Below, in pieces: positions 1 through 64,000 of a DNA stretch of 64,000 nt; the stretch's first letter is position 1; every line of letters begins with the position of its first letter. The notes under the pieces were generated by a model, which searched no databases, had not been told where the DNA came from, and was given only the letters and a program-made list of their open reading frames with translations. The position numbers and the translations under genes are program-made. This stretch comes from Gloeomargaritales cyanobacterium VI4D9 (GTDB lineage: Bacteria > Cyanobacteriota > Cyanobacteriia > Gloeomargaritales > Gloeomargaritaceae): positions 434,001 to 498,000 of the forward strand of contig OV696605.1 of NCBI GenBank assembly GCA_927797885.1. The letters run 5' to 3'.

Positions 1-1445
1 GTGTCAGCCGCTATCGTTATGGGGAGTTGTTGGACTATATCAACTCCGGTGGTACAGTGAGTATGTTGATTCAGACCTGGAATCGGCTAGTGTTATCGGT
101 GCTGTTGGCACTGGCCTATTTGACGGTTTTGGTCTGGATTTCGCCAATTTTATTGGGGGCAACGCTGATTGTATCTGTAGGGTTGGTGGCGATTCAACGG
201 CGGGTTATTCCCAAAATTGAAAAAATCTCCAGGAAATTGGCGAATGATTCTGTGCAGGCAGGTAGCTTTGTGGTGGAAAGTGTCCAGGCATTGCGCGTGG
301 TGTACAGCTTTAATCGCCAGCAGCAAATTCTGACGCAATTGCACCGTCTGCAATGGGATTTGCTTAAACTCAGTGACCGGCAAACCGCCTGGAGTAACCT
401 GCCGCAACCCCTGTCCCAGGTCTTGGTTACGTTCGTTTTGGGGGTAATGTTGCTGACCAGTTTGTGGGTGTTGAGCCAAGACCGCCCATTGAATTTAATT
501 TTGCCCGCCCTGGCAACCTTTATCTCTGCCTATAATCGCTTTGCCAATCAAGGACAGTTAATTGCCAATACCTTCACTAGCTTGGCAGGGTCATTTGGCA
601 GTATTACACGGTTGAACGAGTTTTTGAGCAATGAGGATAAGGAATTTTTGCGGACGGAGGGCTTGCCGTTTGCGGGCATCCAGCGGGAAATCCGGTTTGA
701 CCGGGTGACCTTGCAGTATCCGGGGACGGCGGCACCGGCGGTGGTGGATTTGAGTTTTACCCTCCCGGCGGGGCAGGTGACGGCTTTGGTGGGGGCTTCC
801 GGGGCAGGGAAATCCTCCGTTGCCGACCTGCTGATTGCCCTGTATGAACCGACGGCGGGGCGAATTTTGGTGGATGGGGTGGATCGGCGGGAATTGTCTC
901 TAGCGGATTGGTGGCACCATCTGGGGGTGGTGAGTCAGGACAATTTTGTGTTCAATGCCACGATTCGGGAAAATATCCGCTTTGGCCGGTTGGAGGCGAC
1001 GGATACGGAGGTGGAACGGGCGGCAGCGGCGGCCTATGCGGCAGAATTTATCGAGCGGTTGCCCCAGGGGTACGATACGGTGGTGGGGGAACGGGGCTAC
1101 CGGCTTTCCGGGGGACAGCGGCAACGTTTGGCTCTGGCACGGGCGATTTTGCGCCAGCCCAAGCTGTTAGTACTGGATGAGGCCACCTCGGCTCTGGATT
1201 CCCAATCGGAGGCTTTGGTGCAACAGGCTTTGTACGCTTTTCAACAAAACCGCACGGTACTGGTGATTGCCCACCGGTTGTCCACGATTCGCAACGCCGA
1301 CCAAATCCTGGTGCTGGAGCAGGGGCGCTTGGTGGAGCAGGGCACCCATGAACAATTGCTCCGCCAGGGAGGACACTACGCCCACTACTGGCAGTTGCAG
1401 GTGGCGGGGCAAAAACCGACTCCGGAGTTAGGGGCGAGGGCGTAA
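1..1445 (+). CDS. ABC exporter, fused membrane and ATPase domains (5' partial)
   Basis: The reading frame is open to the left edge, so the true start lies outside the window; a TTG at 27 is only an internal codon. The visible part is the second half of a type-I exporter membrane domain with hydrophobic helices, then a full nucleotide-binding domain: Walker A GASGAGKSS near 790, signature LSGGQRQRLALARA near 1102, Walker B LLVLDEATSALD near 1170 and the H-loop IAHRLSTI near 1270. These make it an MsbA/HepA-like half-transporter that would homodimerise in the inner membrane to export a lipid, polysaccharide precursor or peptide. The substrate cannot be read from the sequence. ssb follows 38 bp downstream. 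Confidence 0.93.
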   Translation, partial: VSRYRYGELLDYINSGGTVSMLIQTWNRLVLSVLLALAYLTVLVWISPILLGATLIVSVGLVAIQRRVIPKIEKISRKLANDSVQAGSFVVESVQALRVVYSFNRQQQILTQLHRLQWDLLKLSDRQTAWSNLPQPLSQVLVTFVLGVMLLTSLWVLSQDRPLNLILPALATFISAYNRFANQGQLIANTFTSLAGSFGSITRLNEFLSNEDKEFLRTEGLPFAGIQREIRFDRVTLQYPGTAAPAVVDLSFTLPAGQVTALVGASGAGKSSVADLLIALYEPTAGRILVDGVDRRELSLADWWHHLGVVSQDNFVFNATIRENIRFGRLEATDTEVERAAAAAYAAEFIERLPQGYDTVVGERGYRLSGGQRQRLALARAILRQPKLLVLDEATSALDSQSEALVQQALYAFQQNRTVLVIAHRLSTIRNADQILVLEQGRLVEQGTHEQLLRQGGHYAHYWQLQVAGQKPTPELGARA

Positions 1446-1483
1446 ATGCTATTCTGGGGCTAACCCTTCGCTGAGAACTAGTC

Positions 1484-1834
1484 ATGACGTGGGCAACGGT
1501 AACGGTCTGTGGTTACGTGGCGGCCAAACCGACGATTCGCCATTTTGAACGGGGCACGGTGCTGTGCAGTTTCCCCCTGTATGTGAACCGCCGCAAAACG
1601 GAAGGGGAGGAGGTTCCCCCCTTGAAATTTCAGGTGGAAATTTGGGGCAATCAGGCAGAAACGGCCATGAATTTATTGGATAAGGGGGCACGCACCACCG
1701 TCACCGGGCGGCTGGATGAAGACCATTACACGGATAAAGAGGGACAACCGGCCACGGCGTTGAAAATCCGCTTTGCCGAGGTGTTGGATTACGGGGTGAA
1801 ACCGGCGGAGGAACCGGCACCGGCCAATCCATGA
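1484..1834 (+). CDS. ssb: single-stranded DNA-binding protein
   Basis: A 116-residue single OB-fold protein starting MTWATVTVCGYV, with the family pattern of a strand-1 start, a central WGNQAE segment and a VTGRLDEDHYTDKEG stretch. SSB coats single-stranded DNA in replication and repair. It is shorter than typical bacterial SSB (about 180 aa). It ends in a short PAEEPAPANP tail, without the acidic DDxPF-type tip that normally recruits partner proteins, so it may be an accessory paralogue. Its stop codon overlaps the ribD start in an ATGA arrangement, so the two are probably translationally coupled. Confidence 0.85.
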   Translation: MTWATVTVCGYVAAKPTIRHFERGTVLCSFPLYVNRRKTEGEEVPPLKFQVEIWGNQAETAMNLLDKGARTTVTGRLDEDHYTDKEGQPATALKIRFAEVLDYGVKPAEEPAPANP

Positions 1835-2961
1835 CCGCAGATGAACGCTACATGACCCGTTGCCTGGAGTTGGCGCAACAGGCGTGGGGGCGTACCAGTC
1901 CCAATCCCCTGGTGGGGGCGGTGATTGTCCAAGCCGGGCAGGTGGTGGGCGAGGGGTTCCATCCCCAGGCGGGACAGCCCCATGCGGAGGTGTTTGCTCT
2001 GCGGGCGGCGGGGGATCAGGCTCGGGGGGCCACCCTCTATGTGAATTTGGAGCCGTGTAATCACTTTGGCCGTACTCCCCCCTGCACGGAAGCGGTGATC
2101 CAAGCTGGGATTCGGCGGGTGGTGGTGGGGATGATTGACCCCGACCCCCGGGTGGCAGGCCGCGGGATTGCCCGGTTACGGCAGGCGGGCATTGAGGTGA
2201 CGGTGGGGGTGTTGGCCGAGGCGTGTCAGAACCTCAATGAGGGGTTTTGCCATCGGGTGCAGACCGGGCGGGCGTTTGGCATTCTCAAGTACGCCATGAC
2301 CCTAGATGGAAAAATTGCCAGCAGTACGGGGGACAGCCTGTGGATCACGGGGGAGGCGGCTCGGCAATGGGTTTATACCCTGCGTTCCCGCTGTGATGCG
2401 GTGATCACCGGCGGGAATACGGTGCGGCGGGACAATCCGGCCTTGACCACCCACGGGTTAACGCCCCATTCGCCCCTGCGGGTGGTGTTGTCCCAAAGCC
2501 TGAATTTGCCCTGGGATGCCCAGGTGTGGCAGGGGGATGAACAGCGGCGCACCCTGTTGATCACGCCCCGGCGGGCCGAGCGACCAGCGCTATTAGAAAA
2601 ACTCCAGGCTTTGGGGGTAGAGGTGCTGGAACTGGAACCCTGCACTCCGGCAACGGTGGTGGCAGAACTGACCCAGCGGGGCTGTAATACGGTGCTGTGG
2701 GAATGTGGCGGCAACCTGGCGGCACAGGCGATCCGGGCGGGAGCCGTGCAAAAAGTTGTGGCGTTCATTGCCCCGAAAATCATCGGGGGTGTGCAGGCAC
2801 CGACGCCCGTGGGGGACTTGGGCGTGACCCAAATGCAAACGGCACTGGCATTAACCCGTTGTCATTGGGAAACCATCGGGCAGGATTGGCTCATCCAAGG
2901 CTATCTCCCGGCAGAACCTCCGCCTTTGGGAATTATGGCGACCTGCGATAATTTTGTATGA
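1831..2961 (+). CDS. ribD: bifunctional riboflavin deaminase/reductase RibD
   Basis: A 376-aa cytosolic enzyme for two consecutive steps of riboflavin synthesis: deamination of the pyrimidine made by GTP cyclohydrolase II, then NADPH-dependent reduction of its ribose. The N-terminal cytidine-deaminase-like domain (about 1-145) has the zinc site as HAE at 51-53 and PCNHFGRTPPC at 75-85, giving His51, Cys76, Cys85 and catalytic Glu53. The reductase domain (about 150-360) starts with FGILKYAMTLDGKIA. Length is normal for a fused RibD. The start overlaps the ssb stop by 4 bp; no other rib gene is adjacent. Confidence 0.95.
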   Translation: MTADERYMTRCLELAQQAWGRTSPNPLVGAVIVQAGQVVGEGFHPQAGQPHAEVFALRAAGDQARGATLYVNLEPCNHFGRTPPCTEAVIQAGIRRVVVGMIDPDPRVAGRGIARLRQAGIEVTVGVLAEACQNLNEGFCHRVQTGRAFGILKYAMTLDGKIASSTGDSLWITGEAARQWVYTLRSRCDAVITGGNTVRRDNPALTTHGLTPHSPLRVVLSQSLNLPWDAQVWQGDEQRRTLLITPRRAERPALLEKLQALGVEVLELEPCTPATVVAELTQRGCNTVLWECGGNLAAQAIRAGAVQKVVAFIAPKIIGGVQAPTPVGDLGVTQMQTALALTRCHWETIGQDWLIQGYLPAEPPPLGIMATCDNFV

Positions 2962-3028
2962 ATCACAAGGTGACTGAGAACCAAGATGGGACGGTGCCTT
3001 GCAACCCTTAATTTTCTAAATTTTCTAA

Positions 3029-3147
3029 ATACAGTCTTTTGAGTAGCTATGGGATACAGTTGAAACCCCACCTGCCGTAGATCGATCACGTTGAGCTTTT
3101 AGAATAATCAAGGTTTTTGTATCCCTTATTTTATAAATAGATTGTAT
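3029..3147 (+). repeat. R2 small inverted-terminal element, copy A
   Basis: About 119 bp. It opens with TACAGTCTTTTGAGTAGC and GGGATACAGTTGAAACCCCA and closes with TTTGTATCCC and AGATTGTA. The ends are inverted (TACAGTC / GAYTGTA and GGATACA / TGTATCC). Non-coding; intact-looking relative of the copies at 16434 and 52025. Confidence 0.75.
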
Positions 3148-3259
3148 ATAGCTAAACACGCAAAGGTTGACATAGATATGGGTCGCAGTGCGTAGCCACG
3201 CGCTGGTTCTCCATAGCTTGCGTGGCGCAGCCATGAATTTTTGAGGCGACAACCTAACC

Positions 3260-3375
3260 GTAAATCCTATTTGATTAACCAACAAAAATTTCCCAGAACC
3301 ATACACCGCAGGTGCTTCTTTGACGGGGGCGGTGCCCATGCGACCCCTGTTCTATTCTCATTTAGGATTGCTATA
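3260..3375 (+). repeat. R1 small inverted-terminal element, copy a
   Basis: The right end is canonical, TTTAGGATTGCTATA; the left end is degenerate, TAAATCCTATTTGATTAAC. The GC hairpin core is GGGGGCGGTGCCC. It carries an extra ACCGCAGGTGCTTCTTT segment seen again in the copy at 39205. It lies just upstream of the toxin-antitoxin pair. Confidence 0.75.
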
Positions 3376-3605
3376 CATGGTAATCACATTTGAATTGTGA
3401 GTGGAATTTTATACAACTAAGAGCCGTAGGGCACCACCCTATTCTGGTTGTCATAGCCTGTGTGGCCATATAACCTTGTTTTTCGCATGAATTTTCTGAG
3501 ATTGCTATCGGCTGAATTTTAAGCGTAGTGACTTCACACTTGACAAGACAATGCAATTGCATTACTGTAAGAGTATAGTTTTTGTAGATAGGTTAAGAGA
3601 TTGCT
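3376..3605. other. degenerate repeat-derived leader before the TA pair
   Basis: AT-rich, with no convincing gene. It includes GTAATCACATTTGAATTGTG, which resembles GTAATCGCATCTGAATTGTG near 17216, and a relic of the R1 core (GGGCACCACCCT). Probably decayed mobile-element sequence. The promoter of the toxin-antitoxin pair should lie in its last 100 bp, but no clear -35/-10 pair was seen. Confidence 0.4.
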
Positions 3606-3938
3606 ATGGCTACTAGGCCAGCCCCATGTCCAGAGTCCACTCTTACTGATCGCTATCAGACAACAATTCCTGCTCCTATTCGCCAAGCTCTTGGCTTGAG
3701 TAAGCGCGATAGAATTCGCTACATCATACAGCCTGACGGCACTGTATGGATTTCACGGGTTGACCAGACAGAGAGCGATCCAGTCCTTGGGGAATTTCTA
3801 AATTTTCTTGCACGGGATATGGAAAAGAATCCCCAGCACTTACAGACCCTTAGTTCAGATTTGGTCAGTCGTGTGCAATCTTTAGTCTCTGGCGTTGACC
3901 TTGATCTTGATGCATCGCTCCCAGAGGAGGACGAATAG
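3606..3938 (+). CDS. prlF: type II antitoxin, PrlF/SohA family (AbrB fold)
   Basis: A 110-aa protein whose first half is a swapped-hairpin AbrB/SpoVT DNA-binding domain: ESTLTDRYQTTIPAPIRQAL followed by SKRDRIRYIIQPDGTVWISR. The second half is an acidic C-terminus suited to binding a toxin. PrlF antitoxins neutralise the YhaV ribonuclease and repress their own operon. The partner begins two bases after this stop codon, which is the usual antitoxin-first order. Coding is more AT-rich than the housekeeping neighbours and the pair is bracketed by R1 repeats, suggesting horizontal acquisition. Confidence 0.85.
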   Translation: MATRPAPCPESTLTDRYQTTIPAPIRQALGLSKRDRIRYIIQPDGTVWISRVDQTESDPVLGEFLNFLARDMEKNPQHLQTLSSDLVSRVQSLVSGVDLDLDASLPEEDE

Positions 3939-3940
3939 GG

Positions 3941-4441
3941 TTGCCTGAAGCTCAACCCCTAGTGATCAATGGATGGAGTCTATTTGCTCATCCTCTATTC
4001 CTTCAACAATTGGAAGCACTTGTGACGCAGGTTGAACATTTACGTCGTAGGTTTCCTGAAACCTATAAAGAGAAAAATGCTACAAAGCGTCTCGCCGCCA
4101 TAGTAAAATTAGCCTTTGATATTATTCCTCAAGATCCAACTCGCAATGAATACCGACAGGGAACTACGCTTGGAGATAATTACAAACATTGGTTTAGAGC
4201 TAAATTTTTTCAGCAGTACCGACTGTTTTTTCGATACCATCAAGAGAGTAAGATAATCCTCCTCGTTTGGGTCAATGATGAGAATTCCAAGCGAGCCTAT
4301 GAGAGCAGTACTGATGCTTACAGAGTCTTTAGGAAAATGCTGGAGAGTGGTCATCCTCCAGATGATTGGAATGACTTACTCAAAGAGGCAAAGTCTGAAA
4401 TTGACCGTTTGCGGAAAGTTGCGGAAAGTTGCGGAAATTGA
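3941..4441 (+). CDS. yhaV: type II toxin YhaV family ribonuclease
   Basis: A 166-aa protein starting at TTG, two bases after the antitoxin stop. It matches the YhaV (RelE-like) family: NGWSLFAHPLFLQQLEAL at the N-terminus, the central KNATKRLAAIVKLAFDIIPQ and DPTRNEYRQGTTLGDNYKHW, and the RYRLFFRYH/ILLVWVNDENSKR strands. YhaV is a translation-dependent mRNA interferase kept inactive by PrlF. The length agrees with the family. The 3' end contains a short direct repeat (GCGGAAAGTT twice) immediately before the stop, which may have extended the C-terminus slightly. Confidence 0.87.
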   Translation: MPEAQPLVINGWSLFAHPLFLQQLEALVTQVEHLRRRFPETYKEKNATKRLAAIVKLAFDIIPQDPTRNEYRQGTTLGDNYKHWFRAKFFQQYRLFFRYHQESKIILLVWVNDENSKRAYESSTDAYRVFRKMLESGHPPDDWNDLLKEAKSEIDRLRKVAESCGN

Positions 4442-4464
4442 AATTTAACGAGATGATGAATACC

Positions 4465-4586
4465 TATAGCAATCCTACTTGATTTACGTTAGCTTGCGTG
4501 CCGTAGGCATACAAGAATTTTCCAGAACCAAGGACGGGGGCGGTGCCCCTGCGACCCCTATTCTATTTTCATTTAGGATTGCCATG
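4465..4586 (+). repeat. R1 element, copy b (long variant)
   Basis: TATAGCAATCCTACTTGATT at the left, TTTAGGATTGCCATGG at the right, core GGGGGCGGTGCCCC. It contains the TTGCGTGCCGTAGGCATAC insert shared with copies at 12194 (inverted) and 39205. It sits just downstream of yhaV. Confidence 0.85.
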
Positions 4587-4705
4587 GCCTAATAAGCATC
4601 TGTATTCGGAATGGAATTTTATGCTAGCGGTTATGATGAACCCATTTTTGCCGTCCGGTAATACGCAATTCCCTAGGGTAAATGGTGGAATGCCCTCGAT
4701 TAGCA

Positions 4706-5644
4706 TCACCCCGACTGTTCGTACTGTTCGTAGGCAGTCACGATCCGTTGCACCAGGGGATGACGCACCACATCCGCTGCCGTGAGGTGACAAAAGCCAA
4801 TCCCCGGTACTCCTTTTAATACCTGTGCCGCCACCGTCAACCCCGAATCCTGCCGCCGGTCTAAATCCACCTGGGTCGTATCCCCAGTAATCACCATCCG
4901 GGAACCAAACCCCAGGCGGGTTAACAGCATTTTCATCTGCCCCGGTGTGGTGTTTTGCGCCTCATCCAGGATAATAAACGCCCGGTTCAACGTCCGTCCC
5001 CGCATATACGCCAAGGGTGCCACCTCGACCACCCCCCGCTCTAGCAACTGGGGAATCCGCACCGGGTCGAGCAAATCGTACAGGGCATCGTACAGCGGTC
5101 GTAAATAGGGGCTGATTTTTTGTTGCAAATCCCCCGGCAAAAACCCCAATTTTTCCCCCGCTTCCACCGCCGGTCGGGTCAGGATCAACCGCTCACATTC
5201 CTGGTTCTGGAGGGCTTGCACCGCCAACACGGCGGCCAGATAGGTCTTGCCCGTCCCCGCTGGCCCAATGCCAAAGGTAATTTCGTGGGTACGGATGGCC
5301 TGAATGTACTGCCATTGACCAAACGTGCGGGCACAAATTTCTTCCCCCCGGCGGGTGTGCGCCAACACATCCCGGTGCATCTGAGTGACCAATGCCGGGT
5401 CAGGGGCAGACAGCACCGTGTCAATATCCGCCGTCGTCACCGGTTGTCCCCGGCGCCAGAGATGGGCCAGGGCATCTACCACCTGCATACATTGATGAAC
5501 CTGGGATTCCTGCCCCACCAGGTGCAATTCCTGCCCCCGCAGTACCGCCTGCACCCCCGTCGCCTGGGTTAATTGCCGCAAATTCACTTCCCCCACCCCC
5601 GCCAGTGCCACCGCACTCGCCCGATTCGGCAAGGGTAGGATCAA
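4706..5644 (-). CDS. phoH: PhoH-family ATPase
   Basis: A 312-aa PhoH/YbeZ-type protein, a cytosolic P-loop ATPase linked to RNA metabolism and ribosome maturation. Walker A is GPAGTGKT at 127-134 and Walker B IILDEAQN at about 224-231, followed by the family motifs MKMLLTRLGFGSRMVITGD and TQVDL. An N-terminal KH-like/strand region precedes the ATPase. It is the last gene of a minus-strand run rpsP-khpA-phoH with a 17-bp gap to khpA, a combination of translation-related genes that supports an RNA/ribosome role. Confidence 0.94.
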   Translation of the reverse strand: MILPLPNRASAVALAGVGEVNLRQLTQATGVQAVLRGQELHLVGQESQVHQCMQVVDALAHLWRRGQPVTTADIDTVLSAPDPALVTQMHRDVLAHTRRGEEICARTFGQWQYIQAIRTHEITFGIGPAGTGKTYLAAVLAVQALQNQECERLILTRPAVEAGEKLGFLPGDLQQKISPYLRPLYDALYDLLDPVRIPQLLERGVVEVAPLAYMRGRTLNRAFIILDEAQNTTPGQMKMLLTRLGFGSRMVITGDTTQVDLDRRQDSGLTVAAQVLKGVPGIGFCHLTAADVVRHPLVQRIVTAYEQYEQSG

Positions 5645-5661
5645 AACCCGTTCCGGGGGAT

Positions 5662-5967
5662 TCAGCGGCTACCTCCCCGTCGCGGTCGGGCGGGCGTCCG
5701 TTCCCCCCGCTCTGCCGTCGCATTATTCAAGCCATAAATATCTAAATAGCAGGTTTGCCCCGCCCATTCCGCCGCCGCCTGGGTGACGGTACGAATCGCC
5801 TGCAGGGTACGCCCTCCCCGTCCTAGCACCCGTCCCCGGTCTGATTCCGCCAAAGCGACCCGTATCCAAACGCCCCCCGCCAACACCTCCCGGTGCAACC
5901 GCAATGCCTCCGGGTGGCTCAACATGGGGGTGAGTAGATAGCGAATCAGTCCTTCGTAATCAGGCAT
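5662..5967 (-). CDS. khpA: KH-domain RNA-binding protein KhpA/YlqC type
   Basis: A small single-KH protein (101 aa from [12 protein letters not shown]). The GxxG loop is in [15 protein letters not shown], and the rest fits the KhpA family, which binds structured RNA. An upstream ATG at 5979 is in frame, but the MPDYEGL start matches family N-termini and overlaps the rpsP stop by only 8 bp. The C-terminus is extended by an Arg/Pro-rich tail ([16 protein letters not shown]) that probably adds nonspecific RNA affinity. It lies between rpsP and phoH in one operon. Confidence 0.9.
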
Positions 5968-6220
5968 GGAGTTGATCAAAAATCTGCGCCTTCGCCAAAA
6001 TACTCCGTACCGTGGGGGTTGGTTGCGCCCCCTGCTTCAGCCACTTGAGAATGGCCGGGACATTCAAGCGGGTCTGTTGGGCCGGGTCACTCAAACGGGG
6101 GTTGTAAAAACCCACCTCCTCCAACGCCCGCCCATCCCGCCGGGACAAAGCCGGGGTCACCACAATCCGGTAGGAAACCTGACCCTTACGCCCGTAGCGC
6201 TTTAGCCGTAGTTTGACCAT
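5960..6220 (-). CDS. rpsP: 30S ribosomal protein S16
   Basis: An 86-aa S16 of normal length: [20 protein letters not shown], then [15 protein letters not shown] and an [20 protein letters not shown] tail, all hallmark segments. It is a structural protein of the small ribosomal subunit, binding 16S rRNA early in assembly. First gene of the rpsP-khpA-phoH run; the intergenic region to the divergent obgE is only about 35-70 bp and must hold both promoters. Confidence 0.97.
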
Positions 6221-6288
6221 GAATCAATCCATTTCCTTAAAATTTCCACTAGGATATGAATTTTACCACGAACTCACTCGATATTACC

Positions 6289-7296
6289 ATGCAGTTCATT
6301 GACCAGGCGGAAATCACCGTCCAGGGGGGCAAAGGGGGGGATGGCATCGTGGCGTTTCGCCGGGAGAAATATGTGCCCGCTGGGGGGCCTGCCGGGGGCA
6401 ATGGCGGCAAAGGGGGGGATGTGCTGGTGCAGGCGCAAACCGGGCGCAATACCCTGCTGGATTTTCGCTACCAACGGCATTTTCAAGCGGCAGATGGTCA
6501 ACGGGGAGGGCCAAATAACTGCACCGGTGCCAGCGGCCAAGACCGGGTAATTTCCATCCCCTGCGGCACCCTGATCACCGATGCGGACACGGGGGAATTG
6601 GTCGCCGATGTGGTCACGCCGGGGCAAACCGTGGTGGTCGCCCAGGGGGGCAAAGGGGGCTTGGGCAACCGCCATTTTTTGAGCAACCACAACCGGGCAC
6701 CGGATTACGCCTTGCCGGGACTGCCGGGGGAATTTCGCCGCCTGCGCCTGGAATTGAAACTCCTAGCTGAGGTGGGCATCGTCGGGCTACCCAATGCGGG
6801 CAAATCCACCCTGATCAGCCGCATTTCCGCCGCCAAACCGAAAATTGCCGACTACCCCTTCACCACCCTGGTACCCAATCTAGGGGTCGTGGCCAATCCC
6901 CAGGGCGATGGTACCGTCTTTGCCGACATTCCGGGCTTGATTGCCGGTGCCCATAGGGGGGTGGGCTTGGGGTTTGACTTTTTGCGCCACATTGAACGCA
7001 CCCGCCTGTTAATTCATGTGCTGGACAGCACTGCCCCCGACCCAGTGAGCGATTACCACACCATCAGGAATGAATTGGCGCAGTACACACCCCAGCTGGG
7101 TCAGCCCCTCACGGAACGCCCGGAATTGATCGTGTTGAATAAAATTGATGCCTTGCCGCCTGGGGATACCCTTCAGGACATTGTCCAGATTTTGTCAAAC
7201 CACAATCCCGTATGCCTGATCTCCGCCGTCACGGGGGTGGGGATAACGGCAATGCTCCAGCAAGTCTGGCAGAAGTTGGTAGTGCTATCTTTGTAA
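6289..7296 (+). CDS. obgE: GTPase Obg/CgtA
   Basis: A 335-aa Obg GTPase. The N-terminal glycine-rich Obg fold begins [19 protein letters not shown]; the G domain has G1 [10 protein letters not shown]3 DIPGLI and G4 NKID. Obg proteins act in late 50S assembly and stress signalling. An ATG at 6256 would add 11 residues, but family members begin at MQFID, so 6289 is preferred. Neither start has a strong Shine-Dalgarno sequence (an AGGA sits immediately against the 6256 ATG). Divergent from rpsP. Confidence 0.95.
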
Positions 7297-7319
7297 TGGC
7301 TATGATGGGCATCAAGAGA

Positions 7320-7427
7320 GGGTACTTCTAAAAATAGGTCGCAGGGGTGTACCCCCGGCTTTGGTTCTTGATGGGATGAGCATTCCAGCGAGATAACCTG
7401 CAATGGGTGCCAATAAATAGAAGTGCC
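7320..7427 (-). repeat. R6 element, copy a
   Basis: On the minus strand it reads GGCACTTCTATTTATTGGCA ... GGGGGTACACCCC ... CTATTTTTAGAAGTACCC. It matches the better-preserved copy at 52363 end to end and lies directly after obgE. Confidence 0.65.
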
Positions 7428-7544
7428 TTTCAGAGACCAGCCTATGACTTTTTAAATTTTGACAACTTTCGGGCTAGAACCTTAGTCGGATTCTCTGATT
7501 AGAAAAACTTATCACCCTAAATCCAGGAAAGTTATATGAAACAT
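7428..7544. other. intergenic sequence, nothing recognised
   Basis: About 117 AT-rich bases between R6a and R3i. No ORF, tRNA or hairpin of note was seen. Confidence 0.3.
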
Positions 7545-7664
7545 GGACACCTCTATTAATTCACGGCTATTGCGAATGACCCCTGGGTTATTGATAATTG
7601 CCAACGAAAGAATGGGGCTTCCGAGCCTTTCATGTAAGTACAAAAATCAATAAATAGAGGTTCC
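7545..7664 (+). repeat. R3 element, copy i, with 3-bp target duplication
   Basis: 120 bp from GGACACCTCTATTAATTC to CAATAAATAGAGGTTCC. CAT is present immediately before and after, a likely 3-bp duplication. The termini match those of the IS5-like element at 13168-14349; the interior is non-coding. Confidence 0.8.
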
Positions 7665-7876
7665 CATATGGGTACAAGACTGTTGTATGCAATCACGACA
7701 CTTGATTAATGCTACACTTTAGTCATTACCAAAACCTGTTGGCAAACGCGAGTTTAGCCATTATCGTGGAATCAGGGTTTTGAGAAATCCCTCCGACAAT
7801 GCCCTCCTGGAGGCTTGCAAAAGCTTAAACAGTTGTTTGACCGGGATCATCAAGGTATGTTTTCTAAACGGAAGCG

Positions 7877-8557
7877 ATGATTTATTTGCCAGTTGCCTAT
7901 CTACTCTTTTTACTCCTGCTCTTAGCCTTCCCGTTTCTCTGGTTGGTGGTTACCCTCGATGCGGTTCAAGTTGCTGTTGCAAAGCTCGGATTTTCTCCTA
8001 ACCTATCTCTTGTGCTCCTGACCCTGGTAATTATTGGGAGTACGATTAATATCCCCCTTTATGAGAGAGTTTCCAAAGTGGCTATGGTACCTGATTTGGA
8101 GCGATTGTGGACTATGCGCTTCTTTTGGGGTATTCCCTTAAGGCGAATTGAACAGAAAACGATTGTGGCACTGAATGTCGGGGGTGGTCTGATTCCAACC
8201 CTATTAGCCATTTATCAGTTCACCCGTGTTTCGCCAATTTTGATTGTGCTTGTCACGACTGTGGTGACAATAGTTAGTTATTATTCTGCCCAGGTGGTGC
8301 CGGGGATTGGGATTCAAATGAATGCCCTGATTGCTCCCCTGACGGCGGCGATGACTTCGGCGCTATTGACGGCGGGTTCTGATGTGGTGGCGGCACCAAT
8401 TGCCTTTGCTGGCGGTGTATTGGGGACACTAATTGGGGCTGACCTGTTACACCTGCCGCAAATTGAGCGGATGACTCCAGGCATTCTTAGTATTGGTGGG
8501 GCTGGGGTTTTTGATGGTATTGCGCTGTGCGGTTTATTCGCCGTTCTGCTGACTTAA
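7877..8557 (+). CDS. DUF1614 integral membrane protein
   Basis: A 226-aa hydrophobic protein with about six predicted membrane segments, starting MIYLPVAYLLFLLLLLAFPF. It fits the DUF1614 family: an internal GSTINIPLYER motif, then GGGLIPTLLAIYQF, and a glycine/alanine-rich second half with GVLGTLIGADLLHLP and GGAGVFDGIALCG. No biochemical role is known for the family; a transporter or assembly role is only a guess. It stands alone, with repeat-filled gaps on both sides. The upstream 210 bp holds no recognisable gene. Confidence 0.82.
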   Translation: MIYLPVAYLLFLLLLLAFPFLWLVVTLDAVQVAVAKLGFSPNLSLVLLTLVIIGSTINIPLYERVSKVAMVPDLERLWTMRFFWGIPLRRIEQKTIVALNVGGGLIPTLLAIYQFTRVSPILIVLVTTVVTIVSYYSAQVVPGIGIQMNALIAPLTAAMTSALLTAGSDVVAAPIAFAGGVLGTLIGADLLHLPQIERMTPGILSIGGAGVFDGIALCGLFAVLLT

Positions 8558-8629
8558 AAATTACCTAGAAATTTCAGAAATTTCCTTAGAAATGCTGATT
8601 TTGACTGGAATAACATTTTAGGAAACCTC

Positions 8630-8731
8630 TGTAACAATCCTACCCCAATTAACGAACAAGAATTCCCCAGAACCAAGTGCGGGGGCGGTACCCCTGCGAC
8701 TCTCATTCCATTCTCATTTAGGATTTCTATA
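8630..8731 (+). repeat. R1 element, copy c
   Basis: The left end TGTAACAATCCTA is slightly decayed; the right end is TTTAGGATTTCTATA; core GGGGGCGGTACCCC. The left flank GGAAACCTC resembles an R3 terminus. Confidence 0.8.
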
Positions 8732-8826
8732 CAAGACTTGACCTTGATGCAATTCAGAAGGACATGCAAAAACTGCTCCAGGAAAAATGGATTCTTGAGG
8801 CGCAGGCTCGCCTCCAATCTTCCTAA
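8732..8826 (+). pseudogene. possible C-terminal gene remnant cut by R1
   Basis: Reading directly out of the R1 right end, one frame gives LDLDAIQKDMQKLLQEKW then ILEAQARLQSS and a TAA stop at about 8824. The amphipathic, non-repetitive composition looks protein-like, and the start is missing. This could be the tail of a small gene truncated by the R1 insertion; the family is not recognised. Confidence 0.3.
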
Positions 8827-8900
8827 TCTAATGATTAATTAAGCTAAACACCAATGCGACACAAGACCCATTGCAAGAGTAATTTATACCTATCCTTTGA

Positions 8901-9026
8901 TACACGGCTTATTAAGTAATTGCAGGATACGGTTGTAAACCGGTTTGCTCTAATCTTCTCATTGAGGTCAAGCCTTGAAAACACGATTTTTTTGTATCCT
9001 TTAATTTATGAACAAACTAGACTTTA
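8901..9026 (+). repeat. R2 element, copy B (degenerate)
   Basis: TACACGGCTTATTAAG ... GGATACGGTTGTAAACC ... TTTTTGTATCCTTTAATTTA ... ACTAGACTTTA. The overall R2 layout is recognisable but both termini are eroded. Confidence 0.5.
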
Positions 9027-9115
9027 AACTCCGGCAAAAACCGGCTGTTAACATAATTCATCCAAAGTGCCTTATGGACATATACAAGAGGTTTACTCCT
9101 TTCACCCGTGTGAGG

Positions 9116-9158
9116 CAAAAAAATTCCCCCTGCCTGGGTTGAAAAAAAGGCAAGGGGT
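9116..9158 (-). terminator. rho-independent terminator of the porin gene
   Basis: Read on the minus strand: CCCCTTGCCT, a T-rich loop, AGGCAGGGG, then AATTTTTTT. It begins about 30 bp after the porin stop codon, the expected spot for a factor-independent terminator. Confidence 0.8.
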
Positions 9159-9189
9159 GGGGCAAAATTCCTGGAACAATCAGGAAAAA

Positions 9190-10905
9190 CTAGAAGGAAA
9201 ACGTGGAACGAATTGCCCCCACAAACACCGTTGGATTGGCGGCATTGCCCTCTGGGTTAAATATGGCAAAAATCCCTGGCGTAATCGTGAGATATTCGGT
9301 GAATTTGAAGCGATAAGAAGCCTCGACCAAAATGGGCACATCATCCGCACGGGCAAACGTCAGCCCATTGGCGACCAACCCTTGACTATTCGTTAAATAA
9401 GGGGGCGCACCCACCACAATCTGGGCTTGGGAACCTTTGGTGCCCACATCCGGGAAGGCAAATACCAAAGCGTAGTTCAACGCCGTCCCCGTAGCATTCA
9501 GCCCTGCCACCACATCATTAAACCAGGTCACCCCAAACCAGCCGCCCAGGATGAAATTATTCAGGGGTTGCCACTGGAATTGGAAACCCAAATTGTCCGC
9601 CTGGGTCGCCGCCACCGCCGTCAACGCATCCACAGAGGCGTTTCCCACACCCCCGCCCAGATTCAAGGGCAGAGCCGAATCCAGGTCGCTATACCCCCGC
9701 ACGTACAGCAAACTCAGCCCCAGATTTTCCAAGGGATAGCCCGTCAACTGCCCATAGGCGACATAGGAAGAACCAAATAACCCTTCCGTTCCAAAAGGCG
9801 TTCCCGTGGGGGTATAGGCACCGGAGAATGAACCCCCGTTCGCTAGATAACCCAGGGTGAAATTGAGTTTATCGTCCAGAAAATCAATGCTGAATGCCGC
9901 TCCGACCCCCGTCCCCAAATTCTGGTTGTAAATGGCATTGCGTAACCCAAACGCCGAAATCGCTCCTTCCCCGTCGTCATCCAACGGACTCAAGGTATCC
10001 ACCTGGTCGTAAATCGCTCCCCCTAGACCGGCAATCGTGATCCGCCCCTTGTCCCCCAGCACCGGGAACTCGTAGGTGAGGGTATCCAGCGCCACCCCGC
10101 CCCCCGTCGCCGCATTCAAAAAGCCATAGCTCAGGCTGGCACTGTTGGTTCCGGTCGTGGCAAAGGCATTGCTCCCCGGAATCGCCCCCAGGGACACATC
10201 ATCCATTTGCAGATTGGTGGTCAGTAAATCCTTGCCCGTAAAACTGGTATTAAAGGTCAAATTCACCCGGTAGCCCAAGGTCGTGGCATCCTGAACCTTA
10301 CCGAAAGCCCCTTGGGGAACCCCTTTGGGTACTGCTTGATTGCCCCCAAACGCTCCCTGCACCGCCAAAACCACCTGCCCCGAGAGCTTGGTGGTGGTGG
10401 AAAATTGTTGGGCTTCCAAAGTCGCCGTCCGGGCTTCCAAGGTATCCACCCGCCCCCGGAGCAAAGCCAGTTCCGCGGCAAATTCCTCTTGCAGACGTTG
10501 CACCAATTTCATATCTTCTTTGGTGACCAGATTTTCCACCGAAGCGGCGATCAGTTCATTAATCCGGTCTAAACAGGCATTCAACCCAGCGGCAAATTCA
10601 TAACGGGTCGTCGCTCGTCGTCCTTGGTAAGTTGGGGGATTGGTGGGCAAACCCACAATACACCCGTACCGCTCCACCAAGGATTGCAGAGCCAAAAACG
10701 CCCAATCCGTTGGCTTCACATCCACAAATTCCGAAACCGAAGTCACCTGACCAAATTCACTGTCTTCTTGCAAATCCCGCCCGTACTGCCGCACCTGATT
10801 GATGGATTCCCGGGTATTACTCACCTGCGCCTGCGCTGTCCCCATCCATAGCACCCCCGCCAGCACAGAACCGCCAACCAAAAAACCGCAAAGATGCTTG
10901 TTCAT
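9190..10905 (-). CDS. SLH-domain OprB-like outer-membrane porin
   Basis: A 571-aa protein (from MNKHLCGFLVGGSV) of the cyanobacterial iron-uptake/carbohydrate porin type. A cleavable signal peptide ends near GTAQA. An SLH domain follows (VSEFVDVKPTDWAFLALQSL through TRYEFAAGLNACLDRI) to anchor it to peptidoglycan-linked polymer, then a short coiled coil (LALLRGRVDTLEARTATLE). The rest is a Gly/Asn-rich beta barrel ending in the aromatic C-terminus STFSF. Upstream in-frame starts at 10923 and 10911 exist, but the MNKH start begins the signal peptide and follows a GGGAG. A Fur-box-like site lies about 40 bp upstream and a terminator follows, so it is a single-gene unit probably induced by iron limitation. 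Confidence 0.9.
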   Translation of the reverse strand: MNKHLCGFLVGGSVLAGVLWMGTAQAQVSNTRESINQVRQYGRDLQEDSEFGQVTSVSEFVDVKPTDWAFLALQSLVERYGCIVGLPTNPPTYQGRRATTRYEFAAGLNACLDRINELIAASVENLVTKEDMKLVQRLQEEFAAELALLRGRVDTLEARTATLEAQQFSTTTKLSGQVVLAVQGAFGGNQAVPKGVPQGAFGKVQDATTLGYRVNLTFNTSFTGKDLLTTNLQMDDVSLGAIPGSNAFATTGTNSASLSYGFLNAATGGGVALDTLTYEFPVLGDKGRITIAGLGGAIYDQVDTLSPLDDDGEGAISAFGLRNAIYNQNLGTGVGAAFSIDFLDDKLNFTLGYLANGGSFSGAYTPTGTPFGTEGLFGSSYVAYGQLTGYPLENLGLSLLYVRGYSDLDSALPLNLGGGVGNASVDALTAVAATQADNLGFQFQWQPLNNFILGGWFGVTWFNDVVAGLNATGTALNYALVFAFPDVGTKGSQAQIVVGAPPYLTNSQGLVANGLTFARADDVPILVEASYRFKFTEYLTITPGIFAIFNPEGNAANPTVFVGAIRSTFSF

Positions 10906-10946
10906 GAGCGTCATCTCCCACACCTGACTGAGCCATCTTAACCCGA

Positions 10947-10964
10947 ATGAGAACGATTATCAAT
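10947..10964 (-). promoter_or_regulatory. Fur-box-like operator upstream of the porin
   Basis: The minus strand reads TTGATAATCGTTCTCATT. Against the 7-1-7 Fur consensus TGATAATNATTATCA the first half-site is perfect and the second matches 5 of 7. It lies about 40 bp upstream of the porin start, where repressor binding would block transcription. Confidence 0.65.
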
Positions 10965-11010
10965 GGGCAAAACCTTTTGGGCGATGCCCGGAATTGCCGG
11001 GACTGATAGC

Positions 11011-11328
11011 CACAAGTATTGAATCCTACAACAAAACTTTACATATTGAGGCGTGGGACAACCCGATTGCGCCAATGGACAAAATTCCACTCCTGCCGTA
11101 TTAAAATTTGTATATATCGGAATTTATCTACTAATTTACTTCCGTACATCTGTGGAATTTTTTAACAGTTGCAATATCAAGTAAACTATTAAAATTTCAT
11201 AAATTTGAATGGGGATTACCATTCAAATTTTTACTGATCATTTTATCTAGCTTCAAGTTCATCTTTGAAACTTCCATAGGGCTTCTATTGCCCAGCGTCG
11301 TCTGTAGGCTTCCCCTATCTCTTCATTT
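11011..11328 (-). pseudogene. IS4-family transposase, 3' fragment
   Basis: Starts with the same terminus as the intact IS at 62438 (CACAAGTRTTGAATCCT) and stays closely similar to it for about 318 bp, corresponding to 62438-62755 there. It covers only the C-terminal part of the transposase, on the minus strand. Homology stops abruptly near 11328, where unrelated IS-like sequence begins, so the element is a dead end fragment. Confidence 0.85.
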
Positions 11329-11334
11329 TATTTT

Positions 11335-11412
11335 ATCTCGTTGGGTCGAATACCCCGCCCTTCTAGGGCGGACTAACTCCCGGGGTTTACCCCGTGGGTT
11401 CATACCCTTGAT
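11335..11412. mobile_element. possible IS200/IS605-type end, two subterminal hairpins
   Basis: Two adjacent perfect or near-perfect hairpins: CCCGCCCTTCTAGGGCGG and CCCGGGGTTTACCCCGTGGG, followed by TTCATACCC. The arrangement resembles the subterminal hairpins of IS200/IS605 elements. No tnpA or tnpB reading frame remains beside it, so this is a relic at best. Confidence 0.4.
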
Positions 11413-11505
11413 TTTTTCCCGCCGCTCTTACTCATTTCAAAATTCTTTTTGACCCATTTTTTCTCTCCACGTCGTTAATACTAGCTATCTTACAAATTCA
11501 TCTGA
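11413..11505 (-). pseudogene. IS5-like transposase, 5' fragment
   Basis: On the minus strand the sequence reads the start of the element at 13168: GACGTGGAGAG, an A-rich spacer, ATGGGTCAAAAAG and AAGAGCGGCGGG. That covers the leader and the first dozen or so codons (MGQK...), after which it is cut by the hairpin sequence. Confidence 0.75.
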
Positions 11506-11634
11506 AAGTCAATGAATGGAAGTGCCCGATGTATCAAGCCCACCCAATTGGCAAATACGGACTCCCAATGATATGGCAATCTCACATAATATATGAGAAA
11601 ATAGAAACTAGTATAGACGAGGTAAAAACGAGTG

Positions 11635-12078
11635 ATGATGGACAAACTAAGGGAGCTTATCAAGTCAAACTCTGACCCACGGGTTTTAAAGCGAGCGATT
11701 GCCGTCAGGATGACATTGCAAGGTTACACCCATGCTCAAATCATGGAAATTCTAGGTGTTTCTTCTGGATTTATCAGTAAATGGAAGCAGGCTTTTGCAG
11801 AAGAAGGAGTAGCAGGTTTAGCATTAAAATATCGTGGTTCAGAAGGTTTTTTGTCTGTCGAGGAACGGGAGCAAGTGATTAAGTGGTTACAGGCAAAAAA
11901 CTCTTGGAATATCAATGAATTAGAACGTTACATCGCTGAAGAATTTGATGTGGTTTTTGCTTCTCGTACAAGTTATTATGATCTATTAGATGCCGCCGGA
12001 ATTAGCTGGAAAAAATCCCAAGGAACCCATGCTCAAAAAGACTCACAAAAAGTAGAAATAGAAAAAAGAGATAATTAA
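11635..12078 (+). pseudogene. IS630-family transposase, N-terminal part
   Basis: 147 aa with two helix-turn-helix units: KRAIAVRMTLQGYTHAQIME then ILGVSSGFISKWKQAF, and a winged part (EREQVIKWLQAKNSWNINEL). This is the DNA-binding half of cyanobacterial IS630 (Tc1/mariner superfamily) transposases, which often use a frameshift to reach the DDE half. No DDE half follows; the sequence turns into repeats after 12078. A GTG at 11632 is an alternative start. TATGGCAATC at 11572 may be the element's left end. Probably inactive. Confidence 0.82.
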
Positions 12079-12193
12079 CTTTTCAAGCTACCATATTCAG
12101 CGATAGGAGCAGATATTGTGTTACTCGCAGATAGGTTCTAAACTATGGCAATCCTAAACCATTACGCAACAGGTACTCACAGAAATCAGGTTC

Positions 12194-12309
12194 TATAGCA
12201 ATCCTAAATGAAAATAGAATAGGGGTCGCAGGGGCACCGCTCCCGCCCCTGGGGAATTTCCCTATGCCTACGGCACACAAGCTAACGTTAATCAAGTAGG
12301 ATTACCACA
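12194..12309 (-). repeat. R1 element, copy d (long variant, inverted)
   Basis: TATAGCAATCCTAAATG at the left, AAGTAGGATTACCACA at the right. It carries the inverted form of the insert found in copies b and i. The last bases overlap the start of R2 copy C. Confidence 0.8.
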
Positions 12310-12422
12310 GCCTGTTTCCAAATTAAAGGATACAAAAAAATTCTGTTCCTAAGGCTTGACCTCAATGAAGTTAAAGCAAGTGGGTTTACAACTGTATCCC
12401 ATAACTCCTTGATGGGCTGTGC
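12307..12422 (-). repeat. R2 element, copy C (inverted)
   Basis: ACAGCCTGTTTCC and AATTAAAGGATACA at the left; CTGTATCCCATAACTCC and GGGCTGT at the right. It directly abuts R1 copy d. Confidence 0.65.
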
Positions 12423-12534
12423 CGTATCTGCCGATCTAGTGGTTGCAGTGAGAGGGGTAGCACTCTGTGATTCATGTTATTTTTGAAGAGGAAAAACTTA
12501 ACTTTTTTAAGCTCACCCTCGCAGTCACCGCCAA

Positions 12535-13152
12535 ATGAATCCGTTCTTCCAAAAAGCAACTATTTTCTCAGTGCTGTGTCCATTGATTATTGCGGTAGCC
12601 TTGCCCTATGCACTCTACCTCTTGACCCGAGATTCCGTGTCAGCCATTGGCGGAGTGTATGTATTAATTGCCATTGTTGTTTTAGGGGGACTTTGGGGAC
12701 TCGACCGCTTGCTTTCGATGGCAGTGCCCTTGGTGTTTCTTTCCATTGCCGAAGTTGTGTTGCTGGCTGGTGTGGCATTGTGGTATGGTTACAGCTCAAA
12801 AGAATTTACCATAGATGCTTCTACCAATCCATCGCCGGTAATTTTGATTGCTTACACTACGGACAAAACACTTGCGGAGGAGCCACAATCCGTTTTTCCC
12901 TTCCATAAAAAGATAACGTTGTCGGATCGCAATTACGCCATTTTGCACGATATGTATCGTCCCAGAGAAAATAGCTTTTCGCCGATACTTAAGTCTCCCG
13001 CTAATTGGGGTAATGGATTTCGTTCATCTGGCATACAATTGAAAAATGGTCAGTTTACAGAAATCTACATTTTTTCAGGGGTCAACAGTAGGCTATCAGA
13101 ATCTGAAAAAGAAAGTTTGGTAAAAGAATTTTTGGGGCGGATCAAAAAATAA
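12535..13152 (+). CDS. unknown membrane-anchored protein
   Basis: 205 aa starting MNPFFQKATIFSVLCPLIIA. Three or four hydrophobic helices occupy about residues 10-85 (ALPYALYLLT, GGVYVLIAIVVLGGLWGL, MAVPLVFLSIAEVVLLAGVA), followed by a soluble domain of about 115 residues ending in a basic GRIKK. No family was recognised. The gene is sandwiched between IS debris (IS630 and R1/R2 on the left, the IS5-like element 15 bp after its stop on the right), so it may be acquired cargo or a resident gene that survived insertion. It looks intact. Confidence 0.6.
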   Translation: MNPFFQKATIFSVLCPLIIAVALPYALYLLTRDSVSAIGGVYVLIAIVVLGGLWGLDRLLSMAVPLVFLSIAEVVLLAGVALWYGYSSKEFTIDASTNPSPVILIAYTTDKTLAEEPQSVFPFHKKITLSDRNYAILHDMYRPRENSFSPILKSPANWGNGFRSSGIQLKNGQFTEIYIFSGVNSRLSESEKESLVKEFLGRIKK

Positions 13153-13167
13153 AACTTTCGATTTATA

Positions 13168-14349
13168 GGCACCTCTATTAATTGATTTTGGGAGGGATTT
13201 GTGAGATAATTACTACTAACGACGTGGAGAGGGAAAATGGGTCAAAAAGGATTTTGGGATGAGCAAGAGCGGCGGGAAAAACTCAATCAAAAAAAGCCCA
13301 TGCTGAAGTGGCTCAATGAACATATTAACTGGGAAGATTTCCGCCCAATATTAGAAACAATATATGACAAGGAAAGAAAGAGCAATGCAGGTCGTAAACC
13401 CACCGACGTGATTGTGATGTTTAAATTGTTGATTCTCCAACAAATGTATGCCATTAGTGATGATGAACTCGAGTTGCAAGTGAATGACCGTATCTCGTTC
13501 ATGGAATTCCTAGGATTGGGTATCGAAGACGCTATCCCTGATGCCAAAACTATCTGGTTATTTCGGGATAATCTCGCTAAGCATGAGCTGGTCAAAGAAC
13601 TATTTGCTCGCTTTGATAATTACCTGAGAGAAAAAGGATATATTGTCGAAGTTGGCCAGATTGTGGATGCCACTCTCATTCCCGTGCCAGTTCAACGGAA
13701 TACTCGGCAAGAAAATCAAGAAGTGAAGGAAGGGAACATTCCTAAATAATGGGAGGAAAAACTCCATGTTTTGCGGCAAAAGGATAGAGATGCCCGTTGG
13801 GTAAAGAAAAATCATATCAGCGTGGATGTAAAATATGGTTTTGTGCGTCATTATGTGGTCACGGATACCTCCGTGCATGACTCCCAAGTATTCAGTCAAC
13901 TTGTGGATATTGATGGGTCGGAAATCTGGGGAGATAGCGCAATGGACAACGGATTGGGTTTACCAGTCAAATCCATGAAAAAGGCTACCGAAATCAGCCC
14001 CTAACCGCCGAGCAAAAGGAACGGAATCGCATCAAATCTCAAGTGAGAGCCAAGGTGGAACACGTATTTGGTCAGTGGGTAATGTGTCTTGGGGGTAAGT
14101 TCATGCGTCTGATTGGCAAAACCAGAGTACAGGCGGCAATTGGGTTGAAAAATCTCGCTTATAATTTCCGCCGTTATGCGTTTTGGGAGCGGCGGCTGAT
14201 AATCTGTGAGTTTTGACCCCCTACTAAGTCTCTTTTCAATCATATCTACACCAATCTATAAAACCCAGTCATCTTAGTACAAAAAAGTACTGAGCAATGA
14301 CCTGCTGTTTTTGTATTTTGTTCTCATATTTTGAATAAATAGAGGTGCC
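13168..14349 (+). mobile_element. IS5-like insertion sequence with R3-type termini
   Basis: 1182 bp bounded by GGCACCTCTATTAATTGATT on the left and, on the right, GAATAAATAGAGGTGCC, which is its inverted counterpart. It encodes one broken transposase. No target duplication is visible (ATA before, CTT after), consistent with later deletion at one side. The right end abuts a truncated IS1-type transposase. Confidence 0.85.
13237..14216 (+). pseudogene. IS5-family transposase, nonsense plus frameshift
   Basis: It begins MGQKGFWDEQERREKL and runs 170 codons with the IS5 N-terminal domain and the first DDE-region strand (VDATLIPVPVQRN). A TAA at 13747 then interrupts an otherwise continuous frame (WEEKLHVLRQKDRDARWVKK, DTSVHDSQVF). 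Near 13950 the frame shifts; the remainder (GFTSQIHEKGYRNQPLTAEQ through AKVEHVFGQWV and NFRRYAFWERR) ends at TGA 14214-14216. Part of the catalytic core also looks deleted around KNHISVDV and DSAMDNGLG. It cannot make active enzyme. Confidence 0.9.
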
Positions 14350-14687
14350 CTTTTTTTTGAACTCCATAAAATGCCAAAACTCATCCAGTTCTAGGATGAC
14401 AGCACTGCCCGGTTCTGGCTTTTCACAATCAGCATAGCAAAGCGCGGCGAAGCCATACCCAGTTGAGTACGGCCTGGGCAGAAATATTAAACAACTGGGT
14501 GATGGCATTCATAGATAAGCCACTGACGTAGAGTAACATTGCCATGACCTGCATTCATTTGAGTTTACCACGCTCTCGATTGGTAGTGGTGATAGTTACA
14601 GCTTTTACATTTGTCTCTCTGCTTCTGGAGAATGAATCCATGCTTGATGATGTTTTTATGTCCCCATTTAGGGCAGGCTTCTGGCAT
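14350..14687 (-). pseudogene. IS1-family transposase, truncated and frameshifted
   Basis: On the minus strand it starts MPEACPKWGHKNIIKHGF with the zinc-ribbon and Lys-rich pattern (QRDKCKSCNYHHYQ) of IS1-type InsA. In other frames it continues as MLLYVSGLSMNAITQLFNIS then AQAVLNWV, and PEPGSAVILELDEFWHFMEF, the first DDE acid region. At least two frame breaks are present. It ends exactly at the IS5-like element's right terminus, which removed its C-terminal half. Confidence 0.8.
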
Positions 14688-14815
14688 TTGACCTAATCAA
14701 TGTTTACTACATTAAACATTAAACATTATACCGTTATAAAGTTGAAACTCTCCGTTAATCAAATACAATTGCTTGCTATAGGTTGGCTAGGTAGCCACTT
14801 AACCGGCTGTAACGC

Positions 14816-15709
14816 CTAGTTAAGATTGAGAATATTAATCAAAGCTGGGGTCAAAGTGGGGTATTGATACGGAAAACCCATCGCTTCCACCCGTCGGGGC
14901 AACACCTGCTGACCCGTGAGAATCACCTGCGCCGCATCTCCCAACAGGAGTTCCAACACCATCCCCGGCACGGGCAACCAGGAAGGTCGGTCAAGCACCT
15001 GCCCCAGAGTGGTGCACAATTCTGCCATCCGCACTGGCTGGGGCGCCGTGGCATTATACACCCCGACCCAGGCGGGATCGGCCAGAGCCGTAAGAATCAG
15101 ATGAACCATATCCTCCCAGTGAATCCAGGCAAACCATTGGCGACCGGAACCAATCGGCCCCCCGAGAAACACCCGAAACGGGGGCAAAAGCCGCTCCAGG
15201 GCGCCCCCCTTCCCCAACACAATCCCAATCCGAAAAATCACCAAGCGGACCCCCAAGTCCTGCACCGGTTGCGCCGCCTGCTCCCAATCCCGACACACTT
15301 GAGCGAGGAAATCTGTTCCCGGCGGACTCGCTTCCGTAAACACCGCCGTTTCACTCGCCCCGTAATACCCAATCGCCGAAGCATTCACCAGCACCTGGGG
15401 ACGCACCTGCGCCTGGGCAATCGCTTGCACCAACCGCTCGGTTCCACCAGCACGACTGGTCTGAATCATCTGCTTGCGCTGGGCAGTCCACCGGCCAATA
15501 ATCGGTTCCCCCGCCAGATTCACCACTCCGGTACACCCATCAACCGCTTCGGCCAGTGCCGCCACCGGGAAAACCTGTGCCTGGGGGAACATTTGCCGTG
15601 CCCGTTGGGGGTTACGGGTCACAATCCGCACCCCCTCCCCCCGCTCCTGTAAGCGAGCCACCAGTCGGGAGCCAATAAACCCCGTCGCCCCCGTGACCAA
15701 TACCTCCAT
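14816..15709 (-). CDS. TIGR01777-family NAD(P)-dependent epimerase
   Basis: 297 aa of the SDR39U1/TIGR01777 atypical short-chain dehydrogenase family. The N-terminal Rossmann motif is MEVLVTGATGFIGSRLV; other family landmarks are GVVNLAGEPIIGRWT, NASAIGYYGA (catalytic YxxxK replaced as usual for this branch) and VRLVIFRIGIVLGKGGAL. The substrate is unknown; plant and cyanobacterial homologues have been linked to cell or plastid division. Its ATG follows the TAG stop of the upstream DUF1400 gene with no gap, so the two are co-transcribed. Confidence 0.9.
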   Translation of the reverse strand: MEVLVTGATGFIGSRLVARLQERGEGVRIVTRNPQRARQMFPQAQVFPVAALAEAVDGCTGVVNLAGEPIIGRWTAQRKQMIQTSRAGGTERLVQAIAQAQVRPQVLVNASAIGYYGASETAVFTEASPPGTDFLAQVCRDWEQAAQPVQDLGVRLVIFRIGIVLGKGGALERLLPPFRVFLGGPIGSGRQWFAWIHWEDMVHLILTALADPAWVGVYNATAPQPVRMAELCTTLGQVLDRPSWLPVPGMVLELLLGDAAQVILTGQQVLPRRVEAMGFPYQYPTLTPALINILNLN

Positions 15710-16264
15710 CTAGCGACCCAGACCGCCCCCAAGGAGCTTCTGGATGTCGAAGCCCTGTTGCCCCAACCGCAACATTGCCGGTATATCCATGTTCATTTCC
15801 GCCGCTGGGTAAGCTTCCAGGATATTCACCAACCCAAAGCCATCCCTGTCCCGAAAGCCCCCCCTATCCCGGGGTACGGAGGCCAGAATAATCGCCCCTT
15901 TCATTCCCGGCAACACAGAAGGAGACTGGTTCGGCAAAAATAAGGGGGGAATCTGTCTCAACGCCGCTTCCACCGCCGGGGAATCCACCAACCGCACCAC
16001 CCGGCGGGTATCCAAAGGCAGTTTGAACCGTAAAACCTGCTCAAACCCCTGCCGGTCTTTTTCCGGTAAAAGGCGCAGGGTTCGTTGCAAACGGGGTGAA
16101 ACCTCATTTTTATCCACAAACCGCCGCAAATCCGGCACGGAAATGTTCGCCACTTCCAGGATATTGAACCAAAAATTGACCGAGCGCGCCGCCTGGGCTG
16201 GTTGCGCCATGCCTAAGCTGACAATTAGGAACCCCCATCCCCACACCCATGATTTCATCCGCAT
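15710..16264 (-). CDS. exported DUF1400 protein
   Basis: 184 aa. A signal peptide (MRMKSWVWGWGFLIVSLGMA, cleavage after QPAQA) is followed by a DUF1400-like domain: VNFWFNILEVANISVPDLRR, FVDKNEVSPRLQRTLRLLP, then LDTRRVVRLVDSPAVEAALR. DUF1400 is normally found in front of an alpha/beta hydrolase in cyanobacteria; here the hydrolase is absent and the protein ends in a Gly-rich LLGGGLGR. It probably acts in the periplasm. It sits directly ahead of the epimerase gene. Confidence 0.8.
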   Translation of the reverse strand: MRMKSWVWGWGFLIVSLGMAQPAQAARSVNFWFNILEVANISVPDLRRFVDKNEVSPRLQRTLRLLPEKDRQGFEQVLRFKLPLDTRRVVRLVDSPAVEAALRQIPPLFLPNQSPSVLPGMKGAIILASVPRDRGGFRDRDGFGLVNILEAYPAAEMNMDIPAMLRLGQQGFDIQKLLGGGLGR

Positions 16265-16378
16265 TATTCACCTCACTTCCCTGAAATTGGCTTGATACTT
16301 ACTGACACCTCACACTGTCAGCAAACCTATCATACCCTACGGCAGTCCCACCCGATTGACACCCAAACTCTGCAAAAG

Positions 16379-16426
16379 TCAAGAACCGGGGTTACGCCCC
16401 TGCGACCTATTCTCAGAGATGCCCAT
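16379..16426 (+). repeat. R6-like fragment, copy e
   Basis: AAGAACCGGGGTTACGCCCC then TGCGACCTATTCTCAGAGATGC, matching the right half of the R6 copy at 52363. The left half is missing. Confidence 0.5.
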
Positions 16427-16433
16427 AAACAAG

Positions 16434-16553
16434 ATACAGTCTATTTATCAACTAAAGGATATAAAAAGCCTCGATTATCCTAAAGGCTCACCATGATTGG
16501 CCTACGGCAAGTGGGGTTCAACTGTATCCCATAACCACTCAAAAGACTGTATA
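16434..16553 (-). repeat. R2 element, copy D (inverted, full length)
   Basis: ATACAGTCTATTTATCAAC and AAAGGATATA at the left; CAACTGTATCCCATAACC and AAAAGACTGTAT at the right. One of the best-preserved R2 copies. Confidence 0.8.
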
Positions 16554-16562
16554 GAGAACTTC

Positions 16563-16674
16563 TATAGCAGTCCTATAGCAATCCTATTTGATTAACCAAC
16601 AAAAATTTCCCACAACCACAGACGGGGGCGGTGCCCCTGCGGCTCCTGTTTCATTCTCATTTAGGATTACTATA
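16563..16674 (+). repeat. R1 element, copy e, inserted in an R3 terminus
   Basis: Left end TATAGCAGTCC then TATAGCAATCC (the 11-bp terminus is duplicated), right end TTTAGGATTACTATA, core GGGGGCGGTGCCCC. To its left is GAGAACTTCTA, a decayed R3 end; to its right the R3 body resumes at TATTTATTGATT. Confidence 0.8.
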
Positions 16675-16899
16675 TTTATTGATTTTTGTACTTATAGTCA
16701 TTTCGGTTTAGAATGCGACACTTTTTAGGTATTTGCAATCGCTCTATTCCTTTCCAGGAGAGGGTTTGTAGGTGAAGGCAAATGTTGCAAACTTGTTTGA
16801 AATGACCATACATGACAGGCTCGGAAACCCCATTCTTTCGTTGGTAATTATCAATAACGCAGGGGTTATTCCCAATAGTCATGAATTAATGGAGGTGCC
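16673..16899 (-). repeat. R3 element, copy ii, interrupted by R4
   Basis: TATTTATTGATTTTTGTACT at the left and ATTAATGGAGGTGCC at the right. It is broken by R4 copy a (16695-16808). The interior TGACAGGCTCGGAAACCCCA matches the uninterrupted copy at 38606. Its right end serves as target duplication for R5 copy a. Confidence 0.8.
16695..16808 (+). repeat. R4 element, copy a, with TA target duplication
   Basis: Begins TAGTCATTTCGG, ends TTTGAAATGACCA, flanked by TA on each side inside R3. The empty site (GTACTTACATGACAG) exists at 38606-38724, so the insertion and its 2-bp TA duplication are directly visible. Confidence 0.85.
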
Positions 16900-17073
16900 C
16901 AGTAGTGTTGAACTCTGCAACAAAAGTTCATAAATTCGAGTCAGGCAAAACACTTAATGAAAAATTTTTCGTTATAAATGAGAATTTAGCTCCTAAATGA
17001 CAATGTTTTGTATCATCAGGTTAGATGCACATTTTGGCACAAACCCTCAAAATCTTAAGATTCAACACTTCTG
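16900..17073 (+). repeat. R5 element, copy a, with 9-bp target duplication
   Basis: 174 bp from CAGTAGTGTTGAACTCTGC to GATTCAACACTTCTG, flanked by GGAGGTGCC at 16891-16899 and 17074-17082. The termini equal those of the intact IS4 element at 62438. The interior is non-coding and nearly identical to R5 copy b. Confidence 0.92.
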
Positions 17074-17083
17074 GGAGGTGCCC

Positions 17084-17201
17084 TATCGTCATTTCACAAA
17101 AAAATGCAACGCCTTTGAGGCACCTATAACTGCTCTATCCCCTTCTAAGGCAAGGGCTACAAGTAAAGGCTAATGTCGCAAACTTATTTGAAATTACTAT
17201 A
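17084..17201 (+). repeat. R4 element, copy b
   Basis: TATCGTCATTTCACAAA at the left, TTTGAAATTACTATA at the right, with the shared interior GTAAAGGCTAATGTCGCAAA. It abuts the second R5 target repeat. Confidence 0.8.
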
Positions 17202-17413
17202 TGGTAGTAATCGCATCTGAATTGTGGGCAAAAATTTTATGCTTAGACGTCCACACAGATTGCAGGGCACTGCCCCGTTTTAGTCCTAGGTGACTTTATT
17301 ATTCACATCCATCCTTTCAGATGGGGATGCCGGGATGCTGAAGATGGGGGTTGTATTCCTAAAACCGCTGATTCGGACGGGGTTGCTACATCGGGGCATC
17401 AATTAATTAACCG
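17202..17413. other. intergenic relic sequence
   Basis: Contains GTAATCGCATCTGAATTGTG, similar to a sequence at 3380, and a decayed R1 core (GCAGGGCACTGCCCCG). No gene recognised; it holds the 3' flank of the chemoreceptor-like gene. Confidence 0.35.
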
Positions 17414-18634
17414 CTAGTTAACCGCTTCTGATTGCACCTGAGTCGTTGGGTCATCCACAATTTGCAGACGGGTGCTGGAGCCATTTCCGTCCCGAATCAC
17501 CGCCTGCACCGCCTCCGGGGAACTGACCGGGGTTAAAGCACTGCCCACCGCTTCCTCCAATTCGGTGAGGGCAACCTCCGCCCGTTGAATTTTTTGGATG
17601 AGGGAGCGAGCGGTTTCCGCCGTCGAACGTGCCGCTTCCCCGTTCTCTTGAATTTTGTTGCGAAACCGGGTGGCGATCCGATTCACCTGACTACTGGCTT
17701 CAAAGGTTTGGCTCACCAATTTGCCAATTTCCGAGGTGATATAGCCGAACCCAGCCAATTGCCCCCCGGACTGATTGGCGACCACCGCCGCCTGTACCGC
17801 CAAGTGCCGCACCTGTTTACTCACATCCTCAATAATTTTGGTGGCACTATCTACCGCTTCTAATTCCTTTTCCAGGGCTTCCCCAATGCTAATAATTTGA
17901 TCTGTGGTATTACAGATGCTATTGACCCCGGAAAACGTGGCTTGGAATGCCTTTTTCCCTTCCAAAGAAAGGATTTGCCCAATGCGGACAAACTTCTGAT
18001 TGAGTTCTTCGATTTCCTTGGTTTTGCGGCTTAGTTCTTCCTGTTGGGTCTGGAGCAGGTCATTGCGCTGTTTGTTTTCCATCTGTTTGATTTCCAACAG
18101 ACGGGTATATTCCCGCACCTTGTTTTGCTCCTCGGTCAATCGGTCTAAACTATTTTGAAGCTCGGCGGTTTTTTGCTGCACGATGGCATTGGTAGCCGCC
18201 AACATTTGCGACTGAGCCAAGAGCAACACGTGCAAATCCACCAGGCGGGGAAGCTGGTCGGGAATAATGACCACAACCGGTTCATAAACCAATTCAATGG
18301 GGCGATTCAGGGCGGCGGCGGCAACTTCATCAATGCGAGCGTCCCCAGGAACCTCTAAAACGGGTACATTTTCCACTTCCAAAATGGCTTCAATGGGGCG
18401 TTTTAGATAAATTTCCAAGCTGTAGGGGCGGCTCATCCGTTCCAAAAAACGCCGCCGGGAAATCATCCCCACCAACTGATCCTCCCGTTGCAAAATCACC
18501 CCCGAAAGCTCCGTATCCTCCTGCACCCGATGCCATACTTCCTTGCCAGGGGTGCTGGGGTCAACGCAATAATCGGTGTAGGGCAGGTCGCTGACCCGAT
18601 AGTCCATCGCCTCCAGCTGTATCATCTCGTCCAT
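17414..18634 (-). CDS. cytosolic chemoreceptor-like protein with degenerate signalling tip
   Basis: 406 aa without membrane segments. Residues about 1-150 form a CBS-like sensory region (ELSGVILQREDQLVGMISRR, RFLERMSRPYSLEIYLKRPI) of the kind found at the front of cyanobacterial GGDEF and kinase proteins. A long coiled coil follows (about 155-225, VQQKTAELQNSLDRLTEEQN). The last part resembles a methyl-accepting signalling hairpin, but the tip reads AVQAAVVANQSGG in place of the usual ALNAxIEAARAGE, so key CheA/CheW contact residues are altered. It may signal through other partners. Stand-alone gene. Confidence 0.75.
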   Translation of the reverse strand: MDEMIQLEAMDYRVSDLPYTDYCVDPSTPGKEVWHRVQEDTELSGVILQREDQLVGMISRRRFLERMSRPYSLEIYLKRPIEAILEVENVPVLEVPGDARIDEVAAAALNRPIELVYEPVVVIIPDQLPRLVDLHVLLLAQSQMLAATNAIVQQKTAELQNSLDRLTEEQNKVREYTRLLEIKQMENKQRNDLLQTQQEELSRKTKEIEELNQKFVRIGQILSLEGKKAFQATFSGVNSICNTTDQIISIGEALEKELEAVDSATKIIEDVSKQVRHLAVQAAVVANQSGGQLAGFGYITSEIGKLVSQTFEASSQVNRIATRFRNKIQENGEAARSTAETARSLIQKIQRAEVALTELEEAVGSALTPVSSPEAVQAVIRDGNGSSTRLQIVDDPTTQVQSEAVN

Positions 18635-18803
18635 GCCTGTACCCCTTGACCAGTGATGAGTGTTCTGATGACTTCCGCACTTATCCCAAATTCTACTCCC
18701 AATCCCTGGAAATGAAATAGCCTTACAGGTTATGGAAGGGTTAATAAATGGTAAAAAGTTGATTAATTTGTGATTAATTTGGGGAATGACAGCCCAATGT
18801 TAT

Positions 18804-20147
18804 TTAGGAGGCGTGGCGTTGGGCTTGGCGCTCGGTTTTGCCCCGCCAGAGTAGTTGTAAGGGGGTGCCCCGGAAGCCCAAATGTTCCCGGAATTGGTGG
18901 TCGAGGTAGCGGCGGTAGTTGTCCTTGAACAGTTTGGGGTCGTTGACAAACAGGGCGATGGTGGGGGGCTGGGTTTGGACTTGGGTGCCGTAGTAGATGC
19001 GCCCCTGACGGCCTTGGCGGTTGGCGGGGGGGGATTGCCAGGCGGTGGCTTCGGCGAGGACTTCGTTAATAACAGCGGTGGCGACCCGACGGCGGTGGGA
19101 CTCGGCGGCGGCCTGCACCAGGGGGAAAATTTTCTCCACCCGTTGCCCGGTTTTGGCACTGATGAACAGGCAATCCGCCCAGTCCAGGAAGTACAAGCGG
19201 CTCCGCAGTTGCCGTTCCACCAGGGGCAGGGTATGGCTGTCCTTGGGCAGGGCATCCCATTTGTTGGCGACGATGACGCAGGCTCGCCCTTCCTGGATCA
19301 CCCGGTTGGCCAGTTTCAGGTCCTGATCCGTGACCCCTGCCGTGACATCCAAAACCAACAGCACCACGTCCGCCCGCCGGATGGCCTTAAAGGCCCGGTT
19401 GATGCTGAAAAATTCCGGGCCGTAGTCCACATATTTTTTGCGGCGAATCCCGGCGGTGTCAATCAACCAGTAGGCTTGCCCGTCCCGCTCCACCAGGGTG
19501 TCCACGCTGTCCCGGGTGGTGCCGGCAATGGGGCTGACAATCGCCCGTTCTTCCCCCACCAGGGCGTTTAATAAACTGGATTTGCCCACATTGGGCCGGC
19601 CGATGATGGCCACATGGATCGCTTCCGGGGCGGAACCACCCACGACTGGGGGTAAATGGGGCACCAGCGCATCCAGCAAATCCCCCACCCCGGTACCATG
19701 TCCAGCGGAGATGGGATAGGGTTCCCCCAGCCCCAGTTCCCAAAATTGGGCGGCCTGGGTCAACCCCTGGGTGACGGATTCGCATTTGTTCACCGCCAGG
19801 AATACGGGCAGGGGCTGTTGGCGCAACCACTGGGCAATTTCCGCATCCCCCGCCGTGGGGCCGGTTTGCCCATCCACCAGAAAAATAACCGCCTGGGACT
19901 CGGCCATCGCCGTCATGGCCTGCTGGCGAATTTGGGGGAGAAATTCCGTGTCGTCCGCAAAGACCAAGCCGCCCGTATCCACAATCAAAAATTCCCGGTC
20001 TTGCCAAAAGGCGGGCCGGTAGTTGCGATCCCGGGTCATGCCCGGTTGGTCATAGACAATCGCCGAGTGATCCCCGGCAATCCGATTCACCAGGGTGGAT
20101 TTGCCCACGTTGGGTCGGCCAACCACGGCGACAATCGGCAGGGACAT
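18804..20147 (-). CDS. der: ribosome-assembly GTPase Der (EngA)
   Basis: 447 aa from [13 protein letters not shown]; an in-frame upstream extension to 20276 is unlikely because the first G1 motif normally starts within ten residues. It has two tandem G domains, each with GRPNVGKS(S/T) (about residues 9 and 180), DTGG and DTAG switch motifs, and NKC and NKWD base-specificity motifs. A C-terminal KH-like domain ends with the family segment [16 protein letters not shown]. Der is essential for 50S subunit maturation. It follows the DUF948 gene by 47 bp on the same strand. Confidence 0.95.
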
Positions 20148-20194
20148 GGGCAGAGGGGACACAAAAAGCCATTTTTTAGTATATCGTTTTCGCC

Positions 20195-20626
20195 CTAGCC
20201 CGATTCCGGGGGCAGTTCCGGCGGAGACGGGCGTTCCGGGGGCAGGCGGTAGGTGGGGGCGGGTGGGCGTTTCCAAGTATTCCAGGCGGCTTTCATCCCC
20301 ACCCAGACGCTCCGGGTGGACACCTGGGTACGGCGGACGGTTTGTTTGGTGCTTTCCACGCTTTGGTTGACCTGCTCGACGATACGGCTGGCACTCTGCA
20401 CCCCCTGGCTCACATCATCGGTGAGGTCGCTGATTTCCATGCCGGTCAGACGGATCGCATCCAGGGTGGGGGGCAAATCCCGGTTGAGGGTATCGGCTAA
20501 TTTGTCAATACTGCGGGCGGCTCGGGCAATCTCTTGCACCGCTGGGATTAGGGCAATCAGCACCGCTGTTAGGGAGACCGCCACCAACAGGAGCGATAAC
20601 CCCAGGATAAAGATTGCTTCAGCCAC
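20195..20626 (-). CDS. DUF948 membrane-anchored protein
   Basis: 143 aa. One N-terminal membrane helix ([20 protein letters not shown]) precedes a coiled-coil-prone DUF948-type stretch rich in Asp, Ser and Val ([40 protein letters not shown]). It ends in a Pro-rich tail ([14 protein letters not shown]). The family is of unknown function and usually accompanies YtxH proteins, as here: the preceding gene overlaps by 8 bp. A membrane stress or envelope role is plausible. Confidence 0.8.
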
Positions 20627-20924
20627 GGTTCTGTTGGCGTTGGTGTTCTTGCCGCCCCGCCTCTAACCCCGCATTAATCGCCGTTTGGAGGCGTTCCCAG
20701 GTGTCCTGCCATTGGGTCTGGAGTATCCCTTGCCAGCGTTGCGCCTGGAGTTGGAGATTGTCGGACAGATCGGTGGTCAATTCCGGCAAAGCCGCCGCCG
20801 TTTTGCGTAAGACCCGGCGGGTTTCCTGACCGGAGCGGGGTGCGAAGACCATCCCCGTCACCAACCCGGCGACTCCCCCGATCACCAAACCTCCCAAAAA
20901 CGCCCCCGCATTGTTCCGGCTCAT
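20619..20924 (-). CDS. YtxH-domain protein
   Basis: 101 aa. A Gly-rich hydrophobic N-terminus (AGAFLGGLVIGGVAGLVTGM) is followed at once by the YtxH hallmark VFAPRSGQETRR, then an amphipathic helix region (LQAQRWQGILQTQWQDTWER). YtxH proteins are small membrane-associated stress proteins without a known activity. The end overlaps the DUF948 start by 8 bp, so both are probably translated from one message, perhaps with the DUF697 GTPase 29 bp upstream. Confidence 0.85.
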   Translation of the reverse strand: MSRNNAGAFLGGLVIGGVAGLVTGMVFAPRSGQETRRVLRKTAAALPELTTDLSDNLQLQAQRWQGILQTQWQDTWERLQTAINAGLEAGRQEHQRQQNRG

Positions 20925-20953
20925 GGTTTTTGCCTTACTCGCCCATCCTGGCT

Positions 20954-22183
20954 TTACTGTATCCCATCCCCGGGGGGGTGATGCAAATACTGCCGCAACC
21001 GGGCGAGAACCGCCCCCTGGTCAATGGCGCCCACCAGCCGATGAACCTGCTCCCGGGCACTGCCCGTCCCCCAGGTTTTGCCCTGGACAAGATACTGCCA
21101 CCCCAGCCGCCCCACCAGATAGGTCGCCAGCCCTGCCACCGCCCCCCGTCCCGTCGCTAGGGCAAGGTAGGGCAACCACAACCCACCCCCTGCTAAGAGT
21201 CCCGCCAGAAGACTGCTTCCCACCCCCAGCCCCCCCAAACTGCCTGCGATCAGGTACAGCAATTTGCTGGCTTCCACCGGGGTCAAGGTCACCCCCGCCC
21301 GCCGTGCCAACCGCAGGAGGAGGGCACCATCCACCGCCGCCCCGATGAGCAAATCCACCCCCAGCAGGGGATTCACCGCCACCGCCAGGGCTTTGGTCGT
21401 ACTGGCTCGCCAGATCAGGGCTTCCGTTTGGGCAGGGGGTGCCAGCAAGGGGGGCTGTTGAGCAGTGGTGTGCAGGGCATTGAGCGCTAAGAGGGCGGGC
21501 GCAAGGGTCTGCACCTGGGTCACCAACACCCGGCGCAATTCCTCGACTTGGGGGGCGAGGGACTGCCGTACCACCTTGCCCGTCGCCGTTTTCTGCCAGC
21601 CCGTCGGTTGTGCCGCCACCCAGACCACATCCGTCCCAGCCACCCACCGAGCCAATTTGCCGCTCTGCCAACGAGCCTGGAGTTGCGCCTGCGCCGCCGG
21701 GGGATACTGATCCATCTTGTTCATCACCACGATCACCGGTTTGCCGGAACGCACCAAGCGGGACAGGATGTTGATTTCCAAACGGTTGGGGTCGCCACTC
21801 AGCACCAACAGCACCAATTCCGCCCCCAGCGCCAATTCCCACACCGCCGCCGTTTCCCCCACCTCATCCAACCCCGGTGTATCCACCAACTCCACAGGGT
21901 ATTCCCCCACCCGCCAGTCCACCGCCTGCGCCCCCCGGGTCACCCCATGCACCGCCCCCGTGGCAAACACTGGTTCCCCCACCAGAGCATTCAACAGACT
22001 GGATTTGCCCCGCCCCACCAACCCCAACACCACCACCCGCAGCCGTTGCGCCTCTAGCCGTTGCCGCACCGATCCAGTAGCGACAACCCGTGCCTGCTCA
22101 TAGCACCACGCCCCCCGCAGTGCCACCCAATCCTGAACTGGATAAATCCCCGTTTGCCCCATGCCAACCCCCTTTTTTCCCAT
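20954..22183 (-). CDS. membrane-associated GTPase with DUF697 domain
   Basis: 409 aa from MGKKGVGMGQTGIYP (ATG at 22162 is an alternative; both have purine-rich leaders). The N-terminal G domain shows G1 [15 protein letters not shown]3 DTPGLDEVGE and G4 NKMD. The C-terminal half is hydrophobic with Gly-rich helices (LLYLIAGSLGGLGVGSSLLA, GGGLWLPYLALATG), typical of cyanobacterial DUF697 GTPases (Era/dynamin-like). These likely act at a membrane. A longer frame up to 22483 would cover the hli gene and is rejected. First gene of a four-gene minus-strand series ending in der. Confidence 0.85.
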   Translation of the reverse strand: MGKKGVGMGQTGIYPVQDWVALRGAWCYEQARVVATGSVRQRLEAQRLRVVVLGLVGRGKSSLLNALVGEPVFATGAVHGVTRGAQAVDWRVGEYPVELVDTPGLDEVGETAAVWELALGAELVLLVLSGDPNRLEINILSRLVRSGKPVIVVMNKMDQYPPAAQAQLQARWQSGKLARWVAGTDVVWVAAQPTGWQKTATGKVVRQSLAPQVEELRRVLVTQVQTLAPALLALNALHTTAQQPPLLAPPAQTEALIWRASTTKALAVAVNPLLGVDLLIGAAVDGALLLRLARRAGVTLTPVEASKLLYLIAGSLGGLGVGSSLLAGLLAGGGLWLPYLALATGRGAVAGLATYLVGRLGWQYLVQGKTWGTGSAREQVHRLVGAIDQGAVLARLRQYLHHPPGDGIQ

Positions 22184-22241
22184 TGTGCGTCCCCCTTCCC
22201 GGCAGAATGTAAAATTTTGTTGCCATTTTCCAGAGAGTTGG

Positions 22242-22259
22242 TTACATTTGTTAATGTAA
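22242..22259 (+). promoter_or_regulatory. palindromic candidate RpaB/HLR1-type site before hli
   Basis: TTACATT-TGTT-AATGTAA is a perfect 7-bp inverted repeat. Its left arm with the preceding G (GTTACATT) equals one HLR1 half-site, (G/T)TTACA(T/A)(T/A). HLR1 is bound by RpaB in front of high-light genes, but canonical sites are direct repeats, so the assignment is tentative. Confidence 0.4.
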
Positions 22260-22280
22260 ACCCGTTTGAGGAATTGGGTC

Positions 22281-22430
22281 ATGCAAGAACAAACTCCTGC
22301 CCCCAAGTTTGGCTTCACCAATTTTGCGGAAACTTGGAACGGCCGCCTGGCGATGTTGGGCTTTGTGATCGGGATTGCGACCGAACTGTTGACCGGTAAG
22401 GGGATTTTGTCCCAACTGGGTCTGATGTAA
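22281..22430 (+). CDS. hli: high-light-inducible protein (one-helix CAB family)
   Basis: A 49-aa protein, MQEQTPAPKFGFTNFAETWN then GRLAMLGFVIGIATELLTGK and GILSQLGLM. The ExxNGRxAMxGF chlorophyll-binding motif and single thylakoid membrane helix identify it as Hli/SCP. Such proteins bind chlorophyll and carotenoid, protect photosystem II assembly and dissipate energy under strong light. A GAGGA ribosome-binding site lies 9 bp upstream, a palindromic operator before that, and a terminator about 65 bp after the stop, so it is monocistronic. Confidence 0.95.
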   Translation: MQEQTPAPKFGFTNFAETWNGRLAMLGFVIGIATELLTGKGILSQLGLM

Positions 22431-22494
22431 TTTCTGCCCAAAACGCTGGTTTGTCCCCGCAGATCACCTGGGGCAACCGGCAAGAAAGTTTATG

Positions 22495-22519
22495 GCCTGG
22501 GGTCACTCCAGGCTTTTTT
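22495..22519 (+). terminator. rho-independent terminator after hli
   Basis: GCCTGG, loop GGTCACT, CCAGGC, then TTTTTTG: a 6-bp GC stem with a T run. It separates hli from the next plus-strand gene. Confidence 0.75.
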
Positions 22520-22556
22520 GTGTTTTATCCTGGAGTTGTGGGTTCAACGAGGCGAT

Positions 22557-22844
22557 ATGGCACTGATCCGCGTGGGCAGCCAAGTATTCAACACGGACTA
22601 CATCGTGCGGGTGCGGTTAAACGACAGCAATTCCTTTAGCGATAACTGCGTCACCCTGCTCGTGGACGAGGGGTCGGGGAGCTTGAATGGTGACCCGAAT
22701 GGGTTTACCGGGCATTGGGGTCTGCAAGCCTATTCCTTTTACAACGACCAAGCCAACCAACTGCGGGGCTTTTTCACCAGCCCGGATTATGTACTGGATT
22801 TGACGGTGACCGAACCGTTGGCGATGACCACAGGGGGAGAATAG
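22557..22844 (+). CDS. conserved small protein of unknown function
   Basis: 95 aa from MALIRVGSQVFNTDYIVRVR. An in-frame start at 22518 lies against the terminator and is not preferred. The sequence is beta-rich (DNCVTLLVDEGSGSLNG, WGLQAYSFYNDQANQLRGFF) without signal peptide or membrane helices. It does not resemble a catalytic family that I recognise. The stop TAG is followed directly by the GTG of the TPR protein, so the two genes are coupled; a small role in photosystem biogenesis would fit but is only inference. Confidence 0.7.
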   Translation: MALIRVGSQVFNTDYIVRVRLNDSNSFSDNCVTLLVDEGSGSLNGDPNGFTGHWGLQAYSFYNDQANQLRGFFTSPDYVLDLTVTEPLAMTTGGE

Positions 22845-23375
22845 GTGGATTTTGTCCTGCAATCGTCCTATTTATTGGGGTTGTTGACCCTGTTGGTGGT
22901 AGCCGCTGTCCTGGTGGCACGGCAGGTTTGGCGCACCCGCACTACGGAAACCCGGCTCAATCAATTGCAACGGGCGGTTACGGAGGGAACGGCTACCCCG
23001 GCGGACTACTACGAATTGGGCAGTATTTATCTCCGCAAAAAACTTTATGTGCAGTGTATTAATCAACTGCAAAAGGCGATCAAAAATTGGGATGAAAATG
23101 ACCCGGAGGGCTTAGCTAAAGTCTATAACGCTTTGGGCTATGCCTATTTCAGCCAGGAGCAATACGACCTCGCTATTCGCCAATACCGGGAAGCCCTCAA
23201 ATGCCAACCCCAGTATGTGACCGCCATGAATAATTTGGGGCACGCTTACGAAAAGAAAAAACTCACCGCCCAAGCTCTGGAGATGTATGAACAGGCGTTG
23301 CAGATTGCCCCGGACAATCCTACGGCGAAACAACGTGCCAATGCCCTACGAAAACGCCTAGCACCAGCGGGATAA
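22845..23375 (+). CDS. TPR protein, Ycf37-like photosystem I assembly factor
   Basis: 176 aa, GTG start immediately after the previous stop. One N-terminal membrane helix (YLLGLLTLLVVAAVLVA) is followed by three TPR units: PADYYELGSIYLRKKLYVQC, AKVYNALGYAYFSQEQYDLA and VTAMNNLGHAYEKKKLTAQA. Size and layout match Ycf37, a thylakoid TPR protein that stabilises photosystem I. TPR proteins are hard to assign without alignment, so the Ycf37 label is probable rather than certain. Confidence 0.75.
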   Translation: MDFVLQSSYLLGLLTLLVVAAVLVARQVWRTRTTETRLNQLQRAVTEGTATPADYYELGSIYLRKKLYVQCINQLQKAIKNWDENDPEGLAKVYNALGYAYFSQEQYDLAIRQYREALKCQPQYVTAMNNLGHAYEKKKLTAQALEMYEQALQIAPDNPTAKQRANALRKRLAPAG

Positions 23376-23385
23376 AGGAGTGTTT

Positions 23386-24066
23386 GTGGTTGCGAGTACG
23401 GCGATTACGCAAGCCATTCTCAGCTTTCGTGACCTTGAGGATAAATTGGGTTGCAGACGCATCCAAACCCCCAATTTTTTCCCGGAGTGGCAGATGCCTT
23501 TACCGGAATTAACGCCGACAGAAACTACCGGAATTAACCATTTATCCCAACGATATATGACCTATTTAGAAGAGGGGGAAGTCAGTGAAGGAACCCTGAA
23601 TATTATTTTAATTTCTTTAATTTCACCATTGTTAGATATTTTGGGTTTATGCGACTCACCCTATCGAATCCGAGGCGAAACTTGGGTAGCAGTCCAAACT
23701 CAAATGGATACGGAAGATGGCAGAATGACCCTTGAAGGACGTATTGATGCCCTGACAATACAGGACGATTTTTGGCTGGTAGTGATTGAAGGAAAACGGA
23801 GTGGCTTTAATGTGCTTCGGGCGGTTCCCCAAGCCATTGCTTATATGTCCGCTACCCCGTACTACCCAATGTTTGGATTAGTCACCAACGGTTATGATTA
23901 TTTGTTTGTCAAATTAGCGGGCAGGGAATTTGGTTTATCCGATAACTTTAGTTTGCTCTCAGATGCAACTCGCAATCTCCTGCGGGTCGCCCAAGTGCTG
24001 AAACATCTGGTCGGGTTAAATTCAAGAACCGCCAATCATGGACAAGGAGCAACCCCCTATGGCTGA
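23386..24066 (+). CDS. PD-(D/E)XK nuclease-like, HsdR N-terminal type
   Basis: 226 aa. The GTG at 23386 has an AAGGAG five bases before it; the GTG at 23380 overlaps that site. The body has the restriction-endonuclease core: MTLEGRIDALTIQDDFWLVV then IEGKRSGFNVLRAVPQAIAY, where D-x(n)-ExK would be the metal-binding residues. Such stand-alone HsdR-N-like proteins are common in cyanobacteria. There is no methyltransferase or helicase partner here, so it is not a complete restriction system; it may be an orphan nuclease or act in repair. Confidence 0.75.
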   Translation: MVASTAITQAILSFRDLEDKLGCRRIQTPNFFPEWQMPLPELTPTETTGINHLSQRYMTYLEEGEVSEGTLNIILISLISPLLDILGLCDSPYRIRGETWVAVQTQMDTEDGRMTLEGRIDALTIQDDFWLVVIEGKRSGFNVLRAVPQAIAYMSATPYYPMFGLVTNGYDYLFVKLAGREFGLSDNFSLLSDATRNLLRVAQVLKHLVGLNSRTANHGQGATPYG

Positions 24067-24322
24067 CCCGCTGATGTACCAAAGTGAACATTACGTTGTC
24101 CTAATGCCGGGAGAACCAGAGCAGTTTTACACCGAGGCGGAACTGCGGGAGAAACTGGGGCAGATTTTAGCCCAGGCGAAGGATATTAGCCCGGAATTAG
24201 CCGCCTACCCCACCACCGCCGAGCGGGTACAGTATCTATTGGATACGGGCTGTCGCTGGGAATGGGGAACGGATGAGTTTATCGAGTGGTATGCCGTGCG
24301 TTTGGAGAAACCCCGCCCATGA
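24059..24322 (+). CDS. conserved small acidic protein of unknown function
   Basis: 87 aa from MADPLMYQSEHYVVLMPGEP; the ATG overlaps the end of the nuclease gene by 8 bp and has AAGGAG about 10 bp upstream. Features are EAELREKLGQILAQAKDI and a Trp-rich tail (CRWEWGTDEFIEWYAVRLEK). No domain was recognised. Its TGA overlaps the plsY ATG (ATGA), tying it to the nuclease and plsY in one transcript. Confidence 0.7.
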   Translation: MADPLMYQSEHYVVLMPGEPEQFYTEAELREKLGQILAQAKDISPELAAYPTTAERVQYLLDTGCRWEWGTDEFIEWYAVRLEKPRP

Positions 24323-24951
24323 CCGTAAATCTCCTGTGGATCCTGGTGGCTTATCTCTGCGGTTCGATTCCCCCTGGGTATGTGGCGGGACGGTTGGCGG
24401 GGATTGACATCCGTCAGGTGGGGTCGGGTTCCACAGGGGCGACCAATGTCCTGCGTACCCTGGGAAAATTCCCAGCCCTGGTGGTTTTCCTCCTGGATGT
24501 GGGCAAGGGGGTGCTGGCGGTGGCGCTGGCTCGCTGGCTATGGCAGGTATTTCCCAGCGTTGACCCTGGGGAGGGGCGGCTTTGGTGGGAATTGGTCTAT
24601 GCCCTGACGGCGCTGGTGGGGCACAGCAAATCCCTATGGATCAACTGGCAGGGGGGCAAATCCGTCGCCACCGGGTTGGGATTGTTGGCTTTTTTTAGCT
24701 GGCAAGTGGCGGTGGGGGCTTTGGTCATGTTTGGGTTGCTGGTGGCAACGGTGCGGATCGTGTCCGTAGGTTCCCTGGTCGCCTGCGTGACTGCCCTGGG
24801 ACTGGCGGTGGCATTGGGAATTCCTTTGCCTTATCAGGCTTATACGTTATTAGCAACTTTGTACATCATCTGGTGTCACCGCACCAATATTCAACGGTTG
24901 TGGCAGGGGACAGAACCCCGTTTGGGACAGGCGAAACCCACGCAGGAATGA
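24319..24951 (+). CDS. plsY: glycerol-3-phosphate acyltransferase PlsY
   Basis: 210 aa, ATG overlapping the preceding stop by 4 bp. A polytopic membrane enzyme that transfers the acyl group from acyl-phosphate to glycerol-3-phosphate, the first step of phospholipid synthesis. Family motifs are present in order: GSIPPGYVAGR, GSGSTGATNVLRTLGK, the phosphate-binding DVGKG, GHSKSLWINWQGGKSVATGL and a late SVGSLVA. Length is typical. Confidence 0.95.
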   Translation: MTVNLLWILVAYLCGSIPPGYVAGRLAGIDIRQVGSGSTGATNVLRTLGKFPALVVFLLDVGKGVLAVALARWLWQVFPSVDPGEGRLWWELVYALTALVGHSKSLWINWQGGKSVATGLGLLAFFSWQVAVGALVMFGLLVATVRIVSVGSLVACVTALGLAVALGIPLPYQAYTLLATLYIIWCHRTNIQRLWQGTEPRLGQAKPTQE

Positions 24952-25066
24952 TGTTGACAATAATATTTATTCTACCTTGGGGAACGTTACGCTCTTTTCG
25001 CCCAGGAATAACCTTGTTACAATCACAAGGAATGGCACTGCCAGGTGAACGAACGGTTGCCAAGCC

Positions 25067-26017
25067 ATGACCGACCCCGGCGACATAAAAATTAAAGCCG
25101 ATTCCCGCAACCAAGCCACAGGCGACCGCATGGTAACGGTACTGTTGACCCGGTTCCCCTACACCCTGTTGCAGGAGTTGGCGACCCACAGGCTGTTACG
25201 CCAGGGGGGATTGGTGGAGGTGCTGGGGGATACGAACCCTTTTACGGAAGTGACGAGTCGATCAAGCGGTTCCTCACGGGCGATTCCAGTAGAGCGGGTG
25301 ATTCAACGCATTTTAGATGACCCGTTTATTCCCCAATTCAGCCAACACCAAAAAGGGATGCAGGGGATAGAGATTGATGACCCGGAATTTCAGCAGAAAA
25401 ACGAAACAATTTGGCGTGAGGTGCTGGAACAAAATGTTAAATTTGCCCGAAACTTAGCCGCCCAAGGGGTGCATAAACAACACGTCAATGACATTCTCAA
25501 ACCATTTCTCAGGATTCCAATTTTAATTACGGCGACCGAGTGGGATAATTTCTTTCACCTGCGGACGGATAAACCCTGTCGTCCTGAATTTAGAGCCTGG
25601 GCAATTGCCATTAAACAAACGATTGAGCAATCCATTCCTAAAGAATTAAAACCCGGTGAGTGGCATATTCCCTTTGGGGATCAAATGCCGCCCGGTTTAT
25701 CTTTATCAGAACAATTACAAGTAGCGACGGCGAGATGTGCCCGGTTATCCTACGCCACCCATGACGGGAAACGGGATGTGCAGGAGGATGTGCGGTTACA
25801 TAAGCAACTATTACAGGATGGGCACATGGGACCGTTGGAACATAGTGCAATGGCGGTGTGCGAGTATTTCATTGCCCCGCCTAAAATTCCCTGTTATGCC
25901 ATGCTTGCCAGCCAAACCACGCCGGTATTTACCCGGAATTTCCGGGGATTTTATAGCTATCGGGGGATGGTGGAAGATGGAATTTTACCCCTTCATTCAT
26001 CGGAGCAAAACCTATGA
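25067..26017 (+). CDS. thyX: divergent ThyX-type flavin-dependent thymidylate synthase
   Basis: 316 aa. ThyX makes dTMP from dUMP using FAD and methylene-tetrahydrofolate. The two halves of the ThyX signature are visible: LLQELATHRLL (residues about 34-44) and TSRSSGSSRAIPVERVI (63-79), but they are separated by about 19 extra residues relative to the usual THRxxSRNxxSSRAIP. The C-terminal part has LSYATHD, GPLEHSAMAVCEYF and the late FRGFYSYRG, also family-like. Its last bases overlap the dcd start (ATGA), joining two enzymes of dTMP supply. Confidence 0.85.
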   Translation: MTDPGDIKIKADSRNQATGDRMVTVLLTRFPYTLLQELATHRLLRQGGLVEVLGDTNPFTEVTSRSSGSSRAIPVERVIQRILDDPFIPQFSQHQKGMQGIEIDDPEFQQKNETIWREVLEQNVKFARNLAAQGVHKQHVNDILKPFLRIPILITATEWDNFFHLRTDKPCRPEFRAWAIAIKQTIEQSIPKELKPGEWHIPFGDQMPPGLSLSEQLQVATARCARLSYATHDGKRDVQEDVRLHKQLLQDGHMGPLEHSAMAVCEYFIAPPKIPCYAMLASQTTPVFTRNFRGFYSYRGMVEDGILPLHSSEQNL

Positions 26018-26529
26018 TTCTCACCGACCACGAACTCAATCAACTCTGTCAGGGAAACCCGCCGTTGGTCACGCCTTTTGACCCCAGTTTGATCAACCCG
26101 GCTTCTTTAGATATTCGCATCGGTACGTCCGGTTTAATTGAGCAGGAGGACGGGGAACATATACCGCTGGATTTAAGTAATTATGATGCGAACCATCCCT
26201 ACATTTTGGCACCCCAAACTTGGCTTTTGGTGGCTTCCTTGGAGGTGTTTCATATTCCCTTATTTACCGCTGGCGAGGTGCGGCTCAAGTCCTCCCGGGC
26301 GCGGGAAGGGTTTGATTTAGCCCTAGCATTATGGTTAGACCCAGGGTGGCAGGGTTCCCATCTGACGATGGCACTGCGGAATACGACCCGGTTCCGGCAG
26401 TTGGGGATTTATCCGGGGTTGAAAATTGCCCAGGTGATTTTGCACCGTTTGTCGAATGTGCCCCAGCGTCATTACGGGGAGACGGGGCGGTATAATTTTG
26501 ACCGACAGGCGCAGGGTTCCAAAGGGTAA
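26014..26529 (+). CDS. dcd: dCTP deaminase-like protein, catalytic Glu replaced
   Basis: 171 aa of the dUTPase/dCTP-deaminase fold. ASLDIRIGTS, then VRLKSSRAREGF (the RSSxxR nucleotide motif, modified) and DPGWQGSHLTMALRN are diagnostic. In active dCTP deaminases the last motif reads HLTLELxN with a catalytic Glu; here Ala120 occupies that place. The family function would be dCTP to dUTP (feeding ThyX next door), but deaminase activity is doubtful and the protein may be a nucleotide sensor or have another activity. Coupled to thyX by a 4-bp overlap. Confidence 0.82.
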   Translation: MILTDHELNQLCQGNPPLVTPFDPSLINPASLDIRIGTSGLIEQEDGEHIPLDLSNYDANHPYILAPQTWLLVASLEVFHIPLFTAGEVRLKSSRAREGFDLALALWLDPGWQGSHLTMALRNTTRFRQLGIYPGLKIAQVILHRLSNVPQRHYGETGRYNFDRQAQGSKG

Positions 26530-26536
26530 GGCGGCG

Positions 26537-26806
26537 ATGGGCAAATTTATCGTGACCGGCCACTATTGTGACGAAGTGGCAACCAAACGGGCGCCGTATC
26601 GGGAGGCGCACTTGGCGGGTTTGGCGCAACAAAAAGCCCAGGGGGTGCTGGTTACGATTGGCCCCACCCAGGATTTACGGCGGTTTTTTGGCATTTATGA
26701 GGCGGTGGATGCGACCCAGGTGCAAACGTTGATCGAACAGGACCCCTACTGGCAAAACGGGATTTGGACGGATTACGAGGTCATTCCGTGGATTCAGGCC
26801 ATCTAA
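26537..26806 (+). CDS. YciI-family protein
   Basis: 89 aa from MGKFIVTGHYCDEVATKR. A small ferredoxin-like alpha/beta fold of the YciI family: REAHLAGLAQQKAQGVLVTI, then VQTLIEQDPYWQNGIWTDYE with the characteristic xDPYxxxG(I/L) segment. Members are dimers of unsettled function. It follows dcd by 7 bp and its end overlaps the presumed ldpA start. Confidence 0.85.
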   Translation: MGKFIVTGHYCDEVATKRAPYREAHLAGLAQQKAQGVLVTIGPTQDLRRFFGIYEAVDATQVQTLIEQDPYWQNGIWTDYEVIPWIQAI

Positions 26807-27786
26807 GGGCATTGAAAGCAGGTTCCTGGTCGAAACTCATCTGCGGTGCCAGCTATCAGGACACAGCCAGCATCGAACCCCTGAGTTGGGTCTTTACCCT
26901 GGCGGGGGTAAATTGCATTGACGTGTGTGCGGACCCGGCGGTCGTGGCGGCGGCTAGGCGAGGCATACAACGGGCAGGAACCACGCCCCCCCTACTGATG
27001 GTGAGTTTGAACGACGATACGGACCCCCACTTTCGCAAGGCTCATTTTGACCCGCAGGTGTGCCCCCCGGATTGCCCCCGCCCCTGTGAACGGGTGTGCC
27101 CGGTGCAGGCGATTAGCACCGCTGGGGTGGATGCGGCCCGTTGCTATGGCTGTGGGCGTTGTTTGGAAATTTGCCCCTACCAGTACATCACCGCCCGCAC
27201 CTACGTCCACCGTCCCGCCGCCGTGATTGAATTACTGCACCACCAACCGATTGCCGCCCTGGAAATCCACACCCAAACCGGGCATGAGCATAGTTTTGCC
27301 CACCTGTGGCGGCAACTTCAGCCCTGGGTGCAACGGTTACAGGTACTCGCCATCAGTTGCCCCGACCATCCGCAGGTGATTCCGTACTTATGGAATCTGT
27401 ATAAAATTATTACGCCTTTGCCCTGTGCATTGATCTGGCAAGCGGATGGCCGTCCCATGAGTGGGGATATTGGGGCGGGTACCACCTGGGCCACGGTGCG
27501 GCTGGCGCAAAAAATTCTGGATCGGGGGCCGCCGGGGTTTGTCCAGTTGGCGGGGGGTACCAATCAAGCAACTTGGCCTTTAGTACAAAAATTAAACCTG
27601 CCCGTACATGGGGTGGCCTACGGCAGTTACGCCCGGAAATCACTGCAACCCTATTTACAAAATTTAGACAATTCGGACGTTCTAGCCGCCGCTGTGCACA
27701 CTGCTCAGGAATTAATTGCCCCTAAAAGACCCGATGCTGGAGACTGGGCATTTGCCGCCGCACCTGCGCCAACCGTTCCGGGTTGA
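26788..27786 (+). CDS. ldpA: LdpA-like circadian-input iron-sulfur protein
   Basis: 332 aa if started at GTG 26788 (TTG 26815 is an alternative). The N-terminus SWSKLICGASYQD and WVFTLAGVNCIDVCADPAVV match cyanobacterial LdpA. Two ferredoxin-like cysteine clusters follow: CPPDCPRPCERVCP and CYGCGRCLEICP. LdpA senses redox/light state and adjusts the period of the Kai clock. The C-terminus runs 65 bp into the opposite-strand nitrilase gene, giving an unusual APAPTVPG tail; the ancestral stop may have been lost. Confidence 0.87.
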   Translation: MDSGHLRALKAGSWSKLICGASYQDTASIEPLSWVFTLAGVNCIDVCADPAVVAAARRGIQRAGTTPPLLMVSLNDDTDPHFRKAHFDPQVCPPDCPRPCERVCPVQAISTAGVDAARCYGCGRCLEICPYQYITARTYVHRPAAVIELLHHQPIAALEIHTQTGHEHSFAHLWRQLQPWVQRLQVLAISCPDHPQVIPYLWNLYKIITPLPCALIWQADGRPMSGDIGAGTTWATVRLAQKILDRGPPGFVQLAGGTNQATWPLVQKLNLPVHGVAYGSYARKSLQPYLQNLDNSDVLAAAVHTAQELIAPKRPDAGDWAFAAAPAPTVPG

Positions 27787-28534
27787 TTTCCGCAATTGCC
27801 AGCCCCGGTTGATCCCCCGCATCCGCCAGCACCACCCCCCAGGGGTCAATGATCATGGCGTGGCCGTGGGTTTGCCGACGGGGATAGTGCCACCCCACCT
27901 GCGCCGGGGCGAGGACATAACAGGTATTTTCAATCGCCCGGGCTTGCAGGAGCACCTGCCAGTGATCCTTGCCCGTGTAGGCCGTAAACGCCGCCGGGAT
28001 GAAGAGAAGTTCCGCCCCGATTTTAGCCAGATGGCGATACAGTTCGGGAAAGCGCACATCGTAGCAGATGGATAAACCAATACGCCCCAATTCCGGCTGG
28101 GAATAGACCGGCGGTAGGGTCAGCCCCGCCAGCACGGTGCGGGATTCCTGGTAGGTGTTGCCGTCCGGGAGATTCACATCAAATAGATGTACTTTGTCAT
28201 AACGGACTTGGATTTCTCCATCGGGGCTAATCACCAGCGCCCGGTTCACCACCCGCTCCCCATCCACCGGCACGGGCATTCCCCCCGCCAGCAAGGTCAC
28301 CTGGAACCGTTGGGCGAGGGTACGCAGGCATTGCTCCGCCGCCTGGGCAATATGAGCCGCCTGGGCAACCTTTTCCCGCTCGTCCCCCATGAAGGCGAAA
28401 TTTTCCGGAAGACCGATCAGGGAGGCACCCCGGTGGCAGGCCAAGTCTACCCACTCAGTCACCTGCGCCAGATTTTTTTCCACATCCGACCCGCTGGTCA
28501 TCTGTACCGCCGCCGCCAAGTAGGAATGGATCAT
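27722..28534 (-). CDS. carbon-nitrogen hydrolase (nitrilase superfamily)
   Basis: 270 aa cytosolic amidase of the Nit1/deaminated-glutathione-amidase type. The catalytic triad is visible as Glu in LIGLPENFAFMG, Lys in RYDKVHLFDV and Cys in GLSICYDVRFPELYR. Length and the NLPDGNTYQESRTV segment fit this branch, which repairs side products of transaminases or hydrolyses amides. Exact substrate unknown. Convergent with ldpA, with overlapping 3' ends. Confidence 0.9.
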   Translation of the reverse strand: MIHSYLAAAVQMTSGSDVEKNLAQVTEWVDLACHRGASLIGLPENFAFMGDEREKVAQAAHIAQAAEQCLRTLAQRFQVTLLAGGMPVPVDGERVVNRALVISPDGEIQVRYDKVHLFDVNLPDGNTYQESRTVLAGLTLPPVYSQPELGRIGLSICYDVRFPELYRHLAKIGAELLFIPAAFTAYTGKDHWQVLLQARAIENTCYVLAPAQVGWHYPRRQTHGHAMIIDPWGVVLADAGDQPGLAIAEINPERLAQVRRQMPSLQHRVF

Positions 28535-28586
28535 AGGCGGGGGAGCGCAGGGGGCGTGACAAGGAACCGGATCATCGGGGTGCGGG

Positions 28587-28736
28587 TCAGGTATTGCGGA
28601 GTTTGCGAATCAGTTCCCGCAGTACATCGGTCTTGGTGCGACCTTTGGCGGCACAGTAGGCTTCCAGTTTGACTAGCTCCTCGTTGGGTAAACGAATGGT
28701 CAGTACACGATCCGAAGGGGGTTTGGTTCTAGGCAT
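28587..28736 (-). CDS. ribbon-helix-helix DNA-binding protein, 49 aa
   Basis: A 49-residue protein, MPRTKPPSDRVLTIRLPNEE then LVKLEAYCAAKGRTKTDVLR and ELIRKLRNT. The pattern of a short beta strand (RVLTIRLP) and two helices is the Arc/MetJ/CopG fold, which binds operators as a dimer. No toxin gene is adjacent, so it may be a solitary regulator or plasmid-type remnant. It lies 52 bp upstream of the nitrilase gene on the same strand. Confidence 0.8.
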   Translation of the reverse strand: MPRTKPPSDRVLTIRLPNEELVKLEAYCAAKGRTKTDVLRELIRKLRNT

Positions 28737-28925
28737 AGTCGCAAGTACAGATGGGTGACTAAGAAAATGTACCGATCTTGTAGGGGAGCTTAATTCTGGA
28801 AGAATCGACAGTGTCGTTCTGGCATCAAAGTACCTTAATCAGTCATTAAACAACCTTTCGCTGGGATTGGCAAGGACTTGACAAAGATGCAGTCCGTACA
28901 AACGCTGGCACCTGAGAGACGGATT

Positions 28926-29327
28926 TTAGAAGTTGGTGGTAATGGCAACGACTGGGCAGGTGGGAATACATTGCTCACAGACAATACAGCGGGTGCGGGT
29001 GAAATGGAGCCGAAACTCCTTATCCAGGGTAAGAGCCTGGGTGGGGCAAACCCCAGTGCAGAGGCCACAGTCAATACAGCGTTCCGTATCAATCAGGATT
29101 TCCCGGCTACTTTGGGCAACCTCGATGCCGCTATCTGCCAACCATTCCAGCGCCGCCGCCAGTTGATCCATGTCCCCGGCTAATTCCACTACCAATTTCC
29201 CCACCTGGTTGGGGGCTACCTGCGCCCGGATGATATTGGCGGCGATATTAAAGTCCTTGGCCAGGCGGTAGGTGATGGGGATTTGTACCATCTGGCGGGG
29301 AAAGGTGAGGGTGACCCGTTGTTTCAT
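28926..29327 (-). CDS. NIL-domain ferredoxin-like protein
   Basis: 133 aa: an N-terminal NIL domain (residues about 1-75, TFPRQMVQIPITYRLAKDF, then GKLVVELAGDMDQLAAALEW) followed by a bacterial 2x[4Fe-4S] ferredoxin (CIDCGLCTGVCPTQAL and CIVCEQCIPTCPVVAI). NIL domains bind small ligands, often methionine, in ABC importers; fused to ferredoxin they are conserved in cyanobacteria and some sulfur-metabolising bacteria. A role in sulfur or homocysteine metabolism is inferred from such relatives. Confidence 0.9.
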   Translation of the reverse strand: MKQRVTLTFPRQMVQIPITYRLAKDFNIAANIIRAQVAPNQVGKLVVELAGDMDQLAAALEWLADSGIEVAQSSREILIDTERCIDCGLCTGVCPTQALTLDKEFRLHFTRTRCIVCEQCIPTCPVVAITTNF

Positions 29328-29426
29328 CCTGGTTCCTCAAACAGAGGCGGGGTGACTATTTTCAGCATAGCCCGGCGGTCGTGGTACTTTTAGGAATGTG
29401 CCCGTTCACCCTCAGCGATTAATTTC

Positions 29427-29792
29427 ATGGAACTGCGGATTTTGACCCCGGCGACAGAAGAAAGTTATGGCCAGCCCCCGACCCCGATTACTTTGCCCAT
29501 CACCCGCCTAGACAGTACCCAGGTGACCCGCTTTAAGCAACAGTACGAGGCGGTGGTCAACGGTCAGCCCTGCTATTTGGGGATTGACCTGTCCCGGGTG
29601 GAATTTTTGGATAGTGCGGGGTTGGGGGCGTTGGTGGCCTGCCACAAGCACGTGCGGGGGCTGGGGGGACAGATGGGGTTGATTGCACCCCGCCATATGA
29701 TCCTGCAACTGTTGCGGATGACCTCTTTGGACAAAGTACTGATGGTGTATGTGGATCAGGAGGATTTTGCCAAGAACGTGGGGCGTTCCTAA
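29427..29792 (+). CDS. STAS-domain anti-sigma factor antagonist
   Basis: 121 aa with a single STAS domain. The phosphorylatable serine sits in VEFLDSAGLGALVA, the hallmark of SpoIIAA/RsbV antagonists. In its unphosphorylated state such a protein sequesters a serine-kinase anti-sigma factor. No kinase or phosphatase partner is next to it. Its stop overlaps the mutL stop by 4 bp on the opposite strand. Confidence 0.9.
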   Translation: MELRILTPATEESYGQPPTPITLPITRLDSTQVTRFKQQYEAVVNGQPCYLGIDLSRVEFLDSAGLGALVACHKHVRGLGGQMGLIAPRHMILQLLRMTSLDKVLMVYVDQEDFAKNVGRS

Positions 29793-31372
29793 ATCCCGTA
29801 GCTTTTGCCAATTACCCAATGCCGCCGGAAAAACCGTGCCAGTTGGGTCTCCGCCAGGGTGAGGCAAATGGGTCGCCCGTGGGGGCAGGTGCGGGGGGCT
29901 TGGGTGGATTGCCATTGCTCCAGCAGGGTCTGCATCTGGGGGAGGGTTAATTCCGTGCCGTTGCGGATGGCACTGCGACAGGCCAGGTTTACGGTGGCTT
30001 GTTCCCGGTCGGTGCAGTGACTCAGTTCCACCAGGGCATCGGCCCACTCCTCCGGTCGCTCCCGCAACACCTGGGGAATCTGGCGCACCGCCCATTGCTG
30101 GGGGCCAAAGGGTTCGGGGGGCAGGCCGTACTGGGTCAAACGCTCCACTTGCTCCGGGCTGAGGGGGGGCAAAATCACCGGGCTGTCTAGGGTGATCCCC
30201 CGCCAGTGGGACTGCAATTGTTCATACAAAACCCGCTCATGGGCGATGTGTTGTTCCACCAGCCACAACCCCGCCGGGTGTTCCGCCAGGATATAGGTGC
30301 GATGGATTTGCGCCAGGGCTTTAAGGGTGGGGCGGGCGTGGTAACGGGCGGTGGTTTCTGCCACCTGCATCAGTTTTTGCACCCGGGGGTAATCGGTTTT
30401 GCTGGGGGGAGCCATGCCCAGGCTCTCATCACACAAATGCAGTAGTTTCGCTTGCCAATGTTCTAAATTTTTTAAGTACAGTTGGGTTTTGGCGGGGTGG
30501 CGGTGCCAGTCCACCTGTTCCGGGGGCAGATGGAAGTGGGCAAAGAGGAGGGGAAAGCGTCCCCGGGGCAGGAGCCGTTGAAAATGCTGGAGGATGGCGG
30601 TGTGCACTTCGGGCCATTCCACACAGCGGCCATTGACGGCCAGCCAAATCCGGTCGGGGCGGGGGCGGTGGTGCTGATCCGGCAGGGCAAACGCCAGGGT
30701 GAGCTGTTCCTCCTGACCGATTTGCCACTGGGAGTCCGCCACCTGGGGCAGGATTTGGGTCAAACGCTCCCGCAAGGTGCCCGGCCAGAGGTGCCAGGTT
30801 TTGCCGGGAAATTCCACCTGCCAGGTGACCTGGGGGTGACACAAGGCCATTTGCTGTATCCAAAGCTGAATCTGGCGCAGTTGTTGGGGCCAACTGGGTA
30901 ACCCCTGCTGGCGATGTGGCCAATTCGCAAACAAACGTTGCACCGTCACCACCGTACCAGGAGCGAGGGGAACGGGTTTGGGGGGGTGCGCCTGCCCCTG
31001 GGCATCATACTGTACCTGCCAACCCTGGGCGGTAGCGGCACACCGACTAGCAATGGTCAAATCCGCCAATTGCGCCAGACTGTAGAGGGCTTGCCCCCGA
31101 AACCCCAGGGTGCGGATGCGATGCAAGTCCTGGGGATGCTGAATTTTACTGGTGGTGTGGGGGGTGGCCGCCAGGGTAAGCATTTCCGGGGTCATCCCCG
31201 CCCCGTTGTCCGCCAGCCGTACCCCATCCGGCTCCACCCGCAGGTGCAGGTGGGTGGCCTGGGCATCCAGGGCATTTTCCACCAATTCCCGCACCACTGC
31301 CCCCAGGGAATCAATCACTTCCCCAGCGGCCATCCGTTCAATCAGTTCCGGGGCGAGGCGGTGGAGGGTCAT
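29789..31372 (-). CDS. mutL: DNA mismatch repair protein MutL
   Basis: 527 aa from MTLHRLAPELIERMAAGEVI. The N-terminal GHKL ATPase has ENALDA, DNGAGM and TLGFRGQALYSL. The C-terminal half keeps the nicking-endonuclease motif as EQHIAHERVLYE (canonical DQHAxxExxxxE) plus ACRSAIRNG and CPHGRP, so it should nick DNA after MutS recognition. It is somewhat short in the linker. Convergent with the STAS gene. Confidence 0.93.
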   Translation of the reverse strand: MTLHRLAPELIERMAAGEVIDSLGAVVRELVENALDAQATHLHLRVEPDGVRLADNGAGMTPEMLTLAATPHTTSKIQHPQDLHRIRTLGFRGQALYSLAQLADLTIASRCAATAQGWQVQYDAQGQAHPPKPVPLAPGTVVTVQRLFANWPHRQQGLPSWPQQLRQIQLWIQQMALCHPQVTWQVEFPGKTWHLWPGTLRERLTQILPQVADSQWQIGQEEQLTLAFALPDQHHRPRPDRIWLAVNGRCVEWPEVHTAILQHFQRLLPRGRFPLLFAHFHLPPEQVDWHRHPAKTQLYLKNLEHWQAKLLHLCDESLGMAPPSKTDYPRVQKLMQVAETTARYHARPTLKALAQIHRTYILAEHPAGLWLVEQHIAHERVLYEQLQSHWRGITLDSPVILPPLSPEQVERLTQYGLPPEPFGPQQWAVRQIPQVLRERPEEWADALVELSHCTDREQATVNLACRSAIRNGTELTLPQMQTLLEQWQSTQAPRTCPHGRPICLTLAETQLARFFRRHWVIGKSYGI

Positions 31373-31398
31373 CAACTGGGAACCGTCAAGAAACGATG

Positions 31399-31485
31399 TA
31401 CAGCCATCCTATGGAAATTTTGAAAAGCGGTCGCAGGGGACACCCTCCGCACTTAGTTCTCCAGAAGTTCTGCCTGCCAACGATA
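31399..31485 (-). repeat. R1-like decayed fragment
   Basis: TACAGCCATCCTATGG followed by GGTCGCAGGGGACACCCTCC and a TTAGTTCTCCAGAAG stretch, all R1 segments in inverted orientation. The right terminus is not recognisable. Confidence 0.45.
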
Positions 31486-31509
31486 GAATTTTCAAGTTAT
31501 TTTAATCAA

Positions 31510-31611
31510 TATAGCAATCTTAAATGAGAATGGAACAGAGGGTCGCAGGGGCAGCGCCCCCGTATTTGGTTCTGAAAAATTTTTGTTTGAAAATCAAGTA
31601 GGATTGCTATA
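31510..31611 (-). repeat. R1 element, copy f (inverted)
   Basis: TATAGCAATCTTAAATGAG at the left, AAGTAGGATTGCTATA at the right, core (minus strand) GGGGGCGCTGCCCC. 102 bp, full length. Confidence 0.85.
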
Positions 31612-31666
31612 GGCGTGTGTCGCTGGGGTGGAACCTTGATCCTGATTCTATGGTCTAGGATTGTGT

Positions 31667-32230
31667 ATGAATTTGAGACGGCAATCGGCGATGGTTAAAA
31701 TAGTCAAAATTGGGTTTGTGTTTTTGTTGACATTGATTCCCCAAATGGCAATGGCAAAAACTCCCGTAGAACTCCTAAAACTCAAGCTCCAGTCCGATGA
31801 CCAAGTGGTGCGAGACATTCGGTTTTATGGCACGGATATTGACCCGAATACCAGTTCTGTAGATGACCAGTTTTTCCTCACCATTGATGGGCAAAATGTC
31901 CCAATTAAACCCGAACTAGCCCGCCGTTTGGAGAGTCTGCGGCGCAGTTTTAGCTATGACAGCTTATCGGGGGGCATTCAGGTCGGGGAACCGGGTGGCC
32001 CAATGTGTTTGATGGCTGGTCCAGCCCGAGGGATGGTGTTGGAAACCCGCTATTTAACCTATGAAAATTACAAAATTACTAACAGTGAGATGAAGCCGGT
32101 GTTGACAGTGCCCCAAAACTGTTTATTCACCAGCAAAATCAGTCCCCAAAATGCAACGGCACGGGAAGATGCCCGGGCGGCTCTGGAGATTTTATTCACC
32201 CTCAGCCAAACCTTGCCGCCAGGTTCTTAG
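31667..32230 (+). CDS. exported protein of unknown function
   Basis: 187 aa from MNLRRQSAMVKIVKIGFVFL (a TTG at 31661 and an ATG at 31691 are alternatives). A signal peptide with cleavage after MAMA is followed by a soluble domain (TPVELLKLKLQSDDQVVRDI, DDQFFLTIDGQNVPIKPELA) with two cysteines, MCLMAGPARG and PQNCLFTSK, that could form a disulfide. No family was recognised. It is probably periplasmic. ndhM follows by 52 bp on the same strand. Confidence 0.7.
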   Translation: MNLRRQSAMVKIVKIGFVFLLTLIPQMAMAKTPVELLKLKLQSDDQVVRDIRFYGTDIDPNTSSVDDQFFLTIDGQNVPIKPELARRLESLRRSFSYDSLSGGIQVGEPGGPMCLMAGPARGMVLETRYLTYENYKITNSEMKPVLTVPQNCLFTSKISPQNATAREDARAALEILFTLSQTLPPGS

Positions 32231-32282
32231 CGACTGGGATGGGGGTGCTTTACAATAGGAGCAAATCCTGGAGAACTCAATC

Positions 32283-32627
32283 ATGTTGCTCAAAAGTACC
32301 ACCCGTCACATTCGCATTTTTGCCGCTACGGTGCAGGACGGTGTCCTCATCCCCAGCGATACGGAACTGACCGTGGATGTGGACCCGGACAATGAGTTTA
32401 ACTGGACGGAAGCAACCTTAGCACGGGTACATGAGAAATTTGCCGAATTGGTCAAAGCCTACCAGGGAGCGGATTTGACGGATTATACCCTGCGGCGGAT
32501 TGGTTCTGACCTGGAACACCTGATCCGGGGGATGTTGCAAAAAGGGGAAATTTCTTACAACCTGAATAGCCGGGTGTTGAACTACAGCATGGGGCGACCC
32601 CGGTTGGACATGGTTCAGGGGAATTAG
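32283..32627 (+). CDS. ndhM: NAD(P)H dehydrogenase-1 subunit M
   Basis: 114 aa: MLLKSTTRHIRIFAATVQDG, LTVDVDPDNEFNWTE, LTDYTLRRIGSDLEHLIRGM and LQKGEISYNLNSRVLNYSMG match cyanobacterial/chloroplast NdhM throughout. NdhM is an oxygenic-photosynthesis-specific subunit of the NDH-1 hydrophilic arm that stabilises the ferredoxin-docking region for cyclic electron flow. Length is normal; a CTGGAG ribosome-binding site lies about 10 bp upstream. Confidence 0.95.
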   Translation: MLLKSTTRHIRIFAATVQDGVLIPSDTELTVDVDPDNEFNWTEATLARVHEKFAELVKAYQGADLTDYTLRRIGSDLEHLIRGMLQKGEISYNLNSRVLNYSMGRPRLDMVQGN

Positions 32628-32669
32628 CTGGTTCATTACCCAGTTAATTTCAGTTAATTTACCCGAGAC

Positions 32670-32873
32670 TTAACCGTACCACCGTTGAGCCGGATTACTC
32701 AGCAACCATCGGGCGACTTGGGCATCCCCCTCGTCCCAGGCCAGTCGTTCGGCGGCCACGAGGACATGGTGCATCATCTGTCGGGGGGTCATGACCTGTT
32801 GCATTTTGTGGAGAATGGCGGTGGCGGCTCCCATATCCCGGTTGCGTAACGCATGGGTTAATTGATTGAGCAT
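32670..32873 (-). CDS. small helical protein of unknown function
   Basis: 67 aa, MLNQLTHALRNRDMGAATAI then LHKMQQVMTPRQMMHHVLVA and ERLAWDEGDAQVARWLLSNP. Strongly helical, with an ankyrin/HEAT-like rhythm. Composition and codon use look coding, and it is convergent with ndhM. No family recognised; the main caution is the short length. Confidence 0.55.
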   Translation of the reverse strand: MLNQLTHALRNRDMGAATAILHKMQQVMTPRQMMHHVLVAAERLAWDEGDAQVARWLLSNPAQRWYG

Positions 32874-33117
32874 GGCTCCCTCCCCATTGGAAGTATTTTT
32901 ATTTAGCCTTAAATTTTGGCTTCTGGGGGCGTATTTATCGTTAATTTTGTGTTTATTTAGATGGCTTTATTCAAGTGGGATATTTCTTAAAATCTGTTAC
33001 AAAAAGCTGTTACAAAAGGATATTTTTAGGGATGGGTGGGGGGATAAAAATCCGGGAACCGGGGTGGGGTAGGCTAGGTATATTGACTGGGTAGAACGCA
33101 TGGAAGTCTGTATCAAT

Positions 33118-33225
33118 TACCAACGAGCGGTCGCAGGGGGGCAACCCCCGAACTTGGTTCTATGGCTGTGCCACGCAAGCTATCAGAATTTTGGCATTCC
33201 AAAAATGGAATTTACAGAGGTGTCC
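33118..33225 (-). repeat. R6-like element, copy d, abutting murJ
   Basis: GGTCGCAGGGGGGCAACCCC near the left, the module TGTGCCACGCAAGCTAT in the middle and TTTACAGAGGTGTCC at the right end, the terminus shared by R3/R6. Its last base is two bases before the murJ ATG. Confidence 0.6.
33216..33222 (+). promoter_or_regulatory. murJ ribosome-binding site inside a repeat terminus
   Basis: AGAGGTG, five bases before the murJ ATG at 33228, is the conserved R3/R6 terminal sequence and also a good Shine-Dalgarno match, so the element end appears to supply the ribosome-binding site. Confidence 0.55.
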
Positions 33226-33227
33226 TA

Positions 33228-34811
33228 ATGACTCGTTCCTTGGCTCGAATTGCGGGGTTGGTGGCGGTGGCGACGATTTTGAGTAAAATTCTAGGACTAT
33301 TCCGGGAACAGGCGATTGCGGCGGCATTTGGGGTGGGAGTGGTGGCGGATGCCTACAGTTATGCCTATGTGATTCCGGGGTTTTTGTTGATTCTTTTGGG
33401 GGGGATCAATGGACCGTTCCACAGTGCCATTGTCAGCGTGGTAAGCAAGTATGAGGAAGCAGAAGCGGCGGTGATTGTGGAAACGGTGTTGACCTGGGTG
33501 ACGGTGTTTTTGGTGGTGCTGAGTGTGGGGATGGTGGTGGGGGCTGAGCCGCTGATTCAGTTGGTGGCTCCGGGGTTAAATCAAAGTGAGACGGGGCAAA
33601 TCACCCAAACGATTGCGGTGGCGCAGTTGCAAATTCTGGCTCCTTTGGCGGTGCTGGCGGGTTGGATTGGCATTGGGTTTGGGGTGCTGACGGCACGGGA
33701 TCAGTATTGGTTGCCGTCTATTAGTCCGATTTTTTCGAGTGTGAGTGTACTGCTGGGGTTGGGGGGGGCGTGGCTCTGGCTGGGGAATCGGCTCTGGCAA
33801 CCAGAGTTTAGCTTGCTGGGGGGGCAGGTGTTGGCGGGGAGTATCCTGTGTGGGGGGGTGGCGCAGTGGTTGGTGCAGTTGCAACCTCAAGCGAAAATGG
33901 GAATTTATTGGGGGCGGTTGCGCTGGAATTGGCGACATCCAGGGGTGCAATCTGTACTAAATGTGTTATTACCTGCCACCTTTGCCTCTGGGATGTTACA
34001 TATTAATGTCTATGTGGATTTGCAATTTGCGTCCTATCTTCCGCAGGCGGCGGCGGCGTTGGGTTATGCCAATTTGCTGGTGCAGGCTCCCCTGGGGATT
34101 TTGTCCAATATGATTTTGGTACCCTATTTGCCCTTGTTTTCCCGGTTGGCTGACCCCGAGGATTGGCCGGAGTTGACCCAACGGATTCGCCAAAGTTTGG
34201 TATTGGTGGCTCTGGTGATGCTCCCTTTGGGGGTGTTGCTGGCGGTGCTAGCCTTGCCAATTGTACGGCTGGTGTATGAACGCTATGCCTTTGATGGGGA
34301 GGCTTCCCAGTTGGTGGGGGGGATTTTAGCCGCCTATGGGGTGGGAATGTTTGTCTATCTGGGGCGGGATGTGCTGGTGCGGGTGTTTTATGCCCTGGGG
34401 GATGGGGATACGCCATTTCGGTTGAGTGTGCTGGGGATTGGCTTAAATGCAGGGCTGAATTGGTTATTTGTACGGGAAATGGGGGCACCGGGGTTGGCAC
34501 TGGCGACGGCGGGGGTGAATCTGGTCACGTTCATCGGTTTGTTTATTTTATTGCATTACAAATTACAGGGGTTGCCCTGGCGCAGTTGGTTGGGGGTGTT
34601 TGTACAAATTGTGTTAGCCAGTGGGTTGGCGGGGGCGGTCGCCTGGGGGCTATGGCACTGGGGGGAGGCAGTTTTGGGAACGTTTCTGGGGTTAGTGGTG
34701 GCGGGAGGTGGGGGTTTATTGGTGTTTGCGGGGGCAATTCTGATGTGTCCCATTCCCGAAACCGTTTTATTGACGGATAAAATCCTGTCCCGTTGGCCCG
34801 GGCGGCGGTGA
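33228..34811 (+). CDS. murJ: lipid II flippase MurJ
   Basis: 527 aa, about 14 membrane helices, MATE/MVF superfamily. It starts MTRSLARIAGLVAVATILSK with the family segment ILGLFREQAIAAAFG. PGFLLILLGGINGPFHSAIV and the Arg-bearing VRLVYERYAFDGEASQLV are further markers. MurJ flips the peptidoglycan precursor lipid II across the inner membrane. An in-frame start at 33162 lies inside a repeat element and is rejected. Confidence 0.93.
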   Translation: MTRSLARIAGLVAVATILSKILGLFREQAIAAAFGVGVVADAYSYAYVIPGFLLILLGGINGPFHSAIVSVVSKYEEAEAAVIVETVLTWVTVFLVVLSVGMVVGAEPLIQLVAPGLNQSETGQITQTIAVAQLQILAPLAVLAGWIGIGFGVLTARDQYWLPSISPIFSSVSVLLGLGGAWLWLGNRLWQPEFSLLGGQVLAGSILCGGVAQWLVQLQPQAKMGIYWGRLRWNWRHPGVQSVLNVLLPATFASGMLHINVYVDLQFASYLPQAAAALGYANLLVQAPLGILSNMILVPYLPLFSRLADPEDWPELTQRIRQSLVLVALVMLPLGVLLAVLALPIVRLVYERYAFDGEASQLVGGILAAYGVGMFVYLGRDVLVRVFYALGDGDTPFRLSVLGIGLNAGLNWLFVREMGAPGLALATAGVNLVTFIGLFILLHYKLQGLPWRSWLGVFVQIVLASGLAGAVAWGLWHWGEAVLGTFLGLVVAGGGGLLVFAGAILMCPIPETVLLTDKILSRWPGRR

Positions 34812-34902
34812 TGATTACCGTATCCCAAATTAACCGCCAGGTACAGGGGTGGCTTTTGCGACCGCTGATTTTACAAAAATAATACGGGTGCCTTATCAGG
34901 AA

Positions 34903-34972
34903 TATGGCAATCCTAGATTGATTAACGAATGAAAACTCTCCAGAACCAAGGACGGGGGCGGTGCCCTGCGAT
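34903..34972 (+). repeat. R1 element, copy g (3' truncated)
   Basis: TATGGCAATCCTAGATTGAT, then AACCAAGGACGGGGGCGG and TGCCCTGCGA, where similarity ends; the right terminus is lost. Confidence 0.65.
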
Positions 34973-35078
34973 GGTTGATGCTCCCTCGATAAACCTTTTC
35001 CCTGACAATTCCAATTCCCATCGGGAGCAACCACCTCTGATAGGCTAAGCTCAAGACAATCAGCGTTGGGGGTAGGGG

Positions 35079-35945
35079 ATGTTTACGGTAAACCAGGAAT
35101 CACGGCAGTATGAAACCTATATCTTAGAAGACTCGGACAGCCAAAACCGGGTGGAAATCGTGCCGGAACGGGGCGGCATCGTCACCCAATGGCAGGTGCA
35201 GGGGCGGGAACTTTTGTACCTAGATCAGGAGCGGTTCACCCACCCTGAGTTGACCGTGCGGGGGGGAATTCCCATCTTGTTTCCCATTTGTGGCAACCTG
35301 CCAGGGGATACCTACACCCACAACGGACAAGCCTATACCCTCAAACAACATGGGTTTGCCCGTAATCTGCCCTGGCAGGTAGTGGAACAGACAACCGATA
35401 GCCGTGCCGCCCTGACGGTGGAATTGACTGATAATACAGCCACCCACGCCCAGTATCCCTTTGCGTTCCAGGTGCGGTTCACCTATGAATTGGCGGGGCA
35501 TACGCTGACCATTCACGCCCAGATTACCAACCGTAGTGCCGAACCCCTGCCCTTTGCCTTGGGCTTGCACCCCTACTTTGCCGTCCCTGCCACCGCCAAA
35601 AACCAGCTAAACATTGACCTCCCCGCCACTACCCTCTGGGAGCACCAAACCCGCACCAGTCAGCCCTTTACGGGTTTTGATTTTACCCAACCGGAGATTG
35701 ACATTGCCTTTCGCCCCCTCACCGGCCAGGTGGCAACCGTTACCCAGGACAGTGGCACCTTGACCTTGGAGTACGACCCCGCCTTTACTACCCTGGTGTT
35801 TTGGACCGTGGCGGGCAAGGATTTTTACTGCCTGGAACCCTGGACTGCGCCCCGGTACGCCCTCACCGCTGGAGATGACCTGATCCGCCTCGCCCCTGGT
35901 GATACCTGGACGGCTGGGGTGCGGTTCACTGCGGCAATCGGTTAA
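35079..35945 (+). CDS. aldose 1-epimerase family protein
   Basis: 288 aa of the galactose-mutarotase fold. [16 protein letters not shown], the catalytic His region [24 protein letters not shown] (second His) and [12 protein letters not shown] (Glu general base area) are in the expected order. It interconverts the anomers of a hexose or hexose-6-phosphate; the exact sugar is not deducible. The C-terminal end overlaps gyrA by 4 bp on the opposite strand. Confidence 0.88.
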
Positions 35946-38422
35946 CCCGCCTCTTCCTCCTCCTCCCCCAAGGTCGGCGGCACCGTAGCCACAGCGGCAA
36001 TCGCATCATCTGCATCCAACCGTTGTAGGCGCACCCCCGTCGCCATGCGGGACTGTTGGGAAATATCCCCCGCCGCCTGCCGGATAATCACCCCCCGTTG
36101 CGTGACCAGCAGAATTTCCTCATCCGCCCCAATCAGACCCAACCCCGCCACCGCATCCCCCGGTTTGCGGAATTTGGTGGACGTGATCCCCATGCCACTC
36201 CGGTTTTGGATACGAAACTCCGACGCAGGCACCCGTTTCCCATAGCCATTCATGGTCACCACCAGCACATCCCGCTCATCCTCCGGGGAAATCATGTCCA
36301 TTCCCACCAGTACATCCCCAGGTCGCAGTTCCATCGCCCGTACCCCCCGGGTCGCCCGCCCCAAGGGACGTAGTTGCTTGTGGTCCACCGCAAACCGAAT
36401 CGCCATCCCCCCCCGGGAGCCAATCAAAATGCTATCCGTCGCTTTCGCCAACCGCACCCAACCCAGGTGGTCCCCCTCCTCCAAACTAATCGCAATTAAG
36501 CCATTGGCGCGAATATTACTAAAAGCAGAAAGAGCCGTTTTTTTGATAAATCCCCCCCGGGTCAACATCACAATAAATTCATCCTCACGAAAAGCACTGA
36601 CGGGCAAAATCGAAGTGATTTTTTCCTCTAGGGTAATGGGTAATAATTGCACCAAAGGAATGCCCCGAGCGGTGCGAGATGCTACCGGAATTTGATAGGC
36701 ACGCAGGGCATAAACCACCCCCCGGTCGCTGAAAAATAAAATATGGTCATGGGTCTGGGCGGAACAAAATAAAGCCACCGCATCATCCGGTTTCATCGTG
36801 GTTCCCGCCTTACCCCGAGTCGCCCGACTTTGACGGCTAAAGGTATCTACTGCCATCCGTTTGATATACCCCTGTGCCGTGACCAAAATAATGCAGGGTT
36901 CATTGGCAATCAAATCAATATCATGTAAATTGCCGGAGGAACTGGCAATAATTGCCGTGCGGCGAGGGGTCGCAAAAGTAGCTTTGAGTTCTTGTAATTC
37001 CTGCACAATCAGTTCTAACCGCCGTTCCCGCCGTGCCAAAATATCCGACAGGTCAGCAATTTTGGCGGTCAATTCGGCGTGTTCTTGGTGGACTTTTTCA
37101 CTTTCTAAAGCGGTCAAACGGCGAATCTGCATATCCAAAATGGCATTGGCTTGGTTCACCGTCAATTCATAAACCGTGATCAGGTTTTGCCGTGCCACGT
37201 CCGTATTTTCCGCTTGGCGAATCAGGGCAATGATACTGTCAATATTTCCCAAAGCCACCAACAACCCCTGGACAATTTCATCCCGCTCCCGTGCCTTGCG
37301 GAGGTAATACTGGGTGCGTCTTTGGATGGTTTCTTCACGAAATTCTAAAAACACTTCTAAACAGCGCCGCAGGGTCAATAACTCCGGTTCCCGATTGACC
37401 AGAGCCAACATATTCGCCCCAAAATTCACTTGTAAAGGGGTTTGTTTGTAGAGGTTATTCAACACCACTTGGGGCAGGGCATCCCGCTTCAATTCAATCA
37501 CCACCCGCATCCCGTCCCGGTCACTTTCATCCCGGACATCACTGATCCCCTCAATGATCTTGTCATTGACCAATTCGGCGATCCGTTCAATCAGAGCCGC
37601 TTTATTCACCTGAAAAGGCAATTGGGTAACGATAATCGCTTCTTTTTCCGCCCGCCCCGGCGCACTCACGGTTTCAATCTGGGCAATCCCCCGCAGGGTC
37701 ATCGAACCCCGCCCGGTTTCATACATTTCCCGAATCCCATCATTGCCCAAAATCTGCCCGCCGGTGGGAAAATCGGGACCGGGAATATGGCGTTGTAATT
37801 CCGCATTACTGATCTGCGGGTTTTGGATCAGGGCAATCAGACCATCCACCAACTCCCCTAGGTTATGAGGGGGAATGTTGGTCGCCATGCCCACCGCAAT
37901 CCCCGCCGAACCATTCAGCAATAACTGGGGCAAGCGGGCAGGCAGTACGGTCGGTTCCTGCTCAGAGCCATCGAAGTTGGGGGTAAAATCTACCGTTTCC
38001 GCATCAATGTCCATCAGCAGGGCTTCCCGGCTCAACGCCCGCAGACGGCATTCCGTATAACGCATCGCCGCCGGGGGGTCATCGTCCACCGAACCAAAAT
38101 TGCCATGCCCGTCAATCAGGGTTTCCCGCATGGAAAAATCCTGCGCCATGCGCACCAGGGCATCGTACACGGACTGATCCCCGTGAGGGTGGTATTTCCC
38201 CAGGACTTCCCCCACCACCCGGGCGCATTTTTTGTAGGGGGCGGTGGGCTGTAACCCCAGGTCGTGCATGGCGTAGAGAATCCGCCGGTGCACTGGTTTC
38301 AGCCCATCCCGAGCATCCGGCAACGCCCGCCCCACTATCACACTCATGGCGTATTCCAAATAGGAACGGGACATTTCATTGCCCAAATCCGTAGGAATAA
38401 TCCGCTCTTGTAGGGTACTCAT
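35942..38422 (-). CDS. gyrA: DNA gyrase subunit A
   Basis: 826 aa. It starts [20 protein letters not shown]; the catalytic tyrosine is in [12 protein letters not shown], the GyrA-box-type motif reads [11 protein letters not shown], and C-terminal beta-pinwheel repeats continue to an acidic EEEEEAG tail. GyrA with GyrB introduces negative supercoils. In the quinolone pocket the segment is [11 protein letters not shown], with Gln at the position of E. coli Ser83, which I believe is common in cyanobacteria. Convergent with the epimerase gene. Confidence 0.97.
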
Positions 38423-38531
38423 GGGGGTTTGCCTAGTATTTGAATTGACGGTGTTGACTGTTCTGTACTAATTTTAACCTGAATGCGTTTGTAATAACAG
38501 AATTTCCGTTCATTAGATATTCAAATACCTC

Positions 38532-38605
38532 GATACAGCCTGTTCACAAATTAAAGGATACAAAACATTGTGTTTCTAACGCCTGACCTCAGTAACTCAA
38601 TGAGG
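38532..38605 (-). repeat. R2 element, copy E (truncated by R3)
   Basis: GATACAGCCTGTTCAC and AATTAAAGGATACA, then CGCCTGACCTCAGTAACTC; the second half is missing where R3 copy iii begins. Confidence 0.65.
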
Positions 38606-38724
38606 GGAACCTTTATTTATTGATTTTTGTACTTACATGACAGACTCGGAAGCCCCATTCTTTCGTTAGCAATTATCAATAACCCAGGGGTCGTTCTCAA
38701 TAGCCGTAAATTAATAGAGGTGCC
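38606..38724 (-). repeat. R3 element, copy iii (uninterrupted)
   Basis: GGAACCTTTATTTATTGATT at the left, AATTAATAGAGGTGCC at the right. Around 38630 it holds the intact sequence GTACTTACATGACAG, the empty site for the R4 insertion seen at 16695. Confidence 0.82.
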
Positions 38725-38859
38725 CCACATTGATTTATCCACGCATTGGTTCTTTCTACTACCCATCGCTTTGCAATCACCACAAATCCCTGCTTCTGTG
38801 GATTCTCTTTCTTCGATTTAGCTTAAAGAATTAACCGGTAGTTATTCTTGAGATACCTC
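38725..38859. other. intergenic sequence, nothing recognised
   Basis: 135 bases between R3iii and R1h; no gene or repeat was identified. Confidence 0.3.
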
Positions 38860-38957
38860 TATAGCAATCCTGTTTGATTTACGAACAAAAGTTTTCCAGA
38901 ACCAGGGCGGGGCGGTGCCCCTGCGACCCCTATTCCATTTTCATTTAGGATTGCTAT
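38860..38957 (+). repeat. R1 element, copy h
   Basis: TATAGCAATCCTGTTTGATT to TTTAGGATTGCTAT. The left flank GATACCTC resembles an R3 terminus. Core shortened to GGGGCGGTGCCCC. Confidence 0.82.
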
Positions 38958-39004
38958 CTATATTTAAGGTAGTTTTTGTTATGGTAATATCATTACAATC
39001 AGCA

Positions 39005-39179
39005 CAGTAGTGTTGAACCCTGCAACAAAAGTTCATAAATTCGAGCCAGGCAAAACACTTAATGAGAAAATTTTTTGTTATAAATGAGAATCTAGCCCCT
39101 AAATGACAATGTTTTGTATCATCAGGTTAGATGCACATTTTGGCACAAACCCTCAAAATCTTAAGATTCAACACTTCTG
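39005..39179 (+). repeat. R5 element, copy b, with 9-bp target duplication
   Basis: 175 bp from CAGTAGTGTTGAACCCTGC to GATTCAACACTTCTG, flanked by CAATCAGCA at 38996-39004 and 39180-39188. It differs from copy a by only a handful of bases, so both are recent. Confidence 0.92.
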
Positions 39180-39204
39180 CAATCAGCACCATGCGCCGCT
39201 AACC

Positions 39205-39345
39205 TATAGCAATCCTACTTGATTTACATTAGCTTGCGTGCCGTAGGCATACAAAAATTTTTCAGAACCATACACCGCAGGTGCTTCTTTTACGGGGGCG
39301 GTGCCCCTGCGACCCTCTGTTCCATTCTCATTTAGGATTGCTATA
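39205..39345 (+). repeat. R1 element, copy i (longest variant)
   Basis: 141 bp, TATAGCAATCCTACTTGATT to TTTAGGATTGCTATA. It carries both inserts: TTGCGTGCCGTAGGCATAC (as in copy b) and ACCGCAGGTGCTTCTTT (as in copy a). Confidence 0.85.
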
Positions 39346-39601
39346 GTAAGTGCAGGCTCCCTAACTCTCTGGGTAAGTTGGGGGGCTTCAATTCTCAAAA
39401 GCCTTGTATCATACACATTCGAGCCATTTAAAAATGGTTGGCACCACGCTCCACTTTCCAGTAGCTTCCAAATTAGTTTCTAAGCAGGGCAGACTTACGC
39501 TTCTTAGATTCTTTTTTACCCTCACTTGACCATGACCAGGATAACACCCCTAAAAACCGCAATCATGGTACATTAACAGCCGACCCATTTCCCCAGCATC
39601 C

Positions 39602-41044
39602 ATGTACGCCAAAATTAGCCCCCCAACCCAGGGCACCCGGATCACCTTCACCGCCGGGGGAATGCCCCAAGTCCCCAATGACCCAATCATTCCCTACCTG
39701 CGGGGGGATGGTACAGGGGTGGATATTTGGCCTGCCACCCAGTTGGTACTCGATGCCGCCGTGCAATTGTGCTACGGTTCTGCCCGCAAAATCCATTGGT
39801 TCAAGGTCTATGCCGGGGATGAAGCCTGTGAATTGTATGGCGAATATCAGTACCTGCCCCAGGATACCCTGACGGCGATTCGGGAGTATGGGGTCGCCAT
39901 CAAAGGTCCTTTGACCACGCCGGTCGGGGGGGGCATTCGTTCCTTGAATGTGGCTCTGCGCCAGATTTTTGACCTGTACGCCTGTATCCGTCCCTGCCGC
40001 TATTACCCCGGCACCCCTTCGCCCCACCGCCACCCGGAACAATTGGATGTAATTATCTATCGGGAAAATACGGAGGATATTTACCTGGGCATTGAATGGC
40101 GGGCGGAAACGGAACCGGCACAAAAGCTGATTCAATTATTAAATGAACAATTTATTCCTAATACTCCAGAACATCAGGGTAAAAAAATTCCTCTGGATAG
40201 CGGCATCGGCATTAAACCGATTAGTAAAACTGGTTCCCAACGATTAATTCGGCGGGCGATTCAACACGCTTTGCGCCTGCCCCCTGCCAAACAATTGGTG
40301 ACCTTGGTGCACAAGGGCAATATTATGAAATACACGGAAGGAGCCTTTCGGGACTGGGGTTATGAATTGGTGCAAAATGAATTTCGCCAGGAATGCGTCA
40401 CGGAGCGGGAATCTTGGATTTTAGAAAACTTAGAAAAAAATCCCGACCTTACCCCAGAGGAAAATGCCCGCTTGATTGAACCGGGTTACGACAGTTTGCC
40501 CCCCGCCAAACAGGCGGTGATTGTTGCCGAAGTCCAACAGGTTGTCGCCCAGATTGGGGACACCCACGGTCAGGGGCAATGGCACACCAAAGTGATGGTC
40601 AATGACCGGATTGCCGATAGTATTTTTCAGCAAATCCAAACCCGTCCCCAGGAGTATTCGATTCTCGCCACCATGAACCTGAATGGGGATTACCTTTCCG
40701 ATGCCGCCGCCGCCATTGTGGGCGGGTTGGGGATGGGACCCGGAGCCAATATCGGCGATACCTGCGCCATTTTTGAGGCGACCCACGGCACGGCTCCCAA
40801 ACACGCTGGCAAAGACCGAGTGAATCCAGGGTCGTTAATTCTTTCGGGGGTGATGCTGTTGGAATTTTTGGGCTGGCAGGAGGCGGCTGACCTGGTGCAA
40901 ACCGCCCTGGGTAACGCCATTGCCCAACGCCAAGTCACCTACGACCTCGCCCGCCTGATGGAACCCCCGGTGGAACCCCCCCTCTCCTGCTCCGGCTTCG
41001 CCCAAGCCATTGTCCGCCAGATGGAAAATGTCAAGAAATCTTGA
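39602..41044 (+). CDS. icd: NADP-dependent isocitrate dehydrogenase
   Basis: 480 aa, TCA-cycle and nitrogen-linked enzyme converting isocitrate to 2-oxoglutarate. Family landmarks: PIIPYLRGDGTGVDIWPAT, GPLTTPVGGGIRSLNVALRQ, the substrate loop YENTED-type segment IYRENTEDIYLGIEW, LVHKGNIMKYTEGAFRDWG and a late ATHGTAPKHAGKDRVNPGS. It is longer than E. coli Icd (416 aa) by an insertion around residues 270-310, as in other cyanobacteria. R1 and R5 elements fill the upstream gap. Confidence 0.95.
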   Translation: MYAKISPPTQGTRITFTAGGMPQVPNDPIIPYLRGDGTGVDIWPATQLVLDAAVQLCYGSARKIHWFKVYAGDEACELYGEYQYLPQDTLTAIREYGVAIKGPLTTPVGGGIRSLNVALRQIFDLYACIRPCRYYPGTPSPHRHPEQLDVIIYRENTEDIYLGIEWRAETEPAQKLIQLLNEQFIPNTPEHQGKKIPLDSGIGIKPISKTGSQRLIRRAIQHALRLPPAKQLVTLVHKGNIMKYTEGAFRDWGYELVQNEFRQECVTERESWILENLEKNPDLTPEENARLIEPGYDSLPPAKQAVIVAEVQQVVAQIGDTHGQGQWHTKVMVNDRIADSIFQQIQTRPQEYSILATMNLNGDYLSDAAAAIVGGLGMGPGANIGDTCAIFEATHGTAPKHAGKDRVNPGSLILSGVMLLEFLGWQEAADLVQTALGNAIAQRQVTYDLARLMEPPVEPPLSCSGFAQAIVRQMENVKKS

Positions 41045-41163
41045 GATTTAGGCAATGTTTGGGGATAAAATGGGAAAATGATGGCTGGAGTGCCTTGATC
41101 CCCTGGGGATTTGTGCCTAAATTTGTAGATAACGTTGCGATCCCGGTATCGGGTTCTAAACCT

Positions 41164-42402
41164 ATGACCCAAGAACCTACGCCGCTTGAGGAGATGACCC
41201 TGCGTGACCTGCGCCGTCGAGCCAGCGAGCTAGGCATTTCCCGTTACAGCCGGATGCGTAAGTCCTATTTGGTGACTGCCATTCGGGCGGCTGAACTCCA
41301 GACCACCTATTCCCACTATTCCCCCATGATGCAGGAGGCGCAAACCACCGTGGACACTGTGAAAGAAGCATTGACTGAACCGGCGCAGACCAGTGTAGCG
41401 ACCGCTTTGAAGGATGTGGACCAAGGATTGCCGGATTTACCGGGTGGATATGGGGAAACCCGGATCGTTTTGATGCCCCGTGACCCCCAGTGGGCTTACG
41501 CCTATTGGGATATTCCCAACGAGGTGCGGGAGGAGCGGCGCAGACAGGGGGGTCAGCAGTTAGCCCTGCGGTTGTACGATGCCACGGGGATCAATTTGGC
41601 GGTGCAAGCCCCCCACAGTGTGCAGGAGTACGCCTGTGATGAATTGGCACGGGAGTGGTACTTGCCCATTCCGGTGAGTGACCGGGACTACGTGGTGGAA
41701 ATTGGCTATCGGTGTGCGGATGGGCGGTGGTTGAGCTTGGCACGTTCGGCGCCCGTGCGGATTCCCCCGGTGTATCCCTCGGATTGGGTCGAAGACCACT
41801 TCATTACGGTGGACTTTAACGAAGACCTGCGGGGTCGCACCTTCTTCCAGTTGGTGCCCCCCAGTGAGCGCCAGGCTCCGGTAGCGTCTGCTCCCATTTA
41901 CGATGAAATCATGCAATTGGCGGCGGGGGCAGAGTCCATGCGGGTGGCGGGTTCCCTCTATGGCTCCATGCAACACGTTCCCGGTTCCATCGTCAGCAGT
42001 GCGGAGTTTGCCATCAGTTCCTATGTGTTCCCGTCCGGGATTGGGCGCTGGGCGATTCCCACCATGTCCGCCGTGGGGATGTCGGGGATTGGGTTTGCCG
42101 CTTCCATACCGCCGATCCGTCCCCGGAAGTTCTGGTTGGTGGCGGATGCGGAATTGATCGTTTACGGGGCAACGGAACCGGATGCCACCGTGACCGTGGG
42201 GGGACGGCGGATCAAACTGAATCCCGATGGTACGTTCCGCTTCCAGATGAGCTTCCCGGATGGGAACCTGGACTTCCCCATTTTTGCGGTCGCCGCCGAT
42301 GGGGAGCAAAACCGGGAAATCCACATGACCTTTGACCGGCGCACCCTGGCACGGCGCACCAACACCCGGGAAGAAGCGGTGGAAGAATGGTTGTTCGGTT
42401 AA
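41164..42402 (+). CDS. DUF4912 protein with Rho-N-like domain
   Basis: 412 aa from MTQEPTPLEEMTLRDLRRRA; an open extension back to 41041 lacks family similarity. The first 45 residues form a Rho N-terminal/SAP-like helix bundle (SELGISRYSRMRKSYLVTAI). A DUF4912 domain follows (VLMPRDPQWAYAYWDIPNEV, ATGINLAVQAPHSVQEYACD). The C-terminal half is a beta-rich region (FWLVADAELIVYGATEPDAT) like a carbohydrate-binding or Ig-like module. Function unknown. Monocistronic between icd and purF. Confidence 0.85.
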   Translation: MTQEPTPLEEMTLRDLRRRASELGISRYSRMRKSYLVTAIRAAELQTTYSHYSPMMQEAQTTVDTVKEALTEPAQTSVATALKDVDQGLPDLPGGYGETRIVLMPRDPQWAYAYWDIPNEVREERRRQGGQQLALRLYDATGINLAVQAPHSVQEYACDELAREWYLPIPVSDRDYVVEIGYRCADGRWLSLARSAPVRIPPVYPSDWVEDHFITVDFNEDLRGRTFFQLVPPSERQAPVASAPIYDEIMQLAAGAESMRVAGSLYGSMQHVPGSIVSSAEFAISSYVFPSGIGRWAIPTMSAVGMSGIGFAASIPPIRPRKFWLVADAELIVYGATEPDATVTVGGRRIKLNPDGTFRFQMSFPDGNLDFPIFAVAADGEQNREIHMTFDRRTLARRTNTREEAVEEWLFG

Positions 42403-42586
42403 GTTTATCCCTGAGCAAACCGTAAAAACCCATGCCCCTCGGTGCCCATCGGGGGGTATGCTTTTGGGATTTTTGGGGAATTTTGGAAATAAATATTGTC
42501 GCCAACCAAAATTTCTGACGATACCCTAGGGGTGGGTACGGTGCACTGTTAAGTTAAGATCAGGTTAAACCAACACGGGTCACCCC

Positions 42587-44008
42587 ATGAATATGCGTCC
42601 TGACAAGCCGGAAGAAGCCTGTGGTGTGTTCGGGGTCTATGCCCCAGGGCAGGAGGTGGCGAAATTAGCCTATTTTGGTCTGTACGCTCTGCAACACCGG
42701 GGTCAGGAATCGGCGGGGATTGCCACTTTTGACCAGGGGCGGGTGCATTGTTACAAGCAGATGGGGCTGGTGTCCCAGGTGTTTCGGGAAGAGATTTTAC
42801 AGGAATTGCCGGGGCAGTGGGCGGTGGGGCACAACCGCTATTCCACGACTGGGAGCAGTCGGGTGGTAAATGCCCAGCCGGTGGTGGTGTCCAGCCGTTT
42901 GGGGGAATTGGCGCTGGCGCACAATGGCAATCTTGTTAATACATTAGAATTACGTCAGCAGTTATCGCCGGAACGGTATCCCCTCTATTCCACGACGGAT
43001 TCGGAGATCATGGCGCAGTTACTAGCCCAGGCGGTGGACGGGGGGGCGGACTGGGTGACCGGGGCGGTGCAGATGGCGCACCAATGCCAGGGAGCCTTTA
43101 GCCTGGTGATCGGCACACCGGCGGGGATTTTGGGACTGCGGGATAGCTACGGGGTGCGTCCTTTGGTGCTGGGGACTTTGGGGGAACGGGGTTTGGTGTT
43201 GGCTTCGGAAACCTGTGCGTTGGATATTATTGGGGCGGATTATTTGCGGGAGGTGGAGCCGGGGGAATGGGTGTGGATTACGCCGGAGGGGTTCACCTGC
43301 GGGCAGTGGCAGCGGGCACAACGGAAATTGTGCGTATTTGAAATGATTTATTTTGCCCGCCCGGATAGTGTGATGGAGGGGGGCAGTTTGTACGCTTACC
43401 GCCGCCGGTTGGGGGAAATTTTGGCGCAGGAAGCCCCGGTGTCGGCGGATTTGGTGATTGCGGTGCCGGATTCGGGGGTGCCCGCCGCTATTGGGTTTGC
43501 CCAAGCCAGTGGCATTCCCTACGCCGAGGGGTTGATCAAAAACCGCTATGTGGGGCGCACCTTTATCCAACCCACCCAGACCATGCGGGAAACGGGCATT
43601 CGCATGAAGCTCAACCCCCTGCGGGATGTGCTCCAATCCCAACGGGTGGTGGTGGTGGATGATTCGATTGTGCGGGGCACTACGAGTCGCAAGTTGGTGC
43701 GGGCGTTGCGGGAGGCGGGGGTGCGGGAGGTACATATGCGGATTTCCTCCCCGCCGGTGACCCATCCCTGCTTTTATGGGATTGACACGGACAATCAGGA
43801 TCAATTGATCGCCGCCCGCTTGTCGGTGAGCGAAATTAGCCAGCACCTGGAGGTGGATTCCCTCGCCTATCTGAGTTGGGCGGGGATGTTAGCCGCCACC
43901 GGGGAAGTCCCCCAAAAGTTCTGTTCCGCTTGCTTTACCGGGGATTATCCCATTTCCCCGCCGGATACGCTGAAACGGTCGAAGTTGATGTTAGAACACG
44001 TTACCTAA
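42587..44008 (+). CDS. purF: amidophosphoribosyltransferase PurF
   Basis: 473 aa, first committed enzyme of purine synthesis (PRPP plus glutamine to phosphoribosylamine). An 11-residue propeptide (MNMRPDKPEEA) precedes the catalytic N-terminal Cys12 of CGVFGVYAPG. PRPP motif: VVVVDDSIVRGTTSRK. [4Fe-4S] cluster cysteines occur as KLCVFEMIYF, THPCFYGID and FCSACF, so it is the Bacillus-type, oxygen-sensitive, processed form. TAAGAT about 30 bp upstream could be a -10 element. Confidence 0.95.
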   Translation: MNMRPDKPEEACGVFGVYAPGQEVAKLAYFGLYALQHRGQESAGIATFDQGRVHCYKQMGLVSQVFREEILQELPGQWAVGHNRYSTTGSSRVVNAQPVVVSSRLGELALAHNGNLVNTLELRQQLSPERYPLYSTTDSEIMAQLLAQAVDGGADWVTGAVQMAHQCQGAFSLVIGTPAGILGLRDSYGVRPLVLGTLGERGLVLASETCALDIIGADYLREVEPGEWVWITPEGFTCGQWQRAQRKLCVFEMIYFARPDSVMEGGSLYAYRRRLGEILAQEAPVSADLVIAVPDSGVPAAIGFAQASGIPYAEGLIKNRYVGRTFIQPTQTMRETGIRMKLNPLRDVLQSQRVVVVDDSIVRGTTSRKLVRALREAGVREVHMRISSPPVTHPCFYGIDTDNQDQLIAARLSVSEISQHLEVDSLAYLSWAGMLAATGEVPQKFCSACFTGDYPISPPDTLKRSKLMLEHVT

Positions 44009-44028
44009 CCTTGGGTACCCCCTAGTAA

Positions 44029-44118
44029 TCCAGCCATCCTACTTGCCTGATTAACGCACCAAAAATGCTATGAAACCCAGGACGGAACCCCTATGCCATT
44101 TTCATTTAAGATGGCTAT
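44029..44118 (+). repeat. R1 element, copy j (degenerate)
   Basis: CCAGCCATCCTACTTGCCTG at the left, TTTAAGATGGCTATGG at the right; the GC core is mostly deleted (AGGACGGAACCCC). Confidence 0.6.
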
Positions 44119-44128
44119 GGAAAAAATA

Positions 44129-44545
44129 CTAGGGTTTGGTGGGGCTGGTTTGGGGCATTTGTTTGCATCCAATACAAATTAGGGTTTTATAGCCAGTTTC
44201 CCCCACTTCCACCGGGATTTTGTCCTGATTGGCTCCCATCACCCACGATTTTTGTTGCAAAGGGATCACCGGCGTTAGCCCCACCCGATGGTAGATCACC
44301 GCTTGGTGGTGCGGGCGGGTTCGTACCCAGGAGATTTGCGTCAGTTGGGGCATGATGGTATTTTCGGTTAAATTCAGCCCCCGGGCATCGAGTTCCTGGG
44401 GTTGCCCCAGATGTTTGGTGTAAAAATCCACAACCTTGGGCAGGAGGTCAGGGGTACCATAAACCTGGTCAATCCCGTCACCACTGGGATATTCCCCCAT
44501 CAGCGCACTCCCCGGATACAGGGGGATCGGCGATGCCTCAGCCAT
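44129..44545 (-). CDS. conserved protein of unknown function
   Basis: 138 aa, MAEASPIPLYPGSALMGEYP, then IDQVYGTPDLLPKVVDFYTK, SWVRTRPHHQAVIYHRVGLT and a final CIGCKQMPQTSPTKP. No signal peptide or membrane helix. The segment resembles substrate-binding small alpha/beta proteins, but no family was recognised. Composition suggests a genuine gene. R1 copy j lies directly after its stop. Confidence 0.65.
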   Translation of the reverse strand: MAEASPIPLYPGSALMGEYPSGDGIDQVYGTPDLLPKVVDFYTKHLGQPQELDARGLNLTENTIMPQLTQISWVRTRPHHQAVIYHRVGLTPVIPLQQKSWVMGANQDKIPVEVGETGYKTLICIGCKQMPQTSPTKP

Positions 44546-44772
44546 AAATACCGTCCAAAATCACTGTCCCTATCCTATCAGGGGGAGGATGGCGGACAAA
44601 ATATGAATAAGCATGAACAAATGTAAATAAATATAAATAAATGTTTCTTGATTACCGCCTGACAGAATTGACAGCAACGGTTATGATAAACATGGTTCCG
44701 CCCTAGGTGTGACTGGGATTTGGTCTTAGCCGATTCCCTCATGGCAGTGGGCATTTTTATCAGGTTCAGGTT
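44546..44772 (+). promoter_or_regulatory. long AT-rich leader of the RRM gene
   Basis: About 230 bases without a gene. A run rich in AAATAAATATAAATAAATG is followed by structured sequence up to the RRM start. RRM genes of cyanobacteria are often cold-regulated through long leaders, but no defined motif was identified here. Confidence 0.35.
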
Positions 44773-45039
44773 ATGACCATCTATGTGGGCAATTTGTCCT
44801 TCAAAGCGACCGAGCAGGACTTGAAGGAAGTTTTTTCGGAATACGGGTCGGTGAAACGGATCACCCTGCCGATGGATCGGGAAACGGGACGAATGCGGGG
44901 CTTTGCCTTTGTGGAAATGGCGGAGGATGAGGCGGAGGACAAGGCGATTACCGCTCTGGATGGGGCGGAATGGATGGGGCGGCAGTTGCGGGTGAACAAG
45001 GCTCGCCCTCGGGATGACAACCGCCGGGGTGGATTTTAG
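44773..45039 (+). CDS. RRM-type RNA-binding protein
   Basis: 88 aa, single RRM. RNP2 is IYVGNLSF (residues about 3-10), RNP1 is MRGFAFVEM (about 42-50). The tail is short and basic (RPRDDNRRGGF), like the cyanobacterial Rbp group, which binds poly-U/G and thylakoid-targeted mRNAs. Typically cold-inducible. Followed 26 bp later by a response-regulator gene. Confidence 0.93.
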   Translation: MTIYVGNLSFKATEQDLKEVFSEYGSVKRITLPMDRETGRMRGFAFVEMAEDEAEDKAITALDGAEWMGRQLRVNKARPRDDNRRGGF

Positions 45040-45065
45040 GTTCAAACGTACCTAGGGAGGGAGAG

Positions 45066-45590
45066 ATGGAATTAGAAGAATCACTCTCCCGGGGGACGAT
45101 ATTGGTGGTGGATGACACCCTGGAGAATCTGGATGTCCTGGACGACCTGCTCACGGGGCATGGTTACGAAGTGCGGCGGGCAATTGATGGGGCAATGGCT
45201 CTGCGGGCGGTGGCGGCGGAACCCCCGGATTTGATCCTCCTGGATATTATGATGCCGGGGATGGATGGCTATGAGGTGTGCGCCAAATTGAAATCTGATT
45301 CCAGCACCTGGGGGATTCCGGTGTTATTTATCAGTGCCTTGGATGATGCCCAGGACAAGGTACGGGCTTTTGAAACCGGCGGGGTGGATTATATTCCCAA
45401 GCCGTTTCAGGCGGCGGAAGTGGTGGCACGGGTGGAAGCCCATTTGCAAAATGCCCTCCTGCAACGAATCCTCGAAGACCGGGGGCGGGCGTTGGAAGAG
45501 CGGGAACGGGAGGTGCGGCAGTTGCGCCAGCGGGTCAAACGCCTGGAAGAAGTGCTGGGTTACTACGGGGTCGATCCCACTTCGGTTTAA
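45066..45590 (+). CDS. response regulator with coiled-coil tail
   Basis: 174 aa. A CheY-like receiver (about 1-125) has the phosphorylation Asp in LILLDIMMPGMDGYEV, Thr/Ser in LFISALDD and Lys in YIPKPFQ. It continues into a heptad-rich tail (RGRALEEREREVRQLRQRVK) instead of a DNA-binding domain. The hybrid kinase starts 3 bp after its stop, so this is the likely partner. A GGAGGGAGAG ribosome-binding site precedes the start. Confidence 0.93.
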   Translation: MELEESLSRGTILVVDDTLENLDVLDDLLTGHGYEVRRAIDGAMALRAVAAEPPDLILLDIMMPGMDGYEVCAKLKSDSSTWGIPVLFISALDDAQDKVRAFETGGVDYIPKPFQAAEVVARVEAHLQNALLQRILEDRGRALEEREREVRQLRQRVKRLEEVLGYYGVDPTSV

Positions 45591-45593
45591 GTT

Positions 45594-48500
45594 ATGGCTT
45601 GGCGACTGCGATGGGTGGTGACGGTGCCGTTTGTGGTGGTGACCACCCTGGCGACGGGGCTGGTTGGTTACCTATCCTTTCGCAATGGTCAGCAGTCGGT
45701 GCAGGTGGTGGCGCAGGGTTTGCAAACCGAGATTGCCGAGCGGGTACGCAGGGAACTGGATGATTTTTTGGACTTTGCCCCCAAGCTGGTGGCGTTCAAT
45801 GCGGATTTAGTACGACAAAATCTCATCCAAACCCAACCCCCCAAGGGGGAACTCTATCTGTGGCGACAGATGACCCTGCAACCCCAACTGCGGGTTATTT
45901 ATTTTGGCTCTGCCACCGATGGTCGGTTTATCGGCGTGCGTCGGCGTTTAGAGGACAATAGCCTGCGGTTGTACTTCAATACCGGGCTGGAGTTTACCCT
46001 CAATAACCAAGGGCAACGGGGGGTGCAACAGAATGTTCCTCCTCCTGCCCAACGTTTTGATAGCCGCACCCGTCCCTGGTATCGCAAAGCTCTGACCCAG
46101 GACAGTCCGGTTTGGTCGGATGTGTACGTCTCCTTTAGCACGGGGCGCTTGGCGATCACGGCGGCGCAGGTGGTGAAAACGCCCCAAGGGAAGGTATTGG
46201 GGGCAACTGGTGCCGATGTGGAACTCACCCGTTTGAGTGAATTTCTCAGCAGTCTGCGTATCGGTCGGAGCGGGGAGGCATTTATTATCGATCCGGCGGG
46301 CTTGGTGGTGGCGGATTCCACCGGCGATGAGGTGAGCTTACTACAGAATCGGGAGCGACTGAAAGCGAGTGAAAGTCCCCATCCCCTGATTCGGCAAGCC
46401 GCCCGTTGGTTAGCCGGGCAACCCCAGGGCAAACAACCCACGCCGGAGCCGGTGCGGGTGGTGTGGGAGGGGCAAGCCCATTTTCTCCATGCGGTGCCCT
46501 ACCGTGACCCCAAGGGATTGGATTGGTTGCTGGTGCTGGTGGTGCCAGAGCGGGATTTCCTGGAGCAAATTTACGCAGGTAACACCCTGACTGCCTTTTG
46601 GTGCGGGGTAACGCTGGTGATTGCCCTGGGCGTGGGGTTCATCCTTAGCCGTCAATTTAGCCAACCGGTGCAGGCATTGGTGCAGGCTACCCAAGCCATT
46701 GCCAGCGGGGAACGGGGACGGCAGGTAGCGGTGGGGGGGATTTGGGAGTTGGCGCAACTCGCCCAGAGTTTTAACCAAATGTCGCAACAACTGGCGGATT
46801 CCTTCACCCAATTGGAAACCCTGAACCGGGAACTGGAAGACCGGGTGGAACAGCGCACCCAACAGGTGCAGGCGAGTGAACGGCAGTTTCGCACCCTCAC
46901 CAGCAACATTCCGGGGATGGTGTTTCGTTCCCAACGCATGGATGGCTATGATTTCATCTATCTTTCAAACCCGATTGAAAAGATCACCGGTTATCCCGCC
47001 CAGGAATTTCTCCAGGGAGAGCGGCAGTATTGGGATTTAATTTTGCCCGAAGATCGAGACATGGTGTTAACTGCCATTTTGAACAGTCGGGTGAAAAATC
47101 ACACCTACGAAATTGAATATCGGATTCAGCGAGCCGATGGGCAAATCAGTTGGGTAAAAGAACGGGGACAGGGGGCGCAGGATGACACCGGCGAAATCCG
47201 TTATCGGGATGGGGTCATTTTTGACATTACCCAACGCAAAGACTTTGAACAACAACTCGAAGAAGCCCGCCAAAAAGCAGAAAGTGCCAACCGTGCCAAA
47301 AGTACTTTTCTCGCCAATATGAGCCATGAATTACGCACCCCCTTAAATGCCATCATTGGGTTTAGCCAAATCCTCAACCGTGACCCCCAACTCACAGAAA
47401 AACAACGGGAAACCGTCGGCACCATCAACCGCAGTGGGGAGCATTTATTAAATCTCATCAATGACGTTTTAGATATGGCGAAAATCGAGGCGGGTAAACT
47501 CGTCCTCCAACCCTCCAGTTTCGATTTGCATCAGATGCTCAAAACCATTCAGGATATGTTGAATGTGCGGGCGCAGGCGAAAAATTTGCGCTTGGTTTTT
47601 GAACTCAGTCCCGACCTGCCCCAAGCCATCCAAACCGATGAAAACAAACTGCGGCAAGTGTTAATCAATCTGATTGGTAATGCCATCAAATTCACCAAGG
47701 AAGGTGGGGTTTCTGTGGTGGTGAAAACTTTAGGACGCACGGAGAAAAACTGTACCCTCCAATTTGCCGTAACCGATACCGGCGTGGGCATGACCCCTGA
47801 GGAATTGGGGCAATTATTTCAAGCCTTTGTGCAAACCGATACCAGCAAAAAAGTCAGCGAAGGCACGGGTTTAGGATTAGCCATTTCCCGTCAGTTTGTC
47901 CAGCTGATGGGTGGGGATATTACCGTCACCAGTGAAAAGGGCGTAGGTACTACTTTTAGTTTCACCATTCAAGCCGAATTAAGCACTGTGGAATCGGTCG
48001 CAGAATCAACCCCAAAAATGGTTAAATCTGTCGCACCAGGGCAACCCGAATATCGCCTACTCATCGTGGATGATAAGTTAGAAAATCGGCAAGTCTTAAA
48101 AGCCTTATTAGAGTCGGTGGGGTTAAGTTCCCGGGAAGCCACCAACGGTCAAGAAGCGATTGAAATCTGGCAAACCTGGCAACCCCATCTGATCTGGATG
48201 GATTTACAGATGCCGGTGATGAACGGTATGGAAGCCACCAAGTATATTCGATCCCACGCTTCCGAAATTCCTAAACCTATTATTATTGCCCTTTCTGCCA
48301 GTGTATTTGAGGAAGAAAAACGCCATGCTTTAGCGTCGGGATTTGATGATTTTGTGATGAAACCCTACCGAGAAGCTACTATTTTTGCCAAACTAGAGCA
48401 ATTTCTGGGATTAAAATTTATCTACGAAACCGACAGTTCTCAAATGGCAACCGCATCGCCAACTTCCCCAGCCTTAACCCAGGCAGATTTGCAGGTGTTA

Positions 48501-48680
48501 CCCAGGGATTGGTTATGGGAATTTCATCGTGCCGCCATCAGTCTCAATAACCGCAAAATGAATCAACTGATCAGCCAAATTAGTGAAAACCATCGGGAAT
48601 TAGCTACCACCCTACAACGCATGGTCAAACAGGTGCAAATTGAGCCACTCATTGCCCTGATAGAACCCTTGATTGCTTAG
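45594..48680 (+). CDS. hybrid sensor histidine kinase (dCACHE-HAMP-PAS-HK-REC)
   Basis: 1028 aa, membrane-bound. Domain order: N-terminal helix, extracytoplasmic dCACHE-type sensor (about 35-310), second helix (LTAFWCGVTLVIALGVGFIL), HAMP, PAS/PAC (about 430-560, FRTLTSNIPGMVFRS), HisKA with phospho-His in ANMSHELRTPLNAII (about residue 578), HATPase (DTGVGMTPEE, GTGLGLAISRQ) and a receiver with Asp in LIWMDLQMPVMNGMEA (about 868). The last 80 residues are helical and lack the phosphotransfer His motif. Paired with the receiver protein just upstream. Confidence 0.93.
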   Translation: MAWRLRWVVTVPFVVVTTLATGLVGYLSFRNGQQSVQVVAQGLQTEIAERVRRELDDFLDFAPKLVAFNADLVRQNLIQTQPPKGELYLWRQMTLQPQLRVIYFGSATDGRFIGVRRRLEDNSLRLYFNTGLEFTLNNQGQRGVQQNVPPPAQRFDSRTRPWYRKALTQDSPVWSDVYVSFSTGRLAITAAQVVKTPQGKVLGATGADVELTRLSEFLSSLRIGRSGEAFIIDPAGLVVADSTGDEVSLLQNRERLKASESPHPLIRQAARWLAGQPQGKQPTPEPVRVVWEGQAHFLHAVPYRDPKGLDWLLVLVVPERDFLEQIYAGNTLTAFWCGVTLVIALGVGFILSRQFSQPVQALVQATQAIASGERGRQVAVGGIWELAQLAQSFNQMSQQLADSFTQLETLNRELEDRVEQRTQQVQASERQFRTLTSNIPGMVFRSQRMDGYDFIYLSNPIEKITGYPAQEFLQGERQYWDLILPEDRDMVLTAILNSRVKNHTYEIEYRIQRADGQISWVKERGQGAQDDTGEIRYRDGVIFDITQRKDFEQQLEEARQKAESANRAKSTFLANMSHELRTPLNAIIGFSQILNRDPQLTEKQRETVGTINRSGEHLLNLINDVLDMAKIEAGKLVLQPSSFDLHQMLKTIQDMLNVRAQAKNLRLVFELSPDLPQAIQTDENKLRQVLINLIGNAIKFTKEGGVSVVVKTLGRTEKNCTLQFAVTDTGVGMTPEELGQLFQAFVQTDTSKKVSEGTGLGLAISRQFVQLMGGDITVTSEKGVGTTFSFTIQAELSTVESVAESTPKMVKSVAPGQPEYRLLIVDDKLENRQVLKALLESVGLSSREATNGQEAIEIWQTWQPHLIWMDLQMPVMNGMEATKYIRSHASEIPKPIIIALSASVFEEEKRHALASGFDDFVMKPYREATIFAKLEQFLGLKFIYETDSSQMATASPTSPALTQADLQVLPRDWLWEFHRAAISLNNRKMNQLISQISENHRELATTLQRMVKQVQIEPLIALIEPLIA

Positions 48681-48701
48681 TTTCGGGTTAACGTGATTGC
48701 C

Positions 48702-48762
48702 ATAGCCATCTTAGATATCTGTAGAACCAAGTACGGGGCGGTGCCCTGCGACCCTTTATATT
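48702..48762 (+). repeat. R1 element, copy k1 (3' truncated)
   Basis: CATAGCCATCTTAGATATC, AGAACCAAGTACGGGGCGG, TGCCCTGCGACCCTTTA. The right terminus is missing. Confidence 0.6.
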
Positions 48763-48822
48763 CTGAGAACCTTTATTTGTTTGAACCAACTAAAAATCCC
48801 ATCGTGGAAATACCCCTATGAC

Positions 48823-48885
48823 CCAGAACCAAGTACGGGGCGGTGCCCTGCGACCCTCTGTTCCATTCTCATTTAGGATTGCTAT
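48823..48885 (+). repeat. R1 element, copy k2 (5' truncated)
   Basis: CAGAACCAAGTACGGGGCGG then CCCTGCGACCCTCTG and the full right end TTTAGGATTGCTATA. The core is the same as k1, 110 bp away: a direct duplication. Confidence 0.65.
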
Positions 48886-49031
48886 AGTAAAGTGAAGCTC
48901 TCAAATAACGTCACAAATGTCACAAATGCGACAAACCCGTCAGGGAACGGGTTCCGGCTGTGGCATTATTCAGAACGGGAAAACCGATAATGTCGCAACC
49001 CCGTTTGATAATATCCCAAAAACGTCACCGC
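48886..49031. other. intergenic sequence with short GTCACAAATG repeats
   Basis: Contains ACGTCACAAATGTCACAAAT and the palindrome GGAACGGGTTCC. No gene. These may be regulatory or remains of another repeat family. Confidence 0.3.
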
Positions 49032-49127
49032 TATAACAATCCCACTTGAATGTCGCAGGGCATCATCACCCCGTTCTTGGTTCTAAGGAACCTTGTTATT
49101 CCCATGAATCTTCTGGGATTGCCATAT
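49032..49127 (-). repeat. R1-like element, copy l (divergent)
   Basis: TATAACAATCCCACTTGAAT at the left, TTCTGGGATTGCCATA at the right, core inverted (minus strand GGGGTGATGATGCCC). Divergent from the rest. Confidence 0.6.
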
Positions 49128-49248
49128 ATTACAAATGCGCCGGTGGCAGGTGACCGTAGCCCTAGGGAAGTATGTCAAGTACCAGTCCTCATGGAGAACG
49201 CCGCGCTACGCTAGGGGAAGAACGATGGAAATCTGGAGGTAATGAGCA

Positions 49249-49722
49249 ATGGAACTTCAAGTTAACGTGAAATCCAAATCCCTATACGATACGGACTATC
49301 AACTGTGGATTGATGGCACCGTTGCTCAGTTAAAATCAGGGGACTTCAGCAACCTTGATGTGGAGAATTTAATCGAGGAGGTTGAAAGCTTGGGCAGGAG
49401 TGACAAGCGGGCTATTTTGAGCTCTTTGATACGATTATGTGAGCATTTTCTGAAGTTACAGTATTGGGAAGCTGAACGCCAAAATTGTTTTCGAGGCTGG
49501 AAACTTGAGATTGCCAACTTCCGCCTACAAATTTCCTTAATTCTCAAAGATAGTCCTAGCTTAAAAAACCATCTTTGTAAGAACTTTGAATTTGCCTATA
49601 AGAATGCTAGAAAACTGTTTCTTGATGCGAGTGGATTAGATGCCAAAGTAATTCCCGAAGAACCTGAGTTTACCCTAGAGCAAGCCCTGGAGGAAGATTG
49701 GCTTCCTTGGCAACCGGAATAG
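49249..49722 (+). CDS. DUF29 family protein
   Basis: 157 aa, fully DUF29-like: SLYDTDYQLWIDGTVAQLKS, LDVENLIEEVESLGRSDKRA, LIRLCEHFLKLQYW and a C-terminal ALEEDWLPWQP. DUF29 proteins are abundant and often strain-specific in cyanobacteria; no activity is established. It has a strong GGAGG about 10 bp before the ATG. It sits in a variable island beside a methyltransferase relic. Confidence 0.92.
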   Translation: MELQVNVKSKSLYDTDYQLWIDGTVAQLKSGDFSNLDVENLIEEVESLGRSDKRAILSSLIRLCEHFLKLQYWEAERQNCFRGWKLEIANFRLQISLILKDSPSLKNHLCKNFEFAYKNARKLFLDASGLDAKVIPEEPEFTLEQALEEDWLPWQPE

Positions 49723-49875
49723 GTCAACCATTCAACGATGTTCAGTTGCATCACCCCCGCCTGCGTGGAATGGTCAGATTTTCTCTTTCGGTCTGCAGAA
49801 TAGGGATTCCAGGTGGTTTCGAGCGGTTTGGAGCGAACTCCCCAGGGGGCTGGCACCAGCGCAACTAGGTTCAGA

Positions 49876-50232
49876 TCAATCCATGTCAAATTCTGCAACT
49901 AACAAACGGTAAGAATGAATCCCATCCTGCCAAGTATCCCGAAAAGCCTTCACCTGCTCCAGTTCACGGGTGATGTGTTCTACCTTGCCATCTTTGATAT
50001 CCCGGCTGGTGGTTGACCATTGAAAATTGGAATTGAACTTAATCCCATAGGGCGGATCGATGTAGATCATCTGCACCTTCCCCCGCAGTCCTGCCCGTTC
50101 TGCCAAACTCGCCATCACCTGAAGCGGGTCCCCCAGGATCATCCGGTTTGTCCAGTTAGCATCGTGCTGGTAAAACTCCGTCGCCCTGGCATCCTTGGGT
50201 AAACCATTGAAATCTGCAAACAGGTCTAACTC
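49876..50232 (-). pseudogene. adenine DNA methyltransferase fragment, cut by R1
   Basis: The fragment reads [40 protein letters not shown], then [20 protein letters not shown] with the catalytic (D/N)PPY motif of type III/beta-class methyltransferases, and stops after [15 protein letters not shown]. Neither the N-terminus nor the long C-terminal part is present. R1 copy m truncates the 5' side; an apparent 147-aa frame starting at 50319 is a fusion with R1 sequence and not a true gene. Relic of a restriction-modification system. Confidence 0.85.
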
Positions 50233-50333
50233 TATAGCAATCCTAAATAAGAATGGAACAGGGGTCGCAGGGGCACCGCCCCCGTCCCTGGTTCTGGGAA
50301 ATTTGTGTTCGTTAATCAAATAGGATTGCTATA
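50233..50333 (-). repeat. R1 element, copy m (inverted, full length)
   Basis: TATAGCAATCCTAAATAAG to AATAGGATTGCTATA, 101 bp, nearly identical (inverted) to the copy at 52260. It joins the methyltransferase relic to an R3 body at TATTTATTGATT, the same R3 position as in copy e but in the opposite R1 orientation. Confidence 0.88.
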
Positions 50334-50443
50334 TTTATTGATTTTTGTACTTACACAGCAGGGCTGAAAGCCCCATTGTTTCGTCAGGAATTATCAATAA
50401 ACTAGGGGTCATTCGCAATAACCGTGAATTCATAGAGGTGCCC
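50332..50443 (-). repeat. R3 element, copy iv (left end missing)
   Basis: TATTTATTGATTTTTGTACT at the left; GAATTCATAGAGGTGCCC at the right. The terminal GGCACCTC on the left is absent where R1 begins. Confidence 0.78.
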
Positions 50444-50489
50444 AAGAGCCAAAGATGGGGGCTACTGCGGCCTATTTTTAGAAGTGCCC
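50444..50489 (+). repeat. R6 fragment, copy c
   Basis: AGATGGGGGCTACTGCGGCC then TATTTTTAGAAGTGCC, the right-hand part of R6, lying just upstream of fumC. Confidence 0.5.
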
Positions 50490-50562
50490 ATGACTGGAAT
50501 GGAAAATTTTCCAGGCTGTTGTTCTGGGCTATCGTATAGTTGCTGGTTTTGGAGCATAAGGA

Positions 50563-51966
50563 ATGACAAAAGCTGTTCGCAAAGAAACGGATAGTCTTGG
50601 TGAAATTGAGGTTCCAGCCGATAAACTGTGGGGCGCTCAGACCCAGCGTTCCCTTGAATATTTCAGTATCGGCAGGGATTTGATGCCTCAAGAGATGATC
50701 AGTGCCTACGCTATGGTTAAAAAAGCGGCGGCAATCGCAAACCATAAGAGTGGTCGCCTTGCGGATCAACCTTTTCATCTGATTGTCCAAGCCTGTGATG
50801 AAATCCTCGCTGGTCAGCACCAGGATATGTTTCCGCTCCATGTGTGGATGTCGGGCAGTGGCACGCAGTTCAATATGAATGTGAATGAGGTGATCGCCAA
50901 CCGTTGTTGCCAGCTCGCCGGTACGCCCCTGGGGAGCAAAACGCCGGTTCACCCCAACGACCATGTGAATATGGGGCAGTCCACCAATGATTCATTTCCC
51001 ACGGCGATGTACATTGCGGCGGCGGTCGGGGTCAAGCAACGGCTGATTCCGGCGGTACAAGCTCTGCACGATGCCATCACCGCTCAAGCCGAAGCGTGGC
51101 AGGATATTATTAAAATCGGGCGTACCCATCTGCAGGATGCCACGCCGCTGACCCTGGGGCAGGAATGGTCCGGGTATGCGGGGCTGTTGGCGGATGACCT
51201 GGAACGCATTGAGTCAGCCTTGAGCGGGGTGTATCGCCTCGCCCTGGGGGGGACGGCGGTGGGGACGGGGATCAATGCGGCACCGGGTTTTGCTGAGTGC
51301 GCCGCCGCTGAGATTGCCAAGCTCACCGGGTTGCCCTTTGTCAGTGCCCCCAATAAGTTTACGGTTCAGGGTTCCCACGATGCCCTGGTGCAGCTTTCGG
51401 GGACGTTACGCACCCTGGCGGTGTCCTTGTACAAAATTGCCAACGACATACGTTTGTTGTCCTGTGGTCCCCGGGCGGGGTTCGCCGAGCTGATCATTCC
51501 TGCCAACGAGCCTGGTTCTTCCATCATGCCGGGCAAGGTCAATCCGACCCAGGCGGAAGCTCTGACCATGATCGCCGTACAGGTAATGGCTAACGATGTG
51601 GCGGTGAGCTTTGGGGGTGCGGGTGGGCATCTGGAGATGAATGTTTACAAACCGTTGATGATTTTCAATATCATGCATTCGATTACAATCTTGTCGGATG
51701 GTTGCACCAACTTCCGTAGGTTTCTCATGGAAGGCACCCAGCCCAATTGCCAGAAAATTGCGGAATATGTGCAACGTTCCCTCATGCTGGTAACAGCGTT
51801 GGTGCCGGTGATTGGCTATGACAAAGCCTCCCAAATTGCTCACTATGCTATGGAGCATGACCTGACCTTGAAGGAAGCCGCCTTACAGCTTGGCTTTGTC
51901 ACCGAGGAAGTCTTTGACCGGGTGGTGAACCCAGGGAAAATGGTTCAGCCCTATGTGGCCAAGTAA
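50563..51966 (+). CDS. fumC: class II fumarate hydratase
   Basis: 467 aa, iron-independent fumarase (fumarate to malate). The superfamily signature [19 protein letters not shown] (about residues 315-333) is intact; the substrate loops [20 protein letters not shown] and [20 protein letters not shown] match FumC rather than aspartase or argininosuccinate lyase. Length is typical. AGCATAAGGA before the ATG is the ribosome-binding site; the promoter must lie close to repeat relics upstream. Confidence 0.95.
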
Positions 51967-52024
51967 GATTTAAAGATACCGTATTTCTATGAAATAGGCT
52001 GTAATTGAATGTCTCAGATCAAAC

Positions 52025-52142
52025 ATACAGTCTTTTGAGTGGTTATGGGATACAGTTGAACCCCACTTGCTGTAGGTCAATTGTGGTAAGCCTTTAGGAT
52101 AATCGAGTCTTTTTGTATCCTTTAATTGACAAATAGACTGTA
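52025..52142 (+). repeat. R2 element, copy F (best preserved)
   Basis: ATACAGTCTTTTGAGTGG and GGGATACAGTTGAACCCCA at the left; TTTTTGTATCCTTTAATTGA and AAATAGACTGTA at the right. 118 bp. It abuts R4 copy c. Confidence 0.85.
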
Positions 52143-52255
52143 GTCGTTTCGCAAGAAAATGCAACACTTTGAGGCACTAGTAATCACTGTATCTCCTTCT
52201 AGGACAGGGTTTGTAGGTAAAGGCAAATGTCGCAAACTTGTTTGAAATGACTATA
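52141..52255 (+). repeat. R4 element, copy c
   Basis: TAGTCGTTTCGCAAGAAAAT at the left, TTTGAAATGACTATA at the right, GGTAAAGGCAAATGTCGCAA inside. 115 bp. Confidence 0.85.
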
Positions 52256-52259
52256 CATC

Positions 52260-52360
52260 TATAGCAATCCTATTTGATTAACGAACACAAATTTCCCAGA
52301 ACCAGGGACGGGGGCGGTGCCCCTGCGACCCCTGTTCCATTCTTATTTAGGATTGCTATA
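52260..52360 (+). repeat. R1 element, copy n (consensus-like)
   Basis: 101 bp with perfect 13-bp inverted termini TATAGCAATCCTA / TAGGATTGCTATA and core GGGGGCGGTGCCCC. Used here as the type copy of the family. Confidence 0.92.
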
Positions 52361-52362
52361 TG

Positions 52363-52493
52363 GGCACCTCTATTTATTTACACCCATTGAAGTTTATTTC
52401 GCTGAAATGCCCATATCAATGGCTACGCCACGCAGGCTATCGAAAATCAGAGACGGGGGCTACGCCCCTGCGACCTATTTTTAGAAGCGCCCC
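52363..52493 (+). repeat. R6 element, copy b (best preserved)
   Basis: GGCACCTCTATTTATTTACA at the left, ATTTTTAGAAGCGCCCC at the right, core GGGGGCTACGCCCC and the module GGCTACGCCACGCAGGCTAT. 131 bp. Confidence 0.7.
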
Positions 52494-52860
52494 TATATAG
52501 GTTTCTATGACAACCTACTTATTTTTGGGTGGGAAGGGAATAACGGAGATTCTCTGATGGCAGAACCTGATTTCTGCGAGTATCTGTTGCGTCATCCTTC
52601 AGGATTCCTGTGGCTCAAGATGTCCTATGGAAAAAATGTTAGGGAAGCAGGCAAACCCGCTCCCCTAGAGAAGATTGGTTATGTTCAGAACCTTTATAAG
52701 CTGGTTCCGTTATAAATTGCAATTGAACCTAAGAACCTAATTAGCTGGTTCCTAAATAAATTACATTTCTAATATCGCATCTCCCCAAAGCTGAGCAGGG
52801 ATTCCTTAATTATTTCTTTATATTGCCGTCTGATGGCGAGATGTTAACCGCTGTTACGTT
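52494..52860. other. gene-free gap with a possible 52-codon frame
   Basis: An ATG frame at 52557-52715 gives MAEPDFCEYLLRHPSGFLWL and a basic remainder. Its first 40 bases match, inverted, sequence at 12155-12195 (AACAGGTACTCACAGAAATC), so it is more likely repeat-derived than a gene. Nothing else is recognised. Confidence 0.35.
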
Positions 52861-53748
52861 TTATAACGAAGCCGGGGTGGGTGGTTGGCGGGGGTTGAAG
52901 CGTTCGATTTGGCGAATTTGTTCATACAGGTGCAGTTCTTGGGGGCTGAGTTCGGTGGGGACTTGGATCAGGAGTTCTACGATTTGGTCGCCTCGGGTTT
53001 GGTCTTCCCGCAGGTAACCCCGACCGGGCAGGCGCAGGCGTTGGTGGTTTTGTACCCGGGGGGGGATGACCATTTTCACCGGACCGTCCAGGGTGGGGAC
53101 TTGGACGTGGGCACCCAGGATGGCTTCGCTGGGGGTGATGGGCAGGGTGCAGTAGATGTCATCCCCTTGCAGACGCAGGTGTTCGTCGGGGGTCACTTGG
53201 ATATTTAGGTAGAGGTCGCCGCCGTTGTCCCCTTGTTTTTTCAGGCGGATGCGTTGACCCGTGACCATGCCGGGGGGAAGATTGATTTCCAGGGTGCGTT
53301 CCCCCAGGCTGAGCCGGTGCCGACCCCCTTTATAGGCTTGCTGGAGGGATAAATTCAGGCGGGCTTCGATGTCGCCGGGGGATTCCCAGGGTTCGGGGCG
53401 GGGTTCACTGCGGCGGGTGAAGCGGGTCAGGAGTTGGTCTAAAAAGTCTTGGAAGTCCGGGAAGCGGCTGTAGTCAAAGTCCGGGCTGGGGCGGGGGGGG
53501 GCTTCGCCCTGGAAGCCTTTTTGTTGCCAGTATTGCCCAAACCGGTTGTATTCCGCCCGTTTTTGGCTGTCGGAGAGGACTTGGTAGGCTTCGCCGATGA
53601 TTTTGAATTGTTCTTCAGCGGTTTTGTCCCCGGGGTTGAGGTCCGGGTGGTAGCGGCGGGCGAGTTGGCGGTAGGCGCGTTTGATCTCAGCGAGGCTGGC
53701 GTTGCGATCCACCCCCAGGATTTGGTAATAGTTGCGGAAATTACGCAT
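52861..53748 (-). CDS. DnaJ-like co-chaperone (J domain plus substrate-binding domains)
   Basis: 295 aa from [20 protein letters not shown]. The J domain (about 1-70) has the HPD motif in [11 protein letters not shown] short linker with aromatic residues leads to two beta-sandwich substrate-binding domains ([38 protein letters not shown]) and a C-terminal dimer region. There is no zinc-finger, so it is CbpA/type-II-like. It follows the dnaK gene by 4 bp and probably serves that DnaK specifically. Confidence 0.92.
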
Positions 53749-53752
53749 GGCA

Positions 53753-55660
53753 TTACCAGTTTTCATTGTCCCATTCCCGGCGGCGGGGCGGGTTGTCATC
53801 CAGGCGGCTCCAGGGGGGGGAGAACCAGGGCACTTCGTCTTCCTGCTGTTGTTGCCGGACGAGGGCGAGCAGTTCCGTCAGTTGTTCTTGCAGGCGACTG
53901 CTGAGGCGGTCCACTTTGACAAAATCGTTGGCGGCTAAACTCCGGCGCAGGGCTTGGATCAGTTGTTCGATTTTCTGGCGGCGTTCCCGCACAAACAGAA
54001 AACCGTAGTCCAAAGTCACCTGCCGCAGTTGCCGTTCCGCCCGTTGAATCAGGGCTTCCGCCTTGTGGTATTGCTCCACCCGCTGTTTTTGGGCTTGGTC
54101 CATTGGGGCGGCACGTTCGGCTTCCGCCAGCATTTTTTGTACCTCCGCCGGGGTCAAACTGGCGGCATCCTGCACCGTCACCGTATGTTGCCGTCCGGTC
54201 TGCCGATCCTGCGCCGTGACCTGCAAAATACCGTTGGCATCAATGTCAAACGCCACTTGCACCTGGGGTAGCCCCTTGGGTGCCGGGGGAATGCCGGTCA
54301 ACCGGAACCGCCCCAGGGATTTATTGCCGCTGGCGAGGGGACGTTCCCCCTGGAGGATGTGAATTTCCACCGCACTTTGGTTGTCCTCAGCGGTAGAAAA
54401 GGTATCGGAGCGGCGCACCGGCACCGGCGTATTCCGGGGAATCAGGGTTTTCATCATCCCCCCGGCGGTTTCCAAACCCAGGGAGAGGGGGGTGACATCC
54501 AACAGCAGGACATCCCGCAGTTCCCCCGCCAGCACCGCCCCTTGAATGGCCGCCCCCACCGCCACCACCTCCTCCGGGTTCACCCCCTGGCAGGGTTCCT
54601 GATGCAGGAGTTCCCGCACCAACTGGCGCACCATCGGCATCCGGGTCGCCCCCCCCACCAACAGCACCGCATCAATGTCCCGGGGGGCCAAACCGCTGTC
54701 GCTGAGGGCTTGATCCACCGGCAGGCGCAAGCGGTCCAGCAAATCCCCACAGAGGGATTCAAACGTACTGCGGCTCAATTCCGTTTCCAAATGCTGGGGG
54801 CCCTCCTCGGTGGCGGTAATAAACGGCAAATTGATGAGGGTGCTTTTCACGCTGGAAAGTTCAATTTTGGCCTTTTCGGCGGCTTCCAATAACCGTTGAA
54901 ACGCCTGCCGTTCCCGGCGCAGGTCAACGCCCGTCTCCTTTTGAAATTTCTCCGCCAGCCAATTCACCAGCCGCTGGTCAAAATCCACCCCCCCCAACTG
55001 GGTATCCCCGCTGGTTGCCCGCACCTCAAAGACCCCCTGGCTAATTTCCAGGATGGACACATCAAACGTGCCGCCCCCCAAATCAAAGACCAGGATGGTT
55101 TGTTCCCCTTTTTGATCCAACCCATAGGCCAAAGCCGCAGCCGTGGGTTCATTCAAAATCCGTTTCACCTCCAACCCCGCCAACCGCCCCGCATCCCGGG
55201 TGGCCTGCCGTTGGGCATCATTAAAATAGGCGGGTACCGTGATCACCACATCCGTCACCGGTCGCCCCAACACCTGCTCCGCATCATCCGCCAACTTCCG
55301 CAAAATCATCGCCGACAATTCCTCCGGGGCATATACCTGCTCTAGGCGGGGACAAACCACCTCTACCCGGTTGCGCTCCCCCCGCCGAATCGTGTAGGGC
55401 ACCCGCCGCGCCACCGCTGGCAATTCATCGTAGGTCATCCCCATCAACCGTTTCACCCCATAAAACGTGTTTTTGGGGTCCAGTACCGCCTGCCTGCGTG
55501 CCAACTGCCCCACCAGCCGTTCCCCCTCCCGGGAAAATCCCACCACACTCGGCGTGGTGCGACTCCCTTCACTGTTGGGGAGTACCACGGGTTTTCCCCC
55601 TTCCATCACCGCTACTACCGAATTCGTTGTTCCCAGGTCAATTCCCACCACGCTGGTCAT
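53753..55660 (-). CDS. dnaK: Hsp70 chaperone DnaK
   Basis: 635 aa. Actin-like ATPase: [20 protein letters not shown], the [17 protein letters not shown] loop, [14 protein letters not shown] and [13 protein letters not shown]. The substrate domain begins [14 protein letters not shown]. The lid ends not in the usual EEVKD-like tail but in a Trp/Pro/Arg-rich segment ([20 protein letters not shown]). Cyanobacteria carry several DnaKs; linkage to a zinc-less dnaJ and this tail suggest a specialised (DnaK1/DnaK3-like) paralogue rather than the main DnaK2. Confidence 0.95.
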
Positions 55661-55761
55661 GGGCTACCCTATCCACCTAACAAGTTCCCTGTATCCTATC
55701 TTACTGTGAACCTAACAGCAGGCCGGATTCCCCTACTCCTATCCGACCTGAGCTAATTTAA

Positions 55762-55767
55762 TATAAT
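55762..55767 (+). promoter_or_regulatory. candidate -10 element TATAAT
   Basis: A consensus -10 hexamer 22 bp before the 120-aa coiled-coil protein; the -35 region is weak (CTATCC at the expected spacing). Plausible but unproven. Confidence 0.4.
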
Positions 55768-55788
55768 AACAATCCAATCATTATCCCT

Positions 55789-56151
55789 ATGAGCGATTCA
55801 TCCCCAAACCTCTGGCAAAAAGCCAAGGCGAAACTGCAGGACATCACCACCAGCCCCCCGGCGCAACAGGTGCAAAAACTAACACAAAATGTGGTTCAAC
55901 AAATCGGTGAAACTGCCCAGGAACTCCAACACCAGACGGAAGACTTGCTCCAGAGCGAACGGGTCAAGCATCTGCGCCAGAATGCCACCCAAACCGCCCA
56001 AAAAGTTTCCCAACAGACCAGCACGGTTTTGGGACAGGTGACGGAAACCATCAAAACCACCACCGCTGACTTGGTCGATCAGGCGAAAAAACAACTCAAT
56101 TCCTTTTCCCCAAAACCTGATGCCAACGAAACAGATTCACCCGGCTCCTGA
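55789..56151 (+). CDS. helical repeat protein, LEA/apolipophorin-like
   Basis: 120 aa, almost entirely amphipathic helix rich in Gln, Thr, Val and Lys: NLWQKAKAKLQDITTSPPAQ, TQNVVQQIGETAQELQHQTE, ATQTAQKVSQQTSTVLGQVT. No Cys or Trp besides one N-terminal Trp. It resembles LEA-like or membrane-associated helical stress proteins; no definite family. A TATAAT lies 22 bp upstream. Stand-alone gene, divergent from dnaK. Confidence 0.7.
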   Translation: MSDSSPNLWQKAKAKLQDITTSPPAQQVQKLTQNVVQQIGETAQELQHQTEDLLQSERVKHLRQNATQTAQKVSQQTSTVLGQVTETIKTTTADLVDQAKKQLNSFSPKPDANETDSPGS

Positions 56152-56162
56152 ACCACTACATA

Positions 56163-56263
56163 GATAGCAATCTTAAACGAGAATGGAATATAGATCGCAG
56201 GGGTACTGTCCCTGTACTTGGGTTGGCAAAATTTTTGTTTGTGAATCAAGTAAGATCGCTATA
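56163..56263 (-). repeat. R1 element, copy o (inverted)
   Basis: GATAGCAATCTTAAACGAG to AAGTAAGATCGCTATA. The core has drifted (minus strand GGGACAGTACCCC) but remains inverted. Confidence 0.8.
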
Positions 56264-56312
56264 GAATTGTCGTCTGAGAATCAATCATAATCAAATAAGT
56301 TTTTATGCAATT

Positions 56313-56372
56313 TATGACAATCCCAAATGAAAATAGAACAGGGGTTGCAGGGGCACCGCCCCCGTAGCTAGT
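56313..56372 (-). repeat. R1 element, copy p (truncated)
   Basis: TATGACAATCCCAAATGAAA and GCAGGGGCACCGCCCCCGTA, then a T run; the other terminus is missing. It lies at the 3' side of the bilin lyase gene. Confidence 0.6.
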
Positions 56373-56386
56373 TTTTTTTGACCCAC

Positions 56387-56845
56387 TTAAGTTGTCACTC
56401 GGCGAATATCGGAGTAAAAGGCCACCGACTCCAGCCCCCCGGTTGCGCGCACCAGCACCGTCCGTAGGCGTAAATTAGTGCTAGCGAACCACAGCCGTTC
56501 CTGCACCTGCTGACCTGTGGGCAGGGACAGGGTTAGCTCCAAAACCCCCGCCGATGACCAGGTATAGGAACCCCTCTGGGATGGTCTGTCCCCAGAATCA
56601 TGCCAAAATTGTTGCGAATTGGGGTCAAAGGCCAAGGTGGCGCGGCCAACAGGCTGGTTGTTCTCGCTCCAAGCCAGAACCATGCCCATCCTAAGGGGAG
56701 ACGCAGTATCTGGGGGTAAATCCGTAATGTGCAGGTAGGCTTTGCCGTGGTCGGCGATTCGGCCATCCAAATAGAATCGGGTGCGCTGGCAGACCCAAGT
56801 GCCCCAGTGGTGGGCGAGCAGTTGGTCGAGGTGGTTAAATTCCAT
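56387..56845 (-). CDS. CpcS/CpeS-type phycobiliprotein lyase
   Basis: 152 aa, lipocalin-like. The N-terminus FNHLDQLLAHHWGTWVCQRT matches the family start; the C-terminal signature is QERLWFASTNLRLRTVLVRA followed by GGLESVAFYSDIRRV, closely paralleling the ERFWFxxPNLRLRTS...GGxxxATFCSEIR pattern of CpcS/CpeS. These chaperone-like lyases attach phycocyanobilin to Cys-84-type sites of phycobiliproteins. It is short for the family (about 170-200), and the middle is divergent, so it could belong to a side branch. Confidence 0.8.
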   Translation of the reverse strand: MEFNHLDQLLAHHWGTWVCQRTRFYLDGRIADHGKAYLHITDLPPDTASPLRMGMVLAWSENNQPVGRATLAFDPNSQQFWHDSGDRPSQRGSYTWSSAGVLELTLSLPTGQQVQERLWFASTNLRLRTVLVRATGGLESVAFYSDIRRVTT

Positions 56846-56912
56846 AGTGATCCATCATAAAACCTGGCGCAAAGTCTCCGCGCTTCTGGCATAATAGAAA
56901 AGCTACAAATTA

Positions 56913-56986
56913 GGGTCTGTAGTTCAATTGGTTAGAGCACCGCCCTGTCACGGCGGAAGTTGCGGGTTCGAGCCCCGTCAGACCCG
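56913..56986 (+). tRNA. tRNA-Asp (GTC)
   Basis: A full cloverleaf: acceptor GGGTCTG / CAGACCC, D arm with TTCAATTGGTTAGAGC, anticodon stem CCGCC/GGCGG around CTGTCAC (anticodon GTC at 56947-56949), T arm GCGGGTTCGAGCCCCGT, discriminator G. No CCA is encoded. Confidence 0.97.
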
Positions 56987-56993
56987 TACACTA

Positions 56994-57080
56994 AAAATCA
57001 ATCCTAAATATCGAATATGGGTCGTAGGGGCACCACCCCCATCCTTAGTTCTAGGAAATTTCTGTTCGTTAATCAGATAG
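56994..57080 (-). repeat. R1 element, copy q (decayed)
   Basis: AATCAATCCTAAATATCG, GGGTCGTAGGGGCACCACCC, AATTTCTGTTCGTTAATCAG. Inverted, starting 8 bp after the tRNA; the right terminus was replaced by the R3 start. Confidence 0.65.
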
Positions 57081-57085
57081 ATAAG

Positions 57086-57200
57086 GGCACCCCTATTAAT
57101 TCATGGCTATTGAGAATGACCCCTGCCTTATTGATAATTGCCAACGAGAGAATGGAGCTTCCAAGCCTGCCGTGTAAGTACAAAAATTAATAAATATAGG
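57086..57200 (+). repeat. R3 element, copy v
   Basis: GGCACCCCTATTAATTCATG at the left; AAAATTAATAAATATAGG at the right, where R2 copy G interrupts the last bases. Confidence 0.78.
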
Positions 57201-57339
57201 TACGGTCTTTTCAGTGGTTATGGGATACAATTGAACCCCACTTGCCGTAAGAAAATCATCCTGATAGCCTGTGTAGCGGAGCTATGCCTTCGGAATAATG
57301 AACACTTTTTGTATCCTTTAATTGACAAATAGACTGTAC
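57201..57339 (+). repeat. R2 element, copy G
   Basis: TACGGTCTTTTCAGTGG and GGGATACAATTGAACCCCA; TTTTTGTATCCTTTAATTGA and AAATAGACTGTA. It contains an extra internal segment with GATAGCCTGTGTAGCGGAGC. Confidence 0.78.
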
Positions 57340-57649
57340 CTTTAACTCTTTGTTTATTCTATCCCTACGAGCGTAAGTCCTGTATAAAATTCACATAAGA
57401 TTCTTACGCCCCATTCAGGTGATGTTGCGGTAGGAGTGGGGGTTCCCCTTGGGACACTTTTGCGGATACCACTACGGATGCTGATGTTGCCATGCCTGGA
57501 ACCTGATTTCAAATGGGTCATGCTTTTCCGTAAATACCCTAAATAAATGATCACTGTGGACATTTTGCCCTCTGCCTATACAGGATGATATATAGGTAGA
57601 AAAAATACTGAGCTTTGCCCTGAGCACCCCCTGCCGATAGGTTTCTGCA
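57340..57649. other. leader region of the chemoreceptor gene
   Basis: 310 bases with no gene. It has an inverted repeat GCGTAAG (57371) / CTTACGC (57403) and a GTGGGGGTTCCCCTTGGG hairpin. It presumably carries the promoter of the chemoreceptor/CheA pair; no clear consensus was found. Confidence 0.35.
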
Positions 57650-59386
57650 ATGGCCGTTCCCATCCATGACTCTAACCCTGCCGCAAATCAACCTGTGATG
57701 ATGTACCGGGGTCGTCCGGTGTTGGCACCTCCTGATAGTGATGGGGTGCGGGAGGTTGACCTGATGTCCAAGATTCTCCAGGCCAATACCCTGGAGCAGA
57801 CAGGGGAGGTAACCCAAGCGGCGCAGTTGTATCAGGAGGTCATCCAGATGGATAGGGATGGCACCTATGCGGCGATTGCGGAAAAAGCGTTGGCGGCTCT
57901 GCAAACTACAGGGGCATTGGCGTTGGTGGTTGCGGATGCCCCACCCGCTGGTGATACGGCGGTTATCGATGCGGAAATGGCGGTTCCCCAGGAGTCCCCC
58001 TGGCGGTGGTTGCACCAGCGTTCAGTGGGCTGGAAGTTTGGCCTGTTGGTGGTGGTGCAGGTATTGGCAATTGCGGCGTGGCTCCCCCCGGCGTTTACCC
58101 CGCCTGTGCCCGCAACCCCAACGGTCACCCAGACCCGCACCAGCCAAGTAACCTTTGCCAGTCTTTTACTGTTGCTGAATCTGTTGCTCCTGTGGTGGTT
58201 TTGGCGGGATGTGGTGGTGCCGCTGAAACGATTAACCGGGGATGAACCCGCTGATGATGTGGCCAACGAGGTGGAGCGGTTGACCCAGGCGGTGGCGCAA
58301 TGGCAACAGCAAGCCGAGCGGGCAGAGCAAACCCTGGCGGAACGGAGTCAAGCCCAGGCGGCGGAACTGGCACGGCAGCGGCAGGATAAGGAGCAATTGC
58401 AACAGGAAGTGATTAATCTCCTGCTGGAGATTGAGGGGGCGCAACGGGGGGATTTGACCGTCCAGGCACCGATCACGCCGGGGGAGGTGGGTTCGATTGC
58501 GGATGCGTTTAATGCCACGATTGCCAGTCTGCGGCAGTTGGTTTTGCAGGTGCAGGGGGTCGCCGATCAGGTGCAACAGGTGGCGCAGGCGGGGGCTGAA
58601 TCCATCACCCATCTGACCACCGCCGCCCAAACCCAAACCGAGCAGGTGCAGGCTTCTCTGGAGACGGTGGCGGCGATGAACCAGTCCATTGCCCAGGTGA
58701 CGGAGTTGGCGCAACAGGCCGCTGAAGTAGCTCACTCAGCCCGGATAGAAGCTGAGGCGGGGGATGGGAAAATCAATCAAACGGTGGCCAGTATTGAAGG
58801 GTTACGGGCAACGGTGGCGGCTACGGCTAAAAAGGTGAAACGGTTGGCGGAAGCCTCCCAGGAAATTTCCCAGATCGTGGGGATTATTTCGGGGATTTCG
58901 GAAAAAACCAATTTACTTGCGTTTAACGCCTCGATTGAAGCCACCCGCGCCGGGGAACATGGGCAGGGGTTCCGGGTGGTGGCCGATGAGGTGCGCCGCC
59001 TTGCCCAACAGGTGACGGAGGCGACCCGGGAAATTGAACAGCGGGTGACCAATATCCAAGAGGGGACGGGGGATGTACTCCAGGCGATGGAAACCGGCAC
59101 CAGCGAGGTGGTGGCCAGTACCCAGTTGGTGCAATCTACGCGCGAGACGCTCCAAGGACTTGCCCAGTTGAGCCAGGACATTGACCAGCTTTTGCAGGAA
59201 ATTGCCCGGCAAACCCATGCCCAGCGGGAGGCATCCCAGGAGGTGAACCAACGCATGGGCGAGGTGAATGCCATTGCCACCCAGACGGCTTCTGAATCCC
59301 AGATAGTTGCCCATTCGCTTGAGGATTTGCTGGCAGTCGTAGCAGATTTGCAAACCTCTGTGGCGCGTTTCCGGCTTAACCCATGA
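57650..59386 (+). CDS. PilJ-like methyl-accepting chemotaxis protein
   Basis: 578 aa. A short N-terminal TPR-like cytosolic part ([20 protein letters not shown]) is followed by two membrane helices (about 128-150, [17 protein letters not shown], and 170-186) that enclose only a tiny periplasmic loop, then HAMP-like and long coiled-coil segments. The signalling tip is [20 protein letters not shown] with [15 protein letters not shown]. With so little external domain it probably senses membrane or internal signals, as PilJ does in type-IV-pilus phototaxis. It overlaps the CheA gene by 4 bp. Confidence 0.92.
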
Positions 59387-61935
59387 ATTTCGACCCCCAA
59401 ACCGATCAGTACCAAAACATTCTCCGGGAGGTGCGTCAATGCTTCCTAAGCGAGGATGCCCCGGAATACATCCGCACCCTGGTTGAAGGCATCCAGCACC
59501 AGCACCAGGGGCAGGCAGTAGATGTAACGGCGATGATGCGGGCGGCGCACTCGATCAAAGGGGGAGCGGGTCTGTCCCAACTGATGGATGTCAGCCGACT
59601 GGCACACCGATTGGAAGACCTCCTGGAAGCCTTGAGTCAGCATACCCCCCCTGCCCACGACCCGGTTTGGCCGGTGTTGGCTCGGGGGATTGACGAATTG
59701 GCCTCCTTACTTGCCCAGGCGGAACATCACGACCAGGTCACCGCCAACCCGGAGGTACTAGCCGCCCTCGCCAATGTTACCCTTCCCGAAGCGCAAGCAT
59801 CGGCTCCTGCCGCATCCTCCCCACCGGCCAACGTGGTCGCCACCGCCTTAAATGAGGATTTGGAAGCCTGTTTGGTGGAAACCGCCCAGGCTCTGGCGCA
59901 ACCCCATCCAGATGTAGCCGCTATCGTGCAACAATTAGTGGATGCCTGCATCCTATTGGGGGAAACTCTGGATGTACCCTGGCTGGTGGCGGCGGTGCAA
60001 CCGTTGACCACCCAACCCCCTACGCCAGCGTTAATTCCTCAGATTGAAGCCACCCTGGCGCAGATTCGGGAACAACGGTCGGCCTATGTGACCCCTGCCC
60101 CCCTCGAACCCCCGGTGCCCGACCAACCCCTGACCAACGTCCGCTTACCCCTGGAGCGGTTGGAAACGATGGCCAATACGGTAGGGGAACTGCTCATCCG
60201 CCACGAACGCCTGACCTTACACCACGACACCCTGGTTCAGACCAGCCGCACCCTCAACAGTCTGGTCAGTCAGTCCCAACCCCTGCGGGAAGCCCTGCAA
60301 ACCCTCTACGACCAATTGGCGGTAAACCTCACCCAGCCCCCCCCCGCCAGTGAATTTGACAGTTTGGAATTGGATCAGTACAGCCAAGGGCACTCCCAGT
60401 TGCAAACCCTGGAAGAAACCCTCCTGCGCACCCAGGAAATCCGTTCTGACCTGGAACTGACCCTGCGGGAATTGGGGGAAGAACTGACCCAGGTGCGGCA
60501 GGAATTAGACCGCCTATATCAACAAATCACCCAGTCCCGGTTGGTGCCCTTTCGCAACTTGGCACAGGGATTTTTACCCCAATTGCGCCGTCTGAATCAG
60601 CAGTACCACAAGCAGGTGGAATTAAAACTAACTGGTGAGGACGTGCTAGTGGATCAGGTGTTGCTAGAACGGCTGCGTACCCCCCTGACCCACCTGATCA
60701 ACAACGCCTTTGACCACGGCATCGAATCGCCAGCGGAGCGTACCACCTTGGGGAAACCCACCACTGCTACCATTCATCTGCGAGCAGAAACCCAGGAAAA
60801 CCAGGTGGTCGTCACCCTCCAGGATGACGGGCGGGGGATTGACCTGCAACGGGTTTATCAGCGGGCGGTGCAATTGGGCTGGTGTACCCGTCCTTGGGGG
60901 CAAATGCGGCGAGAGGAAATCCTGAATTTTATTTTTCGCCCCGGTTTTTCCACAGCAGCTAGTGTGAGCGACCTGTCCGGGCGGGGCGTGGGTTTGGACA
61001 TTGTGCGTACCCAAATTCAGCAATTGCGGGGCGTGATCCAGGTGGACACCCAACCCGGTCAGGGCACGACCTTTACCCTGCGTCTGCCCCGGGGGTTGAC
61101 CCTGTTGCCTTTGCTGTTGTGCCGCAGTCGCCAACGCACCCTGGGGATTCCGGCTACGGGCGTGCTGGACATTCTGTCGGTTCCCCCCGGCACCAAAACC
61201 CTGACCTGGCGAGGGCAGGAATTGCCGGTGGTGTCCCTGGTGGAATGCTTGCCCTACCGTCGTCCCACCTCCCCCGAACCGGAGCCAGTGGGGTTAGTGC
61301 TGGGGCAAACCCAACCCGCCGTTTACACCGTGAGTCAGTTGGTCGGGGAGCGGCAGCTGATCCTCAAAGCTTTGGATGAAACTGTGCCTCTGCCCCCTTA
61401 CCTAGCCGGTTGTACAATTTTGGGAACCGGGGAAGTCGTACCTGTTCTGATTCCAGGGGAACTGGCGCCGTTAGTATCCCAGACCGCCGCACCATCCCCG
61501 CCAGTCCCGGCAACCCCTACCGATGACACCCCCTGGATTCTGGTGGCGGAAGATTCCGTGGCCACCCGGCAGTTATTGGAACGGTTGCTCCAGCGTAGCG
61601 GCTACCAGGTGCATAGCAGTCGGGACGGGCAAGAGGCCTGGGAATGGCTTAGCCAGGAATCCCGTCACGTGAAACTGGTCATCTCCGATATTGAAATGCC
61701 TCGGTTGAATGGGTTTGGGCTGTTGCAACGCATCCGCACCCACGACCACCATTACGCCGTTCCCGTGATCATGCTCACCTCCCGCACGGGTGACCGCCAC
61801 CGGCAAAAAGCCCTGAGTTTAGGAGCCAGCCATTACCTGGTCAAACCCATCGTACCGGGGGAATTGCTCAGCGTCGTAGCCGAACTGCTCTCCAAAACCC
61901 CCGCTCCTAGGCATCCTGTGTCCCTTGGGAACTAG
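59383..61935 (+). CDS. CheA-type hybrid kinase with C-terminal receiver
   Basis: 850 aa. Hpt domain with His56 in [15 protein letters not shown]; a Pro-rich linker; a coiled-coil dimerisation region; an HATPase domain ([39 protein letters not shown]); a CheW-like domain (about 560-690, [20 protein letters not shown]); and a C-terminal receiver ([20 protein letters not shown], Asp in [14 protein letters not shown]). This is the PilL/CheA architecture of cyanobacterial type-IV-pilus taxis systems. The overlap with the chemoreceptor gene shows they work together. No separate CheY or CheW gene is adjacent. Confidence 0.94.
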
Positions 61936-61965
61936 ATAAACCCAATTATCCTCGTTGGGAAACTC

Positions 61966-62070
61966 CATAGCTATCCCAAAAGACTCATGTGAATAACGAA
62001 ATTACTCAGAACCAAGGACGGGGGCGGTGCCCCTGCAACCCCTATTCCATTCTTATTCAGGATTGCTATA
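61966..62070 (+). repeat. R1 element, copy r
   Basis: CATAGCTATCCCAAAAG to TTCAGGATTGCTATA, with AACCAAGGACGGGGGCGG and TGCCCCTGCAACCCC inside. The right half is identical to copy s 320 bp away. Confidence 0.8.
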
Positions 62071-62291
62071 TCTTTGTAATGTTCAAAAAAGAGCAATGAG
62101 GGCTGTCAGGGAGGTAGGTTGTTCCACATCTCCAGGCAAACCCCTAGAAGTAACCAGGTGTGAACCATAGGGTTAGACATTACTCAAATGTCTATAAGAT
62201 AAGGATTCCCAGGAATTAAACCCCTCGTTCTACTGAGAGATTCAGAAAGCCTACCTTATGTTATGTAATGATACCCACTCCGCCAACAACG
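62071..62291. other. unexplained 220-bp segment between two R1 copies
   Basis: Contains GTGAACCATAGGGTTAGACA and AAACCCCTCGTTCTACTGAG. No ORF of note; could be decayed intron or IS 3' sequence. Not identified. Confidence 0.3.
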
Positions 62292-62392
62292 TATAGCAAT
62301 CCTACTTGATTAGTGAACAGAGATTCCCCAGAACCAAGGACGGGGGCGGTGCCCCTGCAACCCCTATTCCATTCTTATTCAGGATTGCTATA
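62292..62392 (+). repeat. R1 element, copy s
   Basis: TATAGCAATCCTACTTGATT to TTCAGGATTGCTATA, 101 bp, core GGGGGCGGTGCCCC. Variant CTGCAACCCC shared with copy r. Confidence 0.88.
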
Positions 62393-62437
62393 GTTAAACT
62401 ATTTTCCGGAGATGTCTAATTAACATGGCGATTGGAA

Positions 62438-63545
62438 CACAAGTGTTGAATCCTGCAATAAAACTTTACATATTTAGGCGTGGGACGACCCGATTGAGCC
62501 AATGGACAAAATTCCACTCCTGCCGTATTAAGATTTGTATATATCGGAACTTATCTGCCAATTTACTTCCGTACATCCGTGGAACTTTTAACAGTTGCAA
62601 TATCAAGTAAACTATTAAAATTACATAAATTTGAATGGTAATTCCATTCAAATTTTTACTCATCATTTTATCGAGCTTTAAGTTCATCTTTAGAAATTTC
62701 CATAGTACCTCTATCGCCCAGCGTTGTCTATAGGCTTCCCCTATCTCTTCATTACTCATTACATCCTCAGGAATATTGGTAGCTAAATAATAGTCTACTT
62801 TCTGTTGAACATTGCCAAAACAAACTACTCTCGCCTTACCTCGTTCTGTGGTGATATGATAGTTTTCATCCCATTTCCAATTCGACTTAATACGGATAAT
62901 AAAAAGGGCATCATTTTCGATAAATTGTTCAAATACTTTGTGACTGCAAAACCCTCTATCCCCGACTGCGACTCCATTTTCCGGTAGCATTTTCACAATA
63001 TCTTCACCAAAATTAATCTCATGTGCCTGTCCAGGACTAACAATTAAATGACCAGTAGATTTCGTATCTTGATTCAAAGTGGTTATTAACTTTACTTGGC
63101 GATAGCCTTGGAGCCAAAATAACTTACTCATCAGCGGTATTACGGTAGCATCAAAAGGACATAAAACCAACCTCTTTTCAGGATGAGCTTCCTCAATATA
63201 ATGCAATAATTTATGATAAAGATGCATAAAAATTTGTGGGTCTCTTGTCTTGTTCGCCTTAGAAAACGTGGATAAGTCAACCTTAATGCCCGCATGATTT
63301 AATTGGTAAAATAAGTCCCGTAAACTGTTGATTCCTTTGTCTAAAATGCCAGCAAACCAGATTGAACAAAATAAGCGAGAATTTAGAACTGGATAATCAT
63401 TAGTTGGCAGGTCTTTGAGTAAAAATTTGACAATCCCGGGAAAAGAATTGAATTTCATAGTTGTTTCATGTTTTGGTTTATATGAATTAGAATACCATAT
63501 TTTGACCCCTCTTTTTCTGCCTTTACCTACCTTTCAACACTTCTG
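62438..63545 (-). mobile_element. intact IS4-family insertion sequence
   Basis: 1108 bp. Terminal inverted repeats CACAAGTGTTGAA and CAGAAGTGTTGAA (right end, inverted). CGATTGGAA is duplicated at 62429-62437 and 63546-63554, a 9-bp target duplication. It encodes one full-length transposase, so it may be active. Confidence 0.92.
62466..63458 (-). CDS. IS4-family transposase
   Basis: 330 aa DDE transposase. First Asp in CPFDATVIPLMSKLFW, second in GVAVGDRGFCSHKVF, and the IS4 hallmark Y-(2)-R-(3)-E-(6)-K as YRQRWAIEVLWKFLK. The frame is complete with N-terminal helix bundle MKFNSFPGIVKFLLKDL. It would cut and paste its element and probably the R5 elements that share its ends. A truncated relative lies at 11011-11328. 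Confidence 0.93.
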   Translation of the reverse strand: MKFNSFPGIVKFLLKDLPTNDYPVLNSRLFCSIWFAGILDKGINSLRDLFYQLNHAGIKVDLSTFSKANKTRDPQIFMHLYHKLLHYIEEAHPEKRLVLCPFDATVIPLMSKLFWLQGYRQVKLITTLNQDTKSTGHLIVSPGQAHEINFGEDIVKMLPENGVAVGDRGFCSHKVFEQFIENDALFIIRIKSNWKWDENYHITTERGKARVVCFGNVQQKVDYYLATNIPEDVMSNEEIGEAYRQRWAIEVLWKFLKMNLKLDKMMSKNLNGITIQIYVILIVYLILQLLKVPRMYGSKLADKFRYIQILIRQEWNFVHWLNRVVPRLNM

Positions 63546-63601
63546 CGATTGGAATTTAGAGTAGGAGCAACAGTCCCAGGGATGATGTAATCCTTAGACT
63601 T

Positions 63602-63965
63602 GGTTCTTCCCCTAATCTCTGTTGGCTAATCCGGTGGGATGATTACTGATTCTGAGCGGTCACAGGGGTGCAACCCCCGTAGTTGGTTCTTCCCCTAATC
63701 TCTGTTGGCTAATCCGGTGGGATGATTACTGATTCTGAGCGGTCGCAGGGGTGCAACCCCCGTAGTTGGTTCTTCCCCATATCTCCTGGCTAATCCGGTG
63801 GGACGATTACTGATTCTGAGCGGTCGCAGGGGTGCAACCCCCGTAGTTGGTTCTTCCCCATATCTCCTGGCTAATCCGGTGGGACGATTACTGATTCTGA
63901 GCGGTCGCAGGGGTGCAACCCCCGTAGTTGGTTCTTCCCCATATCTCCTGGCTAATCCGGTGGGA
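63602..63965 (+). repeat. tandem repeat of 81-83 bp, four copies plus part
   Basis: Units begin GGTTCTTCCCC at 63602, 63685, 63768, 63849 and 63930 (periods 83, 83, 81, 81). Each contains GGTCGCAGGGGTGCAACCCC, an R1/R6-type hairpin core. The first two units differ from the last in CTAATCTCTGTTGG versus CATATCTCCTGG. Close to identical copies imply recent expansion. Confidence 0.92.
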
Positions 63966-64000
63966 TTGGGATAGTACGAAACAAATACGAAATAATTATC

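Follow-up and report, generated by a model that had tools for sequence, protein, structure and literature searches.

A 33-bp hairpin core common to cyanobacterial mini-transposons whose ends are unrelated

Introduction

The nearest precedent for the elements described here appears to be the BOX repeat of Streptococcus. In S. suis, the same boxB is found between outer modules of two kinds, boxA/C and boxE/F (PMC3049150). As far as they are described in that source, BOX elements resemble ours in being short modular mobile repeats, in having an internal module that folds largely alone, and in forming tandem arrays (PMC3049150). The BOX-type layout, in which the same internal module lies between different outer modules and in tandem, was also found in this study. 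Our elements differ from BOX in that their arms have unrelated ends, one pair of which is common to an IS5-type element, and no orientation rule is described in the parts of the BOX source used here (PMC3049150). The likeness proposed is one of layout and working, and we claim no membership.

Cyanobacterial MITEs such as Nezha are likewise short, noncoding, bounded by TIRs, present in high copy number, and recently mobile (cited in PMC10969869). The description of Nezha-type elements, in the parts of that source drawn on, is without an internal hairpin common to elements with unrelated termini (PMC10969869). REP and REPIN sequences resemble the core in occurring as hundreds of intergenic GC-rich hairpins (PMC3116915, PMC3733652), and they are defined by a tag, GTAG or CGTC, that adjoins the stem on one side (PMC3733652). 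No GTAG was present at either foot of the core stem, where the bases preceding GGGGG were variable except for C. None of the RAYT candidates was flanked by cores on both sides; each of the two Y1 loci (3 kb each) had one core, on one side only and 0.8 to 1.5 kb off. The R' and R'' core motifs of integron attC sites were not obvious on inspection by eye.

Here, in each of two separate cyanobacterial families, mini-transposons whose ends are unrelated have one small hairpin module in common, and its neighboring copies follow a strong one-direction rule. These findings make it testable how modular mini-transposons such as BOX gain and exchange modules.

Results and Discussion

The core cassette and its copies

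The window, i.e., the whole stretch of 64,000 nt analyzed, covers positions 434001-498000 of its contig and had been predicted to carry a GC-rich hairpin in several element families. All four of the hairpin 14-mers cited in that prediction are present in the window, and only the first lies within 52300-52330, the interval originally given. This is GGGGGCGGTGCCCC, at positions 52310-52323 of the plus strand within R1 (52260-52360). The others are the R6b hairpin GGGGGCTACGCCCC (52455-52468, plus strand), the tandem-array hairpin GGGGGTTGCACCCC (four occurrences on the minus strand, 63665-63923), and the R1q hairpin GGGGGTGGTGCCCC (a single minus-strand occurrence, 57027-57040). The features of the window are as follows.

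48722..48861, plus strand: two short-stem cores (GGGGCGGTGCCC), 102 bp apart and co-oriented; the second has an R6 left arm and an R1 right arm
50257..50296, minus strand: core within a second R1 copy, which is 100% identical
52260..52360, plus strand: R1 MITE, TIR TATAGCAATCCTA / TAGGATTGCTATA; the element proper is 97 bp, with TA on both sides
52298..52330, plus strand: R1 core cassette, 33 bp, AGAACCAGGGACGGGGGCGGTGCCCCTGCGACC
52310..52323, plus strand: hairpin of the R1 core, GGGGGCGGTGCCCC
52362..52492, plus strand: R6b, adjoining R1 in the same orientation, TIR GGGCACCTCTA / TAGAAGCGCCC; its ends match those of an IS5-type element
52443..52475, plus strand: R6b core cassette, hairpin GGGGGCTACGCCCC; its left half is degenerate (AAATCAGAGAC)
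57014..57053, minus strand: R1q, a degenerate R1 core, hairpin GGGGGTGGTGCCCC
62007..62368, plus strand: two R1-type cores, 322 bp apart and co-oriented
63600..63966, minus strand: tandem array of an 81-bp unit (4.5 units) with four cores GGGGGTTGCACCCC

The bare pattern GGGGGnnnnnCCCC occurs 19 times in the window versus 5.7 times (standard deviation, 3.5) in shuffles. The excess is about threefold and was reached by 2 of 100 shuffles; the bare hairpin is thus only moderately above chance. Decisive for the reality of the hairpin family is the longer pattern GGGGGCGGTGCCCCTGCGACC, which, with up to three mismatches, had 389 matches in the genome versus none for the reversed control. Alignment of copies delineated a conserved unit of 33 bp, AGAACCA-nnnn-CGGGGGnnnnnCCCCTGCGACC. 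This unit is wider than originally predicted and takes in AGAACCA before the hairpin and TGCGACC after it, both of which had been missed.

About 280 close copies of the 33-bp unit are present in the window's own genome (G000; 3.16 Mb, a single contig). A profile search covered 864 kb of this genome, with 175 cores recovered, and 400 kb each of genome G003 (94 cores) and of G004, a congener of 3,049,282 bp (86 cores). The conclusions below refer to the 864 kb of the own genome and to 400 to 500 kb each of G003 and G004. Seven of the 355 cores in these samples were located inside called genes (quick gene calls), and the core had no match in Rfam.

R1 and R6 as carriers of the core

R1 is 97 bp long and has both TIRs (13-bp inverted ends, TA included) and a target duplication (TA), as a MITE should. 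At empty sites in the own genome, G003, and G004, the net difference is exactly 99 bp, with one TA. The copy at 52260-52360 is one of 8 identical copies genome-wide, so R1 moved recently; 40 near copies or fragments were also detected. No autonomous parent of R1 was found in the sampled sequence. The IS630 elements of the own genome were rejected as parents on the grounds that their ends differ, and a 1.2-kb ORF between R1 ends proved to be another IS inserted in R1.

R6 has the ends AGGGCACCTCTA. The same ends bound an IS5-type element of 1.2 kb (DDE_Tnp_1 plus DUF772) that has no core, and R6 in this way shows the ends in common with an autonomous element that are typical of MITEs. A core-less MITE of 123 bp (7544-7666) has R6 ends as well.

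One core between several pairs of arms

The 33-bp cassette was found in R1, R6a, R6b, several tandem arrays with different units (81, 87, 102, and 106 bp), and a third element of another cyanobacterial family. These elements, together with chimeras, bear out the original prediction of the same core behind different termini, as a cassette moving between families. Movement of the core by itself was not seen; at the cleanly resolved empty sites, whole elements move (see below). Chimeras of the form R1-left/core/R6-right numbered 4, 10, and 3 in the own genome, G003, and G004, respectively, and those of the form R6-left/core/R1-right numbered 4, 5, and 3; arms were assigned by fuzzy end-motif matching, in which single calls can err, and many of the chimeras are plain by eye. 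At locus L097 of G003, R1L-core-R6R lies beside R6L-core-R1R, and at locus L094 the order is R6L-core-R1R.R1L-core-R1R.R1L-core-R6R. Both loci give the impression that the core was the point of entry for a circular or tandem unit, and target duplications are not clear there by eye.

A search of 388 genomes of the class (up to 2 mismatches) detected 132 to 281 copies in four genomes of the window's genus, none in two others, and one copy in another, a range that makes this single genus suitable for studying how the core is gained and spreads. Outside the genus, copies were limited to two genomes from one genus of another family (10 and 23 copies) and to one single match with 2 mismatches elsewhere. 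The cores of UBA8156 (DMPD01) have R6b-like arms, and those of SM2_1_8 (an Oscillatoriales cyanobacterium, JAAUUG01) have the arms of the third element, with ends TATAGTCATTTT and AACAGCTATA. Such patchiness suggests that the core was either transferred horizontally or lost repeatedly.

Orientation of neighboring cores

Neighboring cores nearly always point in the same direction, a rule that is a new observation of this study. In three genomes, 97 of the 99 pairs of cores less than 300 bp apart were co-oriented, unlike REPs, which often form inverted pairs (97:2 direct to inverted for the core). The ratio of same to opposite orientations was 25:4 at 300 to 600 bp, 32:25 at 600 to 1,500 bp, and 95:106 at 1.5 to 5 kb. 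Within 300 bp, ratios of 14:2 and 6:1 were obtained for two further genomes, G005 (CALHCP01) and SM2_1_8, respectively, at loci chosen by their cores. Two controls at 10 to 600 bp gave 27:33 (core versus an IS630-type MITE) and 8:10 (core versus another core-less repeat). An unexpected bias of 23:6 was observed between the core and the core-less 123-bp MITE at 10 to 300 bp.

Three simple causes of the rule were rejected. Tandem duplication is not its sole cause, since isolated pairs with unlike arms still gave 38:4 (19:1 for R1 versus R6; within 600 bp). Orientation set by transcription is excluded by the 49 sense versus 65 antisense gaps (quick gene calls), and orientation set by replication is excluded by the 95:106 ratio of neighbors 1.5 to 5 kb apart and by the distribution over the genome strands (189/200).

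Proposed arm exchange through the core

With a probability of about 0.55, we interpret the core as a central module common to several MITE-type elements, whose arms have been swapped through co-oriented cores in a layout comparable to that of boxB. In such a scheme, transposases would recognize the terminal repeats only, and whole elements would move. Movement of this kind by end-specific transposases is evident for R1 from its empty sites and is suggested for R6 by a few empty sites and by its common ends. Two co-directional cores could then recombine or template-switch with each other, as they have 33 bp of homology and enclose a hairpin at which replication may stall. Exchange from core to core would delete, duplicate, or swap arms and so yield chimeras, tandem arrays, and co-oriented clusters; inverted core pairs would either not be made by it or be lost. 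The hairpin would be kept in the source lineages that found families, with resident copies drifting like the rest of the element.

We infer arm exchange from the chimeras, the arrays, and loci L097 and L094 of G003. The one-direction rule fits either polarity-preserving recombination or template switching between cores or a loss of inverted pairs. Some observations count against the exchange model: 33 bp is short for homologous recombination, loss of inverted pairs could by itself produce the whole orientation rule, and there are the 23:6 bias of the 123-bp MITE near cores and the lack of an autonomous R1 parent in the sampled sequence. No orthologous before-and-after pair that catches an arm exchange was seen in the samples of the own genome, G003, and G004.

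Conservation of the hairpin

The hairpin might instead have a function at the RNA or DNA level for which its structure is selected (a protein site, an mRNA hairpin, or a termination signal), and this would account for covariation and cross-family conservation. We consider this explanation rather unlikely. The original prediction described a kept stem, a variable loop, and a closing pair that switches between C:G, T:A, and T:G. Variants with changed loops do still fold, and a stem of 5 to 7 bp is kept while the loop and closing pair vary, which speaks for this explanation. C:G and T:A are family-level states of the closing pair, and G:C, absent from that prediction, is a further one; T:G arose in this window by one mutation in one degenerate copy and represents no family there.

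The accompanying claim that covariation implies selection on the folded strand was for the most part not supported. Among 233 distinct R1-class copies, no compensatory double change was found at the four G:C pairs of the stem (GGGG/CCCC) or at the closing pair, and single changes occurred on both sides of every stem pair. Two outer pairs had three doubles each, with only two cells, at C:G, forming standard pairs. Across 11 family representatives, which were picked by the analyst and include two variants rather than large families, one of seven pairs covaried, in two lineages, and slid controls scored alike at -3 and -2. Base-by-base covariation driven by selection on the fold thus has little to support it. 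What does speak for retention of the hairpin is the foldability kept with changed loops and a two-sided shortening of the stem. Apart from this shortening, the closing pair (C:G, T:A, or G:C) is all that differs from family to family. The stem is G5/C4 in 161 copies and G4/C3 in 25, with one-sided variants in 10, over eight arm contexts. The excess of two-sided over one-sided changes (25 versus 10) is a better argument for retention of the stem, with the reservation that common ancestry could cut the count to a few events.

In 86 full-length R1 copies, private changes were as frequent in the hairpin as in the arms and the spacer (about 2% per site), which speaks against a structure under selection. 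Between R1 subfamilies, variation was lower in the hairpin and TGCGACC (2 to 3%) than in the arms (10 to 15%), which speaks for a kept structure. The structure is likely retained in family-founding lineages rather than policed in each resident copy. Whole R1 folds far better than shuffles (z scores of -5.7 and -4.1 on its two strands), but this good fold is mostly the pairing of the TIRs. A large G004/G005 subfamily no longer has the G.T pair. No intrinsic terminator was called at the R1 core, which also lacks an Rfam match, and a weak minus-strand terminator call was obtained at R6b (52470-52448). Next to co-directional genes, the 49:65 gaps likewise show no sense/antisense bias. The two-sided stem change and the cross-family conservation could mean that the core itself serves some function, one that the exchange model does not cover. 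Synteny with G003 around the window is largely lost, and the own genome and G003 have only 2 R1/R6 copies in common, which gives no power for measuring constraint. At the gene at 50563-51966, G003 is 93% identical, with almost no gene order common with the window there (versus G003 1.98-2.08 Mb).

Possible insertion of the core by itself

In Nostoc, Elhai et al. reportedly described (in 2008) SDRs, tiny hairpin repeats of 21 to 27 nt that lie inside minitransposons, show compensatory changes, and insert on their own. The core is, by this account, likewise a hairpin repeat inside minitransposons, and it could be an independently mobile tiny repeat of the same sort that was inserted into several MITEs. 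Its 33-bp boundaries fixed across families, the unrelated arms in another cyanobacterial family, and the presence of other 20- to 23-nt inserts inside R1 copies agree with this idea, which we nevertheless regard as quite improbable. Twenty-seven candidate empty sites that lack the core and keep both flanks were identified. The cleanly resolved ones correspond to a whole R1 or R6, the rest are larger or irregular differences, and insertion of the core alone into preexisting sequence was seen at none of the 27, a limited sample. Core-less copies inside R1 and R6 look like deletions or degenerate copies, not preinsertion states, and the left-core-right order and the orientation of the core are constant in every family. 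At locus L096 of G003, the core GGGGGCGGTGCCCCTGC has been deleted exactly between flanking GAC repeats; short-repeat deletion therefore does happen at cores. Whole elements are what moves, and the core seems to be the site at which their arms are exchanged.

We give a slim chance to the folded core being a dedicated recombination or copying site, where an enzyme of the host or of an element would act on the single-stranded hairpin and join elements or their circles core to core in one polarity only, with arms exchanged between unrelated mini-transposons and arrays unidirectional as the outcome. It is scarcely probable that the apparent covariation reflects not selection but quasipalindrome-templated mutation, in which one hairpin arm is copied onto the other during replication; such copying would explain coordinated two-sided changes without intermediates and would suit a core prone to short-repeat deletion, but one-sided mutations are common and uncorrected in resident copies.

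Other elements and short inserts

Several further repeats were observed in and around the carrier elements. An IS with a DDE_Tnp_1 transposase and the ends CAGAAGTGTTGAA..TTCAACACTTGTG lies inside R1 copies (L042, minus strand from 10473; L059, 17980-19300). The core-less 123-bp MITE had 43 matches in the sampled own genome and none in the G003 and G004 samples. Another MITE, at 52026-52142, has the ends TACAGTC..GACTGTA and is apparently related to the IS630-type elements of the own genome.

A hairpin-like insert of 23 nt, TTAGCTTGCGTGCCGTAGGCATA, at 4489-4511, is found in a subset of R1 copies within their left arm and is a better candidate for an SDR than the core. R6b contains a related form (GGCTACGCCACGCAGGCTATC) near 52420-52440, in which a pair is swapped and the loop unchanged (TGCCGTAGGCA versus TGGCGTAGCCA). 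Many R1 and R6 copies have a second insert, of about 21 nt (TACACCGCAGGTGCTTCTTTT, at 39271-39291), which separates the AGAACCA of their core from its ACGGGGG.
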